Source of the DNA: an uncultured Halomicronema sp.
GTDB lineage: Bacteria > Cyanobacteriota > Cyanobacteriia > Phormidesmidales > Phormidesmidaceae
NCBI GenBank assembly: GCA_937899725.1
Contig: CALCCA010000187.1
Location: 1 to 64,000, forward strand
Direction of reading: 5' to 3'
Length of the DNA stretch: 64,000 nt
Shown one piece after another: positions 1-64,000 of the stretch; within the stretch, counting starts at the first letter, position 1, and the number at the start of each line of letters is the position of its first letter. Below the pieces are notes generated by a model. That model was not told where the DNA came from. It saw only the letters and a program-made list of their open reading frames with translations, and ran no database searches. Position numbers and translations under genes: made by a program.

Positions 1-52
1 CTTGAGCGGAGTCGAAAGGAAGATCTGTAGCCCAGTTTCAGAGAATTGGTAT
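1..52. repeat. MITE-like repeat family A, truncated at window edge
   Basis: This is the right-hand end of an interspersed repeat that recurs at 36055-36225, 42517-42659 and 43765-43930. It carries the shared block TTGAGCGGAGTCGAAAGG and the terminus GAGAATTGGTAT, which is an imperfect inverted copy of the left end ATACCAgTTCT seen in the full copies. The rest lies outside the window. Confidence 0.8.
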
Positions 53-56
53 TACA

Positions 57-102
57 CCCTCTACCCTCTACTCCCCACTCCCTACCCTCTACCCCCCACT
101 CC
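57..102 (-). repeat. 21-bp tandem duplication, G-run tract (possible G-quadruplex)
   Basis: Positions 61-81 and 82-102 are a 21-bp direct duplication with one mismatch. Read on the minus strand, which is the coding strand of the neighbouring LtrA-like gene, the tract holds six G-runs of three or more within about 40 bases. It lies just past that gene's stop codon, so it would be in its 3' untranslated RNA. Quadruplex formation is inference. Confidence 0.6.
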
Positions 103-108
103 TACCTC

Positions 109-1269
109 CTAATCCACTCGCAGCGGAATATTGTCAAACCGGTTCAAGCTCACCAGCGACAGACTCAGCACCAGCACGATCGCTAACGGCGACACCCCCA
201 GCGGAATCAGGCTCAACGCCAACGCCGCCAGCACCAGCCGCGCTCCTACAACCCCTCTGGGCAACGACTGGGGGGTAGCCCACTGCAGCGCCGTCACGCC
301 GATCAGAAAAATGGCCACGCCGCCACACAGTACCGTCCGCGCTGCGGCCCCAAAGTCACCGCTTGAGACCGCCTCAATCGCCAATTGAATACCTACCCCC
401 GTCGCCACAATGCCCATGAACGCCAGGATGTGGCTATAGCCGTAGAGATATGCCCGCAAGAGCGCCAGCTTACCGCCGCGTAGCGCCTGGTTGATCGTCG
501 ATTCGTCGGCCCGTTCAAAATACATCCACCACAGGCTGACCGCTGTCAAAAATCCGCCGGCCCCCGTCAGCGCACTTTGCCACTGCCAGGCCGTCTCCGA
601 AACGCCCGTGGCCACCGCGATGATTGCTTCTCCCAACACGATGATGACAAACAGGCCAAACCGCTCATCCATATGGGATTTTTGGGTGGGTACCGTGCGA
701 ATGGTCAAGTAGGTGATGGGGCCGTTGCTGACTTCAATCAGCAGGGCGATCGCCCACAGCCAAAAGCGAGCCGGTTCGGGGACGGCGATCGATAAGAGCC
801 ACAGACCAAAGGCGACAGAGAAGCTGATCGTATAGCGGGCGGTGAGTTCGCGTGACGGGGGCACCAAGCGCCAAGCCTGCACGTACAAGAAGATGATGAC
901 GAACCGCAGCGTGGCATAGGCAATGGCAAATGCGGCCGAGCCGCCCTGCAGCGCATCGTGAATGGTCAGAGCCATGATCACCAGCCCAAACATGACGCCT
1001 AGCATGACTAAACGATAGGGGCCGCGATCGATATCAAACTGGTCGGCATAGTAGCTAAAGTCGATCCACAGCCACCAGACGGGCACAAACAGCGCAGCGA
1101 ATCCGGCGATGCCTCCCCAGGTTGGATCACTATGCAGCAAATGGGCGACCTCGGCGATCGCAAACACAAAGACCAGATCAAAAAACAGTTCTAACCAGGT
1201 AGCGTGGCGATCGCGATCGTCCTCAGCCGGCAGGTATTGGCGCAGCAAACTTTGGGGTGGGTTAGTCAT
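109..1269 (-). CDS. LtrA-family (low temperature requirement A-like) membrane protein
   Basis: A protein of 386 residues built almost entirely of hydrophobic helices, about ten to twelve by eye. Near the N-terminus it has the segment WLELFFDLVFVFAIAE, which is diagnostic of the LtrA family (named for Listeria low-temperature requirement A). Biochemical function is unknown for most members; a transport or membrane role is presumed. The frame stays open upstream to 1428, but that extension is low-complexity repeat sequence, so the ATG at 1269 directly before TNPPQSLL is chosen. It faces repeat-rich DNA on both sides and is probably monocistronic. Confidence 0.85.
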   Translation of the reverse strand: MTNPPQSLLRQYLPAEDDRDRHATWLELFFDLVFVFAIAEVAHLLHSDPTWGGIAGFAALFVPVWWLWIDFSYYADQFDIDRGPYRLVMLGVMFGLVIMALTIHDALQGGSAAFAIAYATLRFVIIFLYVQAWRLVPPSRELTARYTISFSVAFGLWLLSIAVPEPARFWLWAIALLIEVSNGPITYLTIRTVPTQKSHMDERFGLFVIIVLGEAIIAVATGVSETAWQWQSALTGAGGFLTAVSLWWMYFERADESTINQALRGGKLALLRAYLYGYSHILAFMGIVATGVGIQLAIEAVSSGDFGAAARTVLCGGVAIFLIGVTALQWATPQSLPRGVVGARLVLAALALSLIPLGVSPLAIVLVLSLSLVSLNRFDNIPLRVD

Positions 1270-1588
1270 GGGGATGAGAACTAGAGCAGCGAAAAACACT
1301 GGGACGCGGGAGCAGAATGCGGAATTTCCCAATCTCAATTCCGCATTGCGGCGAGCGATTCTACCCAGCGGGAAGGCTTTCAGCGAGCGAGCAGTCGCTG
1401 GGGGCCGAGCCCCCTTCCCATCGGGCACTTCAAATTCAAAACTTTCAACCTCGTAGGACTCGGTCAGCCCTTAACGCAAAGGACTCATAAATCCACATAC
1501 CAAACGCCATAGGGCTCTGCCCTTAACGCAGGGTACTCCGAATTCCGAACTCCAAATGTTAGCCTCAACTCCCTGCCCAATACTGAAT
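1270..1588. other. Gene-free stretch with AATTCCGCATT-type repeats
   Basis: No convincing gene. It contains a perfect inverted repeat, AATGCGGAATT (1316-1326) and AATTCCGCATT (1337-1347), upstream of the LtrA-like gene. Two tandem-like copies of CCCTTAACGCA followed by ACTC lie at about 1468-1487 and 1518-1536, and an AATTCCGAACTCC block ends near 1553. The segment TAGGGCTyTGCCCTT...CAGGG.ACTC...AATTCCG (1510-1552) recurs at 37879-37922, so this is a dispersed repeat cassette. Confidence 0.6.
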
Positions 1589-1996
1589 CTAACTAATCGT
1601 GACGTCAGTCATTTCCTCTAGTTCGATCAGGTTGCCATCGGGGTCGCGAAAACAGGTTGAGATAAAGCCCCGCTCTGGATAACTTGTGAGGGGAGCCAGC
1701 ATTTCTATCCCCTGTTCCTGCAGGGCCAGCGTCGCTTGTCTGAGATCATTGACCTTGAAAGAAAGCACGACCTGAGCGCTATGGGGATCATAGCTGAGGC
1801 TTTCGTCCCGAGAGACGAAATCGGCAACTTTTGCGCGGTTGAAGAGCGTAATCAGAACGGCACCCGTATCAAATTCGACATACTCATCGGCATCATCTTC
1901 GAACTTGATCGGCAACCCTAAAACATCTTGATAAAAAGCCTTGCAAGCTTTGAAATTTTCGACGTTGAGACGGGTGTACAGGTACTGAAGCTGCAT
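1589..1996 (-). CDS. VOC-superfamily (glyoxalase/bleomycin-resistance-like) protein
   Basis: A protein of 135 residues, the normal size for a single VOC module pair. It opens with MQLQYLYTRLNVENFKACKA, typical of the first beta-alpha unit (a recognised VOC start followed by FYQDVLGLP), and ends with FRDPDGNLIELEE, which holds the usual C-terminal metal-ligand glutamate. VOC proteins are metal-dependent lyases, dioxygenases or binding proteins, and the substrate cannot be inferred here. The ATG at 1996 is preferred over the upstream one at 2029 because AGGAGAG lies just before it. No functionally informative neighbour is present. Confidence 0.85.
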   Translation of the reverse strand: MQLQYLYTRLNVENFKACKAFYQDVLGLPIKFEDDADEYVEFDTGAVLITLFNRAKVADFVSRDESLSYDPHSAQVVLSFKVNDLRQATLALQEQGIEMLAPLTSYPERGFISTCFRDPDGNLIELEEMTDVTIS

Positions 1997-2260
1997 GAAA
2001 TCTCTCCTGATGAGATGCGTTTTAGCCAAACTATAGCGTTATACCCAGACCCTCAAGCTGCGATGCACGATGTACTGGCACTTTGCTGAAGCAGACACCA
2101 GCAGCCATCCCCTTCGGTCACCAATGGAGCAGGCTGTTTTGAGTTCAGCGCTCCGCAGCAGACCAGCTCAGTTAGTGCCATAACGCTTCCCAGTGGATGG
2201 TGAAATACCCAGGGAAAAGCCCATGTTGACCGGGCTCAGGGCGCTCTGATCCCAGTGCGA

Positions 2261-3703
2261 TCAGCTGCTCGCGATCGCCGCTCTAATTTCCTGAGGCGAC
2301 TCGGCAGAGGCTTGGGGCAAGGGCAAAAAGATTGTAAAACAGGTGCGGCCCGGTTCTGAAGCGACTTTCACCATGCCTTTGTGGCGATTGTGGATAATGC
2401 GACTCACTGCATCGAGCCCTAGGCCAGAGCCTTGCCCCATTTCTTTGGTGGTATAAAACGGCTCAAAAATGCGCGATTGCACGTCGGCGGGAATGCCAGC
2501 GCCCGAATCGATCACCTCAATGCGCACATAATTGCCGTCACGCTCTGTCCGAATTTCGAGGATGCCTTGTGCTGCCATCGCGTAAAGGGCGTTGTCGATT
2601 AGATTAGTCCAGACTTGGTTGAGTTCGCTGCCATAGGCGCAGACTTGGGGCAAGGACGAGTCGTAATGGCGACAGATCTTCACCCCCTGCTTGAGCTTGT
2701 AGGAAAAGAGCTTGAGGGTATCTTCCAGGCCATCGTGCACGTCGACTAGCTGCTGAGCGCCTTGATCGCGGTGGGAGTAAGACTTCATCGAGTGAACGAG
2801 GTCGGCAATCCGCTCAGCTCCCCTGAGGCCATTTTTGATCATCGACATCATGTCAAACGAGAGCGCCAGCCAGCGCACGCCTTGATCCCGCAGTTCCCCG
2901 GTTTTGTCGCGCCAGCGGCTGGTGAGGTGCTCTAGCGTGGCTACTTCGATGCCGCCTGCTGCTAGCGGTTCAGCCAGCTTCCAGGCTTCGGCAACGCCAT
3001 AGTCTTCGAGCCAGTTCAGCAGTTCGTCTTCGCGATCGCTCAGCGTCATCGCATCCAACGTTTGATGCAAGATGGTTTCATAGCCGCGATCGCGGGTCGC
3101 TTGCCACTCCTGCGTGTGGGTCGGGTCAACCTGGGCCTGACCATATACCAAATTCATATGCTCTAGCTCGCGAATGGCAGGCACCACATCGCTCATGGCT
3201 CGGACTAGGGCAGCAGCAGGATTATTGAGTTCGTGGGCCAACCCAGCGGAAAGGTTGCCCAAAGCGGCCATCTTTTCGCGACCACGCAGAAAGGACTCTA
3301 GCCCTCGCGTCCGCGTTTGCACCACGCGAAAAATACTGCGCTCAAAGCCACGACAGTTGTGCAGCAGGGTGAGAAAGTCGCAGCAGTTGAGCTGATACAG
3401 ACAACAGTCGGTCAGGGTGTAAACCGAAACGGGCACTGGCGCTTCGGTCAATACCGGAATTTCGCCAAAAAAGGCGGGGGCCGTATGCTGCCCAATCGGC
3501 ATTTCGACGCCTTCGCTCAGCCGCGTCAGGCTGATCTGACCTTTTAAGAGAATGTAAAAACCACTGGGATCATCCCCTTCTTTACTCAAGGTGGCTCCAG
3601 CAGGGAGCTTCACCTCCGTGGCGTGATCGCAGGCCCAGTCCAACTGTTCTTTCGGCAACTGTTGGAAGGCTTCAAGGGTGAGGAGTTCTTCAATACAGAG
3701 CAT
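2261..3703 (-). CDS. Sensor histidine kinase with N-terminal cyclic-nucleotide-binding domain
   Basis: A protein of 480 residues with no transmembrane segments. Residues about 15-130 match a cNMP-binding/CRP-like sensor fold (GATLSKEGDDPSGFYILLKG, then FFGEIPVL). A linker leads to an H-box with phospho-acceptor His157 in AGLAHELNNPAAAL. The C-terminal HATPase has an N-box (NLIDNALYAM), a G1 box (DSGAGIP) and a G2 box (GQGSGLGL). It probably autophosphorylates in response to a nucleotide or other small ligand. No response regulator lies next to it, so the partner is unknown. The start at 3703 is chosen because it begins the conserved LCIEELL segment; an in-frame start at 3748 adds 15 unremarkable residues. 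Confidence 0.88.
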   Translation of the reverse strand: MLCIEELLTLEAFQQLPKEQLDWACDHATEVKLPAGATLSKEGDDPSGFYILLKGQISLTRLSEGVEMPIGQHTAPAFFGEIPVLTEAPVPVSVYTLTDCCLYQLNCCDFLTLLHNCRGFERSIFRVVQTRTRGLESFLRGREKMAALGNLSAGLAHELNNPAAALVRAMSDVVPAIRELEHMNLVYGQAQVDPTHTQEWQATRDRGYETILHQTLDAMTLSDREDELLNWLEDYGVAEAWKLAEPLAAGGIEVATLEHLTSRWRDKTGELRDQGVRWLALSFDMMSMIKNGLRGAERIADLVHSMKSYSHRDQGAQQLVDVHDGLEDTLKLFSYKLKQGVKICRHYDSSLPQVCAYGSELNQVWTNLIDNALYAMAAQGILEIRTERDGNYVRIEVIDSGAGIPADVQSRIFEPFYTTKEMGQGSGLGLDAVSRIIHNRHKGMVKVASEPGRTCFTIFLPLPQASAESPQEIRAAIASS

Positions 3704-3793
3704 AGTAAGAGCGGCGATAAGGGTAGGGCTGGTGATACCGATAGTCAATTGGAGCCAGTCAGGATGGTCTCACTTCGCTGCAGGACGATCGCG

Positions 3794-4645
3794 TTAACCG
3801 GCTGGGACTTCGTTGGGGAGATCTGGTTTCAGGGCGATCGCGGCCTGCTTGAGCGGGGACAGCAACGACAACGGCACGTGCAGTCCATTGAGTTGCACAC
3901 CCGGCTGCTTATGGGACTCGGTGGGGCCATGATAGTCACTGCCGCCGGTCATCAACAAGTCGTACTCATCACACAGGTCTTCGAGCTTGCGAATGTCGCT
4001 GGGGCTGTGGGTCGGGTGATAGACCTCAATACCCATCAGACCGGCGGCCACCAGCTCCGGCAGCACCGACTTGACCGTACCGCCGCGAAACAGGTGAGGA
4101 TGCGCCCACACGGGCACCGCCCCGCAGCTGAGCAAGAGCTGAATGCCTTCGGTGGCCAAAAACTTGTCGTACTGCACATAGGCGGGGCCACCTTCACCAA
4201 TCCAGCGGGTGAAGGCCTCTTGGGAATGGGTGATATGTCCGGCTTGGACGAGGGCTTGGGCGATGTGAGGACGCCCCGGCGCCATGTCACCGGGCATCGA
4301 CGGCAGCTCAATCGGATAGCCCAGCGCGGCGAGCTTGTCGGCCATCGCTTGCGATCGCCGGTGGCGACCTTGAATGCGCGCTTGCAACGGCCCTTCCAGC
4401 TGGGCACGGTCAGGGTAGTAGCCCAAAATGTGCAACGATCGCTCGCGATGCACGGTGCTGAGTTCGAGGCCGGGCACGATTTCTAGCTGGTCACCTGCGG
4501 CGGCGATCGCGTCATTCCAACCGGCGAGGGTGTCGTGATCGGTAATCGCCAGGGCTTTGACCCCGGCGGCGATCGCCGCCTCGACCAGCGCTGCTGGGGT
4601 TAAGGTCCCGTCAGAGCAGGTGGTGTGGCAGTGGAGTTCTAACAT
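3794..4645 (-). CDS. PHP-domain phosphoesterase (TrpH/RNase AM-like)
   Basis: A protein of 283 residues with the complete set of PHP metal-binding motifs: HCHTTCSDG at residues 4-12, ITDHDTLAG, then HILGYY, WAHPHL and finally GGSDYHG. This arrangement is typical of stand-alone PHP proteins such as RNase AM / 3',5'-nucleoside bisphosphate phosphatase, which trim short RNA or hydrolyse pAp; the exact substrate here is inferred. The ATG at 4645 begins MLELHCHT and overlaps the stop of the upstream gene by seven bases, indicating translational coupling. The longer frame starting at 4717 would only extend into that upstream gene. Confidence 0.88.
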   Translation of the reverse strand: MLELHCHTTCSDGTLTPAALVEAAIAAGVKALAITDHDTLAGWNDAIAAAGDQLEIVPGLELSTVHRERSLHILGYYPDRAQLEGPLQARIQGRHRRSQAMADKLAALGYPIELPSMPGDMAPGRPHIAQALVQAGHITHSQEAFTRWIGEGGPAYVQYDKFLATEGIQLLLSCGAVPVWAHPHLFRGGTVKSVLPELVAAGLMGIEVYHPTHSPSDIRKLEDLCDEYDLLMTGGSDYHGPTESHKQPGVQLNGLHVPLSLLSPLKQAAIALKPDLPNEVPAG

Positions 4646-5142
4646 TCGGTATCGACCCCTAAGTTGGTAAAGACTTCTTCCACAATCGATTTGGCTTTGC
4701 GATCGAGCACCAGCCAATCGACATCGTTCATCTCGCGATCAATCAGGGACTGATCAATCGTGACCGCTTCCCCGGTGGCAACCGGATACTGCTCAAAACA
4801 GACGCAGTAGCACAGTTCCCAAACATCTACGATGCGCACCTGTTCGTCGTGGGTCAAATGCAGCTCATAGCCCGGAAACGGTTGCGGTAGCTGGGCCAGC
4901 TCGTCGCGAATCTCGTCAGCCGCCTCGGGGGTAGCGGTGCTGAGCTGAGCCTGCAGCGCTTTAAATCGATGCAGGACGGTTTCGGCCATACCCTCAGGCC
5001 AGAGTTGGGTTTCGTGATAGGTACCCTGCCAATCAGAGCTGTCGAGTTGCTTGCGAATATTATCGATGATGCGAATGAGGGCGGGCTGCATCAGCTGATC
5101 GGCTAACTGTCGAACTTGAGGATGGGCAAATTTCAGCATCAT
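4639..5142 (-). CDS. Conserved cyanobacterial hypothetical protein
   Basis: A soluble protein of 167 residues, not assigned to a function. It looks alpha-helical, with acidic patches (AADEIRDELAQLPQPFPGYE) and a cysteine cluster in ELCYCVCFEQYP. I believe proteins of this kind are widespread in cyanobacteria, but cannot name a family. It is the first gene of a two-gene unit with the PHP phosphoesterase, whose start codon overlaps this gene's stop, so a role linked to that enzyme (nucleotide or RNA turnover) is a reasonable guess only. Successive starts TTG 5145, ATG 5142 and ATG 5139 are possible; the first ATG is taken. Confidence 0.75.
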   Translation of the reverse strand: MMLKFAHPQVRQLADQLMQPALIRIIDNIRKQLDSSDWQGTYHETQLWPEGMAETVLHRFKALQAQLSTATPEAADEIRDELAQLPQPFPGYELHLTHDEQVRIVDVWELCYCVCFEQYPVATGEAVTIDQSLIDREMNDVDWLVLDRKAKSIVEEVFTNLGVDTEC

Positions 5143-5217
5143 CAATTTGGCGGGGGGGCTCTTTCCAGCTTACCGACAAAATTCAGTGGTACGCTGTGGC
5201 CCTAGCGCTCGATCAGT

Positions 5218-5694
5218 TCACTCCCACTGCAGAGGTAAGGCCCGGAGCTGGCTTCTGAGGCTCTCGAGCAAGGGGAGTTGAGCTTTGAGCATGTGGCGTT
5301 TGGCGGCGGCAGGTAAAAACCAGGCAGCGCGATCGACCTCGGGAAATTCTTGAATCTGGCCAGATTTGGGGGGCCACTCCATCGTGAATTTGTTGCTAAA
5401 CACCTGGGTCGGGTCACAGTCGCCCTCAAAAGCCCAGGCCTTGACCCGCTTGCTCGACTGTTTGATTTCCGGCAGTTCTAAAAACGGCGCTTGGGGAATC
5501 AGGCTAGTTTCTTCGGTAAACTCACGGCAGGCAGTATGGAACAAATCTTCTCCCGCTTCGACCAAGCCTTTAGGAATCGTCCAAACGCCGAGGTCACGCT
5601 TGCGCCAAAAGGGGCCGCCAGGGTGCACCAGCAACACTTCCAGCGTCTGGGAGCGTAGACGATACATCAAAAGACCGGCACTCTGTTTGGCCAT
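5218..5694 (-). CDS. Nudix hydrolase
   Basis: A protein of 158 residues. The Nudix box runs from Gly43 to Ser64 (GLVEAGE, seven residues, REFTEETS). It keeps the catalytic glutamates Glu58, Glu61 and Glu62, but the usual Gly after them is replaced by Ser64. The N-terminus MAKQSAGLLMYR and the segment LLVHPGGPFW...WTIPKG resemble the MutT/Ap4A-type NUDIX hydrolases that act on diadenosine polyphosphates or similar dinucleotides. Substrate is not determinable. The ATG at 5694 is chosen because the family fold begins there; an upstream in-frame start at 5772 has no homologous sequence. Confidence 0.88.
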   Translation of the reverse strand: MAKQSAGLLMYRLRSQTLEVLLVHPGGPFWRKRDLGVWTIPKGLVEAGEDLFHTACREFTEETSLIPQAPFLELPEIKQSSKRVKAWAFEGDCDPTQVFSNKFTMEWPPKSGQIQEFPEVDRAAWFLPAAAKRHMLKAQLPLLESLRSQLRALPLQWE

Positions 5695-5868
5695 GGGATG
5701 AAAAATTAGGTAAAACCGGTTCCTGAGCGATCGCGGCACAGGAACATTGCCGACCAATATAGTGAGGCCCATGAATTTTTGTCGTCACTCACCCGACAGT
5801 TGCTGACCAAGCCCAACAGGATGTGTCTATCGGCGCCCATGCATCGGCGTCAAGCGGAGTAAACGGTG

Positions 5869-6630
5869 ATGTTCAATTGGCCTCAAAAAGCGGTGGAAAA
5901 TCTATCGTTGATTTTTCCTCACGCCACCTTCTATAAACCCACCGATGCCGCCGTCGTGGCTTTAACCATCGACGATGTGCCCATCCCTGGAGAATCGGCC
6001 CCTTGCTCGACCCGATGGATTCTTGATGCGATCGCGACCCATAACCAGAGTGTATCGAATCCCGATGAGAACGCTCGAGCAACTTTTTTTATCATCGGCA
6101 GTCACCTCAACCAAGACTTTGAGCTATTGCCCGATATGGTCGCTCAAGGCCATGAGGTCGCCAATCACGGCTTCGTCGATACCTGGCCCGCCCTGCAATC
6201 GACCGCTCAGTTTGAGGCCCAATTTCAGGCCACGCACCAGCGCTTGCAGCAGCACTTGCCCGCCTATCCCATTCGCTGGTATCGCCCCGGTCGGGCCTTC
6301 TACACCCCCCCCATGTGGGCAGTCCTCAAACGGGCGTCTGGCTACGAAGCGAGCTTTGCCCTCGCATCGATGCTGCCGTTGGATACATTAGCTCGCACAG
6401 CGGAGCCCGCTTTTACCGCCCAATATGTCGCCCAGCATGTCTTTCCGGGGGCGATTTTGCTGCTGCATGGGGGCTCGGTGGCGCGATCGCAAAACACGGC
6501 CGCCGCGCTGCGGCTGATTTTGCCCCAGCTGCGATCGCAGGGCTATCGCGTCACGACCCTGAGCGACCTCTGGCAACTGCCGACAAAAGTGACTACCCCC
6601 CATTCCTTCATGGCTCAGTTCAAAGACTAG
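5869..6630 (+). CDS. Polysaccharide deacetylase (NodB-like) family protein
   Basis: A protein of 253 residues with a NodB-type fold. Motif 1 is LTIDDVP (the counterpart of TFDDGP), motif 2 is GHEVANHGFVD, motif 3 is WYRPGRAFY, and the last motif is LLLHGG. The second metal-ligand His of the classic HxxxH motif is Asp here, so metal binding or activity may be altered. No signal peptide is visible, so it is probably cytosolic, unlike typical cell-wall deacetylases. GGAG at 5856-5859 precedes both a GTG at 5866 and the ATG at 5869; the ATG is chosen. The true substrate is unknown. Confidence 0.82.
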   Translation: MFNWPQKAVENLSLIFPHATFYKPTDAAVVALTIDDVPIPGESAPCSTRWILDAIATHNQSVSNPDENARATFFIIGSHLNQDFELLPDMVAQGHEVANHGFVDTWPALQSTAQFEAQFQATHQRLQQHLPAYPIRWYRPGRAFYTPPMWAVLKRASGYEASFALASMLPLDTLARTAEPAFTAQYVAQHVFPGAILLLHGGSVARSQNTAAALRLILPQLRSQGYRVTTLSDLWQLPTKVTTPHSFMAQFKD

Positions 6631-7116
6631 TAGACTGCGGCGTGATTTCACCAACCATTGCCAATGGCTAGGGAGGCGTGGGGGCAAGGGGGCCAGAGAA
6701 CTGGAATAGCCGTCTTACTGCTGCCGTGGCGTACTAGGGCGGCCAGCGGCCCTACTGCGCACCGTCGCTTTTGATCAGTTCTTAGCAGGCATGGGGAGAA
6801 GCGGCCCAAAGCCTCTTGATGCCGGGCGTTGCACGGTTGAGGGCTGACAGCAACTTGTCTGTTCTAAGGATGTGCTTGAAGCGCCCCGCCCTTGCGATTG
6901 CCCAGAGATTATCCTAACCTTCTCTTAACCTGTTGTGAGGTTTCCCTGACGTGGCGATCGCGGCGGCCTGAATTTGGTGACCGCCAAAATCCTTAAGCGT
7001 TTCTCAGGAAAATCTCAGGTAACCAGGGTTAATTGACTTCAGGTGTCTTTACGAGTCACTCTGCCCAGTCTTCATGTTTAAGACAGTTCATTTCCAAAAC
7101 TGAGGGGAAAATCCTA
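6631..7116. other. Intergenic region carrying a candidate Pho box
   Basis: No gene is supported. Between the deacetylase-like gene and the DPCAA lipoprotein the only distinct signal is the direct repeat at 6913-6931, followed by A/T-richer DNA (to about 7035) that could hold the promoter. Confidence 0.5.
6913..6931 (+). promoter_or_regulatory. Candidate Pho box (PhoB/SphR-type direct repeat)
   Basis: The sequence reads CCTAACCT, TCT, CTTAACCT: two eight-base units separated by three bases. That is the arrangement and near-consensus (CTTAACCT) known for phosphate-starvation regulator SphR/PhoB sites in cyanobacteria. It lies about 185 bases upstream of the small DPCAA lipoprotein start. Regulation by phosphate is inference. 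Confidence 0.5.
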
Positions 7117-7371
7117 ATGAATGCAAAATATTTTGGTGCGCTGGCCATTGCAGCAACCTTAACGGTCGGCACTGTGGGTTGCGCGACGGGCAGCGACCCC
7201 TGCGCGGGTACGACTGATACCGAAACCGTTGATCCTTGCGCGGCTGACCCCTGCGCCGCCGACCCCTGCGCCGCTGACCCCTGCGCCGCTGACCCCTGCG
7301 CGGCTGACCCTTGCGCCGCTGACCCTTGCGCCGCTGACCCTTGCGCCGCTGACCCTTGCGCCGCTGAATAA
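7117..7371 (+). CDS. Small lipoprotein with nine DPCAA pentapeptide repeats
   Basis: A protein of 84 residues. It starts with MNAKYFGALAIAATLTVGTVGC, a short lipoprotein signal with lipobox TVGC (Cys22), so it should be lipid-anchored in a membrane facing the periplasm. After a brief spacer containing one DPCAG it consists of nine perfect DPCAA units ending in Glu. The mature protein thus carries about eleven evenly spaced cysteines and many aspartates, suggesting metal binding or disulfide cross-linking, but no function is known to me. The ATG at 7117 is preceded by GAGGGGAAAA; the open frame upstream lacks a signal sequence. A strong terminator follows. A candidate Pho box lies upstream. 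Confidence 0.85.
   Translation: MNAKYFGALAIAATLTVGTVGCATGSDPCAGTTDTETVDPCAADPCAADPCAADPCAADPCAADPCAADPCAADPCAADPCAAE
7231..7365 (+). repeat. Nine in-frame 15-bp tandem repeats (DPCAA codons)
   Basis: Nine adjoining 15-base units of the form GAyCCyTGCGCsGCy vary only at wobble positions (GCC/GCG/GCT and CCC/CCT), so the protein repeat is perfect while the DNA has drifted slightly. Copy number is likely to vary between strains by slippage. Confidence 0.95.
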
Positions 7372-7721
7372 CTTTTTAACGGTCTGAACAGCCTTCAAGC
7401 CTATGAGTCGTGACTCATAGGCTTTTTTAATGGCTGCAGGACTTGCGCCAAACCCTTGTCCTGTTGAGCCGGAAACGTCGCCAGTGACGTTGGCAGCGTT
7501 CTACAGCTTGAGCCGGTTGAGGGCAACCGCTCACGACGTGCGCGCAACTGGTCCAATGATGCAACCGGTGTCGCCATTAATAATTACGATTTGGGCGCAG
7601 CGCGGCAGCTTGCATAACGGCCTGTGTTCACGTGAAATGTCTGTAGAGACATCACAACGGCCTGCGGGAACACTGGCCTGAGCAATTGTTGAAACCAGCC
7701 TCACTTTAGCAACAGGAGACA
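7372..7721. other. Intergenic region, terminator then nothing recognised
   Basis: Apart from the terminator at 7397-7428 I see no gene, RNA or repeat. AGGAG at 7714-7718 is the ribosome binding site of the next gene. Confidence 0.6.
7397..7428 (+). terminator. Rho-independent terminator of the DPCAA lipoprotein gene
   Basis: AAGCCTATGAGTC (7397-7409) pairs perfectly with GACTCATAGGCTT (7412-7424), followed by a T-run to 7428. It sits 25 bases after the stop codon. Confidence 0.92.
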
Positions 7722-9686
7722 ATGGTGGCGAAAGTATCTCAACTGCAAGCAATCATGGCAATCGCGACGGCGGCGGCCATTGTGCAGCCGACCGGTCGGG
7801 CGATCGCTGATACTACCGTGCCAGAGGCGGCTCAACATCTGCCACCCGATTTGGCCTACGTCATCTTGCTCGATACCCGCGACGAAACGTGGCAGCAGCT
7901 CGAACAATACGCCCTCGTGCAGCAGTTGCAAGCGGAAATCGGGGCACCCCTGGATATCGGCGGACTGCCCTTTTTGCCCACTGAGCTGGATTACCAAACC
8001 GACGTTGCCCCTTGGCTCGGCGACACAGTGGCCGTGGCACTCATGCCGTTAGACACAGCCGACAGCACCCTGTCAGTCGTCACCGCGCTCGCAAACCACG
8101 AGGTGCTGATTGCCCCGATCGCTCAATCTAGCGAGTTCAGCGGGTTTATCGAGACGGTCAGCGAGCTGCGCGGTACCGCACCGGCAGTCGAGACCTATCA
8201 GACAATCGATATTCTTTACTGGCAGCCGCAAGACCTAACGCTAGACGATGATTTCTTCACGCCACTCCCTGACGAGGCCCCCCCGGACTCTGCCGCCCCG
8301 CTGCCGCTAGACCCCGCCGATCAGCAGGGAGCGGACTCGAGCCCGGCACCCTTGCCAGTAGACTCCTCGGTTCCCGATGAGACGATTGACGAGCCGATTG
8401 ACGAGCTGCCCGCAGAATTCCCCGATCCGACCGCCGCCGACTTCCCTTTTCCCGACATCCCCGGCTTGGCGATCGCCGTGCTGTCAGACGTGGTCGTCGC
8501 CGCCGAAAACCCAGTCGCTCTGCGCACTTGGTTTGATCAGCGGCCAGAGACCGCAACCGCGGCCCTCGCCACCGACGATAGATTTCTGCGGACGCTGGCC
8601 CATCCTGAATATGATGGGGCGCTGGGCATTGGCTATGGCAACCTATCAGAAATGGTCAAGTATTCTTTGACCGACTTGGCGGTGCCGGACCTGTTCCCTA
8701 GTGGCGCTCTGCCTCCCGATATTTTTTCGCCTGATCCGGCGCAGCTGGCTGCCTTAGACATCGATAGCAGCATTGAAGTCTTCATTTATCCCACCGCTCA
8801 GGGCATTCGCGTACAGGGCCGCGGCTATTATGACGACCCGCTTTTACAAACTTTGTTGGCGGTCAATGAGCCGGCTCCGCAACAGGTACTAGATTATATT
8901 CCGGGCAATAGCTATGGTTTGTTTAGCAGTCAGGACCTAGCTGCTGCTTGGCAAGAAGCTTCAGTCATCCTGGAGGCCGAGGAGGAAACCAGTGCGGCTC
9001 TAGAGCAGGCTCGGAGTTTTTTCACCCTTGCCACCGGCCTCGACCTCGATCAAGATGTCTTTAGCTGGATGGATCAGGGCTTTAGTGTCTTTCTATTCCC
9101 CACCGAAGACACCCCTCTGACCACCTTTTTACCGGGCTTGGACATTGGCCTCGGCGTCGCGTTACAAACCAGCGATCGCGCCACCGCCGAGGCCACGTTA
9201 GCGCAACTCGATCAGACTTGGGGCACCGGCGTTGGCATTACGGTCGCGACTCAGGCAGCCGCAACAGGGACGATCTCAAGCTGGCAGACTGACCTCGATA
9301 GCGATGGTCAGCTCGACAGTTTTCTGGGACATGGCTGGGCCAGCGACGATACGCTCATCTTGACCAGCAGTCTGGGCTCCCTCTCCAGCGTTCTATCGTT
9401 AGAACCCGCTCAAGCCCTGCCAAACGCGCTGCGGTTTTTAGGCTCTACCGAAGACTTTCCCGCCGACAATCAAGGCTACGTCTTCGCCAATCTGGCCCCT
9501 GTCCGAGCACTGGCAGCCCGCTTCTTTCCCGTGATGTCGGGTGATCCAGAACTACAAGAGTTTTCTCGGCTGTTGGGCTCGCTCAAAGCCATCAGCGGCA
9601 CCCTCGCTTTTGAAGAAGACTATCTTCAGATTGATGGCATGGTGATGTTGGCCCCCGCCACCGTCCCATGGGAACAGCCTGAGTAA
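7722..9686 (+). CDS. Secreted DUF3352 protein
   Basis: A protein of 654 residues with an N-terminal signal-like segment (MAIATAAAIVQPTGRAIA, residues about 12-29) and the DUF3352 opening LPPDLAYVILLDTRDETWQQL. This family is common in cyanobacteria, is exported and has no established function. Residues about 180-240 are a Pro/Asp/Ala-rich linker (for example LPLDPADQQGAD) that splits the domain into two halves; the second half contains repeated globular motifs such as GYVFANLAPVRALAARFFPV. The start has an ideal AGGAG three bases before the ATG. It lies 350 bases after the DPCAA lipoprotein, beyond a terminator, so it is a separate unit. Confidence 0.85.
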   Translation: MVAKVSQLQAIMAIATAAAIVQPTGRAIADTTVPEAAQHLPPDLAYVILLDTRDETWQQLEQYALVQQLQAEIGAPLDIGGLPFLPTELDYQTDVAPWLGDTVAVALMPLDTADSTLSVVTALANHEVLIAPIAQSSEFSGFIETVSELRGTAPAVETYQTIDILYWQPQDLTLDDDFFTPLPDEAPPDSAAPLPLDPADQQGADSSPAPLPVDSSVPDETIDEPIDELPAEFPDPTAADFPFPDIPGLAIAVLSDVVVAAENPVALRTWFDQRPETATAALATDDRFLRTLAHPEYDGALGIGYGNLSEMVKYSLTDLAVPDLFPSGALPPDIFSPDPAQLAALDIDSSIEVFIYPTAQGIRVQGRGYYDDPLLQTLLAVNEPAPQQVLDYIPGNSYGLFSSQDLAAAWQEASVILEAEEETSAALEQARSFFTLATGLDLDQDVFSWMDQGFSVFLFPTEDTPLTTFLPGLDIGLGVALQTSDRATAEATLAQLDQTWGTGVGITVATQAAATGTISSWQTDLDSDGQLDSFLGHGWASDDTLILTSSLGSLSSVLSLEPAQALPNALRFLGSTEDFPADNQGYVFANLAPVRALAARFFPVMSGDPELQEFSRLLGSLKAISGTLAFEEDYLQIDGMVMLAPATVPWEQPE

Positions 9687-10021
9687 GTCCGGTGCTCTGA
9701 AACCAAGGCTCAAGGGGATGCGTCCGTCTTCTGGGGGGGCGATCGCCATTCCGACTGAATTGCCCGGCGCTGGCCCAGTAGCGAGGATGTTGATCGCCCC
9801 AATCTTGGTTTGACGCCCCACTGCCAGCCCACGTCTGCCGCCTCACTACCACCAGCGCGGTGAAGAAGGTATGGAGCACCGCCTTAAGCGGTAGCAGCAG
9901 GCTTTAGTTGGATTGGTGCCAGCAGCCTCATCCGTGAACCGCCAGGGGATTTGATATAACGAAAAGGTTGTCAGTCCGTCGTTTTCCGTCGCGCTGCGGT
10001 ATATCTGGTACTCCATTGGCT
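9687..10021. other. Intergenic region, nothing recognised
   Basis: No gene, RNA or clear repeat recognised between the DUF3352 gene and rnc. Short open frames here lack ribosome binding sites and family-like sequence. Confidence 0.5.
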
Positions 10022-10750
10022 ATGACTGATTTTGACCCGCCCTTGCCCCCGCCGCCGAACCTGCGCCGCTGCGTGCAGCATCTGGGCATTCCAGATCAGG
10101 CCATCCGCTGGGATCTGCTCGATCAAGCTCTGGTACATGCCTCGTCGTCATCGGAGCGCAACAACGAACGATTGGAATTTTTGGGTGACTCGGTGCTGCG
10201 ATTAGCCGCCGCCGAATACCTGATGGAAAAGTATCCCCAGGCTTTGGTCGGCGAGTTAACGATGGTGCGATCGCACCTAGTCAGCGATCAAACCCTCAGC
10301 GAAATTGCCACAGCCTTGGGGCTCGAAGCGTTTTTGCAAGTGTCGAGTGCCGCCGCTGGGGATCAGGCCGCGCGACCCAAACGCTTGGCAGATGCGATGG
10401 AAGCCATCTTAGCGGTGCTGTATCTCAGCACCGGCAACCTGCAGCTAGTGCGCCCGTGGCTCGATCCTCATCTCGAAACGCTGGCCCAGCGCCTGCTCAA
10501 AAATCCTGCCGCTCACAATCCCAAAACAGCCCTGCAGGAGCTGACCCAAAAGCACTTCAAAGTGCTGCCCGACTATCGCACCGTCGAAGCTAATCTGCTG
10601 CATGGTGATCCGGCTCGCTTTCGCTCTGAAGTTTGGTTTCGCGATCGCTGTCTGGGCTCGGGGGTGGGGGCATCGCGCAAAGCCGCTGAGCAGGCGGCAG
10701 CGCTTGAAGCCTATCGCGCTCTACAGCAGATTGAGATGCAGGCCCAGTAG
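10022..10750 (+). CDS. rnc: Ribonuclease III
   Basis: A protein of 242 residues. Residues 48-58 are the RNase III signature NERLEFLGDSV, containing catalytic acidic residues, followed by a second acidic motif, KRLADAMEAILAVLYL. A C-terminal double-stranded-RNA-binding domain occupies about 165-238 (NPKTALQELTQ..., then GVGASRKAAEQAAALEAY). The enzyme cleaves double-stranded RNA in rRNA processing and RNA turnover. The ATG at 10022 matches the family N-terminus; 18 upstream in-frame residues from 9968 are not family-like. Cyanobacteria often carry more than one RNase III-like gene, and this one has the full catalytic plus dsRBD architecture. Confidence 0.95.
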   Translation: MTDFDPPLPPPPNLRRCVQHLGIPDQAIRWDLLDQALVHASSSSERNNERLEFLGDSVLRLAAAEYLMEKYPQALVGELTMVRSHLVSDQTLSEIATALGLEAFLQVSSAAAGDQAARPKRLADAMEAILAVLYLSTGNLQLVRPWLDPHLETLAQRLLKNPAAHNPKTALQELTQKHFKVLPDYRTVEANLLHGDPARFRSEVWFRDRCLGSGVGASRKAAEQAAALEAYRALQQIEMQAQ

Positions 10751-11080
10751 ACCAGTGAGCACGTGGCTCAACAAGAGCCTTCCTGAGCCCAAGGATTGGG
10801 TCGCGCCCAACCCTGACTGAAAAACGTGTGTGTCCTGATGATGAGATTGAGACGCCACTCCCTGACCATCGGCAATCCGCCTAGGCGTGGGAGCAGCTAC
10901 CCGCCAATCGGCTCAAGGTGTCGAGCCAGATCGGGGTGATTCAGGTCATCCCATGCCAATACCCTTCATCCTTAAGCCCTGAACCCGGCAGTCTACTCAA
11001 CAGCCAAAAACCAGGATCTACTCAGCGTTTTCTTAGGTAGATGTCCGATGCTTGGGGAGAACAGCCTTGAGGAATTCATC
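10751..11080. other. Intergenic region, nothing recognised
   Basis: No supported gene or structured RNA. The final bases hold GAGGA ahead of the next start codon. Confidence 0.5.
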
Positions 11081-11524
11081 ATGGTGAGTAAACAGAACGT
11101 GGGTGGACGAGTCCCGCTCGTATTGTTTTTGCTGCGGTTGGGCGTGTTTATTGTGATGCTGGTTTGGGCGCTCGATAAATTTTTTGCCCCCGAGCATGCC
11201 AGTCAAGTCTTTGCCGCTTTTTATGGTCTGCAGGGGTTAGGGCGATCGCTGGTGTATGGCATCGGTACCGTTCAGCTCCTGCTGGTTTTAGGATTTATGG
11301 CGGGCTTCAAAAAAACCTGGACCTATGGTGCCGTGCTGCTTATGCACGGGCTGTCGACGCTGGTTTCGTTCGCCCGCTACCTCGACCCGTTTACGCCGCC
11401 TAACATTCTCTTTTTTGCCGCTTGGCCAATGCTAGCCGCCTGCTTTGGGCTATTTTACTTGCGCGATCTTGACACCCTGTGGACGTTGGATAAGGACAAA
11501 CCTCACAAACAAATCAATGTGTAG
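11081..11524 (+). CDS. DoxX-like small membrane protein
   Basis: A protein of 147 residues with four predicted transmembrane helices (roughly 11-30, 50-72, 78-98 and 106-126) and a charged C-terminal tail ending DKDKPHKQINV. Topology and the start LLRLGVFIVMLVWALDKFF recall the DoxX/DoxD superfamily of small quinone-linked or structural membrane proteins, but the match is by overall character only. The ATG at 11081 follows GAGGA with seven-base spacing; an earlier in-frame ATG at 11048 is less well placed. A perfect terminator follows, so it is monocistronic. Confidence 0.7.
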   Translation: MVSKQNVGGRVPLVLFLLRLGVFIVMLVWALDKFFAPEHASQVFAAFYGLQGLGRSLVYGIGTVQLLLVLGFMAGFKKTWTYGAVLLMHGLSTLVSFARYLDPFTPPNILFFAAWPMLAACFGLFYLRDLDTLWTLDKDKPHKQINV

Positions 11525-12025
11525 TTAGTCGTAGCGATCAGTTCGCCTCGCTCAACATCCCCACTGCAGTGCAGGGTATTTGTGGCTGTCTCTCCAGCAA
11601 GAGACAGCCATATTTTTTGCGTATCAGGATCAGTCATTGTACGGACGCTGGGGGATCGCTTAGTGACAATCGCGGAGAGATTTTACCGGGGTGGGGAAGA
11701 CCTCTCAGTGGTGTTACTGAAACCAAGCAAAGCCTCTCCCTGCCTAGATTCTGCCGGTCTCTGAAAGATTAAAAAAATCCGGTTTCTAGCGCGGTTGAGT
11801 GAAAGAAGTTTAGAGACGTCCAGTTGGGCACTGGGTGACCGGGATTGATGAATTGGCCAAGGTGAGATTTATCTCGCTGGCGCGCCTTCTGACCCGCATC
11901 CGCCCCCGGCTGGGCTGGGCAAAATCGGCGATCGCCATGAACGGCTACCGCGATCGCTCATCCTTCATTCTCCGGGTGTGCTTCTACCAACTGCACTCAT
12001 ACCGGCAACGAACAGATCCAAACTT
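11525..12025. other. Intergenic region after the DoxX-like gene
   Basis: Holds the terminator at 11583-11618. Beyond that I see no gene or repeat with support; the upstream region of the DUF4114 gene has no obvious ribosome binding site, making its start uncertain. Confidence 0.5.
11583..11618 (+). terminator. Rho-independent terminator of the DoxX-like gene
   Basis: TGGCTGTCTCT (11583-11593), loop CCAGCA, then AGAGACAGCCA (11600-11610), a perfect 11-bp stem followed by TATTTTTT. Confidence 0.95.
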
Positions 12026-14134
12026 ATGTTGAGCAATGAGCTTGTTTTTGCGGCAGAAACCTTGCCGCTGCCTGCAGCTGGAGAAGCTGAGGCGCCATCG
12101 ATGCTGCCCGATACCGCATTCGGTCTCAAGCAGTCAGCACTGCTACCCGATTTTGAGGCTGCACTTGACTCAGCGTTAGAAGCGATCAACGGGTCGTCCA
12201 TCACCATGACGTTCCTCACGGAGCAGGGGGATACCGCACTGCCTGGCGCTGACAGCGCTGCTGACGACCTGCTCGGTGAGGCCACAGCCCAGCTATGGGC
12301 GGCAGCTCAGGCCGCACTCGACGACTTTATCAGCCGCCCTGACAGCGACTCAGCCCTGGCCCTGACCTTTGGTGAAGCAGAAACGACAACCGCGCAAGAC
12401 CTGCTGCAAGACCTCATTACTGGCCAAGCGTCGCCGCCGGTGGTCATCTTGCCGATGGCTGACCTCATGGCTCAAGGGGCCTATGCGGCTGACACTGACA
12501 CAATTTTTCTCGCCCAAGAGCTGTTTGGCCCGCCCGACACCTTGCGAGTTGCCCAGCCCGAACACTTACTGCGCGTCTTTGTCGAAGAACTCGGACATTT
12601 CATTGACGACCAGATCAATCCAGTCGATACACCGGGGGATGAAGGGGCACTGTTTGCCGCTCAGGTGTGGGGCGAGGCGCTCTCAGCCGCAACGCTCCAT
12701 GCTCTCCAGACCGAAAACGACACTAAGACCCTGACCTTGGATGGGCAAACCTTCCAGATCGAACAGGCCGATTTGGGGCCGGGCACGTTTACCGTCGCGG
12801 CTAACGGCCAGCTCGCGATCGAATTCTTAGCCGATAGTGGGGCCTACCGCGGTCAACTGGCAATTTTCAGTCTGGAAGGCATGGACGGGCTCGCACCAGG
12901 CTCTCCGGCCTTTATCCAAGAGGCCGCGCGGCGCGCTTTGAGCAATTCCCCCGAGGGATACATCGTGATCGATGATGCGGCCGAAGCGGCGCGCCTCACC
13001 GGCGAGTTGGGTGAGAAAAATCGCAACGGCGGTGAGGCCGCGGGCGCTAAGGGCATCACGTTTCCCGGCGGTACGCGGGTGGCGGTCATGCTAGTGCCCA
13101 ATGGTTCGGTGCAGGCCGTCTTTGAAAACCCTACCGCCGAGGGGTCGCTGCGACCGCTCTTTTCCGTCGCTAGCGCGAATCCCGCTGGACGCGTGCACAT
13201 CGGCGAAATCCGCCCCGGTGTCTTCGCGATGGAAGATGTCCGTTTTGACGGTCGCTCTGATGGCGACTTTAACGATGTGATCTTTCAGCTCCAGGGGGCT
13301 ACCGGCCAGATTGAGGCGATCGCCAACCTGATCGGCACCCAACAAATCTGGCTTGATACGCCGCTGGGGCAGCAGCTCTTTCTTGTTTCTGACAATCCCC
13401 TCGCGCCGCCGGGCTTTATCGCTGCCGACAATCCGATTTTCCCCCCTGTCGATGCGGCGGCCCTGCAGGTGTCGCTTCCCACCGGGGTGCCAAAGTTCAA
13501 CGCTGGCAACAGTGAGGCCGAAATCGCCGCCACTGGGGCCGCCCGCATTACCTTTGGCACCCAAACGGTTTACATCGGCACCAATCAAGTGAGTGCGAAT
13601 AATCAAAATCCCATTGTGGCCAGCTTTGACAGCACCAACCCCGCCAACAACTGGATTCGCACTGACTATGAAGTGACCGGCACCGATGGGCGCGGGCTCG
13701 GCATCGCCTGGGATGGCAACAGCCTCTACGGCGTCTTCACCGTGGATGGCACCCAGGGCACCCCCACCCAGGACTTTCGTCGCGCCGCCAACGATGCGGA
13801 ACAGGCTTGGCTGAGGAACTATGGTTCCGGGGGCGGGGCCAAAGTGTCAGTCTTGGGACGCATCAACCCCACGAATGGTGAGCTGTTAGACGCTGCTTAC
13901 CTATCCGCTGTTTTAAACAATGGCAACAGCAACACGCTGAGCGTCACGAACGTTGGCACCAACACCAGCGGCAACCTGGTGATCAGCGCCGAATCGTTCT
14001 TTTCTCCCCGCCGGCCCGACGGTAGTGCGCTCACGCCGCCGACCCCACCGGGGTCTTCGCCCTTTGTCTACACCGTTGAGATCACCCCCGATCTGAAGCG
14101 GGTGATCAGCACGGCATCACCAGGCTGGACGTAG
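12026..14134 (+). CDS. Large surface/exported protein with EELGH motif region and DUF4114 domain
   Basis: A protein of 702 residues without a classical signal peptide, acidic throughout. Residues about 160-220 contain DTIFLAQELF and VFVEELGHFIDDQINPVDTP followed by GDEGALFA, a pattern I recognise from many cyanobacterial cell-surface and calcium-binding proteins. It may be a degenerate metallopeptidase module or a structural one. Around 380-425 is a DUF4114 domain (FAMEDVRFDGRSDGDFNDVIF), typical of secreted adhesin-like proteins. The C-terminal third is Gly/Asn/Thr-rich and beta-like. A type I or other non-classical export route is inferred. Start choice (12026 ATG, or 11978 GTG adding 16 residues) is unsure. 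It is convergent with the Rieske gene. Confidence 0.78.
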   Translation: MLSNELVFAAETLPLPAAGEAEAPSMLPDTAFGLKQSALLPDFEAALDSALEAINGSSITMTFLTEQGDTALPGADSAADDLLGEATAQLWAAAQAALDDFISRPDSDSALALTFGEAETTTAQDLLQDLITGQASPPVVILPMADLMAQGAYAADTDTIFLAQELFGPPDTLRVAQPEHLLRVFVEELGHFIDDQINPVDTPGDEGALFAAQVWGEALSAATLHALQTENDTKTLTLDGQTFQIEQADLGPGTFTVAANGQLAIEFLADSGAYRGQLAIFSLEGMDGLAPGSPAFIQEAARRALSNSPEGYIVIDDAAEAARLTGELGEKNRNGGEAAGAKGITFPGGTRVAVMLVPNGSVQAVFENPTAEGSLRPLFSVASANPAGRVHIGEIRPGVFAMEDVRFDGRSDGDFNDVIFQLQGATGQIEAIANLIGTQQIWLDTPLGQQLFLVSDNPLAPPGFIAADNPIFPPVDAAALQVSLPTGVPKFNAGNSEAEIAATGAARITFGTQTVYIGTNQVSANNQNPIVASFDSTNPANNWIRTDYEVTGTDGRGLGIAWDGNSLYGVFTVDGTQGTPTQDFRRAANDAEQAWLRNYGSGGGAKVSVLGRINPTNGELLDAAYLSAVLNNGNSNTLSVTNVGTNTSGNLVISAESFFSPRRPDGSALTPPTPPGSSPFVYTVEITPDLKRVISTASPGWT

Positions 14135-14173
14135 GCAATGGCAGCGGTCAAAGCACCTAAGTACCTCTCTCGC

Positions 14174-15592
14174 TCACTTCGCCACGTTGCGAGGTGGGAT
14201 GGGATCACCGTCATAAAACTTACGCTCTAGGGTGCCGAGCCAAAACCACAGTCCCCCAGCTACTAAGGGGACAGCCGTCAGTACGCTGGCCCAACTAACG
14301 GACAGGCTATCAGACAAGACGATCGCGAATGGAATCGCCGACCAGGCGATCGCGCTCACGGCGATCGCGCCCCGGCGCAGTTGCTGAATTCGCTGTAGTG
14401 CCGATCGACAACTACTGCAGTGCTGCGTGTGCGATTGATAGCGATCCATCAGGGCGGGCGTAGCCAGCCTGGGCGGCAAGGACTGACCCGCAAAGGGGTC
14501 GGCCTGAAAGTCACTCACCCAGCGGCGAAAAGCCATCACGTAGCGATCAGCGGGGGTGGGCAAATAGCAGGCCTGCGCGTAGGATTTATTTCCCGCTTGC
14601 TCCAGCCGCCTTTCTTGCCGGTGCAAAAAGATTTGGTCGTCTTCTAACACGCGATTGTTGCTCACATGGCTATACCAGCGGGGCGTCAGCTTGATAAAAA
14701 AGCCCGGCAGCTTGGACGAAAACTTAAACGGGAAACGAGCAAACAAGCGACATTCCCCTTTGCGTATAGGCGTGGCGTAGACCACCGTGAGGGTGCGCCC
14801 AAACTGCTTAGAGGTGAGATCGTGATACATCATCGCCGGCGCAATGAAGGTCGTGTGTTGGGTGCCCAGCTGGCCCTTGCGCGGCCCTTCGGGCCAGAGG
14901 CCCTGAAAGCCCTGCTTGCCCGACTCTAAAACCTCCATTTCCATCGGGGCAGCGTTTTCGCGCTTGCCCACGGTTTCGTGGTGGGTGTAAGGAATGTGGC
15001 TGGCATCTAGCACGTTTTCCAGCAGGGTCAGGGCGTCGTAGGGCAAATCGCGAAAGGTGTTGAGCAGCACCCAGCCATCGGGCTCTTCAACTAACGGGTC
15101 GATGCCGGGTACGGGCACCTGGGCCGCATTCTCAGCCTGACCCGGATACACAAAGAGCAGCCCCTGATGCACGGTGGTCGGCATCGACTGCGCACAGGCC
15201 CGATTCGAGGTCAGCGCTTCACTATCGGCAGCGGCTTGGGGAATGTGCTCACAAGCCCCCTCTCCCGAAAACGCCCAGCCATGATAGGGACATTCCAACT
15301 GCCCCGCTTCGTTAATCCGTCCTTCGGAAAGGGGTGCCAGGCGGTGGGGGCACTGGTCGGCAAAGACTCGCCAGGTAGCGCTCTGGGGCTCCCACCAGAT
15401 AACGATGTCTTGGTCGAGCAAGGTGAAGCGAGTCGGTCGAGTGGGGTCTAAATCTTCGACATAGTGGACGGGATACCAAGCCTCAGCCCAGTCGAAGCGA
15501 TCGCGATCGGGGCCACCCGCAGGCAGCGTTTGCGGAATTTGGAGCGATTGAGGTGCATCTTGGGTAACCGTCATCGTGTTTTCGACCAGCAA
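14174..15592 (-). CDS. Rieske non-heme iron oxygenase, pheophorbide a oxygenase/Tic55-like
   Basis: A protein of 472 residues. The Rieske [2Fe-2S] site is Cys81-x-His83 and Cys101-x2-His104 (CPHRLAP, CPYHGWAF). The mononuclear iron site is visible as NVLDASHIPYTHH with Asp196, His199 and His204. A PaO-type C-terminal domain includes the redox-type Cys392-Ser-Ser-Cys395 and ends in two hydrophobic helices that would anchor it to a membrane. This architecture matches the chlorophyllide a oxygenase/PaO/Tic55/PTC52 group of chlorophyll-related oxygenases; the substrate is unknown. A GAGGAG sits four bases before a TTG at 15592, while the ATG at 15574 lacks a nearby site, so the TTG start is listed. 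Confidence 0.88.
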   Translation of the reverse strand: MLVENTMTVTQDAPQSLQIPQTLPAGGPDRDRFDWAEAWYPVHYVEDLDPTRPTRFTLLDQDIVIWWEPQSATWRVFADQCPHRLAPLSEGRINEAGQLECPYHGWAFSGEGACEHIPQAAADSEALTSNRACAQSMPTTVHQGLLFVYPGQAENAAQVPVPGIDPLVEEPDGWVLLNTFRDLPYDALTLLENVLDASHIPYTHHETVGKRENAAPMEMEVLESGKQGFQGLWPEGPRKGQLGTQHTTFIAPAMMYHDLTSKQFGRTLTVVYATPIRKGECRLFARFPFKFSSKLPGFFIKLTPRWYSHVSNNRVLEDDQIFLHRQERRLEQAGNKSYAQACYLPTPADRYVMAFRRWVSDFQADPFAGQSLPPRLATPALMDRYQSHTQHCSSCRSALQRIQQLRRGAIAVSAIAWSAIPFAIVLSDSLSVSWASVLTAVPLVAGGLWFWLGTLERKFYDGDPIPPRNVAK

Positions 15593-15794
15593 TCTACTCC
15601 TCTATTGTGTTACAAAACTTTATTTCCTGCGGAGAATCCTCCCACCCTTGATGGTAGAGAGCTTTGTGTAATATCAGTTCTTGAAGCAGAGAGAGACTGA
15701 CCCTTAATATTTGGATAACCCTGTTACCGCCGTCGAGGGCAATTGCCGTCAAGCTGATGGTGAACTCCCCTTGTTTTCACCCCGAGAGGTTGAA

Positions 15795-16163
15795 ATGAAG
15801 CTGCTCCGAATTCTGCTGACGACGGTGCTGGTGCTGACGGTGCTGCAGGCTGAAGCGCCGATTCGGGTGTGGCGACTACGGCTGACGAAAAGCTGTCAGG
15901 GATGTCGTTTGATTGGGGTTGATATCAGAGATGCTGACCTCAGGGGAGCCAATCTGCAGGATGCTGATTTGCGTTGGACGCGGTTTCATTCGGTCAACCT
16001 GACGGGCGCTGACCTGAGTGGGGCCAACCTGAGAAACGCCCGGATGAACGACGTCACCGTTCACAACACAGAGTTTTGTGGCGCGACAATGATGAACTCA
16101 GTCAAGGGCTATTGCCGTAGTACCGCATCTGATACTGCTGATGCCTCTGGCGTGGCGGAGTAA
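15795..16163 (+). CDS. Small secreted pentapeptide-repeat protein
   Basis: A protein of 122 residues with an N-terminal hydrophobic signal (KLLRILLTTVLVLTVLQAEA). It is followed by a CxxC (KSCQGCRL) and pentapeptide repeats of the A(D/N)LxX type (for example ADLRGANLQDADLR, GADLSGANLRNARM), which form a right-handed beta helix. Such exported pentapeptide proteins are numerous in cyanobacteria and mostly of unknown role. ATG at 15795 follows GAGAGG; the in-frame extension upstream from 15711 lacks a signal. It is divergent from the Rieske gene. Confidence 0.82.
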   Translation: MKLLRILLTTVLVLTVLQAEAPIRVWRLRLTKSCQGCRLIGVDIRDADLRGANLQDADLRWTRFHSVNLTGADLSGANLRNARMNDVTVHNTEFCGATMMNSVKGYCRSTASDTADASGVAE

Positions 16164-16274
16164 GTCCGGACTGCGTAAGCCAGCATCTGCGAATAGAATG
16201 CGGCGCACATATATCCACTGCTCGCTCGCGGGGCTTCAGGTTTAGGGTTCAGGGCGCAAGCTAGAAGCCTGGCG

Positions 16275-17171
16275 TTAGCGATGTACGGTCAAGGTGCCGG
16301 CGTCCGCATCCAGGGTGGCTGAAACCCCGACAGGCAGAGCCGCATTCACGCCATCGTGACCAAACGGGAGCTCGGCGACAACGGGAATCCCTAAATCATT
16401 GAGGCGATCGCGCAGCACGGTTTCCACATCAAAGCTGGGAATGCCATCCGGGGCCTCACAGCGGCTAAACCGGCCGATCGCCACGCCCGCAACCGGGGCA
16501 AATTTGCCCAGCATACGCCAGTGCGTGAGCATCCGGTCGAGACGATAGGGCGCTTCGGTAACGTCTTCAAACGCGAGGATCACACCGTTCAAATCAGGCT
16601 CATGGGGGGTCCCAAGCAGATGAGTCGCCACCGTCAGATTCGCAGGCAAGAGTCTGCCGGTCGCTTGCCCCGGCTGCCAGGTCACACCCTGCAAGGGGGC
16701 GATCGCCCGACCGCTCACCCAGTCAAACAACCGCTGCCGCGACCAGTCGGGTTCTTGCCCCAGCGTGGTTAACAGCGGCCCGTGCACGCTGGCAATGCCT
16801 TGCTGACTCAAGCTCCACAGCAAACTGGTGATGTCGGAGAAGCCGATCAGCCATTTGGGTGACGTGGTGGGCCATTGCCAATTTTCGAGCAGGCGAGTGC
16901 CGCCGTAGCCGCCACGAGCGCAGAGAATGCCCCGGCAGGTAGGCGCTTGCCAGGCCGTCAGTAGCTGTTGGCGACGCTGGTCATCACGCCCCGCCAAATA
17001 GCCCCACTGGGCATCCAACCCAGGCAGCAGCTTGACTCGGTAGCCTCGGGCTTCCCAGATGGCCACGCCAGCCTGAAATGCCGTCAACTCTCGCAGCGCC
17101 CCACTGGGCGCAATGACCATCAGTTCATCACCCGGCTGTAGGGGCGGCGGAGGTTGGCAGACAAACATCAT
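16275..17171 (-). CDS. LD-carboxypeptidase (peptidase S66, LdcA-like)
   Basis: A protein of 298 residues. It has the MVIAPSGA entry motif, then CARGGYGGTRLL, the nucleophile elbow IGFSDITSLLW (Ser), a catalytic-region FEDVTEAPYRLDRML (Glu), and PFGHDGVNAALPVG (His). This Ser-Glu-His set defines S66 murein LD-carboxypeptidases, which remove the terminal D-alanine from tetrapeptides during peptidoglycan recycling; some relatives act on microcin-type peptides. GTG at 17174 and ATG at 17171 and 17168 are all possible; the first ATG is taken. No signal peptide, so cytosolic. It follows, on the same strand, the uncharacterised gene at 17308-17937. Confidence 0.9.
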   Translation of the reverse strand: MMFVCQPPPPLQPGDELMVIAPSGALRELTAFQAGVAIWEARGYRVKLLPGLDAQWGYLAGRDDQRRQQLLTAWQAPTCRGILCARGGYGGTRLLENWQWPTTSPKWLIGFSDITSLLWSLSQQGIASVHGPLLTTLGQEPDWSRQRLFDWVSGRAIAPLQGVTWQPGQATGRLLPANLTVATHLLGTPHEPDLNGVILAFEDVTEAPYRLDRMLTHWRMLGKFAPVAGVAIGRFSRCEAPDGIPSFDVETVLRDRLNDLGIPVVAELPFGHDGVNAALPVGVSATLDADAGTLTVHR

Positions 17172-17307
17172 CACAACGAGACCACAGCGTCAGTCTCACT
17201 ATCATGACGGGCAGCCGGGCTGATGGGAACCACACGACTCCGGCTTAACTGGTGCATCGCCGCTTCCCCCGCTGAGCGCTCCTGTTAGCGGGGAAATCGC
17301 CAGCGCT

Positions 17308-17937
17308 TCAAAGACTAGACATTTTGGGTGCTGTCGGGAGCGGTGCGGCAATATCGCGATCGCGGCGCTGAGTGAGGGCCGGAGTAGGACATTCACCGTG
17401 GCTAGCAGCCCGACGCATAAACTGTAGATAGTGGCCCATCAGCGTCCAGCTAATGGTCAGCGTATCGCTCTGAGGCACATACTCGTCTCGCAGAAATTGC
17501 TGCCCGGCAGCGGTGAGCCAAACGTCGCCCAACCGACGTTGGGTAATGCGGACGAGCTGCTGCTCAGCGAGAGCAACAATCAGGCGCTGACGCTGATCAT
17601 CTGGCACTTTGGCAGAGATTTGGCCCGGCGTGATGCTGCGGTATTGGCACGACTGCAAGACGTATTTTTCGTCGGGGGTAATTGGCCATACCGAGGTATC
17701 TAGGTCTAATAGAGTGCGGCCACGGGCGGTGAGGCCAAAGCGGGTGACGATTTCTTCGTAGTCAATCCAGTGGCGCTGTCGGAGCTGCTGGCAAAGGCGA
17801 TCGCGCTGCACCCCTGACAACTTGGGTTGGGGGCAAAGCTTGGTCATTGCGGCCCGGTAGTGAGGATAGGGGAGCAATAACAACAAAAACTTAAGTTCTA
17901 AGGGCGCTAACAGAGTCGCAGCAGACAATGAAGACAT
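17308..17937 (-). CDS. Conserved cyanobacterial hypothetical, winged-helix-like
   Basis: A protein of 209 residues that I cannot assign to a named family. The middle part (RHWIDYEEIVTRFGLTARG, then ITPDEKYVLQSC and QRQRLIVALAEQQLVRI) looks like one or two winged-helix segments with a repeated QxLxxLxxR pattern, so DNA or protein binding is a guess. The N-terminus is Leu-rich (LELKFLLLLLPY), but not a clear signal peptide. It precedes the LD-carboxypeptidase gene by 133 bases on the same strand and could be co-transcribed. The ATG at 17937 follows GTGAG. Confidence 0.7.
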   Translation of the reverse strand: MSSLSAATLLAPLELKFLLLLLPYPHYRAAMTKLCPQPKLSGVQRDRLCQQLRQRHWIDYEEIVTRFGLTARGRTLLDLDTSVWPITPDEKYVLQSCQYRSITPGQISAKVPDDQRQRLIVALAEQQLVRITQRRLGDVWLTAAGQQFLRDEYVPQSDTLTISWTLMGHYLQFMRRAASHGECPTPALTQRRDRDIAAPLPTAPKMSSL

Positions 17938-18150
17938 AGACTCACATCCAGCATTCAGCCTGGATACTATGCTAGAACAAAAGTCCTACCGATCAACGAT
18001 TCAAGTTTTTACATTTCATTGCGGATGATCGCCCCCGTTTTCAGCGGCCTGATGGAACGGGGCATGCTAGTAAATATGATCAGGGCTTACGATCGCGACA
18101 ATTCTTTCCCCGTTTACTTAATCCCCTTGTGACACGAGACGCAACCATCG

Positions 18151-20520
18151 TTGCGGCATCGGCATCAACATTCTTTGACTCATCATTTGCGAGCGGTGGC
18201 TCTGTTGTCTTCGACGCCTGTATCAAACCCATTGTCAGATCTCACTCCAGCTCTCCCTTCTCCACTGGGCGATGCTAGCCTGCCATCCACCCTGGCGGCC
18301 TTTGTACCGCTCTGGAGTGCCCTGAGTGACGGACTACAAATTTTTGATTCAGAGGGGCGCTTAATTTACGCCAACGCCGTCGCCGCCGAATTGTTGGGCT
18401 ACGCCACCGCTCATGCCTATCGCGAAGAACACTGTCGTTCTGAGGCTTGGGGGCTCACGGCGATCGCGCTGGCCAATGGGACAAATCGTCCACTCGCGAT
18501 CGCTGACTACCCCTGTGTGCGAGCGCTCAAGAGTCAACCGTTTGCCGAACAAACCTTGCGCTATACGGACTTACACGGGCGCGATCGCTGCGTCGCGGTG
18601 CAAGCACTAGCCATACCTGAATCCACCAGTGCTGACCCAACTAGCCAGCGGCAGTACGCCGTTGTGATCAGCCGGTCGGTGACCGAGCCGGCGATCTCGA
18701 ACTCGCCCTGTCCCCCCCCCCTTCAGCAGATTGCGAATGCGGTACCGAGTCTCGTCGCCTATTTAGATACCCAAGAACAGCACTACTTTGCTAACCACGC
18801 TTATCTCAAAGCCTTTGATGAGACCTTAGACCACATCCAGGGCCAGAACCTGCAAACGGTGGTCGGCCCAGTCATTTATCATCAGCTGCAGAGCGCGCTG
18901 CACCAAGCTTGGCAGGGGAAAACAGTGAATATGTGCCTGCCCATCGGCAGCTTTAATCCGAAGAAGCAGTATAAGCATGTCAGCCTGACGCCTCAATGGC
19001 TAGGCGATCAGTTGGCCGGCGTGTACTTAGTGCTGAGTGACATCACGGCCCACAAACACACCAACGACCTGCTGCAAACCGAGACTGATTTTTTCCGCGA
19101 TTCCCTAGAGGCGGCCACGGTGGGCATTTGGGACTGGCATTTTCTCAACCAAGAAATGATGTGGTCATCGCCTCAAGAGCAGCTATTTGGGTTGAAACCG
19201 GGTGGTTTTGACGGCAAGCCAGACACCTATTTAGCGTTGGTCCAGGCGGTCGATCGCGCCGATCTCCACACAGCGATCGATCAGGCCATGCAGCCGCCAC
19301 ATCATTTTGCCGCCCAGTTTCGGGTCACCTTAGCTGACCAATCGGTGCGCTGGCTCAGTCAACGGGGGCAGGTGGTGCGCAATGCCAAGGGACAAATCAT
19401 TCGCATGGCCGGGGTGACGTTTGACATCACCGTGCAAAAAGAGGCCGAAGCAAAGCTGATCGAACAGGCGAAACGCGATCACCTGGTGGCAAAAATTTCT
19501 CAGGAAATCAATCGCTCGACCGATCTCAACGAGGTCTTACCACAGGTGGTGCAAGAGATCCGCTGTCTTTTGCAGGTTGACCGACTCAGCATCATTGATT
19601 TGCTGCAGCCAAAGATGGCGGGCAGGGTCACATTCGAAGCCCACACGGCGGGCACTGAGTCAATGCTGACTTGGGAGATGCGCCACCCTTGGGCGATGAA
19701 AGAGGCCTACCTGCAAAAATATCAGCAGGGGTATCCGATCGCAGTTTGCGATGTGAACGAACAGTCGTTCAGCGAGGAAGAACTCGAGTTCTTGGGCTTT
19801 TTTCAAATCACCGCTGAATTGACGGTGCCTCTGTTAGAAGACAAAAAACTCTGGGGCCTGCTGTCAGCCCAATCAAAACAGCCCAGGACGTGGCAGCCCG
19901 AGGAACGCCGACTGTTAGAAACCCTAGGTCGCTTGGTGAGTACGGCCGTGCAGCGCGATCGGCTGCACCATAGCCTGACTCAGGCTAACCAAAAACTCCA
20001 GCGCTTTGCCTATCTCGATGGCTTGACGCAGGTAGCCAATCGACGACGGTTTGAACAGTTTCTCAATCACGAATGGCGGCGGTTGATGCGAGAAAAATCA
20101 ACGCTGGCGCTAATCATGGTGGATATTGACCATTTCAAAGCGTTTAACGATATTTATGGGCACCAGGCGGGGGACGAATGTCTGCGCCGAGTAGCCGCCA
20201 TTTTGCGCACGACAGTGCAGCGCCCAGCGGATATGGTGGCTCGCTACGGTGGCGAAGAGTTCGCCGTCGTATTGCCCAATACGGGGGTTGAAGGGGCGGA
20301 AACCGTAGCCGAAAAAATCCGTGCCCACATGCACGAACAAAAAATTCCCCATCGCGGCTCACAAGTGTGCCCGTTTGTCACGATGAGTCTCGGCGTCGCC
20401 GTGATGTCACCCCATCCGCTCAAAGCCCCAGATGACTTGATTAAAGTTGCTGATGAAGCGCTCTATCAGGCCAAAGAGAACGGTCGCGATCGCGTTGTCT
20501 GTCATACCCCAACGTCATAG
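18151..20520 (+). CDS. Diguanylate cyclase with three PAS domains and a GAF domain
   Basis: A protein of about 789 residues. It has PAS-like segments near residues 47-100 (LQIFDSEGRLIYANAVAAEL), 195-305 and 312-437 (PAS with a PAC-like ending, ITVQKEAEA). A GAF domain covers about 455-610, and a C-terminal GGDEF domain holds the motif RYGGEEF at about 698-704. The inhibitory-site motif RPAD lies five residues before GGEEF, so product inhibition by c-di-GMP is expected. The enzyme makes c-di-GMP from two GTP in response to sensory input. The start is uncertain: TTG 18151 or a nearby GTG, because no ATG precedes the first PAS. Confidence 0.88.
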   Translation: MRHRHQHSLTHHLRAVALLSSTPVSNPLSDLTPALPSPLGDASLPSTLAAFVPLWSALSDGLQIFDSEGRLIYANAVAAELLGYATAHAYREEHCRSEAWGLTAIALANGTNRPLAIADYPCVRALKSQPFAEQTLRYTDLHGRDRCVAVQALAIPESTSADPTSQRQYAVVISRSVTEPAISNSPCPPPLQQIANAVPSLVAYLDTQEQHYFANHAYLKAFDETLDHIQGQNLQTVVGPVIYHQLQSALHQAWQGKTVNMCLPIGSFNPKKQYKHVSLTPQWLGDQLAGVYLVLSDITAHKHTNDLLQTETDFFRDSLEAATVGIWDWHFLNQEMMWSSPQEQLFGLKPGGFDGKPDTYLALVQAVDRADLHTAIDQAMQPPHHFAAQFRVTLADQSVRWLSQRGQVVRNAKGQIIRMAGVTFDITVQKEAEAKLIEQAKRDHLVAKISQEINRSTDLNEVLPQVVQEIRCLLQVDRLSIIDLLQPKMAGRVTFEAHTAGTESMLTWEMRHPWAMKEAYLQKYQQGYPIAVCDVNEQSFSEEELEFLGFFQITAELTVPLLEDKKLWGLLSAQSKQPRTWQPEERRLLETLGRLVSTAVQRDRLHHSLTQANQKLQRFAYLDGLTQVANRRRFEQFLNHEWRRLMREKSTLALIMVDIDHFKAFNDIYGHQAGDECLRRVAAILRTTVQRPADMVARYGGEEFAVVLPNTGVEGAETVAEKIRAHMHEQKIPHRGSQVCPFVTMSLGVAVMSPHPLKAPDDLIKVADEALYQAKENGRDRVVCHTPTS

Positions 20521-20636
20521 TTGAAGACCTCGGAATAAGGGGGCGTAGATCAGAGTGGCGAGAGCCGGGGAACAGCCGGGCAAGGCTTTCGAAAAAGGCA
20601 ACCAGCAGTCGCACCGACTATTTTGTCCAGAGGCTT

Positions 20637-20673
20637 AGGATAATTGTCCTAACTGGATTGAGGACTATTGTCC
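20637..20673. promoter_or_regulatory. Repeated AGGA-N6-TCC motif, possible operator
   Basis: AGGATAATTGTCC and AGGACTATTGTCC occur 24 bases apart, upstream of the elastin-like protein gene. The first is an imperfect palindrome (AGGA/TCCT). Binding by a regulator is speculative. Confidence 0.3.
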
Positions 20674-20675
20674 CC

Positions 20676-20694
20676 CCGCCTTTAGGCGGTTTGC
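20676..20694 (+). terminator. Weak hairpin, possible terminator
   Basis: CCGCCT (20676-20681) pairs with AGGCGG (20684-20689), then TTTGC. It is about 155 bases downstream of the diguanylate cyclase and lacks a long T-run, so termination is uncertain. Confidence 0.35.
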
Positions 20695-20802
20695 TTCAGG
20701 CCTGATGCCATCGGTGATTTTTAGCATATGAATGTGTTTCTGATTAGACCATTGACTCTGACTAGATTCCTCATACAAGCTCAAGCTGCGCTGGAGACCC
20801 CA

Positions 20803-21222
20803 ATGACCTTCAACTTTTCGATTGACTATTTACCTAAACTGCTATTAGCGGTGGTTAGCACGAGCACTATCCTGATTGGCAACTCCCAATTAGCCCAGGC
20901 CCAAACTGCTCCCGTGACTAGAACGATTAACGCCCAGACGACTATTGTCGATTTTGACGGGCGCACTCAATTTGGTGTGGGTGGCGTCGTGCCGCCTGGC
21001 GTGGGCATTATCCCTGCCGTGGGTGTTGTCCCCCCTGGCGTGGGCATTATCCCTGGCGTTGGCGTCGTGCCGCCTGGCGTGGGTGTTGTACCTGGTATGG
21101 GTGCTACTGCCATGCCTAATATTGGTGGTGGTGCACCCGGGGGGCGGGGTGTCGGTATTCCTAATGTTGGTGACGTTAGCCAACCCGGTGCTAGAAGTTT
21201 TGGCATCACGCGACCTCGCTGA
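20803..21222 (+). CDS. Exported protein with elastin-like VPPGVG repeats
   Basis: A protein of 139 residues. The N-terminus carries a signal-like hydrophobic segment (KLLLAVVSTSTILIGNSQLAQAQ). The middle, encoded by 20977-21102, is a low-complexity array of units such as VVPPGVGIIP and GVGVVPGMG, resembling elastin-type VPGVG repeats. The tail is Gly/Pro-rich (GGGAPGGRGVGIPN). No enzyme motif; an extracellular or periplasmic flexible, structural role is inferred. ATG at 20803 follows GGAG with good spacing; the open frame from 20728 adds 25 non-signal residues. Function unrecognised. Confidence 0.78.
   Translation: MTFNFSIDYLPKLLLAVVSTSTILIGNSQLAQAQTAPVTRTINAQTTIVDFDGRTQFGVGGVVPPGVGIIPAVGVVPPGVGIIPGVGVVPPGVGVVPGMGATAMPNIGGGAPGGRGVGIPNVGDVSQPGARSFGITRPR
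20977..21102 (+). repeat. In-frame repeats coding GVGVVPPGVGIIP units
   Basis: Three imperfect units of about 42 bases encode VVPPGVGIIPAVG, VVPPGVGIIPGVG and VVPPGVGVVPGMG. The DNA units differ at several wobble positions. Confidence 0.85.
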
Positions 21223-21372
21223 CCATCTTGGTGCCCGGAGTTGAGTAGTTGTCGATCTCATCCTATTCCCTGCCTGGCAAGGGGACTGGGTGTGGTCGGG
21301 GCCTTTTTTTATCGCTGCATAACCAACGCTTGGCCCGCTCCCACGCGACTTGAGCACAACTGGCTTGAAAGG

Positions 21373-21435
21373 CCCGTTTCAAACACGAGGTCAGACATCA
21401 CGGCGCGGTAGACGCGATCACGGGCGACATCCAGC
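21373..21435 (-). pseudogene. Relic of a GNAT acetyltransferase gene
   Basis: The minus strand reads LDVARDRVYRAVMSDLVFETG. This closely matches LAVARDRGYRAVMYNLVFET of the intact GNAT gene at 25627-26193, and the DNA is also clearly similar over about 60 bases. Flanks do not match, so only this fragment of a former paralogue or duplicated copy survives. Confidence 0.7.
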
Positions 21436-21459
21436 TGTTGCAAGTATTTGGTGTGTTTG

Positions 21460-21514
21460 AGGGGCTGTCATCATTTAGCTGTCACATACTTTCAATCAGC
21501 AGGACGCAGCCCCT
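21460..21514. repeat. Inverted repeat AGGGGCTG...CAGCCCCT
   Basis: An 8-bp perfect inverted pair spans 55 bases. The left arm with its extension, AGGGGCTGTCATCATTT, recurs with one change at 30156-30172, so it may be a solo end of a mobile element. Confidence 0.4.
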
Positions 21515-21633
21515 AGAATGCGGGCACGGTGCTGCTTATTCTCAAAGGCTTCTGGGGGTTAATGGATGACGTACCCTAGTTTTGCCCGTAGTCTGCAGCA
21601 AATGGTGATTGATTGAGTTGAGTTAAAGCATCT

Positions 21634-24600
21634 ATGCATCAAACAGCAGCGGGTACCGACACGGGTAAGTCCGATGGGCAGTGGCAGTTTTGGATCGACC
21701 GAGGCGGGACGTTTACCGACGTTGTCGCTAAGCGACCTGACGGCAAAATCGTCATTCATAAGCTGCTGTCAGAAAATCCTGAGCAGTATCAGGATGCGCC
21801 CGTTCAGGGGATTCGCGACTGTTTGCAGCTAGGCCCAGACGAGCCGATTCCGGCGGAGCGGATTGCGGGGATCAAGATGGGCACGACAGTGGCAACCAAT
21901 GCGCTGCTAGAGCACCAAGGCGATCGCACCCTGTTTGTCACCACCCAAGGCTTTGGCGATGCCCTCAGAATCGGCTATCAAAATCGGCCTAATATCTTTG
22001 CTCGCGAGATTGTGCTGCCGCAGATGCTGTACGAGCAGGTAGTCGAAATTGAGGAGAGAATTAGCGCTCAGGGTGAGGTGTTGACGCCATTGCGATCGGA
22101 CGCGGCCCAACAACAGCTACAAGCAGCTTACGACACCGGGATTCGCAGTTGTGCGATCGCCCTAATGCACGGCTATCGCTACCCCCGGCACGAGCAAACC
22201 CTGGGCGAACTAGCCCAGCAGATCGGCTTCACGCAGGTTTCGCTGTCTCATCAGGTCAGCCCGCTGATGAAACTGGTCAGCCGGGGCGATACGACGGTGG
22301 TCGATGCTTACCTCTCACCAATTTTACGGCGCTATGTCGATCGCGTGACCAGTCAGATTTCAGGTACTGATCACGCGCCGCTGCTGATGTTTATGCAGTC
22401 GAATGGCGGCCTGAGTGACGCGCAGTTTTTCCAGGGCAAAGACAGCATTCTCTCGGGGCCAGCTGGAGGCATCGTGGGTGCCGTGAAAACGAGCGAGCTG
22501 GCCGGCTTCGAGCAGATTATCAGCTTTGATATGGGCGGCACCTCTACCGATGTGGCCCACTATGCCGGTGAATATGAGCGCACCTTTGAGTCCGAAGTGG
22601 CGGGTGTGCGGCTGCGCACGCCGATGATGGCCATCAATACGGTGGCGGCAGGCGGCGGCTCCATTGTGCAGTATGACGGCAGTCGCTATCGCGTTGGGCC
22701 GGCGTCTGCGGGGGCGAATCCAGGGCCGGCGAGCTATGGCCGGGGCGGGCCGCTCACCGTCACGGACTGCAACGTGCAGGTGGGCAAACTCCAGCCCGAT
22801 TTCTTCCCCAAGGTATTTGGCCCCAAAGCCGATGCGCCGTTGAATCAACCGGTTGTGGCGGAGAAATTTGAGCAACTGGCAGCTGAGATTGGCGATGGCC
22901 GGAGTGCCGCTGCGGTAGCCGATGGCTTTTTGAGCATCGCGGTGGAGAAGATGGCCAGCGCGATCAAACAAATCTCGCTGCAAAAAGGCTATGACGTGTC
23001 TAAATACGCGCTCTGCTGCTTTGGCGGGGCCGGCGGACAACATGCCTGTTTGATTGCGGCGGCGCTGGGCATGCAACGAATTTTGATCCATCCCTATGCG
23101 GGGGTGCTGTCGGCCTATGGCATTGGCCTCGCGGAACTGCGCGTGTTGCGAGAAAGCTCAGTGGAAGCCCCACTGACGGCGGCCTTAGATCTATCGCCTC
23201 GCTTTGATGAGCTGATTGCCGACGCGGAGGCCGAACTGGCGCAGCAGTCAGTGCAGCCGATCGCTGTGGAAACCCGGCAGCAGGCGCACCTCAAGTATGA
23301 CGGCACCGACTCGACGCTGCTGGTTGAGTTTGACACGGCGGAGCGGATGCAACACCAGTTTGAAGCCCAACATCAGCAGCGCTATGGCTTTGTGGCGGCA
23401 GACAAAGCCTTGGTGGTGGAGGCCATTTCAATTGAGTTGGTGGCGCAAAGCCAGCAGGCCGATGAGCCCAAGCAAGCACGCCGGTCGGGCGATCGCCCCC
23501 AGCCGGTGGCCCAAGTGAAAATTTACACGGCGGATGACTGGCATGAGACGCCCATTTATCAGCGGCCAGATTTGCAGCCCGGCGATACCGTTTCTGGGCC
23601 AGCGCTGATTGTGGAAGCCACCGGCACCAACGTGATTGAACCGGACTGGCGGGTTGAGGTGAGCGATCGCAACTACCTCATCCTCACCTATCAAGCCCCA
23701 CCGGAGAGGTCAGAGAGTACCGACATCAACACTGCGACCGCTGACCCCGTCATGCTGGAAATTTTCAACAATCTGTTTCGCTCGATCGCTGAACAGATGG
23801 GCACCACGCTGCAAAACACCAGCTATTCAGTGAATATCAAAGAACGACTCGATTTCTCCTGCGCCATCTTTGACCAAACCGGGCAGCTGGTCGCGAATGC
23901 GCCTCATATTCCCGTGCATTTGGGGTCGATGAGTGAGAGTGTGCGATCGCTGATCGACAGCCACGGTGACACGCTGCAACCGGGGGATGTTTTCATCTTG
24001 AACAATCCCTACCACGGCGGCACCCACCTGCCCGATGTCACCGCCATTACCCCCGTCTTTGAAGCCGGGAAAGATCAGGCCATTTTTTACCTGGCTTCGC
24101 GCGGCCACCATGCCGACATAGGCGGCATCACGCCCGGGTCAATGCCCTCTGATAGCACCTCGGTCGAGCAGGAAGGCGTGCTGTTTGACAACTTTCAACT
24201 GGTCGAAGCGGGCCAGTTTCGCGAGGCCGAACTGCGACAGCGGTTGACAGCAGGAAAATATCCGGTGCGCAATCCGACTCAGAATATTGCTGACCTGCAG
24301 GCACAAATTGCCGCCAATGAGAAAGGCGTACAGGAACTGCAGCGGATGCTGGAGCAGTATGGGTTAGCAACCGTGCAAGCCTATATGGGCTATGTGCAGG
24401 ATAATGCGGAAGAATCGGTGCGGCGAGCAATTGATCGGCTCAGCGATGGCAGCTTTACCTATGAGCTAGATAGCGGCGACCGCATTCAAGTCGCCATTCA
24501 AATTCACAAGGGCGATCGCCGCGCCACCATTGACTTTTCCGGCACCTCACCCCAGCTCAGCAACAACTTTAATGCCCCCTCGGCGATCTGCAAGGCGGCG

Positions 24601-25269
24601 GTGCTCTATGTGTTTAGAACCCTGGTGGACGATGACATCCCGCTCAATGCCGGTTGTCTCCAGCCCTTGGACATCATCATTCCCGAGGGCTGTTTGCTCA
24701 ATCCGGCCTACCCCGCTGCGGTAGTGGCCGGTAATGTCGAAACCTCCCAGGCGATCGTGGATACGCTGTATGGCGCTTTGGGTGTCTTAGCCGCCTCTCA
24801 AGGCACGATGAATAATTTCACCTTTGGCAATCAGCGCTACCAGTACTACGAGACCATCTGCGGCGGATCTGGGGCGGGGCCTGACTTTGCGGGCACCGAC
24901 GCCGTGCAAACCCACATGACCAACTCTCACCTCACCGATCCAGAAGTGCTGGAATGGCGATTCCCCGTGCGGTTAGAAAGCTTTTCGATTCGGCCCAACA
25001 GCGGTGGCGCGGGCCAGCATCGCGGGGGGCATGGGGTGATTCGACGGCTGCAGTTCACTGAACCAATGACCGCCGCGATTCTCTCTAGCCATCGGCGGAC
25101 TGCTCCTTTTGGGCAGGCGGGGGGTGAAGCTGGCACCGTCGGCCATAACTGGATTCAGCGCCACGATGGTAGCCGCGAAGACCTCGCTGGCACCGCCACC
25201 GTGGAGATGGCGGCAGGCGACACGTTCGTGATCGAAACTCCCGGCGGCGGCGGCTTTGGCACCCAGTAA
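21634..25269 (+). CDS. 5-oxoprolinase (fused hydantoinase A/B subunits)
   Basis: A protein of 1211 residues, close to the length of complete ATP-dependent 5-oxoprolinases. The N-terminal hydantoinase A-like half begins with an ATP-grasp-like [14 protein letters not shown] and contains [10 protein letters not shown] and TVAAGGGS. From about residue 702 the hydantoinase B-like half starts ([19 protein letters not shown]) with [14 protein letters not shown] and ends GGGFGTQ. The enzyme opens 5-oxoproline to glutamate using ATP, closing the glutathione (gamma-glutamyl) cycle. Gene context does not add support; a glutathione link is inference. Both halves are in one frame without disruption. An upstream ribosome binding site is weak. 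Confidence 0.92.
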
Positions 25270-25626
25270 AAACGGTAGACCTATCGTCTTGGGAACATCC
25301 CAGATTTGCCAGTTAATCAATGCGTTTAGGGCGGACATCTTGCCCGCGAGCCGGGTTATCCAAGACGAATTAACGCCAGTTCAGGTTAAGCCAAACTCCG
25401 TTTCTGTCCCCTCTGAGGAGGAGCTAATGGGGTGGATTGAACCACTCTCAGCGGAAGGACGATACCCACCCTGCTTTTGGCACCCCGCCCCAGAGGAGAT
25501 TGTCGCTTCAATCGGCGGGTAAGCGTGCCTGATGCACTTATCCCGAACTCAGGTGAATTAGGATGCATTCAATCGTCCTCCGGCTCCCTCAGTCTCAATG
25601 CCCTTTGTCCACTACGGCTCCTCTCT
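25270..25626. other. Intergenic region containing repeat family B
   Basis: Mostly occupied by the 25378-25549 repeat element; no gene is supported. Confidence 0.6.
25378..25549. repeat. MITE-like repeat family B, copy 1
   Basis: About 172 bases with imperfect terminal inverted repeats (AGTTCaGGTTAAG and, inverted, AGTTCGGGATAAG). It matches a second copy at 55121-55284 over nearly its length, for example TTTCTGTCCCyTCTGAGGAG near the left end and ATCCCGAACTCA at the right. An internal inverted pair around CCCCTCTGAGGAGG could fold. Confidence 0.75.
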
Positions 25627-26193
25627 CTACTCGCCTGCTCCCGCCGCCTCAACCAGCGACTTATACAGCATCACCGCATCGACGTAGCGCCCGTCTGGTA
25701 AATAGGCCGCCTGGGGCACCCGACCAATCTCGTGAAATCCCAAAGACTGCCACAGCTTGAGGGAAGGCACATTCGTCTCAAACACGAGGTTATACATCAC
25801 AGCGCGGTAGCCGCGATCGCGGGCGACAGCCAGCATGACTTCGCCCATCAGGCGGCCCAGCCCCTGACCCCGCATTTGAGGCGCTACAATGAATCCGGCA
25901 TTACCAATGTGGCTACAGCGTCCAGGAAAGTTGGGTTTAAGATAGAATGCCCCCACGACCTGAGCCGAGTGGTTCGCATCGGCTGGCACTGGCAGGCGCA
26001 CGACAAACGCTTCGCCTTTCAGCCAATAATTCGCAAAGGCCTCTACTGAAAGGGGGGCCGATTGAGGATAACTCACCCCGTCTAACACGATCTGATTCAG
26101 CATTGCTCTGACCCCAGTCGCTTCATGGGGCTGCATCAGATCAACACAGACGGGCAGTTCAGACTTGGTGTGACGGTAAATGGGAAAATCCAT
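25627..26193 (-). CDS. GNAT-family N-acetyltransferase
   Basis: A protein of 188 residues. The acetyl-CoA-binding motif A is visible as FIVAPQMRGQGLGRLMGEVML, followed by ARDRGYRAVMYNLVFETNVPSLKLW and GFHEIGRVP, the usual GNAT motif B. Substrate is unknown; members acetylate amino groups of small molecules or proteins. A fragment of a related copy is left at 21373-21435. ATG at 26193; the next gene (SNF2 helicase) is divergent 50 bases away, so the two promoters share this short region. Confidence 0.88.
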   Translation of the reverse strand: MDFPIYRHTKSELPVCVDLMQPHEATGVRAMLNQIVLDGVSYPQSAPLSVEAFANYWLKGEAFVVRLPVPADANHSAQVVGAFYLKPNFPGRCSHIGNAGFIVAPQMRGQGLGRLMGEVMLAVARDRGYRAVMYNLVFETNVPSLKLWQSLGFHEIGRVPQAAYLPDGRYVDAVMLYKSLVEAAGAGE

Positions 26194-26243
26194 AGACGAT
26201 CAGGCTGAGGCATCAAAGGTTTGTTGATTGATTTGAGTGTGGC

Positions 26244-29429
<3,186 letters not shown>

Positions 29430-29617
29430 GAACATAGAGCGAAACTCCGTTACCCCACGGAGCCGTGTTTTGCTGGTCAAGGCTGCGACTGGGCCAGCTA
29501 GGGAATGTCCTCGCAAGAACCGACCGGTACTGTAAGGGCAGGTCTAGCTAGAAACCTAGATTTCGCAGCCATAGAGCATCAACAAAACCCGCTCCGACGA
29601 GTATCGTCTTGACTGAT

Positions 29618-29974
29618 TTACTGAAAATCGTCTTCGTCTTCGTCCGATAGAAGAGAACCGGTGAGGGAAACTTCCATTTCCATGCGCTGTTCCATTTGAC
29701 GCAAGAAATAGCCCGTCATCATGGCCGACGCCAAAAGACCCGCCAGGTTCTCGCGATCAGTGGTGATTTGGACGTTGAAGCCATCGCCCGGCAAGACTCC
29801 GATGAGTCCCTGGACATTTTGAGAAATAATTTGTTTAATCTCGGGAGTGACCGCCTGGGCTACTCGGCTCAACACATCAGGCGACTGATGCTTGAGATAT
29901 TGAAGCAGCTGGTTGCCCGCCTCATCATCGACGTGCAGACCAACAAAATCAACGCGCTCAGGGTTAAATGTCAT
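29618..29974 (-). CDS. DUF760 family protein
   Basis: A protein of 118 residues matching the DUF760 pattern of cyanobacteria and plastids: LLQYLKHQSPDVLSRVAQAV, the central GLIGVLPGDGFNVQITTDRE, and LLASAMMTGYFLRQMEQRM. The C-terminus is acidic (LLSDEDEDDFQ). Function is unknown; plant homologues are plastid proteins. It stands alone between SNF2 (convergent) and a gene-poor region. ATG at 29974. Confidence 0.85.
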   Translation of the reverse strand: MTFNPERVDFVGLHVDDEAGNQLLQYLKHQSPDVLSRVAQAVTPEIKQIISQNVQGLIGVLPGDGFNVQITTDRENLAGLLASAMMTGYFLRQMEQRMEMEVSLTGSLLSDEDEDDFQ

Positions 29975-30381
29975 AAAGCTCTGTTTACTATCTCCCTTAA
30001 CCTCAGATTCAATGACTTGATTATTCCAGTCATTGCAGTGCTCGGATGCTTGATGTTTTTACCTGAATCGAAGCAGTTCAGCTTGATTCATCTTCAAACA
30101 ACGGGATTTTGGACTCGATTGTGCTACTACTTTAGCAAATGATTGGCTTTTGCCCAGGGGCTGTCACCATTTCGGCAGAATCTGATGTGTGGCAGACGGT
30201 TAATCACAGGGCGCGAAGTCAGACTCCCCGTGCTCAGGCTCTTGCCATCATCTGATCCAGGCTGGGGCACAGAGGGGGCAGCTGGCTTCAGCACAGCAGT
30301 CTTAACGGCCCTGGCAAAGGGTGTAGAAATGGGCACATAGACTTCGCTTCCAAGAATCTAAGCGCCCATTGGCAAAGCTGC
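29975..30381. other. Intergenic region
   Basis: No supported gene. It contains the motif AGGGGCTGTCACCATTT at 30156-30172, shared with 21460-21476, and a candidate scpB terminator at 30325-30370. Confidence 0.5.
30325..30370 (-). terminator. Possible terminator downstream of scpB
   Basis: AATGGGC (30328-30334) and GCCCATT (30364-30370) pair. On the minus strand, the arm at 30328-30334 is followed by TTTCT. The loop is long and the T-run short. Confidence 0.35.
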
Positions 30382-31020
30382 CTAGGAAACTGCTTCTGGA
30401 GAGGCCAGACCATGATTGTCTGACTCGACGGTTCCAGAGACCGCAGCAGCTAACGCTTCGGGATCAGCGGGGATGGTTGGCTCTGCCGCAGCTTCGCTCG
30501 ACGGTTCTGCCTCTGCATCAGACTCAGCCACTGGCGGCACGACTTTTTGCGTAAACGCCGGTAAATCATCAATTTCAAAATGTTGGTGAAACTTGTTGGT
30601 CACCTGCAGCCAGAACGATCGCCCGTCTGACTGACGACGCTTGCGCACAAATCCCAATCGCACCAATTCATGCACATGCTGATAGGCGCCCGATCCGCGC
30701 AGGTCAATCAAATCCGTTTGCGCCAGAGGGCCACGCAGGGCGATCGCCGCTAGCGTGCGCAACGCGCCGACCCCCAGATCAAGAGGAATCAGGGTATCGA
30801 CCAAATGGCGAAAGCCCGACTTAAGCTGTAGACAATAACCCTCTTTGGTTTCAATGATTTCGAGGGCACTTTCGCGATGGGCATAGTCGTTCATGAGCTC
30901 CATCAGCCCTTCCTCGGCCATTTCGCGATCGCAGCCCGCATGCTCGGCGAGGCGGGCAATGTTGAGGGGGCGGCCCTTGAGATACAGGATGGCTTCGATG
31001 ACGCTGGCCAGTTTAGGCAT
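30382..31020 (-). CDS. scpB: Segregation and condensation protein B
   Basis: A protein of 212 residues. It matches ScpB along its winged-helix pair: MPKLASVIEAILYLKGRPL at the start, then LRTLAAIALRGPLAQTDLIDLRGSGAYQHV and RLGFVRKRR. ScpB joins ScpA and SMC in the condensin complex that organises and segregates chromosomes. The C-terminal about 45 residues are an acidic, Ala/Glu-rich tail (ESDAEAEPSSEAAAEP) absent from many homologues. It starts eight bases after the stop of the ABC ATPase gene, so the two are co-transcribed. Confidence 0.93.
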   Translation of the reverse strand: MPKLASVIEAILYLKGRPLNIARLAEHAGCDREMAEEGLMELMNDYAHRESALEIIETKEGYCLQLKSGFRHLVDTLIPLDLGVGALRTLAAIALRGPLAQTDLIDLRGSGAYQHVHELVRLGFVRKRRQSDGRSFWLQVTNKFHQHFEIDDLPAFTQKVVPPVAESDAEAEPSSEAAAEPTIPADPEALAAAVSGTVESDNHGLASPEAVS

Positions 31021-31028
31021 CGCGGCGG

Positions 31029-31880
31029 TTAATCCAGATTGCGACCGGTGAGTTCTACAAAGATATCTTCTAAATTCGAAGGCCGGGTCATCATGCCGGT
31101 TTTGTCGGGCTGCTGATCGAAGTATTCGTTAGCCGCCACCAGGGTTGGAAAGAACTGATAGTCCCAGCGATCGCCCTGCTGTTTCATGACGATGCCTTCA
31201 CCATGCTTCTGGCGCAACTCTTCGACGGTGCCCAGCTCAATCAGCTGCCCCTGGTCAAGAATGCCAACGCGATCGCAGAGAAATTCCACTTCTTCCATAT
31301 AGTGGCTGGTCAGCAGCATGGTCATGCCTTGGCGATTAAGATTCCGAATGATTTCCCAGAGGCGGCGGCGGGCTTGTGGATCGAGCCCCACCGTGGGCTC
31401 ATCTAAAAACAAGATTTTCGGATTGTGCAGCAGGGCGCGGGCAATCTGCAGTCGCCGCTTCATGCCGCCCGAGAGGGTTTTGACCTTGCTGTCGCGGCGA
31501 TCGCTTAATTCCACAAAATCGAGCCATTCTTGGATGCGTTTTTGTCGCGGCCCAGCGGGGATGTGGTGCATGCGACCATGCAGCTCCATATTTTCCCAAA
31601 CGGTCAGATCGCCATCGACGCTAGTTTGCTGCAAGACGACGCCAATTTGTTCGCGCACCTGCGTTGGCTGGCGCTGCACGTCATGACCCGCCACCACCAG
31701 GTTGCCGTCGGAGGGCTGGGTCAGAGTGGTCAACATGCGAATTGTGGTCGATTTGCCTGCCCCATTAGGCCCCAGCAGACCAAAACTCTCGCCAGGTTGA
31801 ATGAGTAAAGACAGATCTTTGACCACATGCACGTTGCCGTAGACCTTATGCAAATTTTGAACACAAACAGCGGCTGTCAT
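31029..31880 (-). CDS. ABC-2-type transporter ATP-binding protein
   Basis: A protein of 283 residues with Walker A GPNGAGKST, signature LSGGMKRRLQIARAL and Walker B ILFLDEPTVGLDPQA, followed by an H-loop region (LLTSHYMEEVEFL). The C-terminal QQPDKTGMMTRPSNLEDIFVELTGR is typical of DrrA/NodI-like ATPases that pair with an ABC-2 permease exporting drugs, lipids or polysaccharides. No permease gene lies beside it; scpB follows instead, so the permease partner must be elsewhere. ATG at 31880 is used; a GTG at 31898 adds six residues. Confidence 0.9.
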   Translation of the reverse strand: MTAAVCVQNLHKVYGNVHVVKDLSLLIQPGESFGLLGPNGAGKSTTIRMLTTLTQPSDGNLVVAGHDVQRQPTQVREQIGVVLQQTSVDGDLTVWENMELHGRMHHIPAGPRQKRIQEWLDFVELSDRRDSKVKTLSGGMKRRLQIARALLHNPKILFLDEPTVGLDPQARRRLWEIIRNLNRQGMTMLLTSHYMEEVEFLCDRVGILDQGQLIELGTVEELRQKHGEGIVMKQQGDRWDYQFFPTLVAANEYFDQQPDKTGMMTRPSNLEDIFVELTGRNLD

Positions 31881-32018
31881 AACTTTGTCGGCGAGCACTC
31901 AACGAAAGGGTTGGAAATAAGTGCCCAATAAATTTAAGGTATCAAAAGCCTGGGCCGCCATTGCGGCGATCGCTCAAATTTGCGTACCCGGCGTGCCGTT
32001 CGTTTTTGCCCTTGCCCT

Positions 32019-32330
32019 ATGCGCTGTCGCCTTGATTCTCCGATTTTGCTGCTGCACAAAGATGACGTGCCCCCCTACAAAAAACAGGGGCCGGTGGTGC
32101 GCAACAGCTACTTTTGGGCGCTGAAATCCATCGCCGATACGGCCCGGTTTGATCAGCCCTGGGAGTTTGACCAGTCAGTGTGGGTGGCGCTGTGCCGTCT
32201 GCTGAACTCGTTTGCCCTGTCGGGCTATTTGGGCGATCGCGAAACGCTGCTGGAATTCCCCCCCGATGCGGAAATTCCCGATAGCCTACGCTCGATCAGC
32301 ACCTGGACTGCAGATGAGAGTTGGGAATAG
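32019..32330 (+). CDS. Hypothetical protein
   Basis: A protein of 103 residues I do not recognise. It contains HKDDVPPYKKQGPVVRNSYF and WEFDQSVWVALCRLLNSFALSG, rich in Trp and aromatic residues and compositionally protein-like. No signal peptide or transmembrane segment. The ATG at 32019 is preferred over a TTG at 31980; no clear ribosome binding site. It is divergent from the ABC ATPase gene and may be a conserved cyanobacterial protein, but this is uncertain. Confidence 0.5.
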   Translation: MRCRLDSPILLLHKDDVPPYKKQGPVVRNSYFWALKSIADTARFDQPWEFDQSVWVALCRLLNSFALSGYLGDRETLLEFPPDAEIPDSLRSISTWTADESWE

Positions 32331-32605
32331 GGCCGTACCAGACTGCTGAGATCGCGGATATATTTGCAGAGCAAAGGCTTATGATGCGATCTCGCCACTC
32401 CAAACAATGAAAATCTGGGTGTTCGCTGCGGATGGGTGGCTCAGAAAGTAGGCTGGAAACTCAATGCCATCCGCTGGGGATTGACCTCACCCTACACGGA
32501 GGTTATTTTCTGAAACAAATTAAAAATGGTGTCAGCCCTCAGGCTGCAAAGCGCCCTTGGAAGAATGCTGCTCCATTCTAGAAAAACAGAGAGTAGAGCA
32601 TACAG

Positions 32606-34273
32606 ATGAGCAAGCGACTTTACATTTTGATTTTGCTGGGTTTACTAACGGTTGCGATCTCATCGAGCTGCGTCGGCCTAAACCCTCGGATTTCCGATAC
32701 TCAGACAAATACTGAAGCCTCAACTCAATCCAGGATGATTGACATTCCGGTTGTGGGAGGTAACCCTCCCGAATCCGTTTCGCTGGAATGCTTTGTCGAT
32801 GGCAAAAAGGGATACATGGACGTCACAGGCAAGCTGGTCATCCCGAGGTGCTTTGATTCAGTCTCTGCCTTTTCAGACAGTGTTGCTCGAGTCAAAATAG
32901 CTCCCTTGTCTGAAGGGGCAGATAACTTATGGGGGTACATCAACCTGGATGGGCATTTTCTCATCCCGCCCAGGCTGGTGGGCAATCAATTTGTCGAGAG
33001 TTCTGGTATGGAAGGATTTCAGGGATATTCCTCTTTCTCTGAAGGGTTACTGCCGCTGAAGCAAGAAGTGAGTGGCAGGGTTGGTTACATCAACTATTCC
33101 GGCGAGTTTGTAATTCCGCCTCAATTCACTATCGCTAAACCCTTTCACGAGGGGTTAGCTGCGATTTGTGTTGAAGCAGAGCAATGCGGCTACATTAATA
33201 CGCTTGGAGAGATTGTTGTGGAAACGCGATATCAAGCAACGCGCTCTTTTTACAACGGAGTTGCAGTAGTTTCGCTTCCTGGCCCTGGCGATCTAAAAAC
33301 GACAACTCCTTATGAAATTTATGATTTCTTCGGCTTGATTAATCGCGCTGGTGAGTATCTCGTTCCACCCGAATTGAATAAAGTGCGCTTGCTGGAACGC
33401 TTTCTGGGAATAGGGGTGGATGATCCTATAAGGCATCCAGATACTCCTTTCAGTCCAGAGGGTTTGTTACCCGTGCGTGTACCCTACAGTGAAGAAGAAG
33501 TAGCTGATTTCTATGCTTTATCTCTATATCCGCCAACGGATGGTGTAGAAGCTAATTTGGGTCACGGCCGATGGGGCTATGCCATCAAAACGGGAGGATA
33601 TGCGATTGAACCTCGATATTGGCAGGCAGGCTTATTCAAAAATGGGTATGCAGACGTTGTGATTGCTGAAGGGGATACTGATTACCCTCAAGAGTTTTGG
33701 AATCGCTCTGCTGTCATTGACGCTGAAGGTCATCTTATTGACCGTGAAGGCGAAGCTTACCTCAACAGCAACTTAGAGAGGCACTTATCAGCATCAGATG
33801 ATATCTACCTTGCATTTGACTCCTTCTTTTCCCAAGGTCTAGCAGCAGCAGCTTTCAAGCCAAGAGATCAGTTTGCACGAAAAAATGTTGGCTACGTCAA
33901 TGCCCAGGGGACTTTTGTGATCGAACCGCAGTTTGACCGGGCAGAAGCGTTTGCGGCTAATGGTTTGGCTGTGGTCACCATTCGGGCAGAGAATGAAGAC
34001 GAGGCTGATTTGCAGGGGCTGATTGATTACTCGGGCAACTTTCTGATTGAGCCGCTCGCTGCAGACCTCAAGATTTTTGATAACGGGCTAGTCGGCATCT
34101 CTTCCTTTACCGGAGAGAAATATGACCAGCTTCAGGGTAAGCGGTTAATCTTTGTCCCGACTACTCAGCGTTTTTTGCCCTACTATGCCAGTTATGCTGA
34201 TAGTCGTAGTGAGTTTGATGTGGAGGGGTTCATTCCTATCGTGGGTAAGATACCTGAGGATTTTCGTCTTTGA
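32606..34273 (+). CDS. WG-repeat lipoprotein
   Basis: A protein of 555 residues starting with a lipoprotein signal (MSKRLYILILLGLLTVAISS followed by Ser-Cys), so it is probably membrane-anchored on the outside. The body is a chain of WG (KWG) repeats: GYMDVTGKLVIPRCFD, WGYINLDGHFLIPP, VGYINYSGEFVIPPQF, CGYINTLGEIVVETRY and more towards the C-terminus (VGYVNAQGTFVIEPQF). WG repeats are thought to form beta-structure in protein binding; no function is known. Codons look more A/T-ending than its neighbours and I saw no GCGATCGC within the gene, hinting at a different origin. Monocistronic. Confidence 0.85.
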   Translation: MSKRLYILILLGLLTVAISSSCVGLNPRISDTQTNTEASTQSRMIDIPVVGGNPPESVSLECFVDGKKGYMDVTGKLVIPRCFDSVSAFSDSVARVKIAPLSEGADNLWGYINLDGHFLIPPRLVGNQFVESSGMEGFQGYSSFSEGLLPLKQEVSGRVGYINYSGEFVIPPQFTIAKPFHEGLAAICVEAEQCGYINTLGEIVVETRYQATRSFYNGVAVVSLPGPGDLKTTTPYEIYDFFGLINRAGEYLVPPELNKVRLLERFLGIGVDDPIRHPDTPFSPEGLLPVRVPYSEEEVADFYALSLYPPTDGVEANLGHGRWGYAIKTGGYAIEPRYWQAGLFKNGYADVVIAEGDTDYPQEFWNRSAVIDAEGHLIDREGEAYLNSNLERHLSASDDIYLAFDSFFSQGLAAAAFKPRDQFARKNVGYVNAQGTFVIEPQFDRAEAFAANGLAVVTIRAENEDEADLQGLIDYSGNFLIEPLAADLKIFDNGLVGISSFTGEKYDQLQGKRLIFVPTTQRFLPYYASYADSRSEFDVEGFIPIVGKIPEDFRL

Positions 34274-34377
34274 GCTTGACCCGAAGAATGAGGCAGCTTG
34301 GTCATCTACGGAACCGAGTGATAACAACTACAGATCAGTAGAGGGCTAGGAAAAGTTTGATTTTCAGAGCCACTGCC

Positions 34378-35019
34378 TCAGCGACCCAAATCGTGGAGCT
34401 GATGGATAGCCTCAGCGCAGCGCTGGGTGGTTTCTAGCAGCAAGGTTTTGTCGGTAGTCGGGGGTGGTGGCAGCGGCTGGCCAATCCGCACTGTGAGGGG
34501 AACCGCCTGCGGCAGTTTTTGCCCCTTAGTCAGAATGCGATGGGTGCCCCAGAGGCTCACTGGCAGCAGCGGCACCTGGGCCTTTGCCGCAATCAGCGCC
34601 GCCCCGAGCTTAGGCTCAGGAATGCGTCCATCGGGGGTGCGCGTACCCTGCAAAAAAACGCCCACGGCCCACCCTTGATTGAGCTGTTTCAATGCTTCGC
34701 GAATAGCACTGCGATCGGCACTGCCCCGTTTGACCGGGTAAGCGCCGTAGAGCCGAATCGCCGGGGCTAACACGGGCACCTTAAACAGCTCTTCTTTCGC
34801 CATGTAGGAGACCGGGCGCTGCACACAGTTTGAGAGCAGCGGCGGGTCAAAGTCACTGGCGTGGTTGGCGACGACAATCATCGGCCCCTGACGGGGCACA
34901 TGCTGCGCTCCCACGACCCGCCCGCGAAAGTAGACGCGAAACAGAGGATTCACCACTGACCACTTAAACAGCCAATACAGCAGTAGGCTCGCCCTGGGTT
35001 CGCGATCGCGCTCAGCCAT
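34378..35019 (-). CDS. plsC: 1-acyl-sn-glycerol-3-phosphate acyltransferase (PlsC-like)
   Basis: A protein of 213 residues with the catalytic HX4D motif in VVANHASDFDPPLL and the second block FLQGTRTPDGRIPEPKLGAALIA. Such enzymes transfer an acyl group to lysophosphatidic acid to form phosphatidic acid, the core of membrane lipids. It starts 18 bases after the stop of fabD with a perfect AGGAGG-like site, so both form an operon for fatty acid to glycerolipid flux. ATG at 35019. The C-terminus is typical length. Confidence 0.9.
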   Translation of the reverse strand: MAERDREPRASLLLYWLFKWSVVNPLFRVYFRGRVVGAQHVPRQGPMIVVANHASDFDPPLLSNCVQRPVSYMAKEELFKVPVLAPAIRLYGAYPVKRGSADRSAIREALKQLNQGWAVGVFLQGTRTPDGRIPEPKLGAALIAAKAQVPLLPVSLWGTHRILTKGQKLPQAVPLTVRIGQPLPPPPTTDKTLLLETTQRCAEAIHQLHDLGR

Positions 35020-35037
35020 AACCCTCCTCTTCCTCGC

Positions 35038-35922
35038 CTACAGCGCGTTCAATTGTTCGAGCGTGCCGACGTTCGCGAGCGACAGCGTTTTAACCGTGCG
35101 CTTGATTAACCCGGTCAAGACATTGCCCGGCCCTACTTCAATCACTTGCTCAATGCCCTGCTCGGCCAGCGTAAGCGAAATTTCGCGCCAGCGTACCGAC
35201 CCCGTCATCTGCTGCGACAGCCGTTGCTTGAGAGCAGCCGGATCGGTGGCCGGAGCCGGATCGACGTTAGACAAGACCGGCACGCGGGTCGGCTGAAATT
35301 CGATCGCCGCCAGCACCGACTGAAACTCATTGGCGGCCGGAGCCATCAGGGGTGAATGAAACGCCCCGCTAACGTTGAGTTTGACGGCCCGCTTGCTTTT
35401 GACGACAGCTAACACCGTATCAACTCCTTCCGGGGTGCCCGAAATCACCACCTGACCGGGATTATTATCATTCGCCAAAACTACGCCTGCCGTCTCGGCA
35501 ATTTGCGCTTCGAGGGCGGGGCGATCGAAACCCATCAGCGCCGCCATCACTCCTTCTGAAGTTTGCGCCATTAGTTCAGCGCGTAGTTTCACCAAGCGCA
35601 GACCCACGCCAAAGTCAAACGCACCCGCAGCATACAGCGCCCCATACTCGCCTAAGCTGTGACCGGCCACCAAGTCTGGTTCCTGGCCCTGCGATCGCAA
35701 CAGATCGACCAGCAGGCTCTCCAGCACGTACAAACAAGGCTGGGTGTAACGCGTTTCCGAGACTTTGTTGTCTTCACTTTGGCAAACGTCACTGACTGAC
35801 CAACCCAAGATGTCATCGGCGATCGCTAACCGCTCTTGCACTGTGGGCAACGCCATGACATCGGCCCCCATGCCCACCGACTGCGACCCTTGACCAGGAA
35901 ATACCCAGGCTGTTTTCACCAT
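35038..35922 (-). CDS. fabD: Malonyl-CoA:ACP transacylase
   Basis: A protein of 294 residues. It opens with VFPGQGSQSVGMG and has the nucleophile motif AGHSLGEY with Ser89, plus the later SGAFHSPLM with the catalytic His and the VGPGNVL end block. FabD loads malonate onto ACP for fatty acid elongation. It is upstream of and co-oriented with plsC. In many cyanobacteria plsX and fabH precede it; here the upstream 430 bases hold no gene but a MITE copy. Confidence 0.95.
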   Translation of the reverse strand: MVKTAWVFPGQGSQSVGMGADVMALPTVQERLAIADDILGWSVSDVCQSEDNKVSETRYTQPCLYVLESLLVDLLRSQGQEPDLVAGHSLGEYGALYAAGAFDFGVGLRLVKLRAELMAQTSEGVMAALMGFDRPALEAQIAETAGVVLANDNNPGQVVISGTPEGVDTVLAVVKSKRAVKLNVSGAFHSPLMAPAANEFQSVLAAIEFQPTRVPVLSNVDPAPATDPAALKQRLSQQMTGSVRWREISLTLAEQGIEQVIEVGPGNVLTGLIKRTVKTLSLANVGTLEQLNAL

Positions 35923-36358
35923 GATTGTCTTTGTTGCTTAACACGTTCATTCAAAGTCCAGTGTTCACTGTCTCAACAAATGGAACTTTCGCAAAGTTAA
36001 ATTTTGCGTCACTGTCCGACCAAGTCGGTGGGTGCTCTCCACCAGCATCCCTTTATGCCAGTTCTACGAATTACAGCTACACAGACAAGTCGGCTTTCTC
36101 CCAGTCGAAGACACTGCGGGTTGGCCTGGCCTGCCCGTCGGGCTGACGCCGCCGCTCCGCTCAGCCTACGTTCCTTGAGCGGAGTCGAAAGGAAGATCTG
36201 CAGCCCAGTTTCAGAGAATTGGTATTACTGGTGGGCGTTATGGCAAAATTTGGCAGGCAGAATTCGGAATTCGGAGTTGAGAGGCTGTCGAAGCGTATTG
36301 TGGCGATCCACAATGACTAGATCAAGCTGCGGTTGGCGATGCGCCGACACTCTGGTCG
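35923..36358. other. Intergenic region with repeat family A copy
   Basis: Contains the complete family A element at 36055-36225 and a short AATTCGGAATTCGG block at about 36253. No supported gene. Confidence 0.6.
36055..36225. repeat. MITE-like repeat family A, full copy
   Basis: About 171 bases, left end ATGCCAGTTCTACGAATTAC, right end GAGAATTGGTAT as an imperfect inverted partner. Shares CAGACAAGTCGGCTTTCTCC, then GGTTGGCCTGGCCTGCCC and TTGAGCGGAGTCGAAAGG with the other copies. No coding sequence. Lies upstream of fabD, which is transcribed the other way. Confidence 0.85.
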
Positions 36359-36874
36359 TTATGGTGAGGGCACACTCTCAAGGCTGGCCGATCGCGCCAT
36401 AAACTCCGATCGCAGCATTGACATCAGCCACATGGAGGCAAAGCCCGCACTCGTTTTGACCGCTTCTCGCAGCAGCCCTTCTTCCACCAGACCCAGACTG
36501 CGATAGAGGTGTCTGGCCCGCTCATTGTGTGCCATCACATCGAGCCAAACCCGGTGAGCGGCGAACTCTAAAAACGCTTTGCTCAACACTTGCTCTAGCG
36601 TGGCGCGGCCATATCCTTTACCCTTCTCGGTAATGACAATGCGCTTGATCAGCACACTCTGATCAGGATCTTGCACGCCCAACACAATGACGTAACCCAC
36701 TCGCCTCTGAGTGGCCTCATCCCAGATTATCCAGTGGCGCTCGTCCGCCTGTTCACAGGCTTGCCAATGGCGATCGCGCGACCATTGCCGCACGTATTGA
36801 GCATTTTCGTCAGTTTGTTCCGCTGCCAATACAAAATCCAGATCGGCGGCTGTAGTCGGTCGTAATGTAATCAA
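36359..36874 (-). CDS. GNAT-family N-acetyltransferase
   Basis: A protein of 171 residues with MITLRPTTAADLDFVLAAEQ at the start and a RimI-like C-terminal half (RIVITEKGKGYGRATLEQVL, then VWLDVMAHNERARHLYRSLG). These are the acetyl-CoA-binding elements of the GNAT fold. Substrate is unknown. The apparent first codon is TTG at 36874; the family N-terminus begins there and no upstream ATG exists. Confidence 0.85.
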   Translation of the reverse strand: MITLRPTTAADLDFVLAAEQTDENAQYVRQWSRDRHWQACEQADERHWIIWDEATQRRVGYVIVLGVQDPDQSVLIKRIVITEKGKGYGRATLEQVLSKAFLEFAAHRVWLDVMAHNERARHLYRSLGLVEEGLLREAVKTSAGFASMWLMSMLRSEFMARSASLESVPSP

Positions 36875-37180
36875 CGGGTGAGCATCGCCAGCGACAATTG
36901 AGAATTGTAGAGTAGCGTATTCCCCCGCGGCAAAGTGTCATTGACGGGCACTCGCCCCCAACGCTGGCCGACCTCACCGACTGGCCGCTAGCGGTAACGT
37001 TGCGTATCAGTGACGGCGGATGCTGTCAGCTCTGGGATTATCCTGAGTGGAGGAGAAGTGCTTTCTGTATAGATCGAGCCTGCTCCCCTATCTCATTCAT
37101 TCGCGGCTGAACCGATACATCGCCTCGCTGCTAACAGCCCCGAATGATTGAGATGCCTCCCTTCAACCCCAGGAGTTTTC
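36875..37180. other. Intergenic region upstream of ferritin
   Basis: Contains the palindrome at 36894-36908 and AGGAG before the ferritin start. No gene. Confidence 0.5.
36894..36908. promoter_or_regulatory. Palindrome ACAATT-GAG-AATTGT
   Basis: A perfect 6-3-6 inverted repeat in the divergent interval between the GNAT gene and ferritin. The size and A/T content recall Fur/PerR-type sites but do not match the 7-1-7 consensus. Regulation is speculative. Confidence 0.3.
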
Positions 37181-37723
37181 ATGCTTTCTCAAACCATGAG
37201 CGATCGCCTCAACAAGCAAATCAATTTAGAGATGTATTCCTCCCATCTCTATCTGCAGATGAGTTCTTGGTGTGCTTATCAATCGTTAGACGGCTGTGAA
37301 GAGTTTTTGCGTCTGCACGCCCAAGAAGAAGCCGGACACATGCACCGCCTGCTGACCTACATGCACGAAACCGGCGGCTTTGTGGTGCTCGGCGGCATGG
37401 AGGCGCCCCCGACCCAGTTTGAGTCGCTGAAAGATCTGTTTGAAAAAATCTACGAACACGAAACCCACGTCACGCGGGGCATCAACGAGCTGGTACATTA
37501 CGCTAATACTGAGCCCGATTATTCAACCCTGCAATTTTTGCAGTGGTATGTGGCCGAACAGCATCAAGAAGAGTTTCTGTTTAAAGGCATTCTCGACAAG
37601 ATCAAGCTCATCGGCACTAGCGGCACCGGGCTATTTCTAATTGATCAGGAAATGGCCAAGCTCGCGGCCTCTCCAGCTAAAGAGCAAACCGCCCTCACCT
37701 CTGCGACCCCAACGGCAAACTAA
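37181..37723 (+). CDS. Bacterial non-heme ferritin
   Basis: A protein of 180 residues. The ferroxidase residues fall at the standard numbering: Glu17, Glu50, His53, Glu94, Gln127 and Glu130, in NLEMYSSHLYL, EEAGHMH, IYEHETH and VAEQHQEE. It stores iron by oxidising Fe(II) to a ferric mineral and limits iron-driven oxidative damage. The ATG at 37181 follows AGGAG with six-base spacing; an in-frame start at 37148 lacks support. It is not a bacterioferritin because no haem-ligand Met appears at the usual place, and not a Dps because the length and motifs differ. Confidence 0.93.
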   Translation: MLSQTMSDRLNKQINLEMYSSHLYLQMSSWCAYQSLDGCEEFLRLHAQEEAGHMHRLLTYMHETGGFVVLGGMEAPPTQFESLKDLFEKIYEHETHVTRGINELVHYANTEPDYSTLQFLQWYVAEQHQEEFLFKGILDKIKLIGTSGTGLFLIDQEMAKLAASPAKEQTALTSATPTAN

Positions 37724-37731
37724 ACCGGGGC

Positions 37732-37940
37732 GAATGCGGAATGCGGAATTTAAGCGTCTCGGGGAGCTGCGCTGGAGTCATTTCCTCAGAACAGACAGTT
37801 TTTGTACGGATTTGGCACTGCTAAACTCCTGCGATCGGGGACGCTATTTTTGGGCAACTGCCTGAGCCTAAAACTCCGTAGGGCTTTGCCCTTCTCACAG
37901 GGGACTCAAAATTCCGCACTCTGAATTCCGCATTCCACAC
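37732..37940. repeat. Repeat cassette bounded by AATGCGGAATT/AATTCCGCATT
   Basis: The left side has tandem GAATGCGGAATGCGGAATT and the right side AATTCCGCACTC and AATTCCGCATTCC, inverted relative to the left. Between them 37879-37922 repeats the 1510-1552 segment. Non-coding, fits a degenerate MITE-like element between ferritin and the next gene. Confidence 0.55.
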
Positions 37941-37943
37941 TCT

Positions 37944-38942
37944 CTATCCCTTCTTGTCAGCCAACTCAATCGTCGCGACCACCTGCCCATGATCCGACTT
38001 CCAGCGCTCGATCTGCTCCTCTAGTAGCGTCTGGTCAAACAGGTGATCGTTAAACACCGAGACATACGTGACTTGACCCAGGCGATCGCGATTGCGGGAG
38101 GCAAACTCTTCGCTCACCATAATGTGGTCGAGGCTGTCGTAATGGCCATTGTGAATATGGGTGTAATAGTAGTCGCCGTAACCTAGCCGCGCCTGAATGT
38201 CTTTGACCTGATACAGCAGCGTGTCCCAAACCGGCACCTTTTTACGAAAGGGCCAGCTTTCCCACGGGGGTTGCCCGGTGACTAACTGAGTCGTCACTGA
38301 CGTGTGATTATCATTGACATCGCCCATCACAATCACCGGATAGCGGCGATCGCGCAGCCCTTCCATCAAAATGAAGCGCAGCGCTGTGGCCTCCGCTGCG
38401 CGACGAATCAGCGATCGGGCCTGCCCCTTCGCTAGCTCTACCGGATCGCTGCGATCAATGTGACGCCCCATCATCGGTCGCTTGGACTTGAGATGTACCA
38501 CCACCACCGTGCAGTGCTGACCGTTGGGCAACTCTAGCTCGACGGCTAAAACGGGATGCGAAAACTTCGTGAGCGGAATCGGGGCTTTATCCGCTTCTAA
38601 GCTGAGCCAGCTCTCTTTCGGAAAGTCGGTGTAAATGCGATGACTCACCACCGGAAACCGGGTTGCGAGGGCCAGTCCCGGCCCACCGCCAGCGCCCTTC
38701 GCCATGGTGATCGTATGACCCTGAGCCGTTTCGGTCTTCGCCAATAAAGCCTGCAGCGCCTCGCGCTGAAATACTTCTTGAAACCCGACGATGTCGCTTT
38801 TCATGCGATCGAGCTGCCGGGCTGACCAGGTGAGTTTTTGCTCATACTCAGCGGCTGAATACTGATCGCCGTAAAACTCAAAGCCTGGTAGCGCTAGATT
38901 GTTGAGATTAAAGGTACCAACGCGAAACTGCTTTGAGGTCAC
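37944..38942 (-). CDS. Endonuclease/exonuclease/phosphatase-family protein
   Basis: A protein of 332 residues. Motifs of the EEP fold appear in order: VGTFNLNNLAL near the N-terminus, DIVGFQEVFQ (metal-binding Glu), VVVVHLKSKRP (His), VIVMGDVNDN (Asp/Asn pair) and YDSLDHIMVS (Asp/His) near the C-terminus. Such enzymes hydrolyse phosphodiester bonds in DNA, lipids or signalling molecules; the substrate is unclear. No signal peptide. First codon is GTG at 38942 with no strong ribosome binding site; the family sequence starts there. Confidence 0.88.
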   Translation of the reverse strand: MTSKQFRVGTFNLNNLALPGFEFYGDQYSAAEYEQKLTWSARQLDRMKSDIVGFQEVFQREALQALLAKTETAQGHTITMAKGAGGGPGLALATRFPVVSHRIYTDFPKESWLSLEADKAPIPLTKFSHPVLAVELELPNGQHCTVVVVHLKSKRPMMGRHIDRSDPVELAKGQARSLIRRAAEATALRFILMEGLRDRRYPVIVMGDVNDNHTSVTTQLVTGQPPWESWPFRKKVPVWDTLLYQVKDIQARLGYGDYYYTHIHNGHYDSLDHIMVSEEFASRNRDRLGQVTYVSVFNDHLFDQTLLEEQIERWKSDHGQVVATIELADKKG

Positions 38943-39079
38943 AACAAAACTGACGCCGAGCGTCTGTAGAGAAAGTCAGCACGCCCACCTTACGCTAAAC
39001 CTCGACGTCAGGCTAGATTCGCTGTCGGGCGATGAGAAGACGAGCCACCCTAAACGGACTTTAGTTTGCGCGACAGCAC

Positions 39080-39796
39080 CTATACCGCCTGGCGCAGCCA
39101 GATGGGCTCGACCTTAATGGGAAACTGCTGATGGGTCGGCATGGTTTGGCGAAAAGATTGGTAGTAATCTTTGTGCGCTTCGTCAAACAGAGTGCGCAGC
39201 TCAGCGATCGGATTGGCGTGGTTATCAACGCGCAAATCGAGATAAGGATAGACATCATTTTGCACCACATACAGCGCCGCTGACTGCCGGCCGCGTTTGT
39301 CACCCCCGGCGGCTTCCCCGGCTTCTAGCGCGCTGAGCAAGCGATCGCTCAAGCTCAGCGCGTGCCCCTGGCGAAAGGTGTCGGCCATGGCGTGCAGCAC
39401 CGGCTCGCCGGTCAGCATATTGCCCGCCACTGAAAAATGTCTGAACGTCAGGTGTCCGGCCCAACCCACACAGTCTCGCCCCGTCCAGGCGGTGGCATGC
39501 CCCAGATGATCGACCAGGTGCAGCTGGCGCTGGTCGCGGGCGGCATCGTTTTGCAACAGCAAGTCGAGAACGTCGCCGACGGGAATGTCTTGGGCATCAG
39601 CCTGAGCCGCTTTGCGGCTTTCTAGCAGTCTTAAGCCCCAAATGCCCAAAAGGGGATTCGTTTCGGCTTGGGTAGCGATCGCTCCCACTCCCGCTTTGGC
39701 ATGGGGCACGAGCGCCCCTACCGCCAGGTGTTTCGTCGCGACGGCCACCCCCGTCATGCCAGTCTTGGGATCCCAAGCCACAATTGAGAATGTCAC
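39080..39796 (-). CDS. DUF1028 family protein (putative Ntn-hydrolase-like)
   Basis: A protein of 238 residues. The N-terminus TFSIVAWDPKTGMTGVAVAT and the block HFSVAGNMLTGEPVL are hallmarks of DUF1028, a family predicted to have an Ntn-hydrolase-like fold with Thr or Ser near the start. The C-terminal segment is family typical (SALYVVQNDVYPYLDLRVDN). Function is unknown. The start codon is GTG at 39796, supported by GAGGG eight bases upstream. No obvious operon partner. Confidence 0.88.
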   Translation of the reverse strand: MTFSIVAWDPKTGMTGVAVATKHLAVGALVPHAKAGVGAIATQAETNPLLGIWGLRLLESRKAAQADAQDIPVGDVLDLLLQNDAARDQRQLHLVDHLGHATAWTGRDCVGWAGHLTFRHFSVAGNMLTGEPVLHAMADTFRQGHALSLSDRLLSALEAGEAAGGDKRGRQSAALYVVQNDVYPYLDLRVDNHANPIAELRTLFDEAHKDYYQSFRQTMPTHQQFPIKVEPIWLRQAV

Positions 39797-40215
39797 GGCA
39801 GCCGCCCTCTAAAGTGCATTGACCTGTGAGTTCATGATCAAAGGCAGGGGCGAAAAGATCTGTTGTCAATCTTACGCTTTTGTTACGAACCGGACTAGTG
39901 AGCCCGATGGCATCGCCCCGGCGATCGCCGCGCCAAAGCGAACTTTTCGACCTCTGCCCGAGTCAGGGGCGGAGCTGAGCATGTAGTCACCGGATGGCGG
40001 TCTCAAGCCAGGCCAAATGTCTGACACTTATTCGGTCAGCCTTGAGGCGATCGTGCTCTCTCAACCGGGCTGAGGGCTCCCAGTCATCCCCGGCGTCAGA
40101 AAGTGATGACATAACGTCTATCTTGCTGCAGATTTATTAAAGAAGTGCCGACCAAGGCGCGATCGCCGTACTAGGATGCAGCCCTAAGCGCAATCAGCCT
40201 GGGAGCAAGAGCAGC
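39797..40215. other. Intergenic region upstream of the asparagine synthetase gene
   Basis: No supported gene or RNA. It is the divergent promoter region between DUF1028 and asnB. I found no clear GTAN8TAC (NtcA) site by eye. Confidence 0.5.
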
Positions 40216-42252
40216 ATGTGTGGAATTGGCGGCGTCTTTTATGCTGACCCCAATCGCCCCGTCGAGCCAGAAATTTTAGTCGGCATGGCGGCCATTCAAT
40301 ACCATCGTGGTCCCGATGGCTTTGGTTATCGCGGGCTGCCAGATCGGGGCATTGGGCTCGCCCATGCGCGGCTTTCCGTCATTGATCTTGATCCGGAGCG
40401 GGGTCGCCAGCCGTTTCTTTCCGCCGATGGTCAATATCTAATCGCCCACAATGGCGAATTTTATGACTACAAGCGGCTGCGGGCCGACCTCACCTCACGG
40501 GGCTACCAGTTTCACAGCAAGAGCGATACAGAACTCGTCATTCACCTTGCCGATCGCCTGGGCTTGGCTGGAGCCTTGCCCTGTCTGCGTGGGGAATTTG
40601 CCTTTGCGCTGTATGAACGGCAGCAAGATCGATTGACGCTGGTGCGCGATCGCTTTGGCGTCAAGCCACTCTATTGGGCCAAAATCGACGGCGGCCTCGT
40701 CTTTGGTTCAGAAATCAAAGTCTTGCTGGCCCACCCGGCGCTGCAGGCGCGGTTTTCATCCGAGGGGCTCTATCACCAGCTGATGCAAACCATGGTGCCC
40801 GGCACCACCTGCTTTGAGGGCATTTATGCCGTCGCGCCCGGCCAAACTGTCACGATTCACCGGCAAGAGGGCGAGCTGCTGATTCGCACCGATACCTATT
40901 GGGATCTGAACTTTCCGCTGTTGCACGAACGCGACAGTCACCGCAGCGAAACGGATTACATCGAAGAGTTTCGGGCGCATTTTGTCGAAGCGATTCAGCT
41001 GCGCTTAGAGGCGGATGTGCCAGTGGCCTGCTATCTCTCAGGCGGTATCGATTCCTGCTCTATCCTCGGCGTGGCGGCGGCGTGTCAACAGTCACCGATT
41101 AAAGCATTCACCATTGGGTTTGATGACAGCGACTACGACGAAACGGCGATCGCCCGCGAAATGGCCGCCGCCGTCAAGGCCGATCAGGATATTTTGGCGG
41201 TCGATGGTCATCAGCTCTACGACCACTTTGCCAGAACGATTTGGCATACAGAACGCAGCATTTACAACACGTTCACCGTGGCGAAGCTGATGATGAGCCA
41301 GCACGTGCGCGAGGCGGGCTATAAGGTCGTCATTACCGGCGAAGGCTCCGACGAACTCTTTGCGGGCTATCCGCAGCTGCGGCTGGACATGATTTTGCAC
41401 GGCATGGCTGATGCGCCCCCCGCCGAGCGAGCTGAGTTAGAAGCCTGGCTGGCCGAAAGCAATCGCCTGTTTAAGGGCAACCTGCTGGCTGAAAATCGCC
41501 TCGAAGATGCTGCGCTGAATGAGGTAGTGGGATTTACGCCGAGTTCACTGCAGTCTTGGCTAGCCGCCGCCGTTCACGTGCCGGGGTTGCTGAGTCCGCA
41601 CCATCGCCACCGGCTCGATGGCTATGCTCCGGGACAGGCGATCGCCGCCGCACTGGATGGCGAACAGCTGAGCGATCGCCATCCCCTCGATAAGGCGCAA
41701 TACGTGTGGATCAAAACTCAGTTTGAATCGCAGGTGTTGGGCTGGGCCGGCGATCGCGTAGACATGGCCAATTCCCTGGAAGCGCGTCCGGCGTTTCTTG
41801 ATCATCCCCTGGTGGAATTTGCCGTGACGCTACCGCCTGCCATGCGGCTGCGTGATCGCCAAGACAAGTACATTCTGCGGGAAACAATGAAGCCGCTGCT
41901 GCCCGAGACCCTCTACCAGCGGCAAAAGTTTGCTTTTATGGCTCCTCCCTCCCATACTGACCCGGTGAAGGAACGGGCGATGCGATCGTTGGCCAGCACC
42001 TATCTGGCAAAAAATCGGGTACAAGCGGCGGGGCTGCTCGATCCGGGAGCCGTGCAGGCGATTCTCGACCGTCACGGTGACACCGCCACTCCCGTTGCGG
42101 AACGGGTACAGCTCGACGCGGTGATTAACCACCTGCTGAGTGTGCAGATTTTGCACAGCCATTTTGTTGCCAACAATGTTGCTAAACAAGCTCAGGCCGA
42201 TGCCCGTCGTCATGGCTGGTCAGTCCATACCCCCGCCACTGCTCATCCCTGA
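40216..42252 (+). CDS. asnB: Asparagine synthetase (glutamine-hydrolysing)
   Basis: A protein of 678 residues. Cys2 is the glutaminase nucleophile (MCGIGGVFY). The N-terminal Ntn glutaminase domain reaches to about residue 200 (RGPDGFGYRG, HNGEFYDYKRLR, SDTELVIHL). The ATP-pyrophosphatase synthetase domain has the PP-loop SGGIDS near 275-280 and GEGSDELFAGY near 376. It forms asparagine from aspartate with glutamine-derived ammonia and ATP. Some AsnB-like proteins act in peptide or lipid amidation, so a biosynthetic role other than asparagine is possible given the length over 600 and no companion genes. Confidence 0.9.
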   Translation: MCGIGGVFYADPNRPVEPEILVGMAAIQYHRGPDGFGYRGLPDRGIGLAHARLSVIDLDPERGRQPFLSADGQYLIAHNGEFYDYKRLRADLTSRGYQFHSKSDTELVIHLADRLGLAGALPCLRGEFAFALYERQQDRLTLVRDRFGVKPLYWAKIDGGLVFGSEIKVLLAHPALQARFSSEGLYHQLMQTMVPGTTCFEGIYAVAPGQTVTIHRQEGELLIRTDTYWDLNFPLLHERDSHRSETDYIEEFRAHFVEAIQLRLEADVPVACYLSGGIDSCSILGVAAACQQSPIKAFTIGFDDSDYDETAIAREMAAAVKADQDILAVDGHQLYDHFARTIWHTERSIYNTFTVAKLMMSQHVREAGYKVVITGEGSDELFAGYPQLRLDMILHGMADAPPAERAELEAWLAESNRLFKGNLLAENRLEDAALNEVVGFTPSSLQSWLAAAVHVPGLLSPHHRHRLDGYAPGQAIAAALDGEQLSDRHPLDKAQYVWIKTQFESQVLGWAGDRVDMANSLEARPAFLDHPLVEFAVTLPPAMRLRDRQDKYILRETMKPLLPETLYQRQKFAFMAPPSHTDPVKERAMRSLASTYLAKNRVQAAGLLDPGAVQAILDRHGDTATPVAERVQLDAVINHLLSVQILHSHFVANNVAKQAQADARRHGWSVHTPATAHP

Positions 42253-42361
42253 GACGACATTACTCACACCAACCAGACTGACGCAGTTGCATCTGCTTGT
42301 GGCTCCTCAGCCCCCCCAGCTCAAAGAGGCTTTTAGTGATCTGTCAGGCTTGATTTTGTCG

Positions 42362-42491
42362 GTTGGGTGAGTGCTATAGCAAGCCGCAATTTGATCCGGT
42401 CACTCTAGATGGCTGAAAGCACTATCTGACGAGCCTTTTAACTCCGACTTCTGACTTCTGCATTCCGACTTCTGCTATAGCGCTACCCAAC
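42362..42491. repeat. MITE-like element C with 19-bp terminal inverted repeats
   Basis: Left end GTTGGGTgAGtGCTATAGCA and right end, inverted, GTTGGGTAGCGCTATAGCA bound a 130-base non-coding segment. The interior contains ACTCCGACTTCTGACTTCTG-type short repeats. Only one full copy is seen in the window. Confidence 0.7.
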
Positions 42492-42516
42492 GCGATTCTT
42501 GCTGGTGTTGGGTTTC

Positions 42517-42659
42517 ATACCAGTTCGACAAATTACAGCTACACAGACAAGTCGGCTTTCTGCCTCGGGGAGACGTGATGCGAACGACTCCGCTCAGCCG
42601 ACGTTCCTTGAGCGGAGTCGAAAGGAAGATCTATAAGCCCAGTTTTAGAGAATTGGTAT
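42517..42659. repeat. MITE-like repeat family A, internally deleted copy
   Basis: Left end ATACCAGTTCGACAAATTAC, right end GAGAATTGGTAT. It keeps CAGACAAGTCGGCTTTCT and TTGAGCGGAGTCGAAAGG but lacks the GGTTGGCCTGGCC middle part present in the 36055 and 43765 copies, making it about 25-30 bases shorter. Confidence 0.85.
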
Positions 42660-42748
42660 CACTCATTTCACCCAACCGACACGAACCCCAATCTCGAGGA
42701 TTGACAGGGCAATAAGATTATAGAGAGACATGTTTTCCGGCAAGGTAC

Positions 42749-43555
42749 CTAAATCGGCGTATCGATCGGCGCGAGCTGCAGCTGATAGCGATAGAGGGCT
42801 ACCGGCTGATTGCGCGCTTTGAAATAGTCAGGATCCTGAGGTGAGAGATAAATCGCCGTCACCTGATCGGCTTCCACTATCCCCTCGCCTGTACGCACTT
42901 GATGATAGGCGGTCGTGGTTTCGACCTCATTGACATAGGGCTGGGCAGTGCCGCGAAACACCTGCTGAAAGACCTCAGTAGTGACAAACGTGTCGGCTTG
43001 GGGCGATTCCCAGGCACGGCTGGTGACGGTCGACTCTAACTGGCGATCGCCTCGCAACAGGGTCACCTGTCGATTCGGATTTTTGGGATCAACTTTGACG
43101 GCTTTGACCGCCTGCTCACCCAAATATGCCTGGGCCAAACTCAGACCGTTAAAGGCGCGATCGGCCACAATTTCTTCTTGAGCTAAGCGCGGCTGCAGCA
43201 AAAAACTTTTGGTGTAGGAGGTCATGACGGGCTCAAACCGAACCTCACAGGTCACCGGCTCATTCAGCAGTTGTTGGTTGCCGGCAAAGCCTGGTGTCTC
43301 AATCTGCGGTGCTAACGGAGCCGCCAAATCCACTAAGGTACTGGTCAGTTCCCAGGTGCCGGCCATCCAGTCGGGGTACACCAGGTCACCCTGGGCCGGT
43401 TGGGTCGGTGGCTTGTCAGTCCAATCGGGAAAGGTCGCGAGGCGATCGCTCAGTGCCCCGGCGCGCGCGGCACCGCTGCACAATAGCCAAACCAGCGCTA
43501 ACAGCGTCAACCAAACCAGATTACGGCGAGTGTGTTTGACGAATCGTCGAGTCAT
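42749..43555 (-). CDS. Conserved exported cyanobacterial/plastid-type protein (DUF6816-like)
   Basis: A protein of 268 residues with an N-terminal signal (RRNLVWLTLLALVWLLCSGAARA) suggesting export to the periplasm or thylakoid lumen. The mature part has the family-like block YPDWMAGTWELTSTLVDLAAP and a lipocalin-like beta pattern in the rest. I associate this with a cyanobacterial and chloroplast family (DUF6816) of unknown function, at moderate confidence. The start at 43555 is chosen over the frame from 43714 because the signal begins there. Both its flanks hold repeats. Confidence 0.72.
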   Translation of the reverse strand: MTRRFVKHTRRNLVWLTLLALVWLLCSGAARAGALSDRLATFPDWTDKPPTQPAQGDLVYPDWMAGTWELTSTLVDLAAPLAPQIETPGFAGNQQLLNEPVTCEVRFEPVMTSYTKSFLLQPRLAQEEIVADRAFNGLSLAQAYLGEQAVKAVKVDPKNPNRQVTLLRGDRQLESTVTSRAWESPQADTFVTTEVFQQVFRGTAQPYVNEVETTTAYHQVRTGEGIVEADQVTAIYLSPQDPDYFKARNQPVALYRYQLQLAPIDTPI

Positions 43556-44038
43556 AACAGCCTGAGCGCAGTACACGGTCAAGAATATTGACAAACTTAG
43601 GGCATTCGCCGCGAAACAGCAAACGTCTGTAACGTTCAGCGGCAATTCATCCCGCTTCTCTAAAGCCCGACGACCAACCAGTCTCCTGGCTCGCCAGCAT
43701 TGCCCAGATCGCATCGGGAGTCCGATGCCTGGAAATTGCGATGAGCCAGACTGTTCAGGAGCTTATACCAGTTCTGCGAATTACAGCTACCCAGACAAGT
43801 CGGCTTTCTCCCAGTTGGAGACACTGCGGGTTGGCCTGGCCTGCCCATCGGGCTGACGACGCCGCTCAGCCGACGTTCCTTGAGCGGCGTCGAAAGGAAG
43901 ATCTGTAGCCCAGTCTCAGAGAATTGGTATTAACAGCGTCGCTCCAAACTAGCGTGATCGATCAGGCTGGTATCATTGCCACCCTGGCAGGTAAGGTCAG
44001 TGCCCGGAGGCAGTGATTTCTGGAGTACACCCGGTTGT
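43556..44038. other. Intergenic region with repeat family A copy
   Basis: Includes the family A element at 43765-43930; otherwise no gene is supported. Confidence 0.55.
43765..43930. repeat. MITE-like repeat family A, full copy
   Basis: Left end ATACCAGTTCTGCGAATTAC and right end GAGAATTGGTAT form imperfect terminal inverted repeats. Internal blocks match the 36055 copy closely, including GGTTGGCCTGGCCTGCCC. Non-coding, 166 bases. Confidence 0.88.
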
Positions 44039-46861
44039 TTACCCACCTTGGGCATTCTTATTTCTGGCCAGGCCAGTCGGTTTAGCTTTACCCGCAATAT
44101 TCAGCAAAATTCGGCTCATGATCCGGCCATCATCGAGTTTTTGCAGGCTAAACTCGCCACCGACCTGCTGCATCAGCGTTTTGCAAATGCTGAAGTGTAA
44201 ACCAGGCGGCACGTCCAACAAAGACGGCACCAACACATCATCGGGGCGGCCATGTTTCAGGTCTTTGAGCAGTTGGCGGGGCACGTCGCCATCATCGGTA
44301 ATCGCCAGTTCCATAAAGGTGCGCTCTAGCGGGCGACACCAAATATCTAAGCGGCCTTGTTCGGGCGATCGCTGACAGGCTGCCACCGTTAGCTCGTACA
44401 GCACCAGCTCAATCTTCTCTAAATCGCCAGAGATGATCACATTGCTGTCGTTGTGCACTTTGGCCCAGAGCTGATGCTCTTGAATCAGCGGATTCACCCG
44501 CTCCATCAGCCGATTGATCAAACTAATCAGGGGCGTGGTTTGCTGATGATCGCGCAACTCCCAGGTTTCATTCGTGAGCACGCTGCTAATGCCGCTAGTC
44601 AGATTATTTAGCTGCCGCACCAGTTGCAGTTGCCGTTGGGCTGTCAGCCCTTTGCCTTGGGTAATCGGGTCACTCAGGCGCTCTAGACTCACCCCGAGCT
44701 GGCGATGCGCTTCATCCAGGCGTTTGTGCTTATACCAGTTCAGCGCTTCCAGGGATTCTTGGCGAGCTAGCAATAAGTCCAGAATACTCAAATGGCGGCG
44801 CGACCAAGCCAGCTGGTTGGACAACAGCGACATCAGACTTAAGTGGTGATCGGTCCATTTGCGATCGCGGCGATCGGCCACAATCCACACGCCACTGGGG
44901 GCATGTTTATCAGAGGTCTTGAGGGCCACAATTAAAAACTTGCTCTCAGGCGGCCCCGAGATCCACTTCTGGGTTTCTTCAGGCAGATCTTCCCACGTGA
45001 CTGGCAGTGGCCCGTCGGTTTGTTGCGCCCAGCTGACAATGGCATCAGAACTCAGGGAAATCCGTGCTTGGCGCTCAGCCCCAAAATCAAGATGACGAGC
45101 AATCACCCGACTGATTGTGCCCTGCAGCTCACCCACCTGCCAGGTGACCAAAACCACCAGAGAAGCATTGAGCAAATCGAGCAGATACTGACAGGCTGAT
45201 TCCTCTAGTTTTTCCAGATGAGAAGTCTGCTGAAGGGTTCTCAACCCCCATTGAATCGAGCCGTAGAGATCTTCTTGCTGATCATTTTGGCGCTGTAGCT
45301 GCCACTGATGCAGAATCAACCCGATTTGGCGAGCAATTTTTTGCAGCAGCTGAGCATCGGCTTCGTCCCACTGACGTGGTGTTTGACTGGCTAAAATCAC
45401 AATTCCGGTGGGCGCACTCCCCGGCGTAATGTTGCAGGCCAGCAGCGCTTGAATATCGACCGCTTGAAAGTTTTCTCGCCAGGCCAGCAGTTTCAGGTCG
45501 TTGGTCAAATCATTGATGGTGATCGCCGACTCACTGCTTTCCAGCATTTGCCAATCGACAGCATCTAACGTGGGCCAAGCCATTGGCAGCCGTTTGCGCG
45601 AAGCCTGCATCTTGCGAAAAACGACCTGATAGCCCCCATGTTCCGCATCATGCTGCAGCACTAAAAACGGCTGAGCACCCAGCGCTTGATACAGATTTTC
45701 GGCACAGAGCTCCAGACTTTTATACCAATCCGTCTCGTTTTGAATGCTGTGCACAAGCCCGGTCAACAGCTCAACCTCAGCCTCGGAGCGCTGTTGCATC
45801 TCCGCCACCGAGAGCCGCGACATCATCAGTCCGGCCAAATTGGCCACGGTTTTGAGATAGGTGCGGTTGGCCTCTGACCAGACTACTGGGGTATTGCTTT
45901 CGACACTGACAAACCCGAGAAATGTGGAATGCTCAAAAATGGGCGCCACCATCAGCGCATCGGCTTTGAGCAATTGCAGAAACTGGTTGGGCACATTGGC
46001 CGCGTTGGCACTTTGGGCATCACCAATGGTCAAAGACTGCTGGGCGTTGAGCACCTGATAAATGCCGCGAATCTCGCTGATACCAATTGTGAGTCCTGAT
46101 GATTGCGAGGTGTAGCGCTTCGCCGCCAGTGCAGACCGGCCTTGAATCATCAGCCGCTCCCAAAACTCAAACTTGATCGGATCTAACCAAAAAATTCGCA
46201 CTCGGTCAGGATCAACAAACCGAAAGATCGACTGGGCAATCGTGGTCAACTGGGCATCTAGATCCCTCGCCCCTTGCAGCTGATTCACTAAGCCCGAAAC
46301 GGCAATGCCCGGATCTTTACGCCGTTGGGTTTGCAGCGTTTGCTCACGCTTATGCAACACATCCGCTAACGCACTGCAAATAGTCGAGATAAAGGTGCGA
46401 TCGCTATTGCTGAGCATCTGGCCCCATTGACTAGAGCCCATAATCAGCAAGCCGTGGCAAACGTCTCGCCGTCTAACCGGAAAAATCAGCGCCCCTTGAA
46501 TCGAAAACTGCGTGGCCATGTCATTCCACGTCGCGATGCGCGATTCAACCCGCAGGTCGTTGATGACCAAGGGCCGCTGTTGAATCACCACCTGCTCCAT
46601 CAAGTCGCCCGGCGCGAGTGAAAACGTGCTTTTGAGCGAGCGGTGGGGCTTCGGCGCTAAATAGCCCTGGCTGACCACTTGATGCTGCACCCGGTCATAC
46701 AAGCCAAACCATAGGAGGCTGTAGTGCAGTTCCTCCTGCAGGTTTTCCAATAGGGCAGATACCAGACTGTCGAGATCTTCTGTATCTCGCAGCAACTTTA
46801 GAATTCTGGCTAAGGCTGCTAAACGTCTTTCAGGATTGGGACTGGGTAATGTCGAAACCAT
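44039..46861 (-). CDS. Multi-GAF histidine-kinase-like protein without a clear H-box
   Basis: A protein of 940 residues, soluble. It contains about four GAF-like domains in series (the first from residue 10, LAALARILKLL onward; others around 190, 360 and 540, each with the alternating hydrophobic pattern and segments such as APIFEHSTFLGFVSVE). A C-terminal part (about 790-925) resembles a kinase ATPase but is degenerate: the region that should hold the phosphorylated His reads RQLGVSLERLSDPI, and the G-boxes are weak (ITDDGDVP, DVPPGLHFSICKTLM). It may be a signalling scaffold or pseudokinase. Start at 46861 (ATG) is preferred over a GTG at 46909. Confidence 0.8.
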   Translation of the reverse strand: MVSTLPSPNPERRLAALARILKLLRDTEDLDSLVSALLENLQEELHYSLLWFGLYDRVQHQVVSQGYLAPKPHRSLKSTFSLAPGDLMEQVVIQQRPLVINDLRVESRIATWNDMATQFSIQGALIFPVRRRDVCHGLLIMGSSQWGQMLSNSDRTFISTICSALADVLHKREQTLQTQRRKDPGIAVSGLVNQLQGARDLDAQLTTIAQSIFRFVDPDRVRIFWLDPIKFEFWERLMIQGRSALAAKRYTSQSSGLTIGISEIRGIYQVLNAQQSLTIGDAQSANAANVPNQFLQLLKADALMVAPIFEHSTFLGFVSVESNTPVVWSEANRTYLKTVANLAGLMMSRLSVAEMQQRSEAEVELLTGLVHSIQNETDWYKSLELCAENLYQALGAQPFLVLQHDAEHGGYQVVFRKMQASRKRLPMAWPTLDAVDWQMLESSESAITINDLTNDLKLLAWRENFQAVDIQALLACNITPGSAPTGIVILASQTPRQWDEADAQLLQKIARQIGLILHQWQLQRQNDQQEDLYGSIQWGLRTLQQTSHLEKLEESACQYLLDLLNASLVVLVTWQVGELQGTISRVIARHLDFGAERQARISLSSDAIVSWAQQTDGPLPVTWEDLPEETQKWISGPPESKFLIVALKTSDKHAPSGVWIVADRRDRKWTDHHLSLMSLLSNQLAWSRRHLSILDLLLARQESLEALNWYKHKRLDEAHRQLGVSLERLSDPITQGKGLTAQRQLQLVRQLNNLTSGISSVLTNETWELRDHQQTTPLISLINRLMERVNPLIQEHQLWAKVHNDSNVIISGDLEKIELVLYELTVAACQRSPEQGRLDIWCRPLERTFMELAITDDGDVPRQLLKDLKHGRPDDVLVPSLLDVPPGLHFSICKTLMQQVGGEFSLQKLDDGRIMSRILLNIAGKAKPTGLARNKNAQGG

Positions 46862-47592
46862 GACAGGTCTGTGGTTTTCGGGATTCAGAGAAGCATTCCA
46901 GCGAGACACTAGCAGGCCAGCAGTGGGTAGCTCAGTTTAGAGACACCCTGGCTAGTCGATCGGGGCAACTGCAGTGACGGATAAGACGTACAGACATACT
47001 CAAACCGTAATGCCGACCTAGTGTGAAGACGGCTAAGTCCCCTAAGTCTATACCTGTTACACCAAATCGCCGTAGGTGTTTGTGTCGAGATATGCCATCT
47101 GCCTGGGGGACATACTGACACAATTCGGCCGCAGGCCCATGACGGGTCATCCTATGGTACGCAGATCGTGAACGCTAGCTGGCAGCCTTACGGGTGTCAC
47201 TCTGTCTTAACTACGGGTCATCCTGAAAACTCGGAGACTTCAGTTCGCCACTGACGGTATAAAGTCTTGCACTCGGCCAAGCCCAATCGGCTCAGCGCTC
47301 GAACTACCTATTACAACGCAAGGTAAGGCATCCGCTCGCGTTTGTTAAGAGACTTCAAGATTCGGCTAGGGTCAAACGTAGAAATCAAGCGTGATCGCAC
47401 GCCTGCTTGCACCGACAGCTATCGCTGTATCCAGATGGTCTTCAAAAGCTTTGGCGCTGAGTTCTCTGACGGCAACCATGCCTACGGCAAGCGGTGATCG
47501 CACAGAGATCCCGAGAGTCATCGCATGTGCTTGTCGAGATCGCCCTTAGGACTACCCTAAACTTTAGACAGCAGTAGTGAGGGCACAAACGC
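46862..47592. other. Long intergenic region, nothing recognised
   Basis: About 730 bases without a supported gene. Open frames here show no family-like sequence or ribosome binding sites. It separates two divergent genes and could include an unrecognised small RNA. Confidence 0.45.
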
Positions 47593-48756
47593 ATGGTCGA
47601 TTGGTACCAGCAGGGGGTGAGGCCGCTGTTGTTTCACGGAGTTAAGCTCGACCCAGAATGGCTGCATCAACAGACCCTAAGCCTGCTGGCTAAAGTGGCC
47701 GATACCCAATCTCCAACGGCGGCAAATTGGTCATTATTCCAGCGGTGGTTACGCGATCGCTGCCAATTTGCCGATGCGCGTCTCTCGCAATCTCTGTGGA
47801 ACATGACCTTTGCCAACCCGATGGGTCTGGCTGCCGGGTTTGACAAAGATGGTATGGCAGCAGCAGCTTGGTCTCACATGGGCTTTGGCTTTGCTGAGTT
47901 AGGCACCGTCACACGACATCCTCAGCTGGGCAACGCGCAACCCCGCCTATTTCGGTTGCCGAAAGATCAGGCGGCGCTCAACCGCATGGGTTTCAACAAT
48001 CAGGGTGCCGCTCAGTTGGCCGAGCGGCTGCTGCAGCTTTGGCAGCAGCAATCAGCGGTGATTCCAATCGGTATCAACTTAGGCAAATCAAAAATCACGC
48101 CGCTCGACCAAGCTGTCGAAGACTATATCCACAGCTTTCGGCTGCTGCAAGCGTTGGGCGATTACTTTGTAGTGAATGTGTCGTCGCCGAATACGCCCGG
48201 TCTGCGATCGCTTCAGGCAAAGGAAAACCTGGCCCCCATCCTGGCGGCTCTGCAGGCCGAAAACACCGCCCACAAGCCGCTACTGGTCAAGATTGCTCCC
48301 GATTTAGACTGGCCGGCGATCGCCGAAGTACTCGAACTCGCCACTGCCTATAATCTGTCGGGCATCATCGCCACCAACACCACCATCAGGCGCGAGGGAC
48401 TCAAAACGGAACGCCTGCTCGCCACGGGCAATCGAGTGACTGAAGAACCGGGTGGACTGAGTGGAGCGCCCCTGCGCGATCGGGCCACTGCCGTCATTCA
48501 GTTCCTACATCGTGAGAGCCAGGGACAAATTCCGATTATTGGCGTGGGGGGAATTTTTACCGCTGAGGATGCCTGGGTCAAGCTGAATGCAGGAGCGACC
48601 CTATTGCAGGTCTATACCGGCTGGATTTATGGCGGCCCCGAAATGGTGCGGCGCATTCTGCAGGTGCTGGTGCAGCAGCTTGACTATCATCAGATTGAGA
48701 CAATTCAAAGTGTAATTGGGCAAAATCTACCCTTTATCACTGACGCCAGTGCGTAA
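47593..48756 (+). CDS. pyrD: Dihydroorotate dehydrogenase (quinone, class 2)
   Basis: A protein of 387 residues. The class 2 N-terminal helix (YQQGVRPLLFHGVKLDPE) leads into the TIM barrel with FANPMGLAAGFDKDG, NVSSPNTPGLR (holding the catalytic Ser), LLVKIAPDLDW, GIIATNTTI and GVGGIFTAEDAW, the FMN phosphate-binding end. It oxidises dihydroorotate to orotate with quinone as acceptor at the membrane, the fourth step of pyrimidine synthesis. ATG at 47593; the upstream region is the long gap with no gene. Confidence 0.95.
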   Translation: MVDWYQQGVRPLLFHGVKLDPEWLHQQTLSLLAKVADTQSPTAANWSLFQRWLRDRCQFADARLSQSLWNMTFANPMGLAAGFDKDGMAAAAWSHMGFGFAELGTVTRHPQLGNAQPRLFRLPKDQAALNRMGFNNQGAAQLAERLLQLWQQQSAVIPIGINLGKSKITPLDQAVEDYIHSFRLLQALGDYFVVNVSSPNTPGLRSLQAKENLAPILAALQAENTAHKPLLVKIAPDLDWPAIAEVLELATAYNLSGIIATNTTIRREGLKTERLLATGNRVTEEPGGLSGAPLRDRATAVIQFLHRESQGQIPIIGVGGIFTAEDAWVKLNAGATLLQVYTGWIYGGPEMVRRILQVLVQQLDYHQIETIQSVIGQNLPFITDASA

Positions 48757-48910
48757 CGGCACCCTCCCCATGTCTCAAATCAGGAACAGTCCTAAACCCG
48801 TGCCGCTCCTGCACTCAGATATGGCAAACCGCAGTTGAACTGAGACAGATCGGATGGCTGAAATCACGCTTTGCCCTACATGCCAGCTCTGAACGCCGAA
48901 TTCTGCTACA

Positions 48911-49276
48911 TCAGCTAGCGTAAATGGTTTCATCGGCGGCTTGCCAAGCCGGGTCCACGATACAAATAAACACCAACGGTTCACTGCCGGTGTTGTGGAT
49001 AAACTGACGAGCCTTGGGGGGAATGTAAATGGCATCTCCTGGCCCCACCGCTTGCACTTCATCGTTGATGTGCATTTCACCCTGTCCGCTGAGTAGGTAA
49101 TAAACCTCTGAGGTTTTTAGGGCGTGATCAATGGAAGTTTGGCCCACCGGCACAACGGCATGAGCCAAGCTATAGCGCAACTCAAGCGGCTGTTTGTCAG
49201 GATGCAACAGCTCTCGCAGCTGAGTGTGATCTCCCGCCAAAAATAGTTCACAGTCTTGCAAGCGTCTGACTAACAT
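48911..49276 (-). CDS. Cupin-domain protein
   Basis: A protein of 121 residues, a single cupin barrel. The first motif region is VGQTSIDHALKTSEVYYLLSG with the His and Glu metal ligands, then GDAIYIPPKARQFIHNTGSEPL with a later His. Small single-cupin proteins bind metal and serve as isomerases, dioxygenases or sensors; function not evident. The ATG at 49276 opens MLVRRLQDCEL; the in-frame upstream part from 49357 looks like non-coding sequence. Confidence 0.85.
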   Translation of the reverse strand: MLVRRLQDCELFLAGDHTQLRELLHPDKQPLELRYSLAHAVVPVGQTSIDHALKTSEVYYLLSGQGEMHINDEVQAVGPGDAIYIPPKARQFIHNTGSEPLVFICIVDPAWQAADETIYAS

Positions 49277-49379
49277 GAGCGTCGCGCATCCAGAGGACGC
49301 AATAGGGGACAAACAGCCACGCCCTTCGCCATCGTGAAGCGGCGACACCGGGCACACAACTGTAGAAATATTGTCGGGC

Positions 49380-49697
49380 CTAGGGCGACGATTTGGGCCA
49401 CTCTAGCTGGGCTGACTCAAAATCACGACAGGCGATCGCGGCTTCGGAGAGAGCCTCTTTGGGATGTAGAGGACATTTGAGCAGATAACTGCCCGAAAAA
49501 TACTGACAGTCCGCACAGGGAATCTGATGCATGCGCTGTGCTCGTTTGACACCATCGCGCATTGCCGCCCAAACACTCCAACTGCCAGCAATCAGCGTGG
49601 CCCAAGCAATCACAAAACAGAGCGGCACTAAAACAGGCTGAATCCCTTCGACCAGCCTGTGAGCAATAACGTATACCAGCTGAAAGAGACTATACAT
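49380..49697 (-). CDS. Small membrane protein with four-cysteine C-terminal motif
   Basis: A protein of 105 residues with an N-terminal hydrophobic hairpin or single long helix (residues about 20-45, VLVPLCFVIAWATLIAGSWSVW) and a soluble tail carrying CADCQYFSGSYLLKCPLHPK and AIACRDFES. The CxxC plus two further cysteines suggest metal or Fe-S binding. I do not recognise the family, though it looks conserved in cyanobacteria. It precedes the cupin gene on the same strand by about 100 bases and may be co-transcribed. Confidence 0.7.
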   Translation of the reverse strand: MYSLFQLVYVIAHRLVEGIQPVLVPLCFVIAWATLIAGSWSVWAAMRDGVKRAQRMHQIPCADCQYFSGSYLLKCPLHPKEALSEAAIACRDFESAQLEWPKSSP

Positions 49698-50104
49698 AAC
49701 GCCAGCAGTCCAAAATCTGCGGTTACCCTATCAACCCTAGCCCATTCTGATGAAGTCGATAGATATAAATCTATAGAAGCACGTTGATTTTTGTGACCCA
49801 GCGGCTTCTCCATCGGCAATGAGCAACTTCATAACTTTGGCTGAGCGATCGCGCCCACCCCGTTCAATCACATCAGCAAACGCCAGAAGCCGCTGCAGAC
49901 GTGGCACCAGGTGACCATCCCGATCGGGGCCTTCAGTGTGGGTTCCCAAGCCTGGCTACCGAGGACATCGGTACGGAGGCTCACGCTAACTGTCGACCTA
50001 TTGGCAAAGCAACGTCAGCCCCAGCCAGAGACCCGACCAGAAAAATCGAAAAGCTGACTGTCCAAGAGCTTGAACAGCCAGCTTTTCTGGTTCTGACGAA
50101 TTGA
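49698..50104. other. Intergenic region downstream of psaC
   Basis: Only the psaC terminator at 50041-50087 is evident. No gene. Confidence 0.5.
50041..50087 (-). terminator. Rho-independent terminator of psaC
   Basis: GAAAAGCTGaCTGT (50048-50061) and ACAGcCAGCTTTTC (50074-50087) form a long stem with one mismatch; on the minus strand it is followed by GATTTTT. Located directly after the psaC stop. Confidence 0.88.
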
Positions 50105-50705
<601 letters not shown>

Positions 50706-51091
50706 CCAAAGTTCAGACTAAAGAGCGACTGGCCACAGTCTCATTGAGGGGCTTCTGCGCGGGGTTGGCATTGAGTAAGTTCTTGCACTTTCATAGAGAA
50801 CTTGCTCCGCTGTCTCAGCCAGAATTAGCCTGCCCCCAGCGATCACACGGTCGGCATCGGCACCGCGATCGGATGCTCTCTTCAGGAAGACATTCCGAAT
50901 TGATGGACAACATTTTGTGGGCTGTCCATCAAGCTGACCTGACCCGGCAAAAAAATCCTCCCCGAGTCAATGCACGCTTTCCGATAAGATTTAGGGATGC
51001 CTAAAACCAAAACTTCTGGCTTGATTTTGAGTCGCACTCGTGGTTTAGGTTTTAGAGGTGTTTGTTGTGATAACTGAAAAGGGACTGAATT
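50706..51091. other. Intergenic region upstream of acpP
   Basis: No gene is supported. This is the promoter region for acpP and any divergent transcript. Confidence 0.5.
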
Positions 51092-51337
51092 ATGAGTCAA
51101 GAAGCGGTGTTTGATAAGGTTCAAAAAATTGTCGCTGAGCAGCTCGGAGTCGACGAAGGTGAAGTCAAGCCAGAGGCCAGTTTCGCGAACGACTTAGGCG
51201 CAGATTCTTTGGATACCGTTGAGCTTGTCATGGCCCTCGAAGAAGAATTTGATATCGAAATTCCGGATGAAGCGGCAGAAGGGATCGGCACAGTGCAAGC
51301 CGCCGTAGACTTTATCAAAGAGAAGAAAGCAGCGTAA
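51092..51337 (+). CDS. acpP: Acyl carrier protein
   Basis: A protein of 81 residues with the phosphopantetheine site Ser39 in [11 protein letters not shown]. Acidic throughout ([16 protein letters not shown]). It carries growing acyl chains in fatty acid synthesis. It begins a co-oriented cluster with fabF 75 bases downstream and transketolase beyond. Divergent from psaC, a common cyanobacterial arrangement. The Met at 51092 fits the family start. Confidence 0.98.
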
Positions 51338-51412
51338 CGGCGCTGGTTAGAGACAGGTTGTAACGCAGATACTCAGAGCGTTAGGAACGGGTATCTGCTC
51401 TGTAGGTGAGCT

Positions 51413-52666
51413 ATGACAGAGTTAGAGAAAAAGCGCGTTGTCATTACCGGCTTGGGGGCGATCACGCCCATCGGCAACGATCTAGCCAGCTATTGGCAAG
51501 GGCTATTGGCCGGGCGATCAGGCGTCGGCCCCATCACCCATTTCGATGCGGCCCAGCATGTGACCCGCATTGCCGCTGAAGTCAAAGGGTTTGACCCGCT
51601 GCAGTATATGGATCGCAAAGATGCCAAGCGGATGGATCGCTTCGCTCAGTTTGCTGTCGCCACCAGTCAACAAGCTCTGGCCGATGCTCAACTCGAAATT
51701 ACTGCCCTCAACGCCGAACAAATTGGCGTCATGATTGGCACCGGTGTCGGCGGGCTCAAAATTATGGAAGAGCAGCAGGCCGTCTATCTCAACCGTGGCC
51801 CTAGTCGCTGTAGCCCGTTTATGGTGCCGATGATGATTGCCAACATGGCGGCGGGGCTAACCGCGATTCATACAGGTGCTCAAGGGCCTAACTCCTGCCC
51901 AGTCACGGCCTGTGCCGCCGGTTCTAATGCGATTGGTGATGCCTTTCGGCTCGTGCAGCAGGGCTATGCCCAGGCCATGATTTGTGGCGGTACGGAAGCG
52001 GCTGTGACCCCCTTATCAGTGGCCGGTTTTGGCTCGGCTCGGGCGCTATCAACTCGCAATGACGAGCCGCAAATTGCGAGCCGCCCCTTTGATCGCGATC
52101 GCGACGGTTTTGTCATCGGTGAAGGCTGCGGCATTCTGATTCTCGAAGCGCTGGATCATGCGTTGAGTCGTGGCGCTCGTATCTATGCCGAAATCACTGG
52201 CTATGGCATGACCTGCGACGCTTACCACATGACTGCTCCGGTACCCGGCGGGGCCGGGGCAGCCCGCTGCATTCAGCTGGCACTTAAGGATGCTGGCGTC
52301 ACGCCTGACCAAGTCAGTTACATTAACGCCCACGGCACTAGCACCCCAGCCAACGACCCAACCGAGACGCAGGCAATAAAAACGGCCTTGGGTGACGCGG
52401 CTCAAAAAATTCCCGTCAGCTCCACCAAGTCAATGACTGGTCATCTGCTCGGTGGCTCCGGTGGCATTGAAGGGGTAGCAGCGACGATGGCGGTTCATCA
52501 AGATCAGGTGCCGCCTACCATCAACTTGGATAACCCCGACGAAAACTGCGACCTCGACTACGTTCCCAACCAGTCGCGAGCGCTGCCCGTTGACGTGACC
52601 CTCTCCAATTCGTTTGGGTTTGGCGGCCACAATGTCACCCTAGTTTTTCAGAAGTACCGTAACTGA
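51413..52666 (+). CDS. fabF: 3-oxoacyl-ACP synthase II
   Basis: A protein of 417 residues with the ketosynthase triad: Cys in TACAAGSNAIGDAF, His in NAHGTSTPANDPTE and His in SNSFGFGGHN. It opens with KKRVVITGLGAITPIGND, standard for FabF. Elongates acyl-ACP chains, including the step that depends on temperature (cis-vaccenate synthesis). Follows acpP by 75 bases, so both may be transcribed together. GGTGAG precedes the ATG at 51413. Confidence 0.97.
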   Translation: MTELEKKRVVITGLGAITPIGNDLASYWQGLLAGRSGVGPITHFDAAQHVTRIAAEVKGFDPLQYMDRKDAKRMDRFAQFAVATSQQALADAQLEITALNAEQIGVMIGTGVGGLKIMEEQQAVYLNRGPSRCSPFMVPMMIANMAAGLTAIHTGAQGPNSCPVTACAAGSNAIGDAFRLVQQGYAQAMICGGTEAAVTPLSVAGFGSARALSTRNDEPQIASRPFDRDRDGFVIGEGCGILILEALDHALSRGARIYAEITGYGMTCDAYHMTAPVPGGAGAARCIQLALKDAGVTPDQVSYINAHGTSTPANDPTETQAIKTALGDAAQKIPVSSTKSMTGHLLGGSGGIEGVAATMAVHQDQVPPTINLDNPDENCDLDYVPNQSRALPVDVTLSNSFGFGGHNVTLVFQKYRN

Positions 52667-52944
52667 CGCTACCATTTGATAGGTATAATGACTTACTAGG
52701 AGTTGTTCAAAATTTAATCCTGCGGGTAGCCATCTGCCGCTGATCCCCGGTGAGCCGTTGAAGTTCAAGCGTCCCAGTCCGCATAAAGGACATTTAGACA
52801 GCTTGTTAGACAACTACGTCAATGGGATGATGAGCGTATGAGAAGTCCGTTTGATTGCGTGGGCCTGAGTCTGTGCACCAATGGGTGGCTCTAAGCAGGC
52901 ATGAGTCCCAGGTATTTGCTGTCCCGTCGTTGAGTAATAGGTCT

Positions 52945-54951
52945 ATGGTTGTCGCATCCCAATCTTTAGAGGCGCTTTGCGTTAATTCGATTCGTTTTTT
53001 GGCTATTGATGCTGTTCAGAAGGCAAACTCGGGTCACCCTGGCTTGCCGATGGGGGCAGCGCCCATGGCCTATGTGCTGTGGGACAAGATGATGCGGTTC
53101 AATCCGAAAAACCCCCAGTGGTTTAATCGCGATCGCTTCGTTTTGTCAGCAGGGCACGGCTGCATGTTGCAGTACGCGCTGCTGTATCTCAGCGGCTACG
53201 ATAGCGTCTCTCTGGACGATATTAAACAGTTTCGTCAGTGGGAATCGACTACCCCCGGTCACCCCGAAAACTTTGAAACCCCCGGCATTGAAGTGACGAC
53301 TGGGCCGCTCGGCCAAGGCATTTGTAACGGCGTGGGCTTAGCCATTGCCGAGGCTCATTTAGCCAGCCGCTTCAACAAGCCAGATGCCACTATTGTTGAC
53401 CACTACACCTATGTGATTTTGGGTGATGGCTGCAATATGGAAGGCGTCTCCGGCGAAGCTTGTTCTTTGGCGGGACACTTGGGCTTGGGCAAGCTGATTG
53501 CCCTGTATGACGACAACCACATTTCCATTGATGGTTCCACCGACATTGCCTTTACAGAAGATGTGTCGAAGCGCTTTGAGGCCTATGGCTGGCACGTTTT
53601 GCATGTCGAAAACGGCAACACCGATTTAGACGCGATTGAAAAGGCGATCGCGGAAGCGAAAGCGGTCACCGACCAGCCGACCATGATTAAGGTGACGACG
53701 ACCATTGGCTATGGCTCTCCCAACATGGCTGATACCTCGGGCGTTCACGGGTCTCCCTTAGGCGGCGACGAAATCAACCTCACCCGCGAATCCTTAGGCT
53801 GGAGCTACGGCGACTTTGAAGTACCGGGCGATGCTCTGAATCACATGCGTCAAGCGGTTGAGCGCGGGGCCAGCTATCAGGCGGAATGGGAAGAAGCCCT
53901 AGCGGCTTACCGCACTCAATATCCTGACGATGCGGCACTGTTTGAGCGGATGCTATCGGGCCAACTGCCAGAAAACTGGGCCGATGCACTCCCCACCTAC
54001 TCTCCTGAGGGGAAGGCGATCGCGACGCGCAAAACGTCTGAAGCCACCCTCAATGCCTTGGCTCCCGCTGTGCCCGAGCTGGTTGGCGGCTCAGCTGACC
54101 TCGCTAAATCAAACAACACCTTGATGACGCTGTCGGGTGATTTTCAAAAGGGTGCTTACGAAAATCGCAATATCCGCTTCGGGGTGCGCGAGCACGGCAT
54201 GGCGGCCATTTGTAACGGCATTGCTCTGCACAACTCTGGCTTGATTCCCTACTGCGCCACCTTCTTGGTGTTTGCTGACTACATGCGGGCGGCAATTCGG
54301 CTTTCCGCGCTGTCCCAGGCGGGCGTCATCTACGTGTTGACCCACGACTCTGTCGGTTTGGGCGAAGACGGCCCCACCCACCAGCCTGTAGAAACCATTG
54401 CCTCGCTGCGGGCGATTCCTAACCTCACGGTGATTCGTCCAGCCAATGGCAACGAAACCTCAGGCGCTTACAAAGTGGCGATCGCCAACCGCAAAACACC
54501 AACCCTATTGGCTTTCTCTCGCCAAGCGCTACCCCAAACGGTAGGCAGCTCGATCGAGGGTGTCGCCAAAGGTGCTTACATCATCTCCGATGGTACCGGC
54601 ACGCCCGATGTCATTCTCATCGGTACGGGCAGCGAGCTGGAGCTATGTGTGAAGGCAGCGGAGCAGTTGACGGCCGCTGGAAAGCAGGTACGCGTGGTTT
54701 CCATGCCGTCGTGGGAATTGTTTGATGCTCAAGATGACGATTATCGGGAATCGGTACTGCCCAAAGCAGTCACTCAACGCCTCGCTGTTGAAGCGGGTAT
54801 CTCGATGGGCTGGTGCCGCTACGTTGGCAGTGCTGGCGATGTCATCAGCATTGAGCGTTTCGGGGCTTCTGCTCCGGGCAAAACCGTGTTGGAAAAGTTT
54901 GGCTACACCGTTGAAAACGTCGTCGCCCGCGCCAACGCCCTGATGGGTTAA
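52945..54951 (+). CDS. tkt: Transketolase
   Basis: A protein of 668 residues, family-typical. The start [20 protein letters not shown] is followed by [20 protein letters not shown], the thiamine-diphosphate motif [13 protein letters not shown], the pyrimidine-binding domain with [18 protein letters not shown], and a C-terminal domain with [16 protein letters not shown]. It transfers two-carbon units between sugar phosphates in the Calvin cycle and pentose phosphate pathway. Further ATG-less sequence upstream from 52855 is in frame but not family-like. A strong terminator at 54989 closes the unit. Confidence 0.98.
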
Positions 54952-54988
54952 TCGGACGATCAGTCCACACTGGCAACCTAAACCGACC

Positions 54989-55021
54989 AAAGGGGGCGCG
55001 AATGATTCGTGCCCCCTTTTT
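54989..55021 (+). terminator. Rho-independent terminator of the transketolase gene
   Basis: AAAGGGGGC (54989-54997) pairs with GCCCCCTTT (55011-55019) with an inner CGAAT/ATTCG stem, followed by a T-run to 55021. Confidence 0.95.
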
Positions 55022-55120
55022 GATGACGCACAAGGCTATGAAGCGCTTCAATCAGCTGGTTTGCGTTCGCTGATGCCTGCACCCGCAGCCTATGGTCGCC
55101 CAAGGATGCAGCGAGTTAGA

Positions 55121-55284
55121 AGTTCGGGTTAGGCCACTCCCCATTTCTGTCCCTTCTGAGGAGGGGCGAATGGGGTGGGTAAGAGCACTTTCAGCAGGAT
55201 GATCGGACACCCAACCCGTCTTTGGCCCCCCTCATCAGAAGGGATTGTGGCTGGTAAGCATGCTTGAGGCCCTGATCCCGAACT
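55121..55284. repeat. MITE-like repeat family B, copy 2
   Basis: About 164 bases. Terminal inverted repeats AGTTCGGGTTAGG and, inverted, AGTTCGGGATCAGG are clear. The body aligns with the copy at 25378-25549 (ATTTCTGTCCCTTCTGAGGA..., ending ATCCCGAACTCA). An internal imperfect inverted pair (TCCCTTCTGAGGAGGG with CCCTCATCAGAAGGGA) could form a hairpin. Confidence 0.78.
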
Positions 55285-55342
55285 CAGTGAGATCAGAGCA
55301 GCTCGGCTGAGGGCAGCAATTGTCACCCGCAGCCGAGTCCCG

Positions 55343-57313
55343 TTAGTCCTGGCCCAAGGTGTATTTGGCCAACACAGACACCAGCTCGGCGGGATTAATC
55401 GGTTTGCTGATGTAGTCTTGCATGCCCGCTTCGAGACAGCGATCGCGATCTTGGGGACGGGCCAAGGCCGTCGCCGCCACCACCGGAATATCCTGCCAGG
55501 CAGGATTCTGTCGAATTTGCTGAGTCAGCTGCAAGCCATCCATCCCCGACAGTTGGATATCCATCAGAATCAAAATCGGGCGATTAGCCGCCAGCCAGTC
55601 CAGCGCTGCGGGGGCATCAGCACAGTGAAAGACTTGATAGCCCCAGTGCGTCAGCATATGCTCTAGCAGCAGCGCATTAATGGGATTATCTTCGACCACT
55701 AACACCGGCCCAGAAGTGGCAGCCTGTGGCAATACAGGCATCTCCGTCGGTGGCGCTGCCGTATTTAATAGCGCGTAACGCTCATCATGCGGTGTTTTCA
55801 CCCGACAGTTGAGGGGCAAATGCAGGGTAAATTGGCTACCGTTGTCTTTTTCAGACTTAACCGTCACGTCGCCCCCGTGCAAACGGGTCAGCTTTTGCGT
55901 CAGCACCAGCCCCAGCCCCGTACCCTCATACTGCTTTGAGAGCGAGCTATCCAACTGTTGAAAGGGTTGAAACAGGGATGACAATTCCTCCTCCGCAATG
56001 CCGATCCCTTCGTCCCAAACCGTGATGTTTAGATATTCTTGCTGCTGCTCTACCCGCAGCCCGATCGCGCCCTGTTTCGGCGTAAATTTAATCGCGTTAG
56101 ATAACAAATTCAGCAACATTTGCCGTACGCGCATTTCATCGGCCAGCAGCGTGGGCAGATTGTCAGCAACTTCGCGATGTACCGTCAGCTGCTTCATATC
56201 GGCCTGGGTCGCAACCATCTTGAGCACATCATCACACAGGGGCGAGATCGCGATCGCCGTGACATGCAAGTCCATCTGCCCCGCTTCAACTTTAGAGAGG
56301 TCAAGCACTTCATTAATCAAGCTCAGTAAATGCTCGCCGCTTTGATGAATTTGGGTGACATACAGCTGCTGGCGATCGTTCAGCTCACCATAAACTGACT
56401 GACTGAGCAATGCCGAAAAGCCCAAAATAGAGGTCATGGGCGTCCGCAATTCGTGGGACATATTGGCCAGAAACTCTGACTTGAGACGATTAGCGCGGGC
56501 CAGCTCCAGATTTTTAGACGCTAACTCAGCCTTGATGTTTTCCTGCTGCGTGATGTCTCGCAAAATAATCGACACCGCCACGGGAGTCGCATCGCCTTCA
56601 CCATGCACCGGGCTAATCGAGATGAACGCCGTAAAGGTTTCATGGGTGTATCGCTGGCAAACAATTTGGCCACTCCAGCCTTCGCCTTGGGCGCGATCTA
56701 AAACCCAGCGTACCTGGTCTTCATTTTGAAAAAAGACTTCTAGATTGACGCCTGTAAGCCGCGCTTGGGGCCAGTTAAAGGTGCGCCGGGTGGCCAGATT
56801 AGCGTACTGAATATTGCCTTGCAGATCAGTAATCAACGCGCTGTCATGGGCCGAATCTAGCGCCATCGAAAACATCTTAAGCTGAGCTTCAAAACGCTTG
56901 CGCTCAGTGATATCGCGGCCAATGCCCAAGGCCCCGACGAGTTGCCCTGACTGATAGAGCAAGCGACCGTTGACTTCAATAAAGACGCGATCGCCCGATT
57001 TAGTCAGCACCACAAATTCATAATCTCGCAACTCTCCCGTTTTGAGCAGATTGGCAAAGACCTCAAGGGTCGACTGCTGACATTCCGGGGCCACGATATC
57101 TAAATAAGAGTGGCCAATCACCTCGTCGTAATGATCAGCCCCTATGAGCTTGAGCCCATAGGGGTTCACAAAGGTAAATTTGCCTGTCAGGTCTAAGGTG
57201 TAAACAATATCTGAGGCGGCTTCTACATAGGCTCGAAAGAGGCTATCTCGACCCGGTTCAAGGGGGGAAACCGGATCAGCCAAAGGGGCCTTTGGAGTAT
57301 GGGCGCTGGTCAT
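55343..57313 (-). CDS. Hybrid sensor histidine kinase with two PAS domains and receiver
   Basis: A protein of 656 residues, cytosolic. PAS 1 at about 25-135 (AASDIVYTLDLTGKFTFVNPYG), PAS 2 at about 145-260. The H-box has His287 in FLANMSHELRTPMTSI. HATPase G-boxes include DEGIGIAEEEL and GTGLGLVL. A C-terminal receiver domain starts near 536 (PVLVVEDNPINALLL) with acceptor Asp585 in LILMDIQLSG. This forms an intramolecular phosphorelay; partners and signal are unknown. ATG at 57313. No response regulator gene is adjacent. Confidence 0.93.
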   Translation of the reverse strand: MTSAHTPKAPLADPVSPLEPGRDSLFRAYVEAASDIVYTLDLTGKFTFVNPYGLKLIGADHYDEVIGHSYLDIVAPECQQSTLEVFANLLKTGELRDYEFVVLTKSGDRVFIEVNGRLLYQSGQLVGALGIGRDITERKRFEAQLKMFSMALDSAHDSALITDLQGNIQYANLATRRTFNWPQARLTGVNLEVFFQNEDQVRWVLDRAQGEGWSGQIVCQRYTHETFTAFISISPVHGEGDATPVAVSIILRDITQQENIKAELASKNLELARANRLKSEFLANMSHELRTPMTSILGFSALLSQSVYGELNDRQQLYVTQIHQSGEHLLSLINEVLDLSKVEAGQMDLHVTAIAISPLCDDVLKMVATQADMKQLTVHREVADNLPTLLADEMRVRQMLLNLLSNAIKFTPKQGAIGLRVEQQQEYLNITVWDEGIGIAEEELSSLFQPFQQLDSSLSKQYEGTGLGLVLTQKLTRLHGGDVTVKSEKDNGSQFTLHLPLNCRVKTPHDERYALLNTAAPPTEMPVLPQAATSGPVLVVEDNPINALLLEHMLTHWGYQVFHCADAPAALDWLAANRPILILMDIQLSGMDGLQLTQQIRQNPAWQDIPVVAATALARPQDRDRCLEAGMQDYISKPINPAELVSVLAKYTLGQD

Positions 57314-57797
57314 AGCGGTGGTTTATTAATATCCAGATTGCGAATCAGCAGTAGGAGACCCTTTGATAAGTCGATAGCCCTAATCATCGCAGAGAGCGCC
57401 ATCATCAAGCGTGACACACCTCAATTGATCAGCAGTGTGTTCGGCCAATAGCCCGCTAGGCATCGCTTTGCAAATGCCACACACCATCGCACCGTTGAAT
57501 TAGGACTCTCGACTTCGTAGCTATGCAGACTCGCTGGTGGGGATACCCCTGACTGCCTCAATTAACTTTTCATGACGATCACCCAGAGATCAGGGAAATT
57601 CCTCAGGAACCGGTAAAAACTTCCCAAAAGGCCGTTATATCGCCTTTAAGATTTCTAGATGCTCTGCAGACCCAAAAGGTTCCCACTCAGCGCTTGGCTT
57701 GATAGTAAGCTCATAAAGTAACGATATCTGTGTTCGCTTTATCTGACTTGCGCCAGCCTGACTGATGCGGCCAGCTGAGTCGAATCCTGTCAGCAGC
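57314..57797. other. Intergenic region, nothing recognised
   Basis: No supported gene. A 15-base near-direct repeat (CAGCTgAGTCGAATC at 57772-57786 and CAGCTcAGTCGAATC at 57794-57808) spans the end of the SH3b gene. Confidence 0.45.
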
Positions 57798-58622
57798 TCA
57801 GTCGAATCTTTCGGTATGGACGACAGCCTCTCGCAGCACTTCTTCTTGCTGTCCCGCATCATCAAACCGCACAATCACCAAGCTGCCGGAGTCGAGCCGA
57901 TATTCAAAATTGTCGTTGCCAATGATGTAACCGCCCCCAAGGGCTTCGACATCTTGTGCGATCACCACCTGTTCGGTGCCTTGTTCTTGCGATAGGTAGA
58001 GGTGCTGATGGCGAATTTTACACACATAAATAGTGTGGCTTGGCGTCACAAAGTAAGCCTCGATCGCGCGGGTATTGCCACAGTGCTGATCCAATGCCTC
58101 TTTCAAAACATCGCTCTGGGGGCTCAGAGTGGCCGCAGCGGACTCGTCAGGTGAGACCGAGGGAGCGGTCGGAATGTCGAGCAAGTCGCTGCGCACCCAA
58201 CCCACCGTAGACGCATTTTGAAAGGTGACGTAATGCCAGGTGTGACCGTCTGCAGCAGGCTCGGCTCGACCCAACACGACCGTATCACCGACCTGCCCGT
58301 AGCCAATAGGGGCACTTGTCGCCGAGGGCTGCGATCGCACATTGACCTCAGCACCAGGATTCTCAGTGATGAGGGTCGCGATTTGCCCCACGGTTTGAGC
58401 TGGTTGAGGCGACGCCGCTGACTCGTTGGTCGCAGTGGTCGAGACAGTATCCGTCAAACCCGGCCAAGTATCGGGTGTGGGCTGCACCGTCGGCGTTCCA
58501 TCCGTGCCCGCATCGGCCGTTGTGGGCGGTAGCTGAGACCGAGAACGCCATTGGCGGCAAGTGCCTAGCCCCACTAAACAAACAACGGCTAACAGCCCGC
58601 CCAATACAAACCGCGATCGCAT
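57798..58622 (-). CDS. Exported SH3b-domain protein
   Basis: A protein of 274 residues. The N-terminus is a signal or lipoprotein-like segment (VLGGLLAVVCLVGLGTC), so Cys22 could be lipidated, anchoring it outside. A Pro/Thr/Ala-rich linker (about 30-85) leads to an SH3b domain at about 88-145 (ITENPGAEVNVRSQPSATS, then VGWVRSDLLDIP), which usually binds peptidoglycan. The C-terminal part (about 170-270) is a conserved-looking but unassigned module with CGNTRAIEAYFVTPSHTIYVCKI. It follows the CapA-like gene by about 105 bases on the same strand; a cell-envelope role for both is likely. Confidence 0.83.
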   Translation of the reverse strand: MRSRFVLGGLLAVVCLVGLGTCRQWRSRSQLPPTTADAGTDGTPTVQPTPDTWPGLTDTVSTTATNESAASPQPAQTVGQIATLITENPGAEVNVRSQPSATSAPIGYGQVGDTVVLGRAEPAADGHTWHYVTFQNASTVGWVRSDLLDIPTAPSVSPDESAAATLSPQSDVLKEALDQHCGNTRAIEAYFVTPSHTIYVCKIRHQHLYLSQEQGTEQVVIAQDVEALGGGYIIGNDNFEYRLDSGSLVIVRFDDAGQQEEVLREAVVHTERFD

Positions 58623-58727
58623 GCCTTATCACCCTTGCTCACCCAGATTTATGGTTAAGTCTACTGATTGTGTCGCGCTCTGCAACTACCTACCGTGACC
58701 TGAGTGCAATTCGTAATTATTGCTGCA

Positions 58728-60515
58728 TTATTGAGCGTCGGCTTTCCATAGGTAGCCCATCTGGTCAATCGTGAGGCTCGTCTCAGGAAAATCATTCGCG
58801 GTGAGCTGTCGGATCAGGGTGACACTTTCAAAAAAATTGTCGATATAGGGCACGCCATTGTCGTCTAAGGCGACAGGAATAATGCGCCCGCCCAAGAAAT
58901 CGCCCGTACCGTTAAGCTCAACCTGCAAGATTAAAGATTGCCCCAGCGGCCCCACGGTCGAGAGCGTGCGATAGCCCAAAAAGTTGCCGAGGGAATAGGC
59001 AATTAGCTTGTCTTGATAAAGCTCGATCGCTCTGGGCACGTGGGGGCCATGCCCCAAAATCAGGTCAGCACCAGCCTCCACCATCGTCCGCGAGAACTGC
59101 ACCAGGTTGCCGCGATTTTCGGAAAAGAAGTATTCCGTTTGATTGCGCACGCGCAGCGCATCGGTGCCCTCGGCCCCGCCATGCACCGAGACCACCACCA
59201 TATCGGCCTGGGCTTGGGCCACTCGGACCAACTCAGCGGCAGCAGTCAGGTCATTCATGTTGTTGTGGTCATCCCAATAGCTGAAGCCGATAAAGGCGAT
59301 CGCATACCCATTAGCCTCAAGCATGACGATTTCACCTTGACGGCCCACAGCATGCATCCCCGCCTGTTCAATATGGGCGATGGTGTCGGCAAACCCTGCA
59401 TCCCCAAAGTCAAAGGAGTGGTTGTTGGCAACGCTTAAGATGTCGAACCCAGCTGCTTGCAGCACGGGGGCAAAGGCCGGTGGCGTTCGAAAGGCAAAGG
59501 TCATGCCACGGCTCACATCCTTCGCCACATAGGGGGAGTCAGTGAGAGTGCTTTCAAAATTGCCAAAAAGGATATCGACTTCCCCCATAAACATTTTGAC
59601 GCTGTTGAACAGGTAGTTGGGGTCTGCCGGCAGTCGATAGTTGGGGAAATTAGTGCCGGGAATAATGTCGCCCACGGCTTTCAAACTGACGGCAACTTGG
59701 GCAGAGGGCGGCACGGTCAGCACATTAGCCGCAGCACCGAGCCCGTTGTTTGACGTGATGGGTCGCCACAAAGCGGTTGCAGTAGCCGGGAGCAGATCGG
59801 GTGGGGGTGACTCTGGCAGGGAGCTAGGAGCAAGCGCGGGAGCAAGAGGGGTCGGCTCCTGAGCGACGATTGCGGGCTCTAGCTGATCGGGCGACGTGAC
59901 AATAACGGCGGATGCATCCGCCGAGGGTCGCCTCAGCTGAGCAACGGCAAATCGCGATCGCAGCGGTTCATTTGTGAAGGCGATCGCGGTGCCCACAACA
60001 AAACTGGCACCGCCCAAAGCGAGCGCCCCGACTCGTAATTGTCGGCGTCGGGCCAGCTGTTTACGTTGAAGATGCTGTGGCTGCAGTCCAGCAGCCGGTG
60101 CCGACGTCGAGGGCACTGAACCGTGCCTTTTCTCGACTGCTTTAGCGGTGGTTGCAGGCAGCAATCGGGCCAGGGGCGAGGGCTGGCGTGTTGCTTGCTC
60201 TGGCGATCGCTCCAACAGCGCATGATGCACTAGCTGAGGGGCATCACGCGAGCCCCTGTCAATATAGACATAAACATCCCAATACTTCGTCCCCTGGAGC
60301 CCTTGTAAAGCCCGTTCGAGCTGGGGCAACAGCTGGCCCAAGCGATACAAATGGGTCGCCGGCAAATGAATATCGAGACGGGGCAGTGGCCCTGTAATCG
60401 TCAGGGGAGGCTGCAGGGCTAGGGCCGCGTTGACGTAATGGGCAATCGCCAGACAATTGCCTGACTGGGAGGCCGAAACCGGCGATCGCACCGTCTGCTC
60501 AGCCGCATGGGCCAT
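58728..60515 (-). CDS. CapA-family metallophosphatase-like protein with N-terminal extension
   Basis: A protein of 595 residues. The first 150 or so are a soluble, cyanobacterial-style domain containing LYRLGQLLPQLERALQGLQG. A membrane anchor follows at about 160-180 (LRVGALALGGASFVVGTAIAF) and a Pro-rich linker. The C-terminal 320 residues are a CapA domain (PF09587-type): VSLKAVGDIIPG, NFESTLTD, VANNHSFDFGDAGF, VVSVHGGAEG and ILGHGPHVPRAIELY. CapA proteins participate in poly-gamma-glutamate capsule synthesis or anchoring; here an envelope role is inferred since capBC genes are absent. ATG at 60515. Confidence 0.87.
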   Translation of the reverse strand: MAHAAEQTVRSPVSASQSGNCLAIAHYVNAALALQPPLTITGPLPRLDIHLPATHLYRLGQLLPQLERALQGLQGTKYWDVYVYIDRGSRDAPQLVHHALLERSPEQATRQPSPLARLLPATTAKAVEKRHGSVPSTSAPAAGLQPQHLQRKQLARRRQLRVGALALGGASFVVGTAIAFTNEPLRSRFAVAQLRRPSADASAVIVTSPDQLEPAIVAQEPTPLAPALAPSSLPESPPPDLLPATATALWRPITSNNGLGAAANVLTVPPSAQVAVSLKAVGDIIPGTNFPNYRLPADPNYLFNSVKMFMGEVDILFGNFESTLTDSPYVAKDVSRGMTFAFRTPPAFAPVLQAAGFDILSVANNHSFDFGDAGFADTIAHIEQAGMHAVGRQGEIVMLEANGYAIAFIGFSYWDDHNNMNDLTAAAELVRVAQAQADMVVVSVHGGAEGTDALRVRNQTEYFFSENRGNLVQFSRTMVEAGADLILGHGPHVPRAIELYQDKLIAYSLGNFLGYRTLSTVGPLGQSLILQVELNGTGDFLGGRIIPVALDDNGVPYIDNFFESVTLIRQLTANDFPETSLTIDQMGYLWKADAQ

Positions 60516-60623
60516 ACCAATCTCACTTCTCAGTTATCGATGGATGCTTGTGAGTCATAGACGCTCGCCCCGATTACTGTCAGCTCCAGGTCTGGCCATC
60601 GCCAGCAGCTGGGCCAATCGCCC

Positions 60624-60743
60624 TCAGACCAATCCCTGAGAAGACAGCAGATACTTGCCCAGTTGAAATAGATTGAGGGCGATAAACGTGATCAAAAAGA
60701 TCGTCACGACCACATTAAAAGCGTTTCGTAAAATGTTGACCAT
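60624..60743 (-). CDS. Possible 39-residue membrane protein
   Basis: ATG at 60743 opens MVNILRNAFNVVVTIFLITF followed by IALNLFQLGKYLLSSQGLV, a single transmembrane helix typical of cyanobacterial small membrane proteins. It matches none of the photosystem or cytochrome b6f small subunits I know. No strong ribosome binding site; an in-frame TTG at 60812 gives 62 residues. Existence is plausible but not proven. Confidence 0.4.
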   Translation of the reverse strand: MVNILRNAFNVVVTIFLITFIALNLFQLGKYLLSSQGLV

Positions 60744-61401
60744 GAATTTCGTTTGATAAATGGCAGCCTTTACACCTTCATCTAACCCACGCGATGTGAT
60801 GAACGGCTGCAAGGATTTTTAACACTCAGAGACGTTTACCCGGCAGCACTGAAATCACATCACAATTAGCTTTATTGATTTTGAAGACTGTCCGTTCTCC
60901 CAAATTTTCACGGATCAACTCGCTTGACACGTGACACGGTCAGGGAGTGGAGAGATCGAAAGGTCGAACGCGGTATGCTTATGCCGAGAAGTGGCGGCAA
61001 AGTAAAGCCAGCGCGGGATCGAACAAGGAGTCATGCTAACGGCTATCGTTGGGCCGACATCGTGGCCCGCCGTCAATAAAGCCCTGGCTCGGGGTGCCAC
61101 CTGTCAGGTCAACGCTCTAGCCGTCAGCAGCTCGGCATGGCTCCACTGCTGACAGGGTTAATCCGGTGCGTCATCGCCCCACATATCAACAGCAATTGGA
61201 CGATAATGGACGATGCTTGAGACAACAAGCTAAAGTGGTACTGACTACGACTAACGGTCTCAGTCGAATTCTAGCGAACGTCTGGACTAGAATCTGGAAG
61301 TTAATAGCAGCTTGCCGCAAAGGTTTGTACCCTAAGCGCACAGCTAACCTGACCGTTGTGCTGGTTGTGGCGAGCATTGCAGACATGTGGAGCAAGGTTT
61401 G
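60744..61401. other. Long intergenic region upstream of perR
   Basis: About 650 bases with no supported gene beyond the possible small protein's 5' extension. I see no tRNA or known riboswitch signature. The direct repeat GGACGATAATGGACGATG is near 61199. It may hold perR promoter elements. Confidence 0.45.
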
Positions 61402-61833
61402 ATGCAGAACTCTACGGCCTCGACCCCGATTCGTTCTTTAGAAGATGCGATTGAACGCTGCCAGGCGTTAGGCATGCGCCTGAGTCGCCAGCGGCGCTAC
61501 ATTCTCGAGCTGCTTTGGGAGGCGAAGGAACACCTGTCGGCCCGCGAGATTTACAACCGCCTGAGCCAAAAGGGCTGCGACATTGGCCACACCTCGGTCT
61601 ATCAAAATCTCGAAGCGCTGTCGGAGCAAAATATTATTGAGTGCGTTGAGCGGTCCGATGGTCGGCTCTATGGTCACATTAATGATGCTCATAGCCACGT
61701 GAACTGCACCAATACGCAACAAATTATCGATGTGCACGTCGAATTACCTGAGGCGTTGATTCGTCAGGTTGAGGCACAAACCGGCACCAAGATTACAGAA
61801 TATCGAGTCGACTTCTTTGGTGTGCGTCAGTAG
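61402..61833 (+). CDS. perR: PerR/FurC-type Fur-family repressor
   Basis: A protein of 143 residues. The start RSLEDAIERCQALGMRLSRQ and the winged-helix segment YILELLWEAKEHLSAREIYN are close to FurC/PerR of Anabaena and Slr1738 of Synechocystis. The metal-binding region reads YGHINDAHSHVNCTNTQQIIDVHVELP with clustered histidines; the CxxC zinc pairs of classic Fur are missing, as in FurC proteins. It represses peroxide-stress genes until metal-catalysed oxidation inactivates it. The ATG at 61402 is preferred to an in-frame GTG at 61387; AAGG lies just upstream. Confidence 0.9.
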   Translation: MQNSTASTPIRSLEDAIERCQALGMRLSRQRRYILELLWEAKEHLSAREIYNRLSQKGCDIGHTSVYQNLEALSEQNIIECVERSDGRLYGHINDAHSHVNCTNTQQIIDVHVELPEALIRQVEAQTGTKITEYRVDFFGVRQ

Positions 61834-61839
61834 TTCGCG

Positions 61840-61914
61840 TTAGCTGCTTAAAACGTCTTTAGTGAATAGATAAAAGACGGTTCCGAAGACGAAGGCGGCG
61901 ATCACCATTTCCAT
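61840..61914 (-). CDS. Candidate 24-residue single-pass membrane microprotein
   Basis: The frame starts ATGGAAATGGTG and codes MEMVIAAFVFGTVFYLFTKD followed by VLSS, one hydrophobic helix with a short charged end. A good ribosome binding site, AGGGAGC, lies nine bases upstream. It is convergent with perR, with its stop seven bases past the perR stop. It does not match PsbT, PetN, PetL, PsbM or KdpF as I know them. A 7-bp inverted pair (CGTCTTT/AAAGACG) lies inside it. No homologue can be named. Confidence 0.5.
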   Translation of the reverse strand: MEMVIAAFVFGTVFYLFTKDVLSS

Positions 61915-62176
61915 TACATTTAGCTCCCTGTATTCATCGCAATGATGGTCTGAACGCTGGGGGCAGCCCCCCAAAAACTCAGCCATTTCGTCAACCTAAC
62001 GGACTTTAGGTCTGATAGAAAGCAGGGAATCACCTATCTTGACAGGTACCCATTAATCACTCCCATCCGTAATCCGCTCAGGGTCGAACATGGGCGATCG
62101 CCTGCCAGCTTCAGCCGCGATGATGCAACTTAGTTTGGCCTTTGGGGATGAGCTTGACCTGAGGGATCGTAGCGGC

Positions 62177-62797
62177 TCAGGTCTCAATTGGCAGTAAACC
62201 TTTGGGTGGCGTGATTTCGACATAGCCAGCAGCAAGATCGACGACGGGCACGATCGCGTAAACAAAGGGAATCAAAATCGGCAGATTCCCCTTTTTGGTG
62301 GATTTAGTCGTTGGGGACGCAGCAGTTGACTTAGTTGATGCCGCCTGAGCATACAGTTCGATCGCCAGCAGATCATTACCCGCTGCATAGACATCGACGA
62401 CAGTGCCGATCGCCACGCCGGTAGCTTGCAGTCGCACCGTCAAACCCACTAAATCTGAGACATGAAATTCATCCGATTCCACCGCGAGGCGATCGCCCGC
62501 CGGTACGACCAACTTCGCTTCGCGCAACGCTTCAGCCTGATCGCGATAGTTCACCCCAGCCAGCTTCAGCACATAGAGACCTTTACCCGCTAGATAACGA
62601 CCCGACACTAGCTGCACGGATTCGGGCTGCGTCTGCCCCGGTTTCAGCAGCCAGCGCTCACCGGGGGCCAAAAATCGTTCAGGAAAATCACTGTCAGGGT
62701 AGACGCGAACGGCTCCGTCAAGCCCTTGAGGGGCAACGATGCGGCCAATCTCTAGCCAATCGGTGACGGCAGCATCTGACTCCATAGCAGCCGTCAT
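62177..62797 (-). CDS. rimM: Ribosome maturation factor RimM
   Basis: A protein of 206 residues. The N-terminal RimM domain ([25 protein letters not shown], then [10 protein letters not shown]) is followed by the PRC-barrel ([16 protein letters not shown]..., [16 protein letters not shown], ending with [28 protein letters not shown]). It helps mature the 30S subunit by binding S19. An extra Ser/Thr/Lys-rich loop (about 155-170, [20 protein letters not shown]) is inserted in the barrel. ATG at 62797 overlaps the stop of the upstream aminotransferase as ATGA, so they are translationally coupled. Farther upstream in-frame Mets lie inside that gene. Confidence 0.93.
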
Positions 62798-64000
62798 GAA
62801 CCCACCACAGCAGGAATTGCCGCTGTCGGTTGAGTCTGATAAAGCTGCGTGACCACCGTGGCCAAATGCTGAATGCCCTGGGCGATTTCGGCATCGGTTG
62901 CCGTCAAGCTGATGCGAATGCACTGGCGGGTGTGGGGCCAATCTTCGCGCAGGCCGGGGAAGAAAGGATCGCCGGGCACCACAATAACGCCATACTGCTT
63001 GAGCTGCTGATACAGCTCGCGATCGCTCACGGGCAGCTGATCAAACCACAGCCAGGCAAAAATCGCGCCCTCTCCCCGATGCAGGTACCAGGGTGCCGTG
63101 GCGGGCATGAACTGGTCGAGGCTGTCTTCGAGAACGGCAAATTTGTTGCGATAGTAGGGCCGAATCACGGTTTCAGCAAGATTGCCTAAGGCTCCGGACG
63201 CGATCGCTCGGGCCGCGATCGCCTGACCATAGCGGGAGGAATGAATACACAGATTGGTCTGAAAAGACTGGAGCACCTGAATGATGGCTTCATCACCGAG
63301 GGCAATGCCGATGCGCTCTCCCGGCAGTCCGGCTTTCGACAGACTGAGACAGTGCACCATGTTCTGCCGGAAGATGGGCGTCATCTCGGTGAAGTTCAAT
63401 CCCGGATAGGGCGGCGCATAGGCCGAATCGACAAACACCGGCACGTTATGCGGAGCGGCCAAATCAGCAATCCGATGGACTTCGTCGTCAGTCAGCACAT
63501 TGCCAGTCGGATTGCAGGGCCGAGAAAACAACACGAACCCCGTGTTTTCATTAATTTCTAGCTGGCTAAAATCGGGACGATATTTAAAGGAATGAGGTGT
63601 CTCACCGATATCAATCGTCGGTTTATACGCCTTTAACGCTTCGGGAAACAGCGAGACGCCACCGTAGCCGGTGTAGTCGGGGCTGAGGGGCAAAACGATT
63701 TCTCGGAGTTGTTGATCAGCGGTGTAGCCCCCAAAGGCATTGGCTGCAAAAAAGTACAGCGCCTGACTGCCAGGCGTAATCAAGATATTGCGCTCAGTCA
63801 GGGCTAAATCATAGCGCTGGTTAAAGTCGGCTAAAACCGCGGCAATCAAGGGCTCATACCCTTGGCTAGAGCCGTAGCGACAGACGACTTCGCCATAATC
63901 ACTACTGTTGAGCAGATCCGCTGTGCAGTCGCGCCACAGCTGCTCGACCTCCGGCAAGATGACCGGGTTACCGGCACTGAGATTAATAAAAGACTTGCCC
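62794..64000 (-). CDS. avtA: Valine-pyruvate aminotransferase-like protein (5' end cut by window)
   Basis: A class I/II PLP-dependent aminotransferase; 402 residues are present and the frame is open to the window edge, where [20 protein letters not shown] continues the family sequence upstream of the first TTG-coded residue. It has [29 protein letters not shown], the PLP-binding Lys in [16 protein letters not shown], and the typical C-terminus. This pattern matches AvtA, which transfers amino groups between valine or alanine and pyruvate-type keto acids. rimM overlaps its stop codon by four bases, forming an operon. Confidence 0.88.

Follow-up and report, generated by a model that had tools for sequence, protein, structure and literature searches.

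The gene studied here is a short member of a family of Cys-repeat proteins that has a conserved promoter box of its own and a thiol-enzyme neighbourhood, which is a better statement than the phosphate-starvation lipoprotein that an earlier note had made of it. It lies in a 64-kb stretch of DNA that was analysed as a whole and is called the window in the following; the source genome is that of an uncultured Halomicronema sp. We propose, with somewhat less than even confidence, that its product is an inducible, exported and lipid-anchored polythiol that would buffer soft metals (Cu(I) first) and thiol oxidation, in a bufferin-like manner. The argument turns on these features:

6913 to 6931, forward strand: Pho-like box, CCTAACCT-TCT-CTTAACCT, 185 bases ahead of the ATG
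7002 to 7018, forward strand: conserved direct repeat TCTCAGGAAAATCTCAG with an 11-bp period, the shared upstream motif
7028 to 7033, forward strand: putative -10-like GTTAAT, 9 nt past that box (TTAAT after 10 nt)
7117 to 7371, forward strand: Cys-repeat lipoprotein coding sequence, 84 aa with 11 Cys, stop TAA at 7369-7371
7117 to 7182, forward strand: predicted signal peptide and lipobox, assigned by eye, the codon of the lipidated Cys22 at 7180-7182
7231 to 7365, forward strand: nine DPCAA repeats, from the tandem-repeat call and the repeat comparison
7397 to 7424, forward strand: intrinsic-terminator-like hairpin, 12 pairs and then a T run

The open reading frame, the nine perfect DPCAA repeats and the Cys count that the earlier note had described are all confirmed. 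The N-terminus reads MNAKYFGALAIAATLTVGTVG|C..., where the lipobox Cys of TVGC (Cys22) follows a hydrophobic signal, as judged by eye; the open reading frame encodes MNAKYFGALAIAATLTVGTVGC..., after which come one DPCAG and nine uninterrupted DPCAA. We infer export and lipidation of the protein from this arrangement. At the DNA level, a 15-bp array covers 7226-7367 (9.5 copies, TRF score 214), and its nine 15-base repeat units differ from their own consensus at 8 positions, all 8 synonymous, thus the DPCAA peptide appears to be maintained. Since 11 of the 45 single changes possible in a unit are synonymous, 8 of 8 would arise by chance at about 1e-5, a value that presumes independence, while the units are copies of each other and so not independent. 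The downstream terminator is likewise present as described, although the hairpin scan, with one found against 1.3 expected in shuffles, is not significant by itself. Pfam has no family for the protein up to E 1, the YHS domain being among those absent, and the plasmid collection gives no match at E <= 0.01.

A scan of genome contigs found matches at 45 loci in other genomes, 25 of which were examined in detail alongside the window, and the resulting alignment (A1) holds 21 short proteins, including that of the window. Its members share a similar start; Tyr5 and the lipobox Cys are found in at least 90% of its rows, and the Cys bears out the idea of a membrane-anchored Cys-rich peptide. Repeat number and frame in relatives, which the earlier note had wished to see compared, came out as follows: the [DN]PCA[AGS] repeats are kept, copy number and spacers vary, and the frame looks broken in L131 and L166. 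These two belong to one genome, in which the partner genes, too, give partial or fragmented matches. The C-terminus of L026 is shifted. Pentapeptide-repeat proteins fold as a beta-helix on the pattern A(D/N)LXX, and a fold of this kind was considered by analogy for the DPCAA chain; the variable spacers of the relatives argue against it.

Similar N-termini and repeats also head YHS proteins (L054, from the source genome, and L051) and a DM13 fusion (L021), and the WCxxC motif marks thioredoxin-like fusions in L115, L129, L132, L136 and L140, the last of which was checked further. This is a cyanobacterial family of predicted exported Cys-repeat proteins, either short lipoproteins or YHS, DM13 and thioredoxin-like fusions. 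The family profile matches 78 of the 252 cyanobacterial genomes surveyed, all of the same class, with some of the matches near E 1e-3 likely to be low-complexity. Nothing in the titles and abstract openings of the papers listed was recognised as this family. Outside the cyanobacteria, N/DPCAA arms precede CxxCH-containing domains on four Rhodobacteraceae contigs and one Ectothiorhodospiraceae contig, and these arms may be convergent. The Rhodobacteraceae proteins (L016, L034, L036 and L045) share a C-terminal CAACH motif and a conserved neighbourhood, and L016 has a sub-threshold match to cytochrome P460.

The promoter box, TCTCAG-N5-TCTCAG, went without mention in the earlier note. For counting it, 69 genes were reduced to 39 by dropping those that share an upstream 25-mer, so that L009 represents the window, and 11 Cys-repeat open reading frames without a recognised family start were excluded. 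At least 10 of the 12 bases are present upstream of 28 of these 39 non-redundant genes, at least 11 before 21, and all 12 before 12. The corresponding means over 200 shuffles are 0.66, 0.05 and 0.005 (never more than 4 at the lowest threshold), and a reverse-complement control gives 5, 0 and 0; the sequences behind these statistics are related, and part of this set is where the motif first came to notice. Of the 39 genes, 16 were added only later, and 8 of these carry the box, including 7 of the 10 outside the thioredoxin type. With at least 10 bases required, the box precedes 21 of 25 short members, 6 of 7 YHS fusions, 1 of 6 thioredoxin-like fusions and not the single DM13 fusion; the members without it count against our proposal. 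Across 23 loci, sites with at most one mismatch number 11 in the 300-bp segments upstream of the genes versus 5 elsewhere on the two strands (630 kb of strand), and 3 of those 5 precede other family genes by reading. The perfect site at 7002-7018 is the sole site with at most one mismatch in the window.

Of the 28 box-bearing genes, 7 have TTAAT at 8-14 nt past the box, where 0.73 would be expected; a sigma-70 consensus scan found no promoter. The E. coli PhoB sites described in the passages found of one paper are direct repeats with an 11-bp period, 10 bp ahead of the -10 element (PMC1906773). TCTCAG-N5-TCTCAG is probably a binding site for a regulator of the OmpR/PhoB type. Two-component systems lie near the Cys-repeat genes of L011 (2062-4281) and L025 (4299-6674). 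NblR is a nutrient-stress regulator, and the regulator near L011 scores best as NblR, with 274.6 bits against a cut-off of 300; it is a candidate for the box, and we name no binder. A similar regulator lies near L025. Control by a CopRS-like system was also considered and rejected, as two-component genes do stand near some relatives but are of differing types; the passages found of the CopM paper (PMC4335983) contain no CopR motif.

The earlier note had placed the gene under phosphate control, on account of a direct repeat with a TCT spacer about 185 bases upstream. This repeat is indeed present, with 1 mismatch to CTTAACCTN3CTTAACCT. Within the window it is not strongly beyond chance, as one or more matches with up to 3 mismatches turn up in 12 of 100 shuffles. 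The 7-Mb genome has two sites with 1 mismatch, this one included, and 8 with up to 2 mismatches, where the reversed pattern gives 0, and two pstS loci carry 3-mismatch boxes of the same layout, weaker than that of the window. These points, together with the NblR-nearest regulator near L011 and the similar one near L025, are what a lipoprotein of the Pho regulon, induced by phosphate starvation, has in its favour. The other seven Pho-like sites in the genome adjoin no gene recognised by eye as a phosphate gene. The CTTAACCT-type repeats, in tandem and spaced by 3 bp, that characterise the Pho regulon are here two in number, and the 8-mers with at most 3 mismatches include neither of the in-phase neighbours (6902 and 6935), while SphR is reported, in the passages found of the same source, to bind at least three repeats (PMC1906773). 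Moreover, the conserved TCTCAG box is nearer the gene.

Conservation of the Pho-like box in relatives, the lack of which the earlier note had named as a refutation, largely failed: among the other 25 loci it is kept in L009 (2 mismatches) and L010 (3), and the other 23 have at least 5, with just 84 bp of upstream sequence in the comparison for L015. At least 13 of its 16 bases are found in 3 of the 39 non-redundant genes, against 0.09 expected, namely L009, L010 and L124 (a YHS fusion, 3 mismatches). For this lack of broad conservation, the Pho-like box was rejected as the general main regulator. The box itself looks genuine, but the case for phosphate control is weak overall, and we regard a Pho-regulon lipoprotein as quite improbable; the Pho-like box may add phosphate control in the lineage of the window gene alone.

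A second line of evidence for the polythiol comes from two partner genes. Neighbour clustering over 36 sources brings out two genes: at 7 loci a lipoprotein with a SUMF1/FGE-sulfatase domain is encoded upstream, and at 9 loci there is a cupin. The profile of this cupin identifies it as a 3-His thiol dioxygenase (mercaptosuccinate dioxygenase is matched at E 4.6e-15), and its fold is supported by a model with a mean pLDDT of 83 and by structure search matches; H114, H116 and H168 are invariant in 10 rows, which by alignment would make them the three His ligands. No signal peptide was seen in it by eye, so the dioxygenase is probably unable to act on the exported protein. It occurs in 108 of the 252 genomes (E <= 1e-40) and the SUMF1-like protein in 27 (E <= 1e-50). 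The dioxygenase is present in 65 of the 78 family-positive genomes versus 43 of the 174 others (Fisher 1e-18), and each of the 27 genomes with the SUMF1-like protein also has a family match (Fisher 4e-16), P values that are overstated since the genomes are related. More telling is that the genes sit close together across many families of the class: in 37 of the 65 genomes with both, no more than 3 kb separates a family gene from the dioxygenase gene, and the same holds for the SUMF1 gene in 10 of the 27. Some secondary match rows were dropped from this tally, with all 78, 108 and 27 genomes kept. In the source genome, the dioxygenase and SUMF1 genes form a divergent pair on C141, a different contig from that of the window gene, which counts against our proposal.

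Considering this association of the SUMF1/FGE-domain lipoprotein with the family, it could be that this or another enzyme modifies the repeat Cys to give a metallophore-like product, the Cys-repeat protein being a RiPP-like precursor. The nearest NCBIfam model to the window protein, CefA (NF038108), is named as a RiPP and likewise has Cys at every fifth residue; it matches 10 of the 21 family members at E <= 0.1, weakly (best E 6e-5), and the window protein, at 19.7 bits, falls short of the curated cut-off of 30. Of the family-positive genomes, 51 of 78 lack a SUMF1 protein at E <= 1e-50, which speaks against such processing. The SUMF1-like lipoproteins match PF03781 (E 3e-37 and 4e-38), and a CX4C copper pair is a feature of FGE. 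Their loop GC[SA]WDDLPGFC is invariant, with C272 and C281 kept, and holds no CX4C, while the printed alignments to solved structures end before the copper site. Among solved relatives, ToxD, SUMF2 and CalU17 score best, and FGE scores lower; the structure model, with a mean pLDDT of 59.9, was not used. With the source genome lacking an MNIO match as well (below), we consider a RiPP-like precursor unlikely.

The closest known systems are the bufferins (Buf1/DUF2282 and Buf2) and HvfA/oxazolins, which are also small exported Cys-rich proteins, some of them lipidated. Bufferins are exported Cys-rich copper buffers, a few of which are fused to cytochrome c and an FGE-sulfatase, according to the passages found of one paper (PMC12452194); redox-domain fusions thus form a further likeness to the present family, and a link to DoxX in one relative of the window gene, L028, where a DoxX gene with a sub-threshold HvfX match is directly downstream, forms another. 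The repeat differs, being DPCAA in the window protein rather than EGKCG or the Buf patterns, and, unlike bufferins, the family is linked to a thiol dioxygenase and a SUMF1 lipoprotein and has its own promoter box. By eye, the window protein has what an exported Cys-rich precursor of bufferins and other MNIO RiPPs should have, a lipobox signal and 11 Cys. Membership fails on the enzyme, as MNIO (PF05114) has no match at E <= 0.001 in the source genome, rated 99.98% complete; in the control, the same search gave matches in 2 of 14 genomes. No bufferin Pfam model matches the window protein, and just one of the 21 family members matches HvfA, with an E of no better than 0.017. Some family members are a YHS (seleno)protein (NF041384) with a Cys-repeat arm, whereas that of the window is without YHS.

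The TCTCAG box extends to other genes of the source genome, which has 42 sites with at most one mismatch versus 16 for a reversed-pattern control, so that over a third of the 42 may be due to chance. For identifying the genes behind the boxes, 10 proteins, one of them from another genome, were run against Pfam. Both YHS_seleno proteins of the genome are preceded by the box (a Cys-repeat YHS protein on C88, with two sites, and another on C175), as are a DM13 protein (C9), an adenylate/guanylate cyclase (C92) and a DUF4079 protein (C204), and an ECF sigma factor with an RskA-type anti-sigma factor (C146) has two sites upstream. A DsbA-like thioredoxin (C209) follows two perfect sites, and a TIGR01244 sulfur-transferase gene lies 285 bp past a 1-mismatch box. 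No copper exporter or plastocyanin was recognised by eye among the box-bearing genes, which counts against our proposal, and neither YHS nor DM13 occurs in a copper-response paper (PMC4182526). In nine other genomes, hand-picked among family-positive ones with their family matches known beforehand, there are 18 perfect sites versus 6 of the reversed pattern, and 7 of the 18 precede family genes by reading.

The DsbA-like and sulfur-transferase genes, the thiol dioxygenase neighbour and the thioredoxin-like fusions would all fit the main rival to our proposal, envelope thiol/sulfur homeostasis rather than metals, where the protein would act as a disulfide or persulfide buffer and the dioxygenase would clear excess cytosolic thiol. 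The YHS domain is metal-binding, and this points to metals instead. FGEs are cuproenzymes in the passages found of PMC12452194, which points the same way. We therefore hold this rival to be possible though doubtful. The same YHS domain and FGE chemistry, with the parallel bufferin-cytochrome-FGE fusions, are the reason why copper is our first guess, and a buffer is the simplest role because the inducible lipid-anchored thiol chain has redox partners.

We propose the following mechanism for the polythiol buffer. Transcription would be turned on under stress, mainly by an OmpR/PhoB-type response regulator at the TCTCAG-N5-TCTCAG box, with the upstream Pho-like box as a possible extra phosphate control in one lineage only. 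After export and lipidation, the protein would present nine evenly spaced DPCAA Cys and one DPCAG Cys, besides the lipidated Cys, as a polythiol facing the non-cytoplasmic side of the membrane, where it would sacrificially buffer thiol oxidation and soft metal ions, with Cu(I) as the first candidate. The state of its Cys might be handled together with the co-regulated or neighbouring DsbA-like, YHS and DM13 proteins, the SUMF1/FGE-domain lipoprotein and the cytosolic thiol dioxygenase. Metal binding or cross-linking by the peptide, as the earlier note had suggested, is plausible and indirectly supported by the SUMF1/FGE-domain and thiol dioxygenase partners and the YHS, DM13 and thioredoxin-like fusions.

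More broadly, there could be a cyanobacterial envelope system, undescribed so far, in which exported polycysteine arms, whether they stand alone or carry a YHS, DM13 or thioredoxin-like domain, Cys processed by the SUMF1 lipoprotein, the dioxygenase and the TCTCAG regulon would form an MNIO-independent counterpart of bufferins, a speculative extension to which we give little weight. In either form, a widespread family for which no description was found (78 of 252 genomes, some matches weak) is tied to a DNA element and two enzymes, and a "hypothetical protein" becomes part of a testable regulon. This also suggests that cyanobacteria may have exported polythiol buffers that do not need MNIO chemistry, the defining trait of bufferins.

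Several minor observations concern the surroundings of the gene. Adjoining it, 7722-9686 (forward strand) encodes a DUF3352 protein (E 1.5e-57) with an acidic Pro/Asp-rich stretch. Further along, 11048-11521 (forward strand) encodes a small membrane protein, DoxX-like by eye and with a sub-threshold MauE match; a 2-mismatch TCTCAG box stands just ahead of it at 11020-11036, one of four such in the window, where 4.65 are expected, and this gene is possibly in the same regulon as the window gene. A 39-bp tandem repeat of 2.6 copies occupies 20982-21089. Elsewhere in the genome, L171 (C22) and L174 (C63) are near-alike segments that run from a DoxX-like gene to an ABC transporter and both carry a CTTAACCT-type repeat; they represent either a duplicated genome region or an assembly effect.
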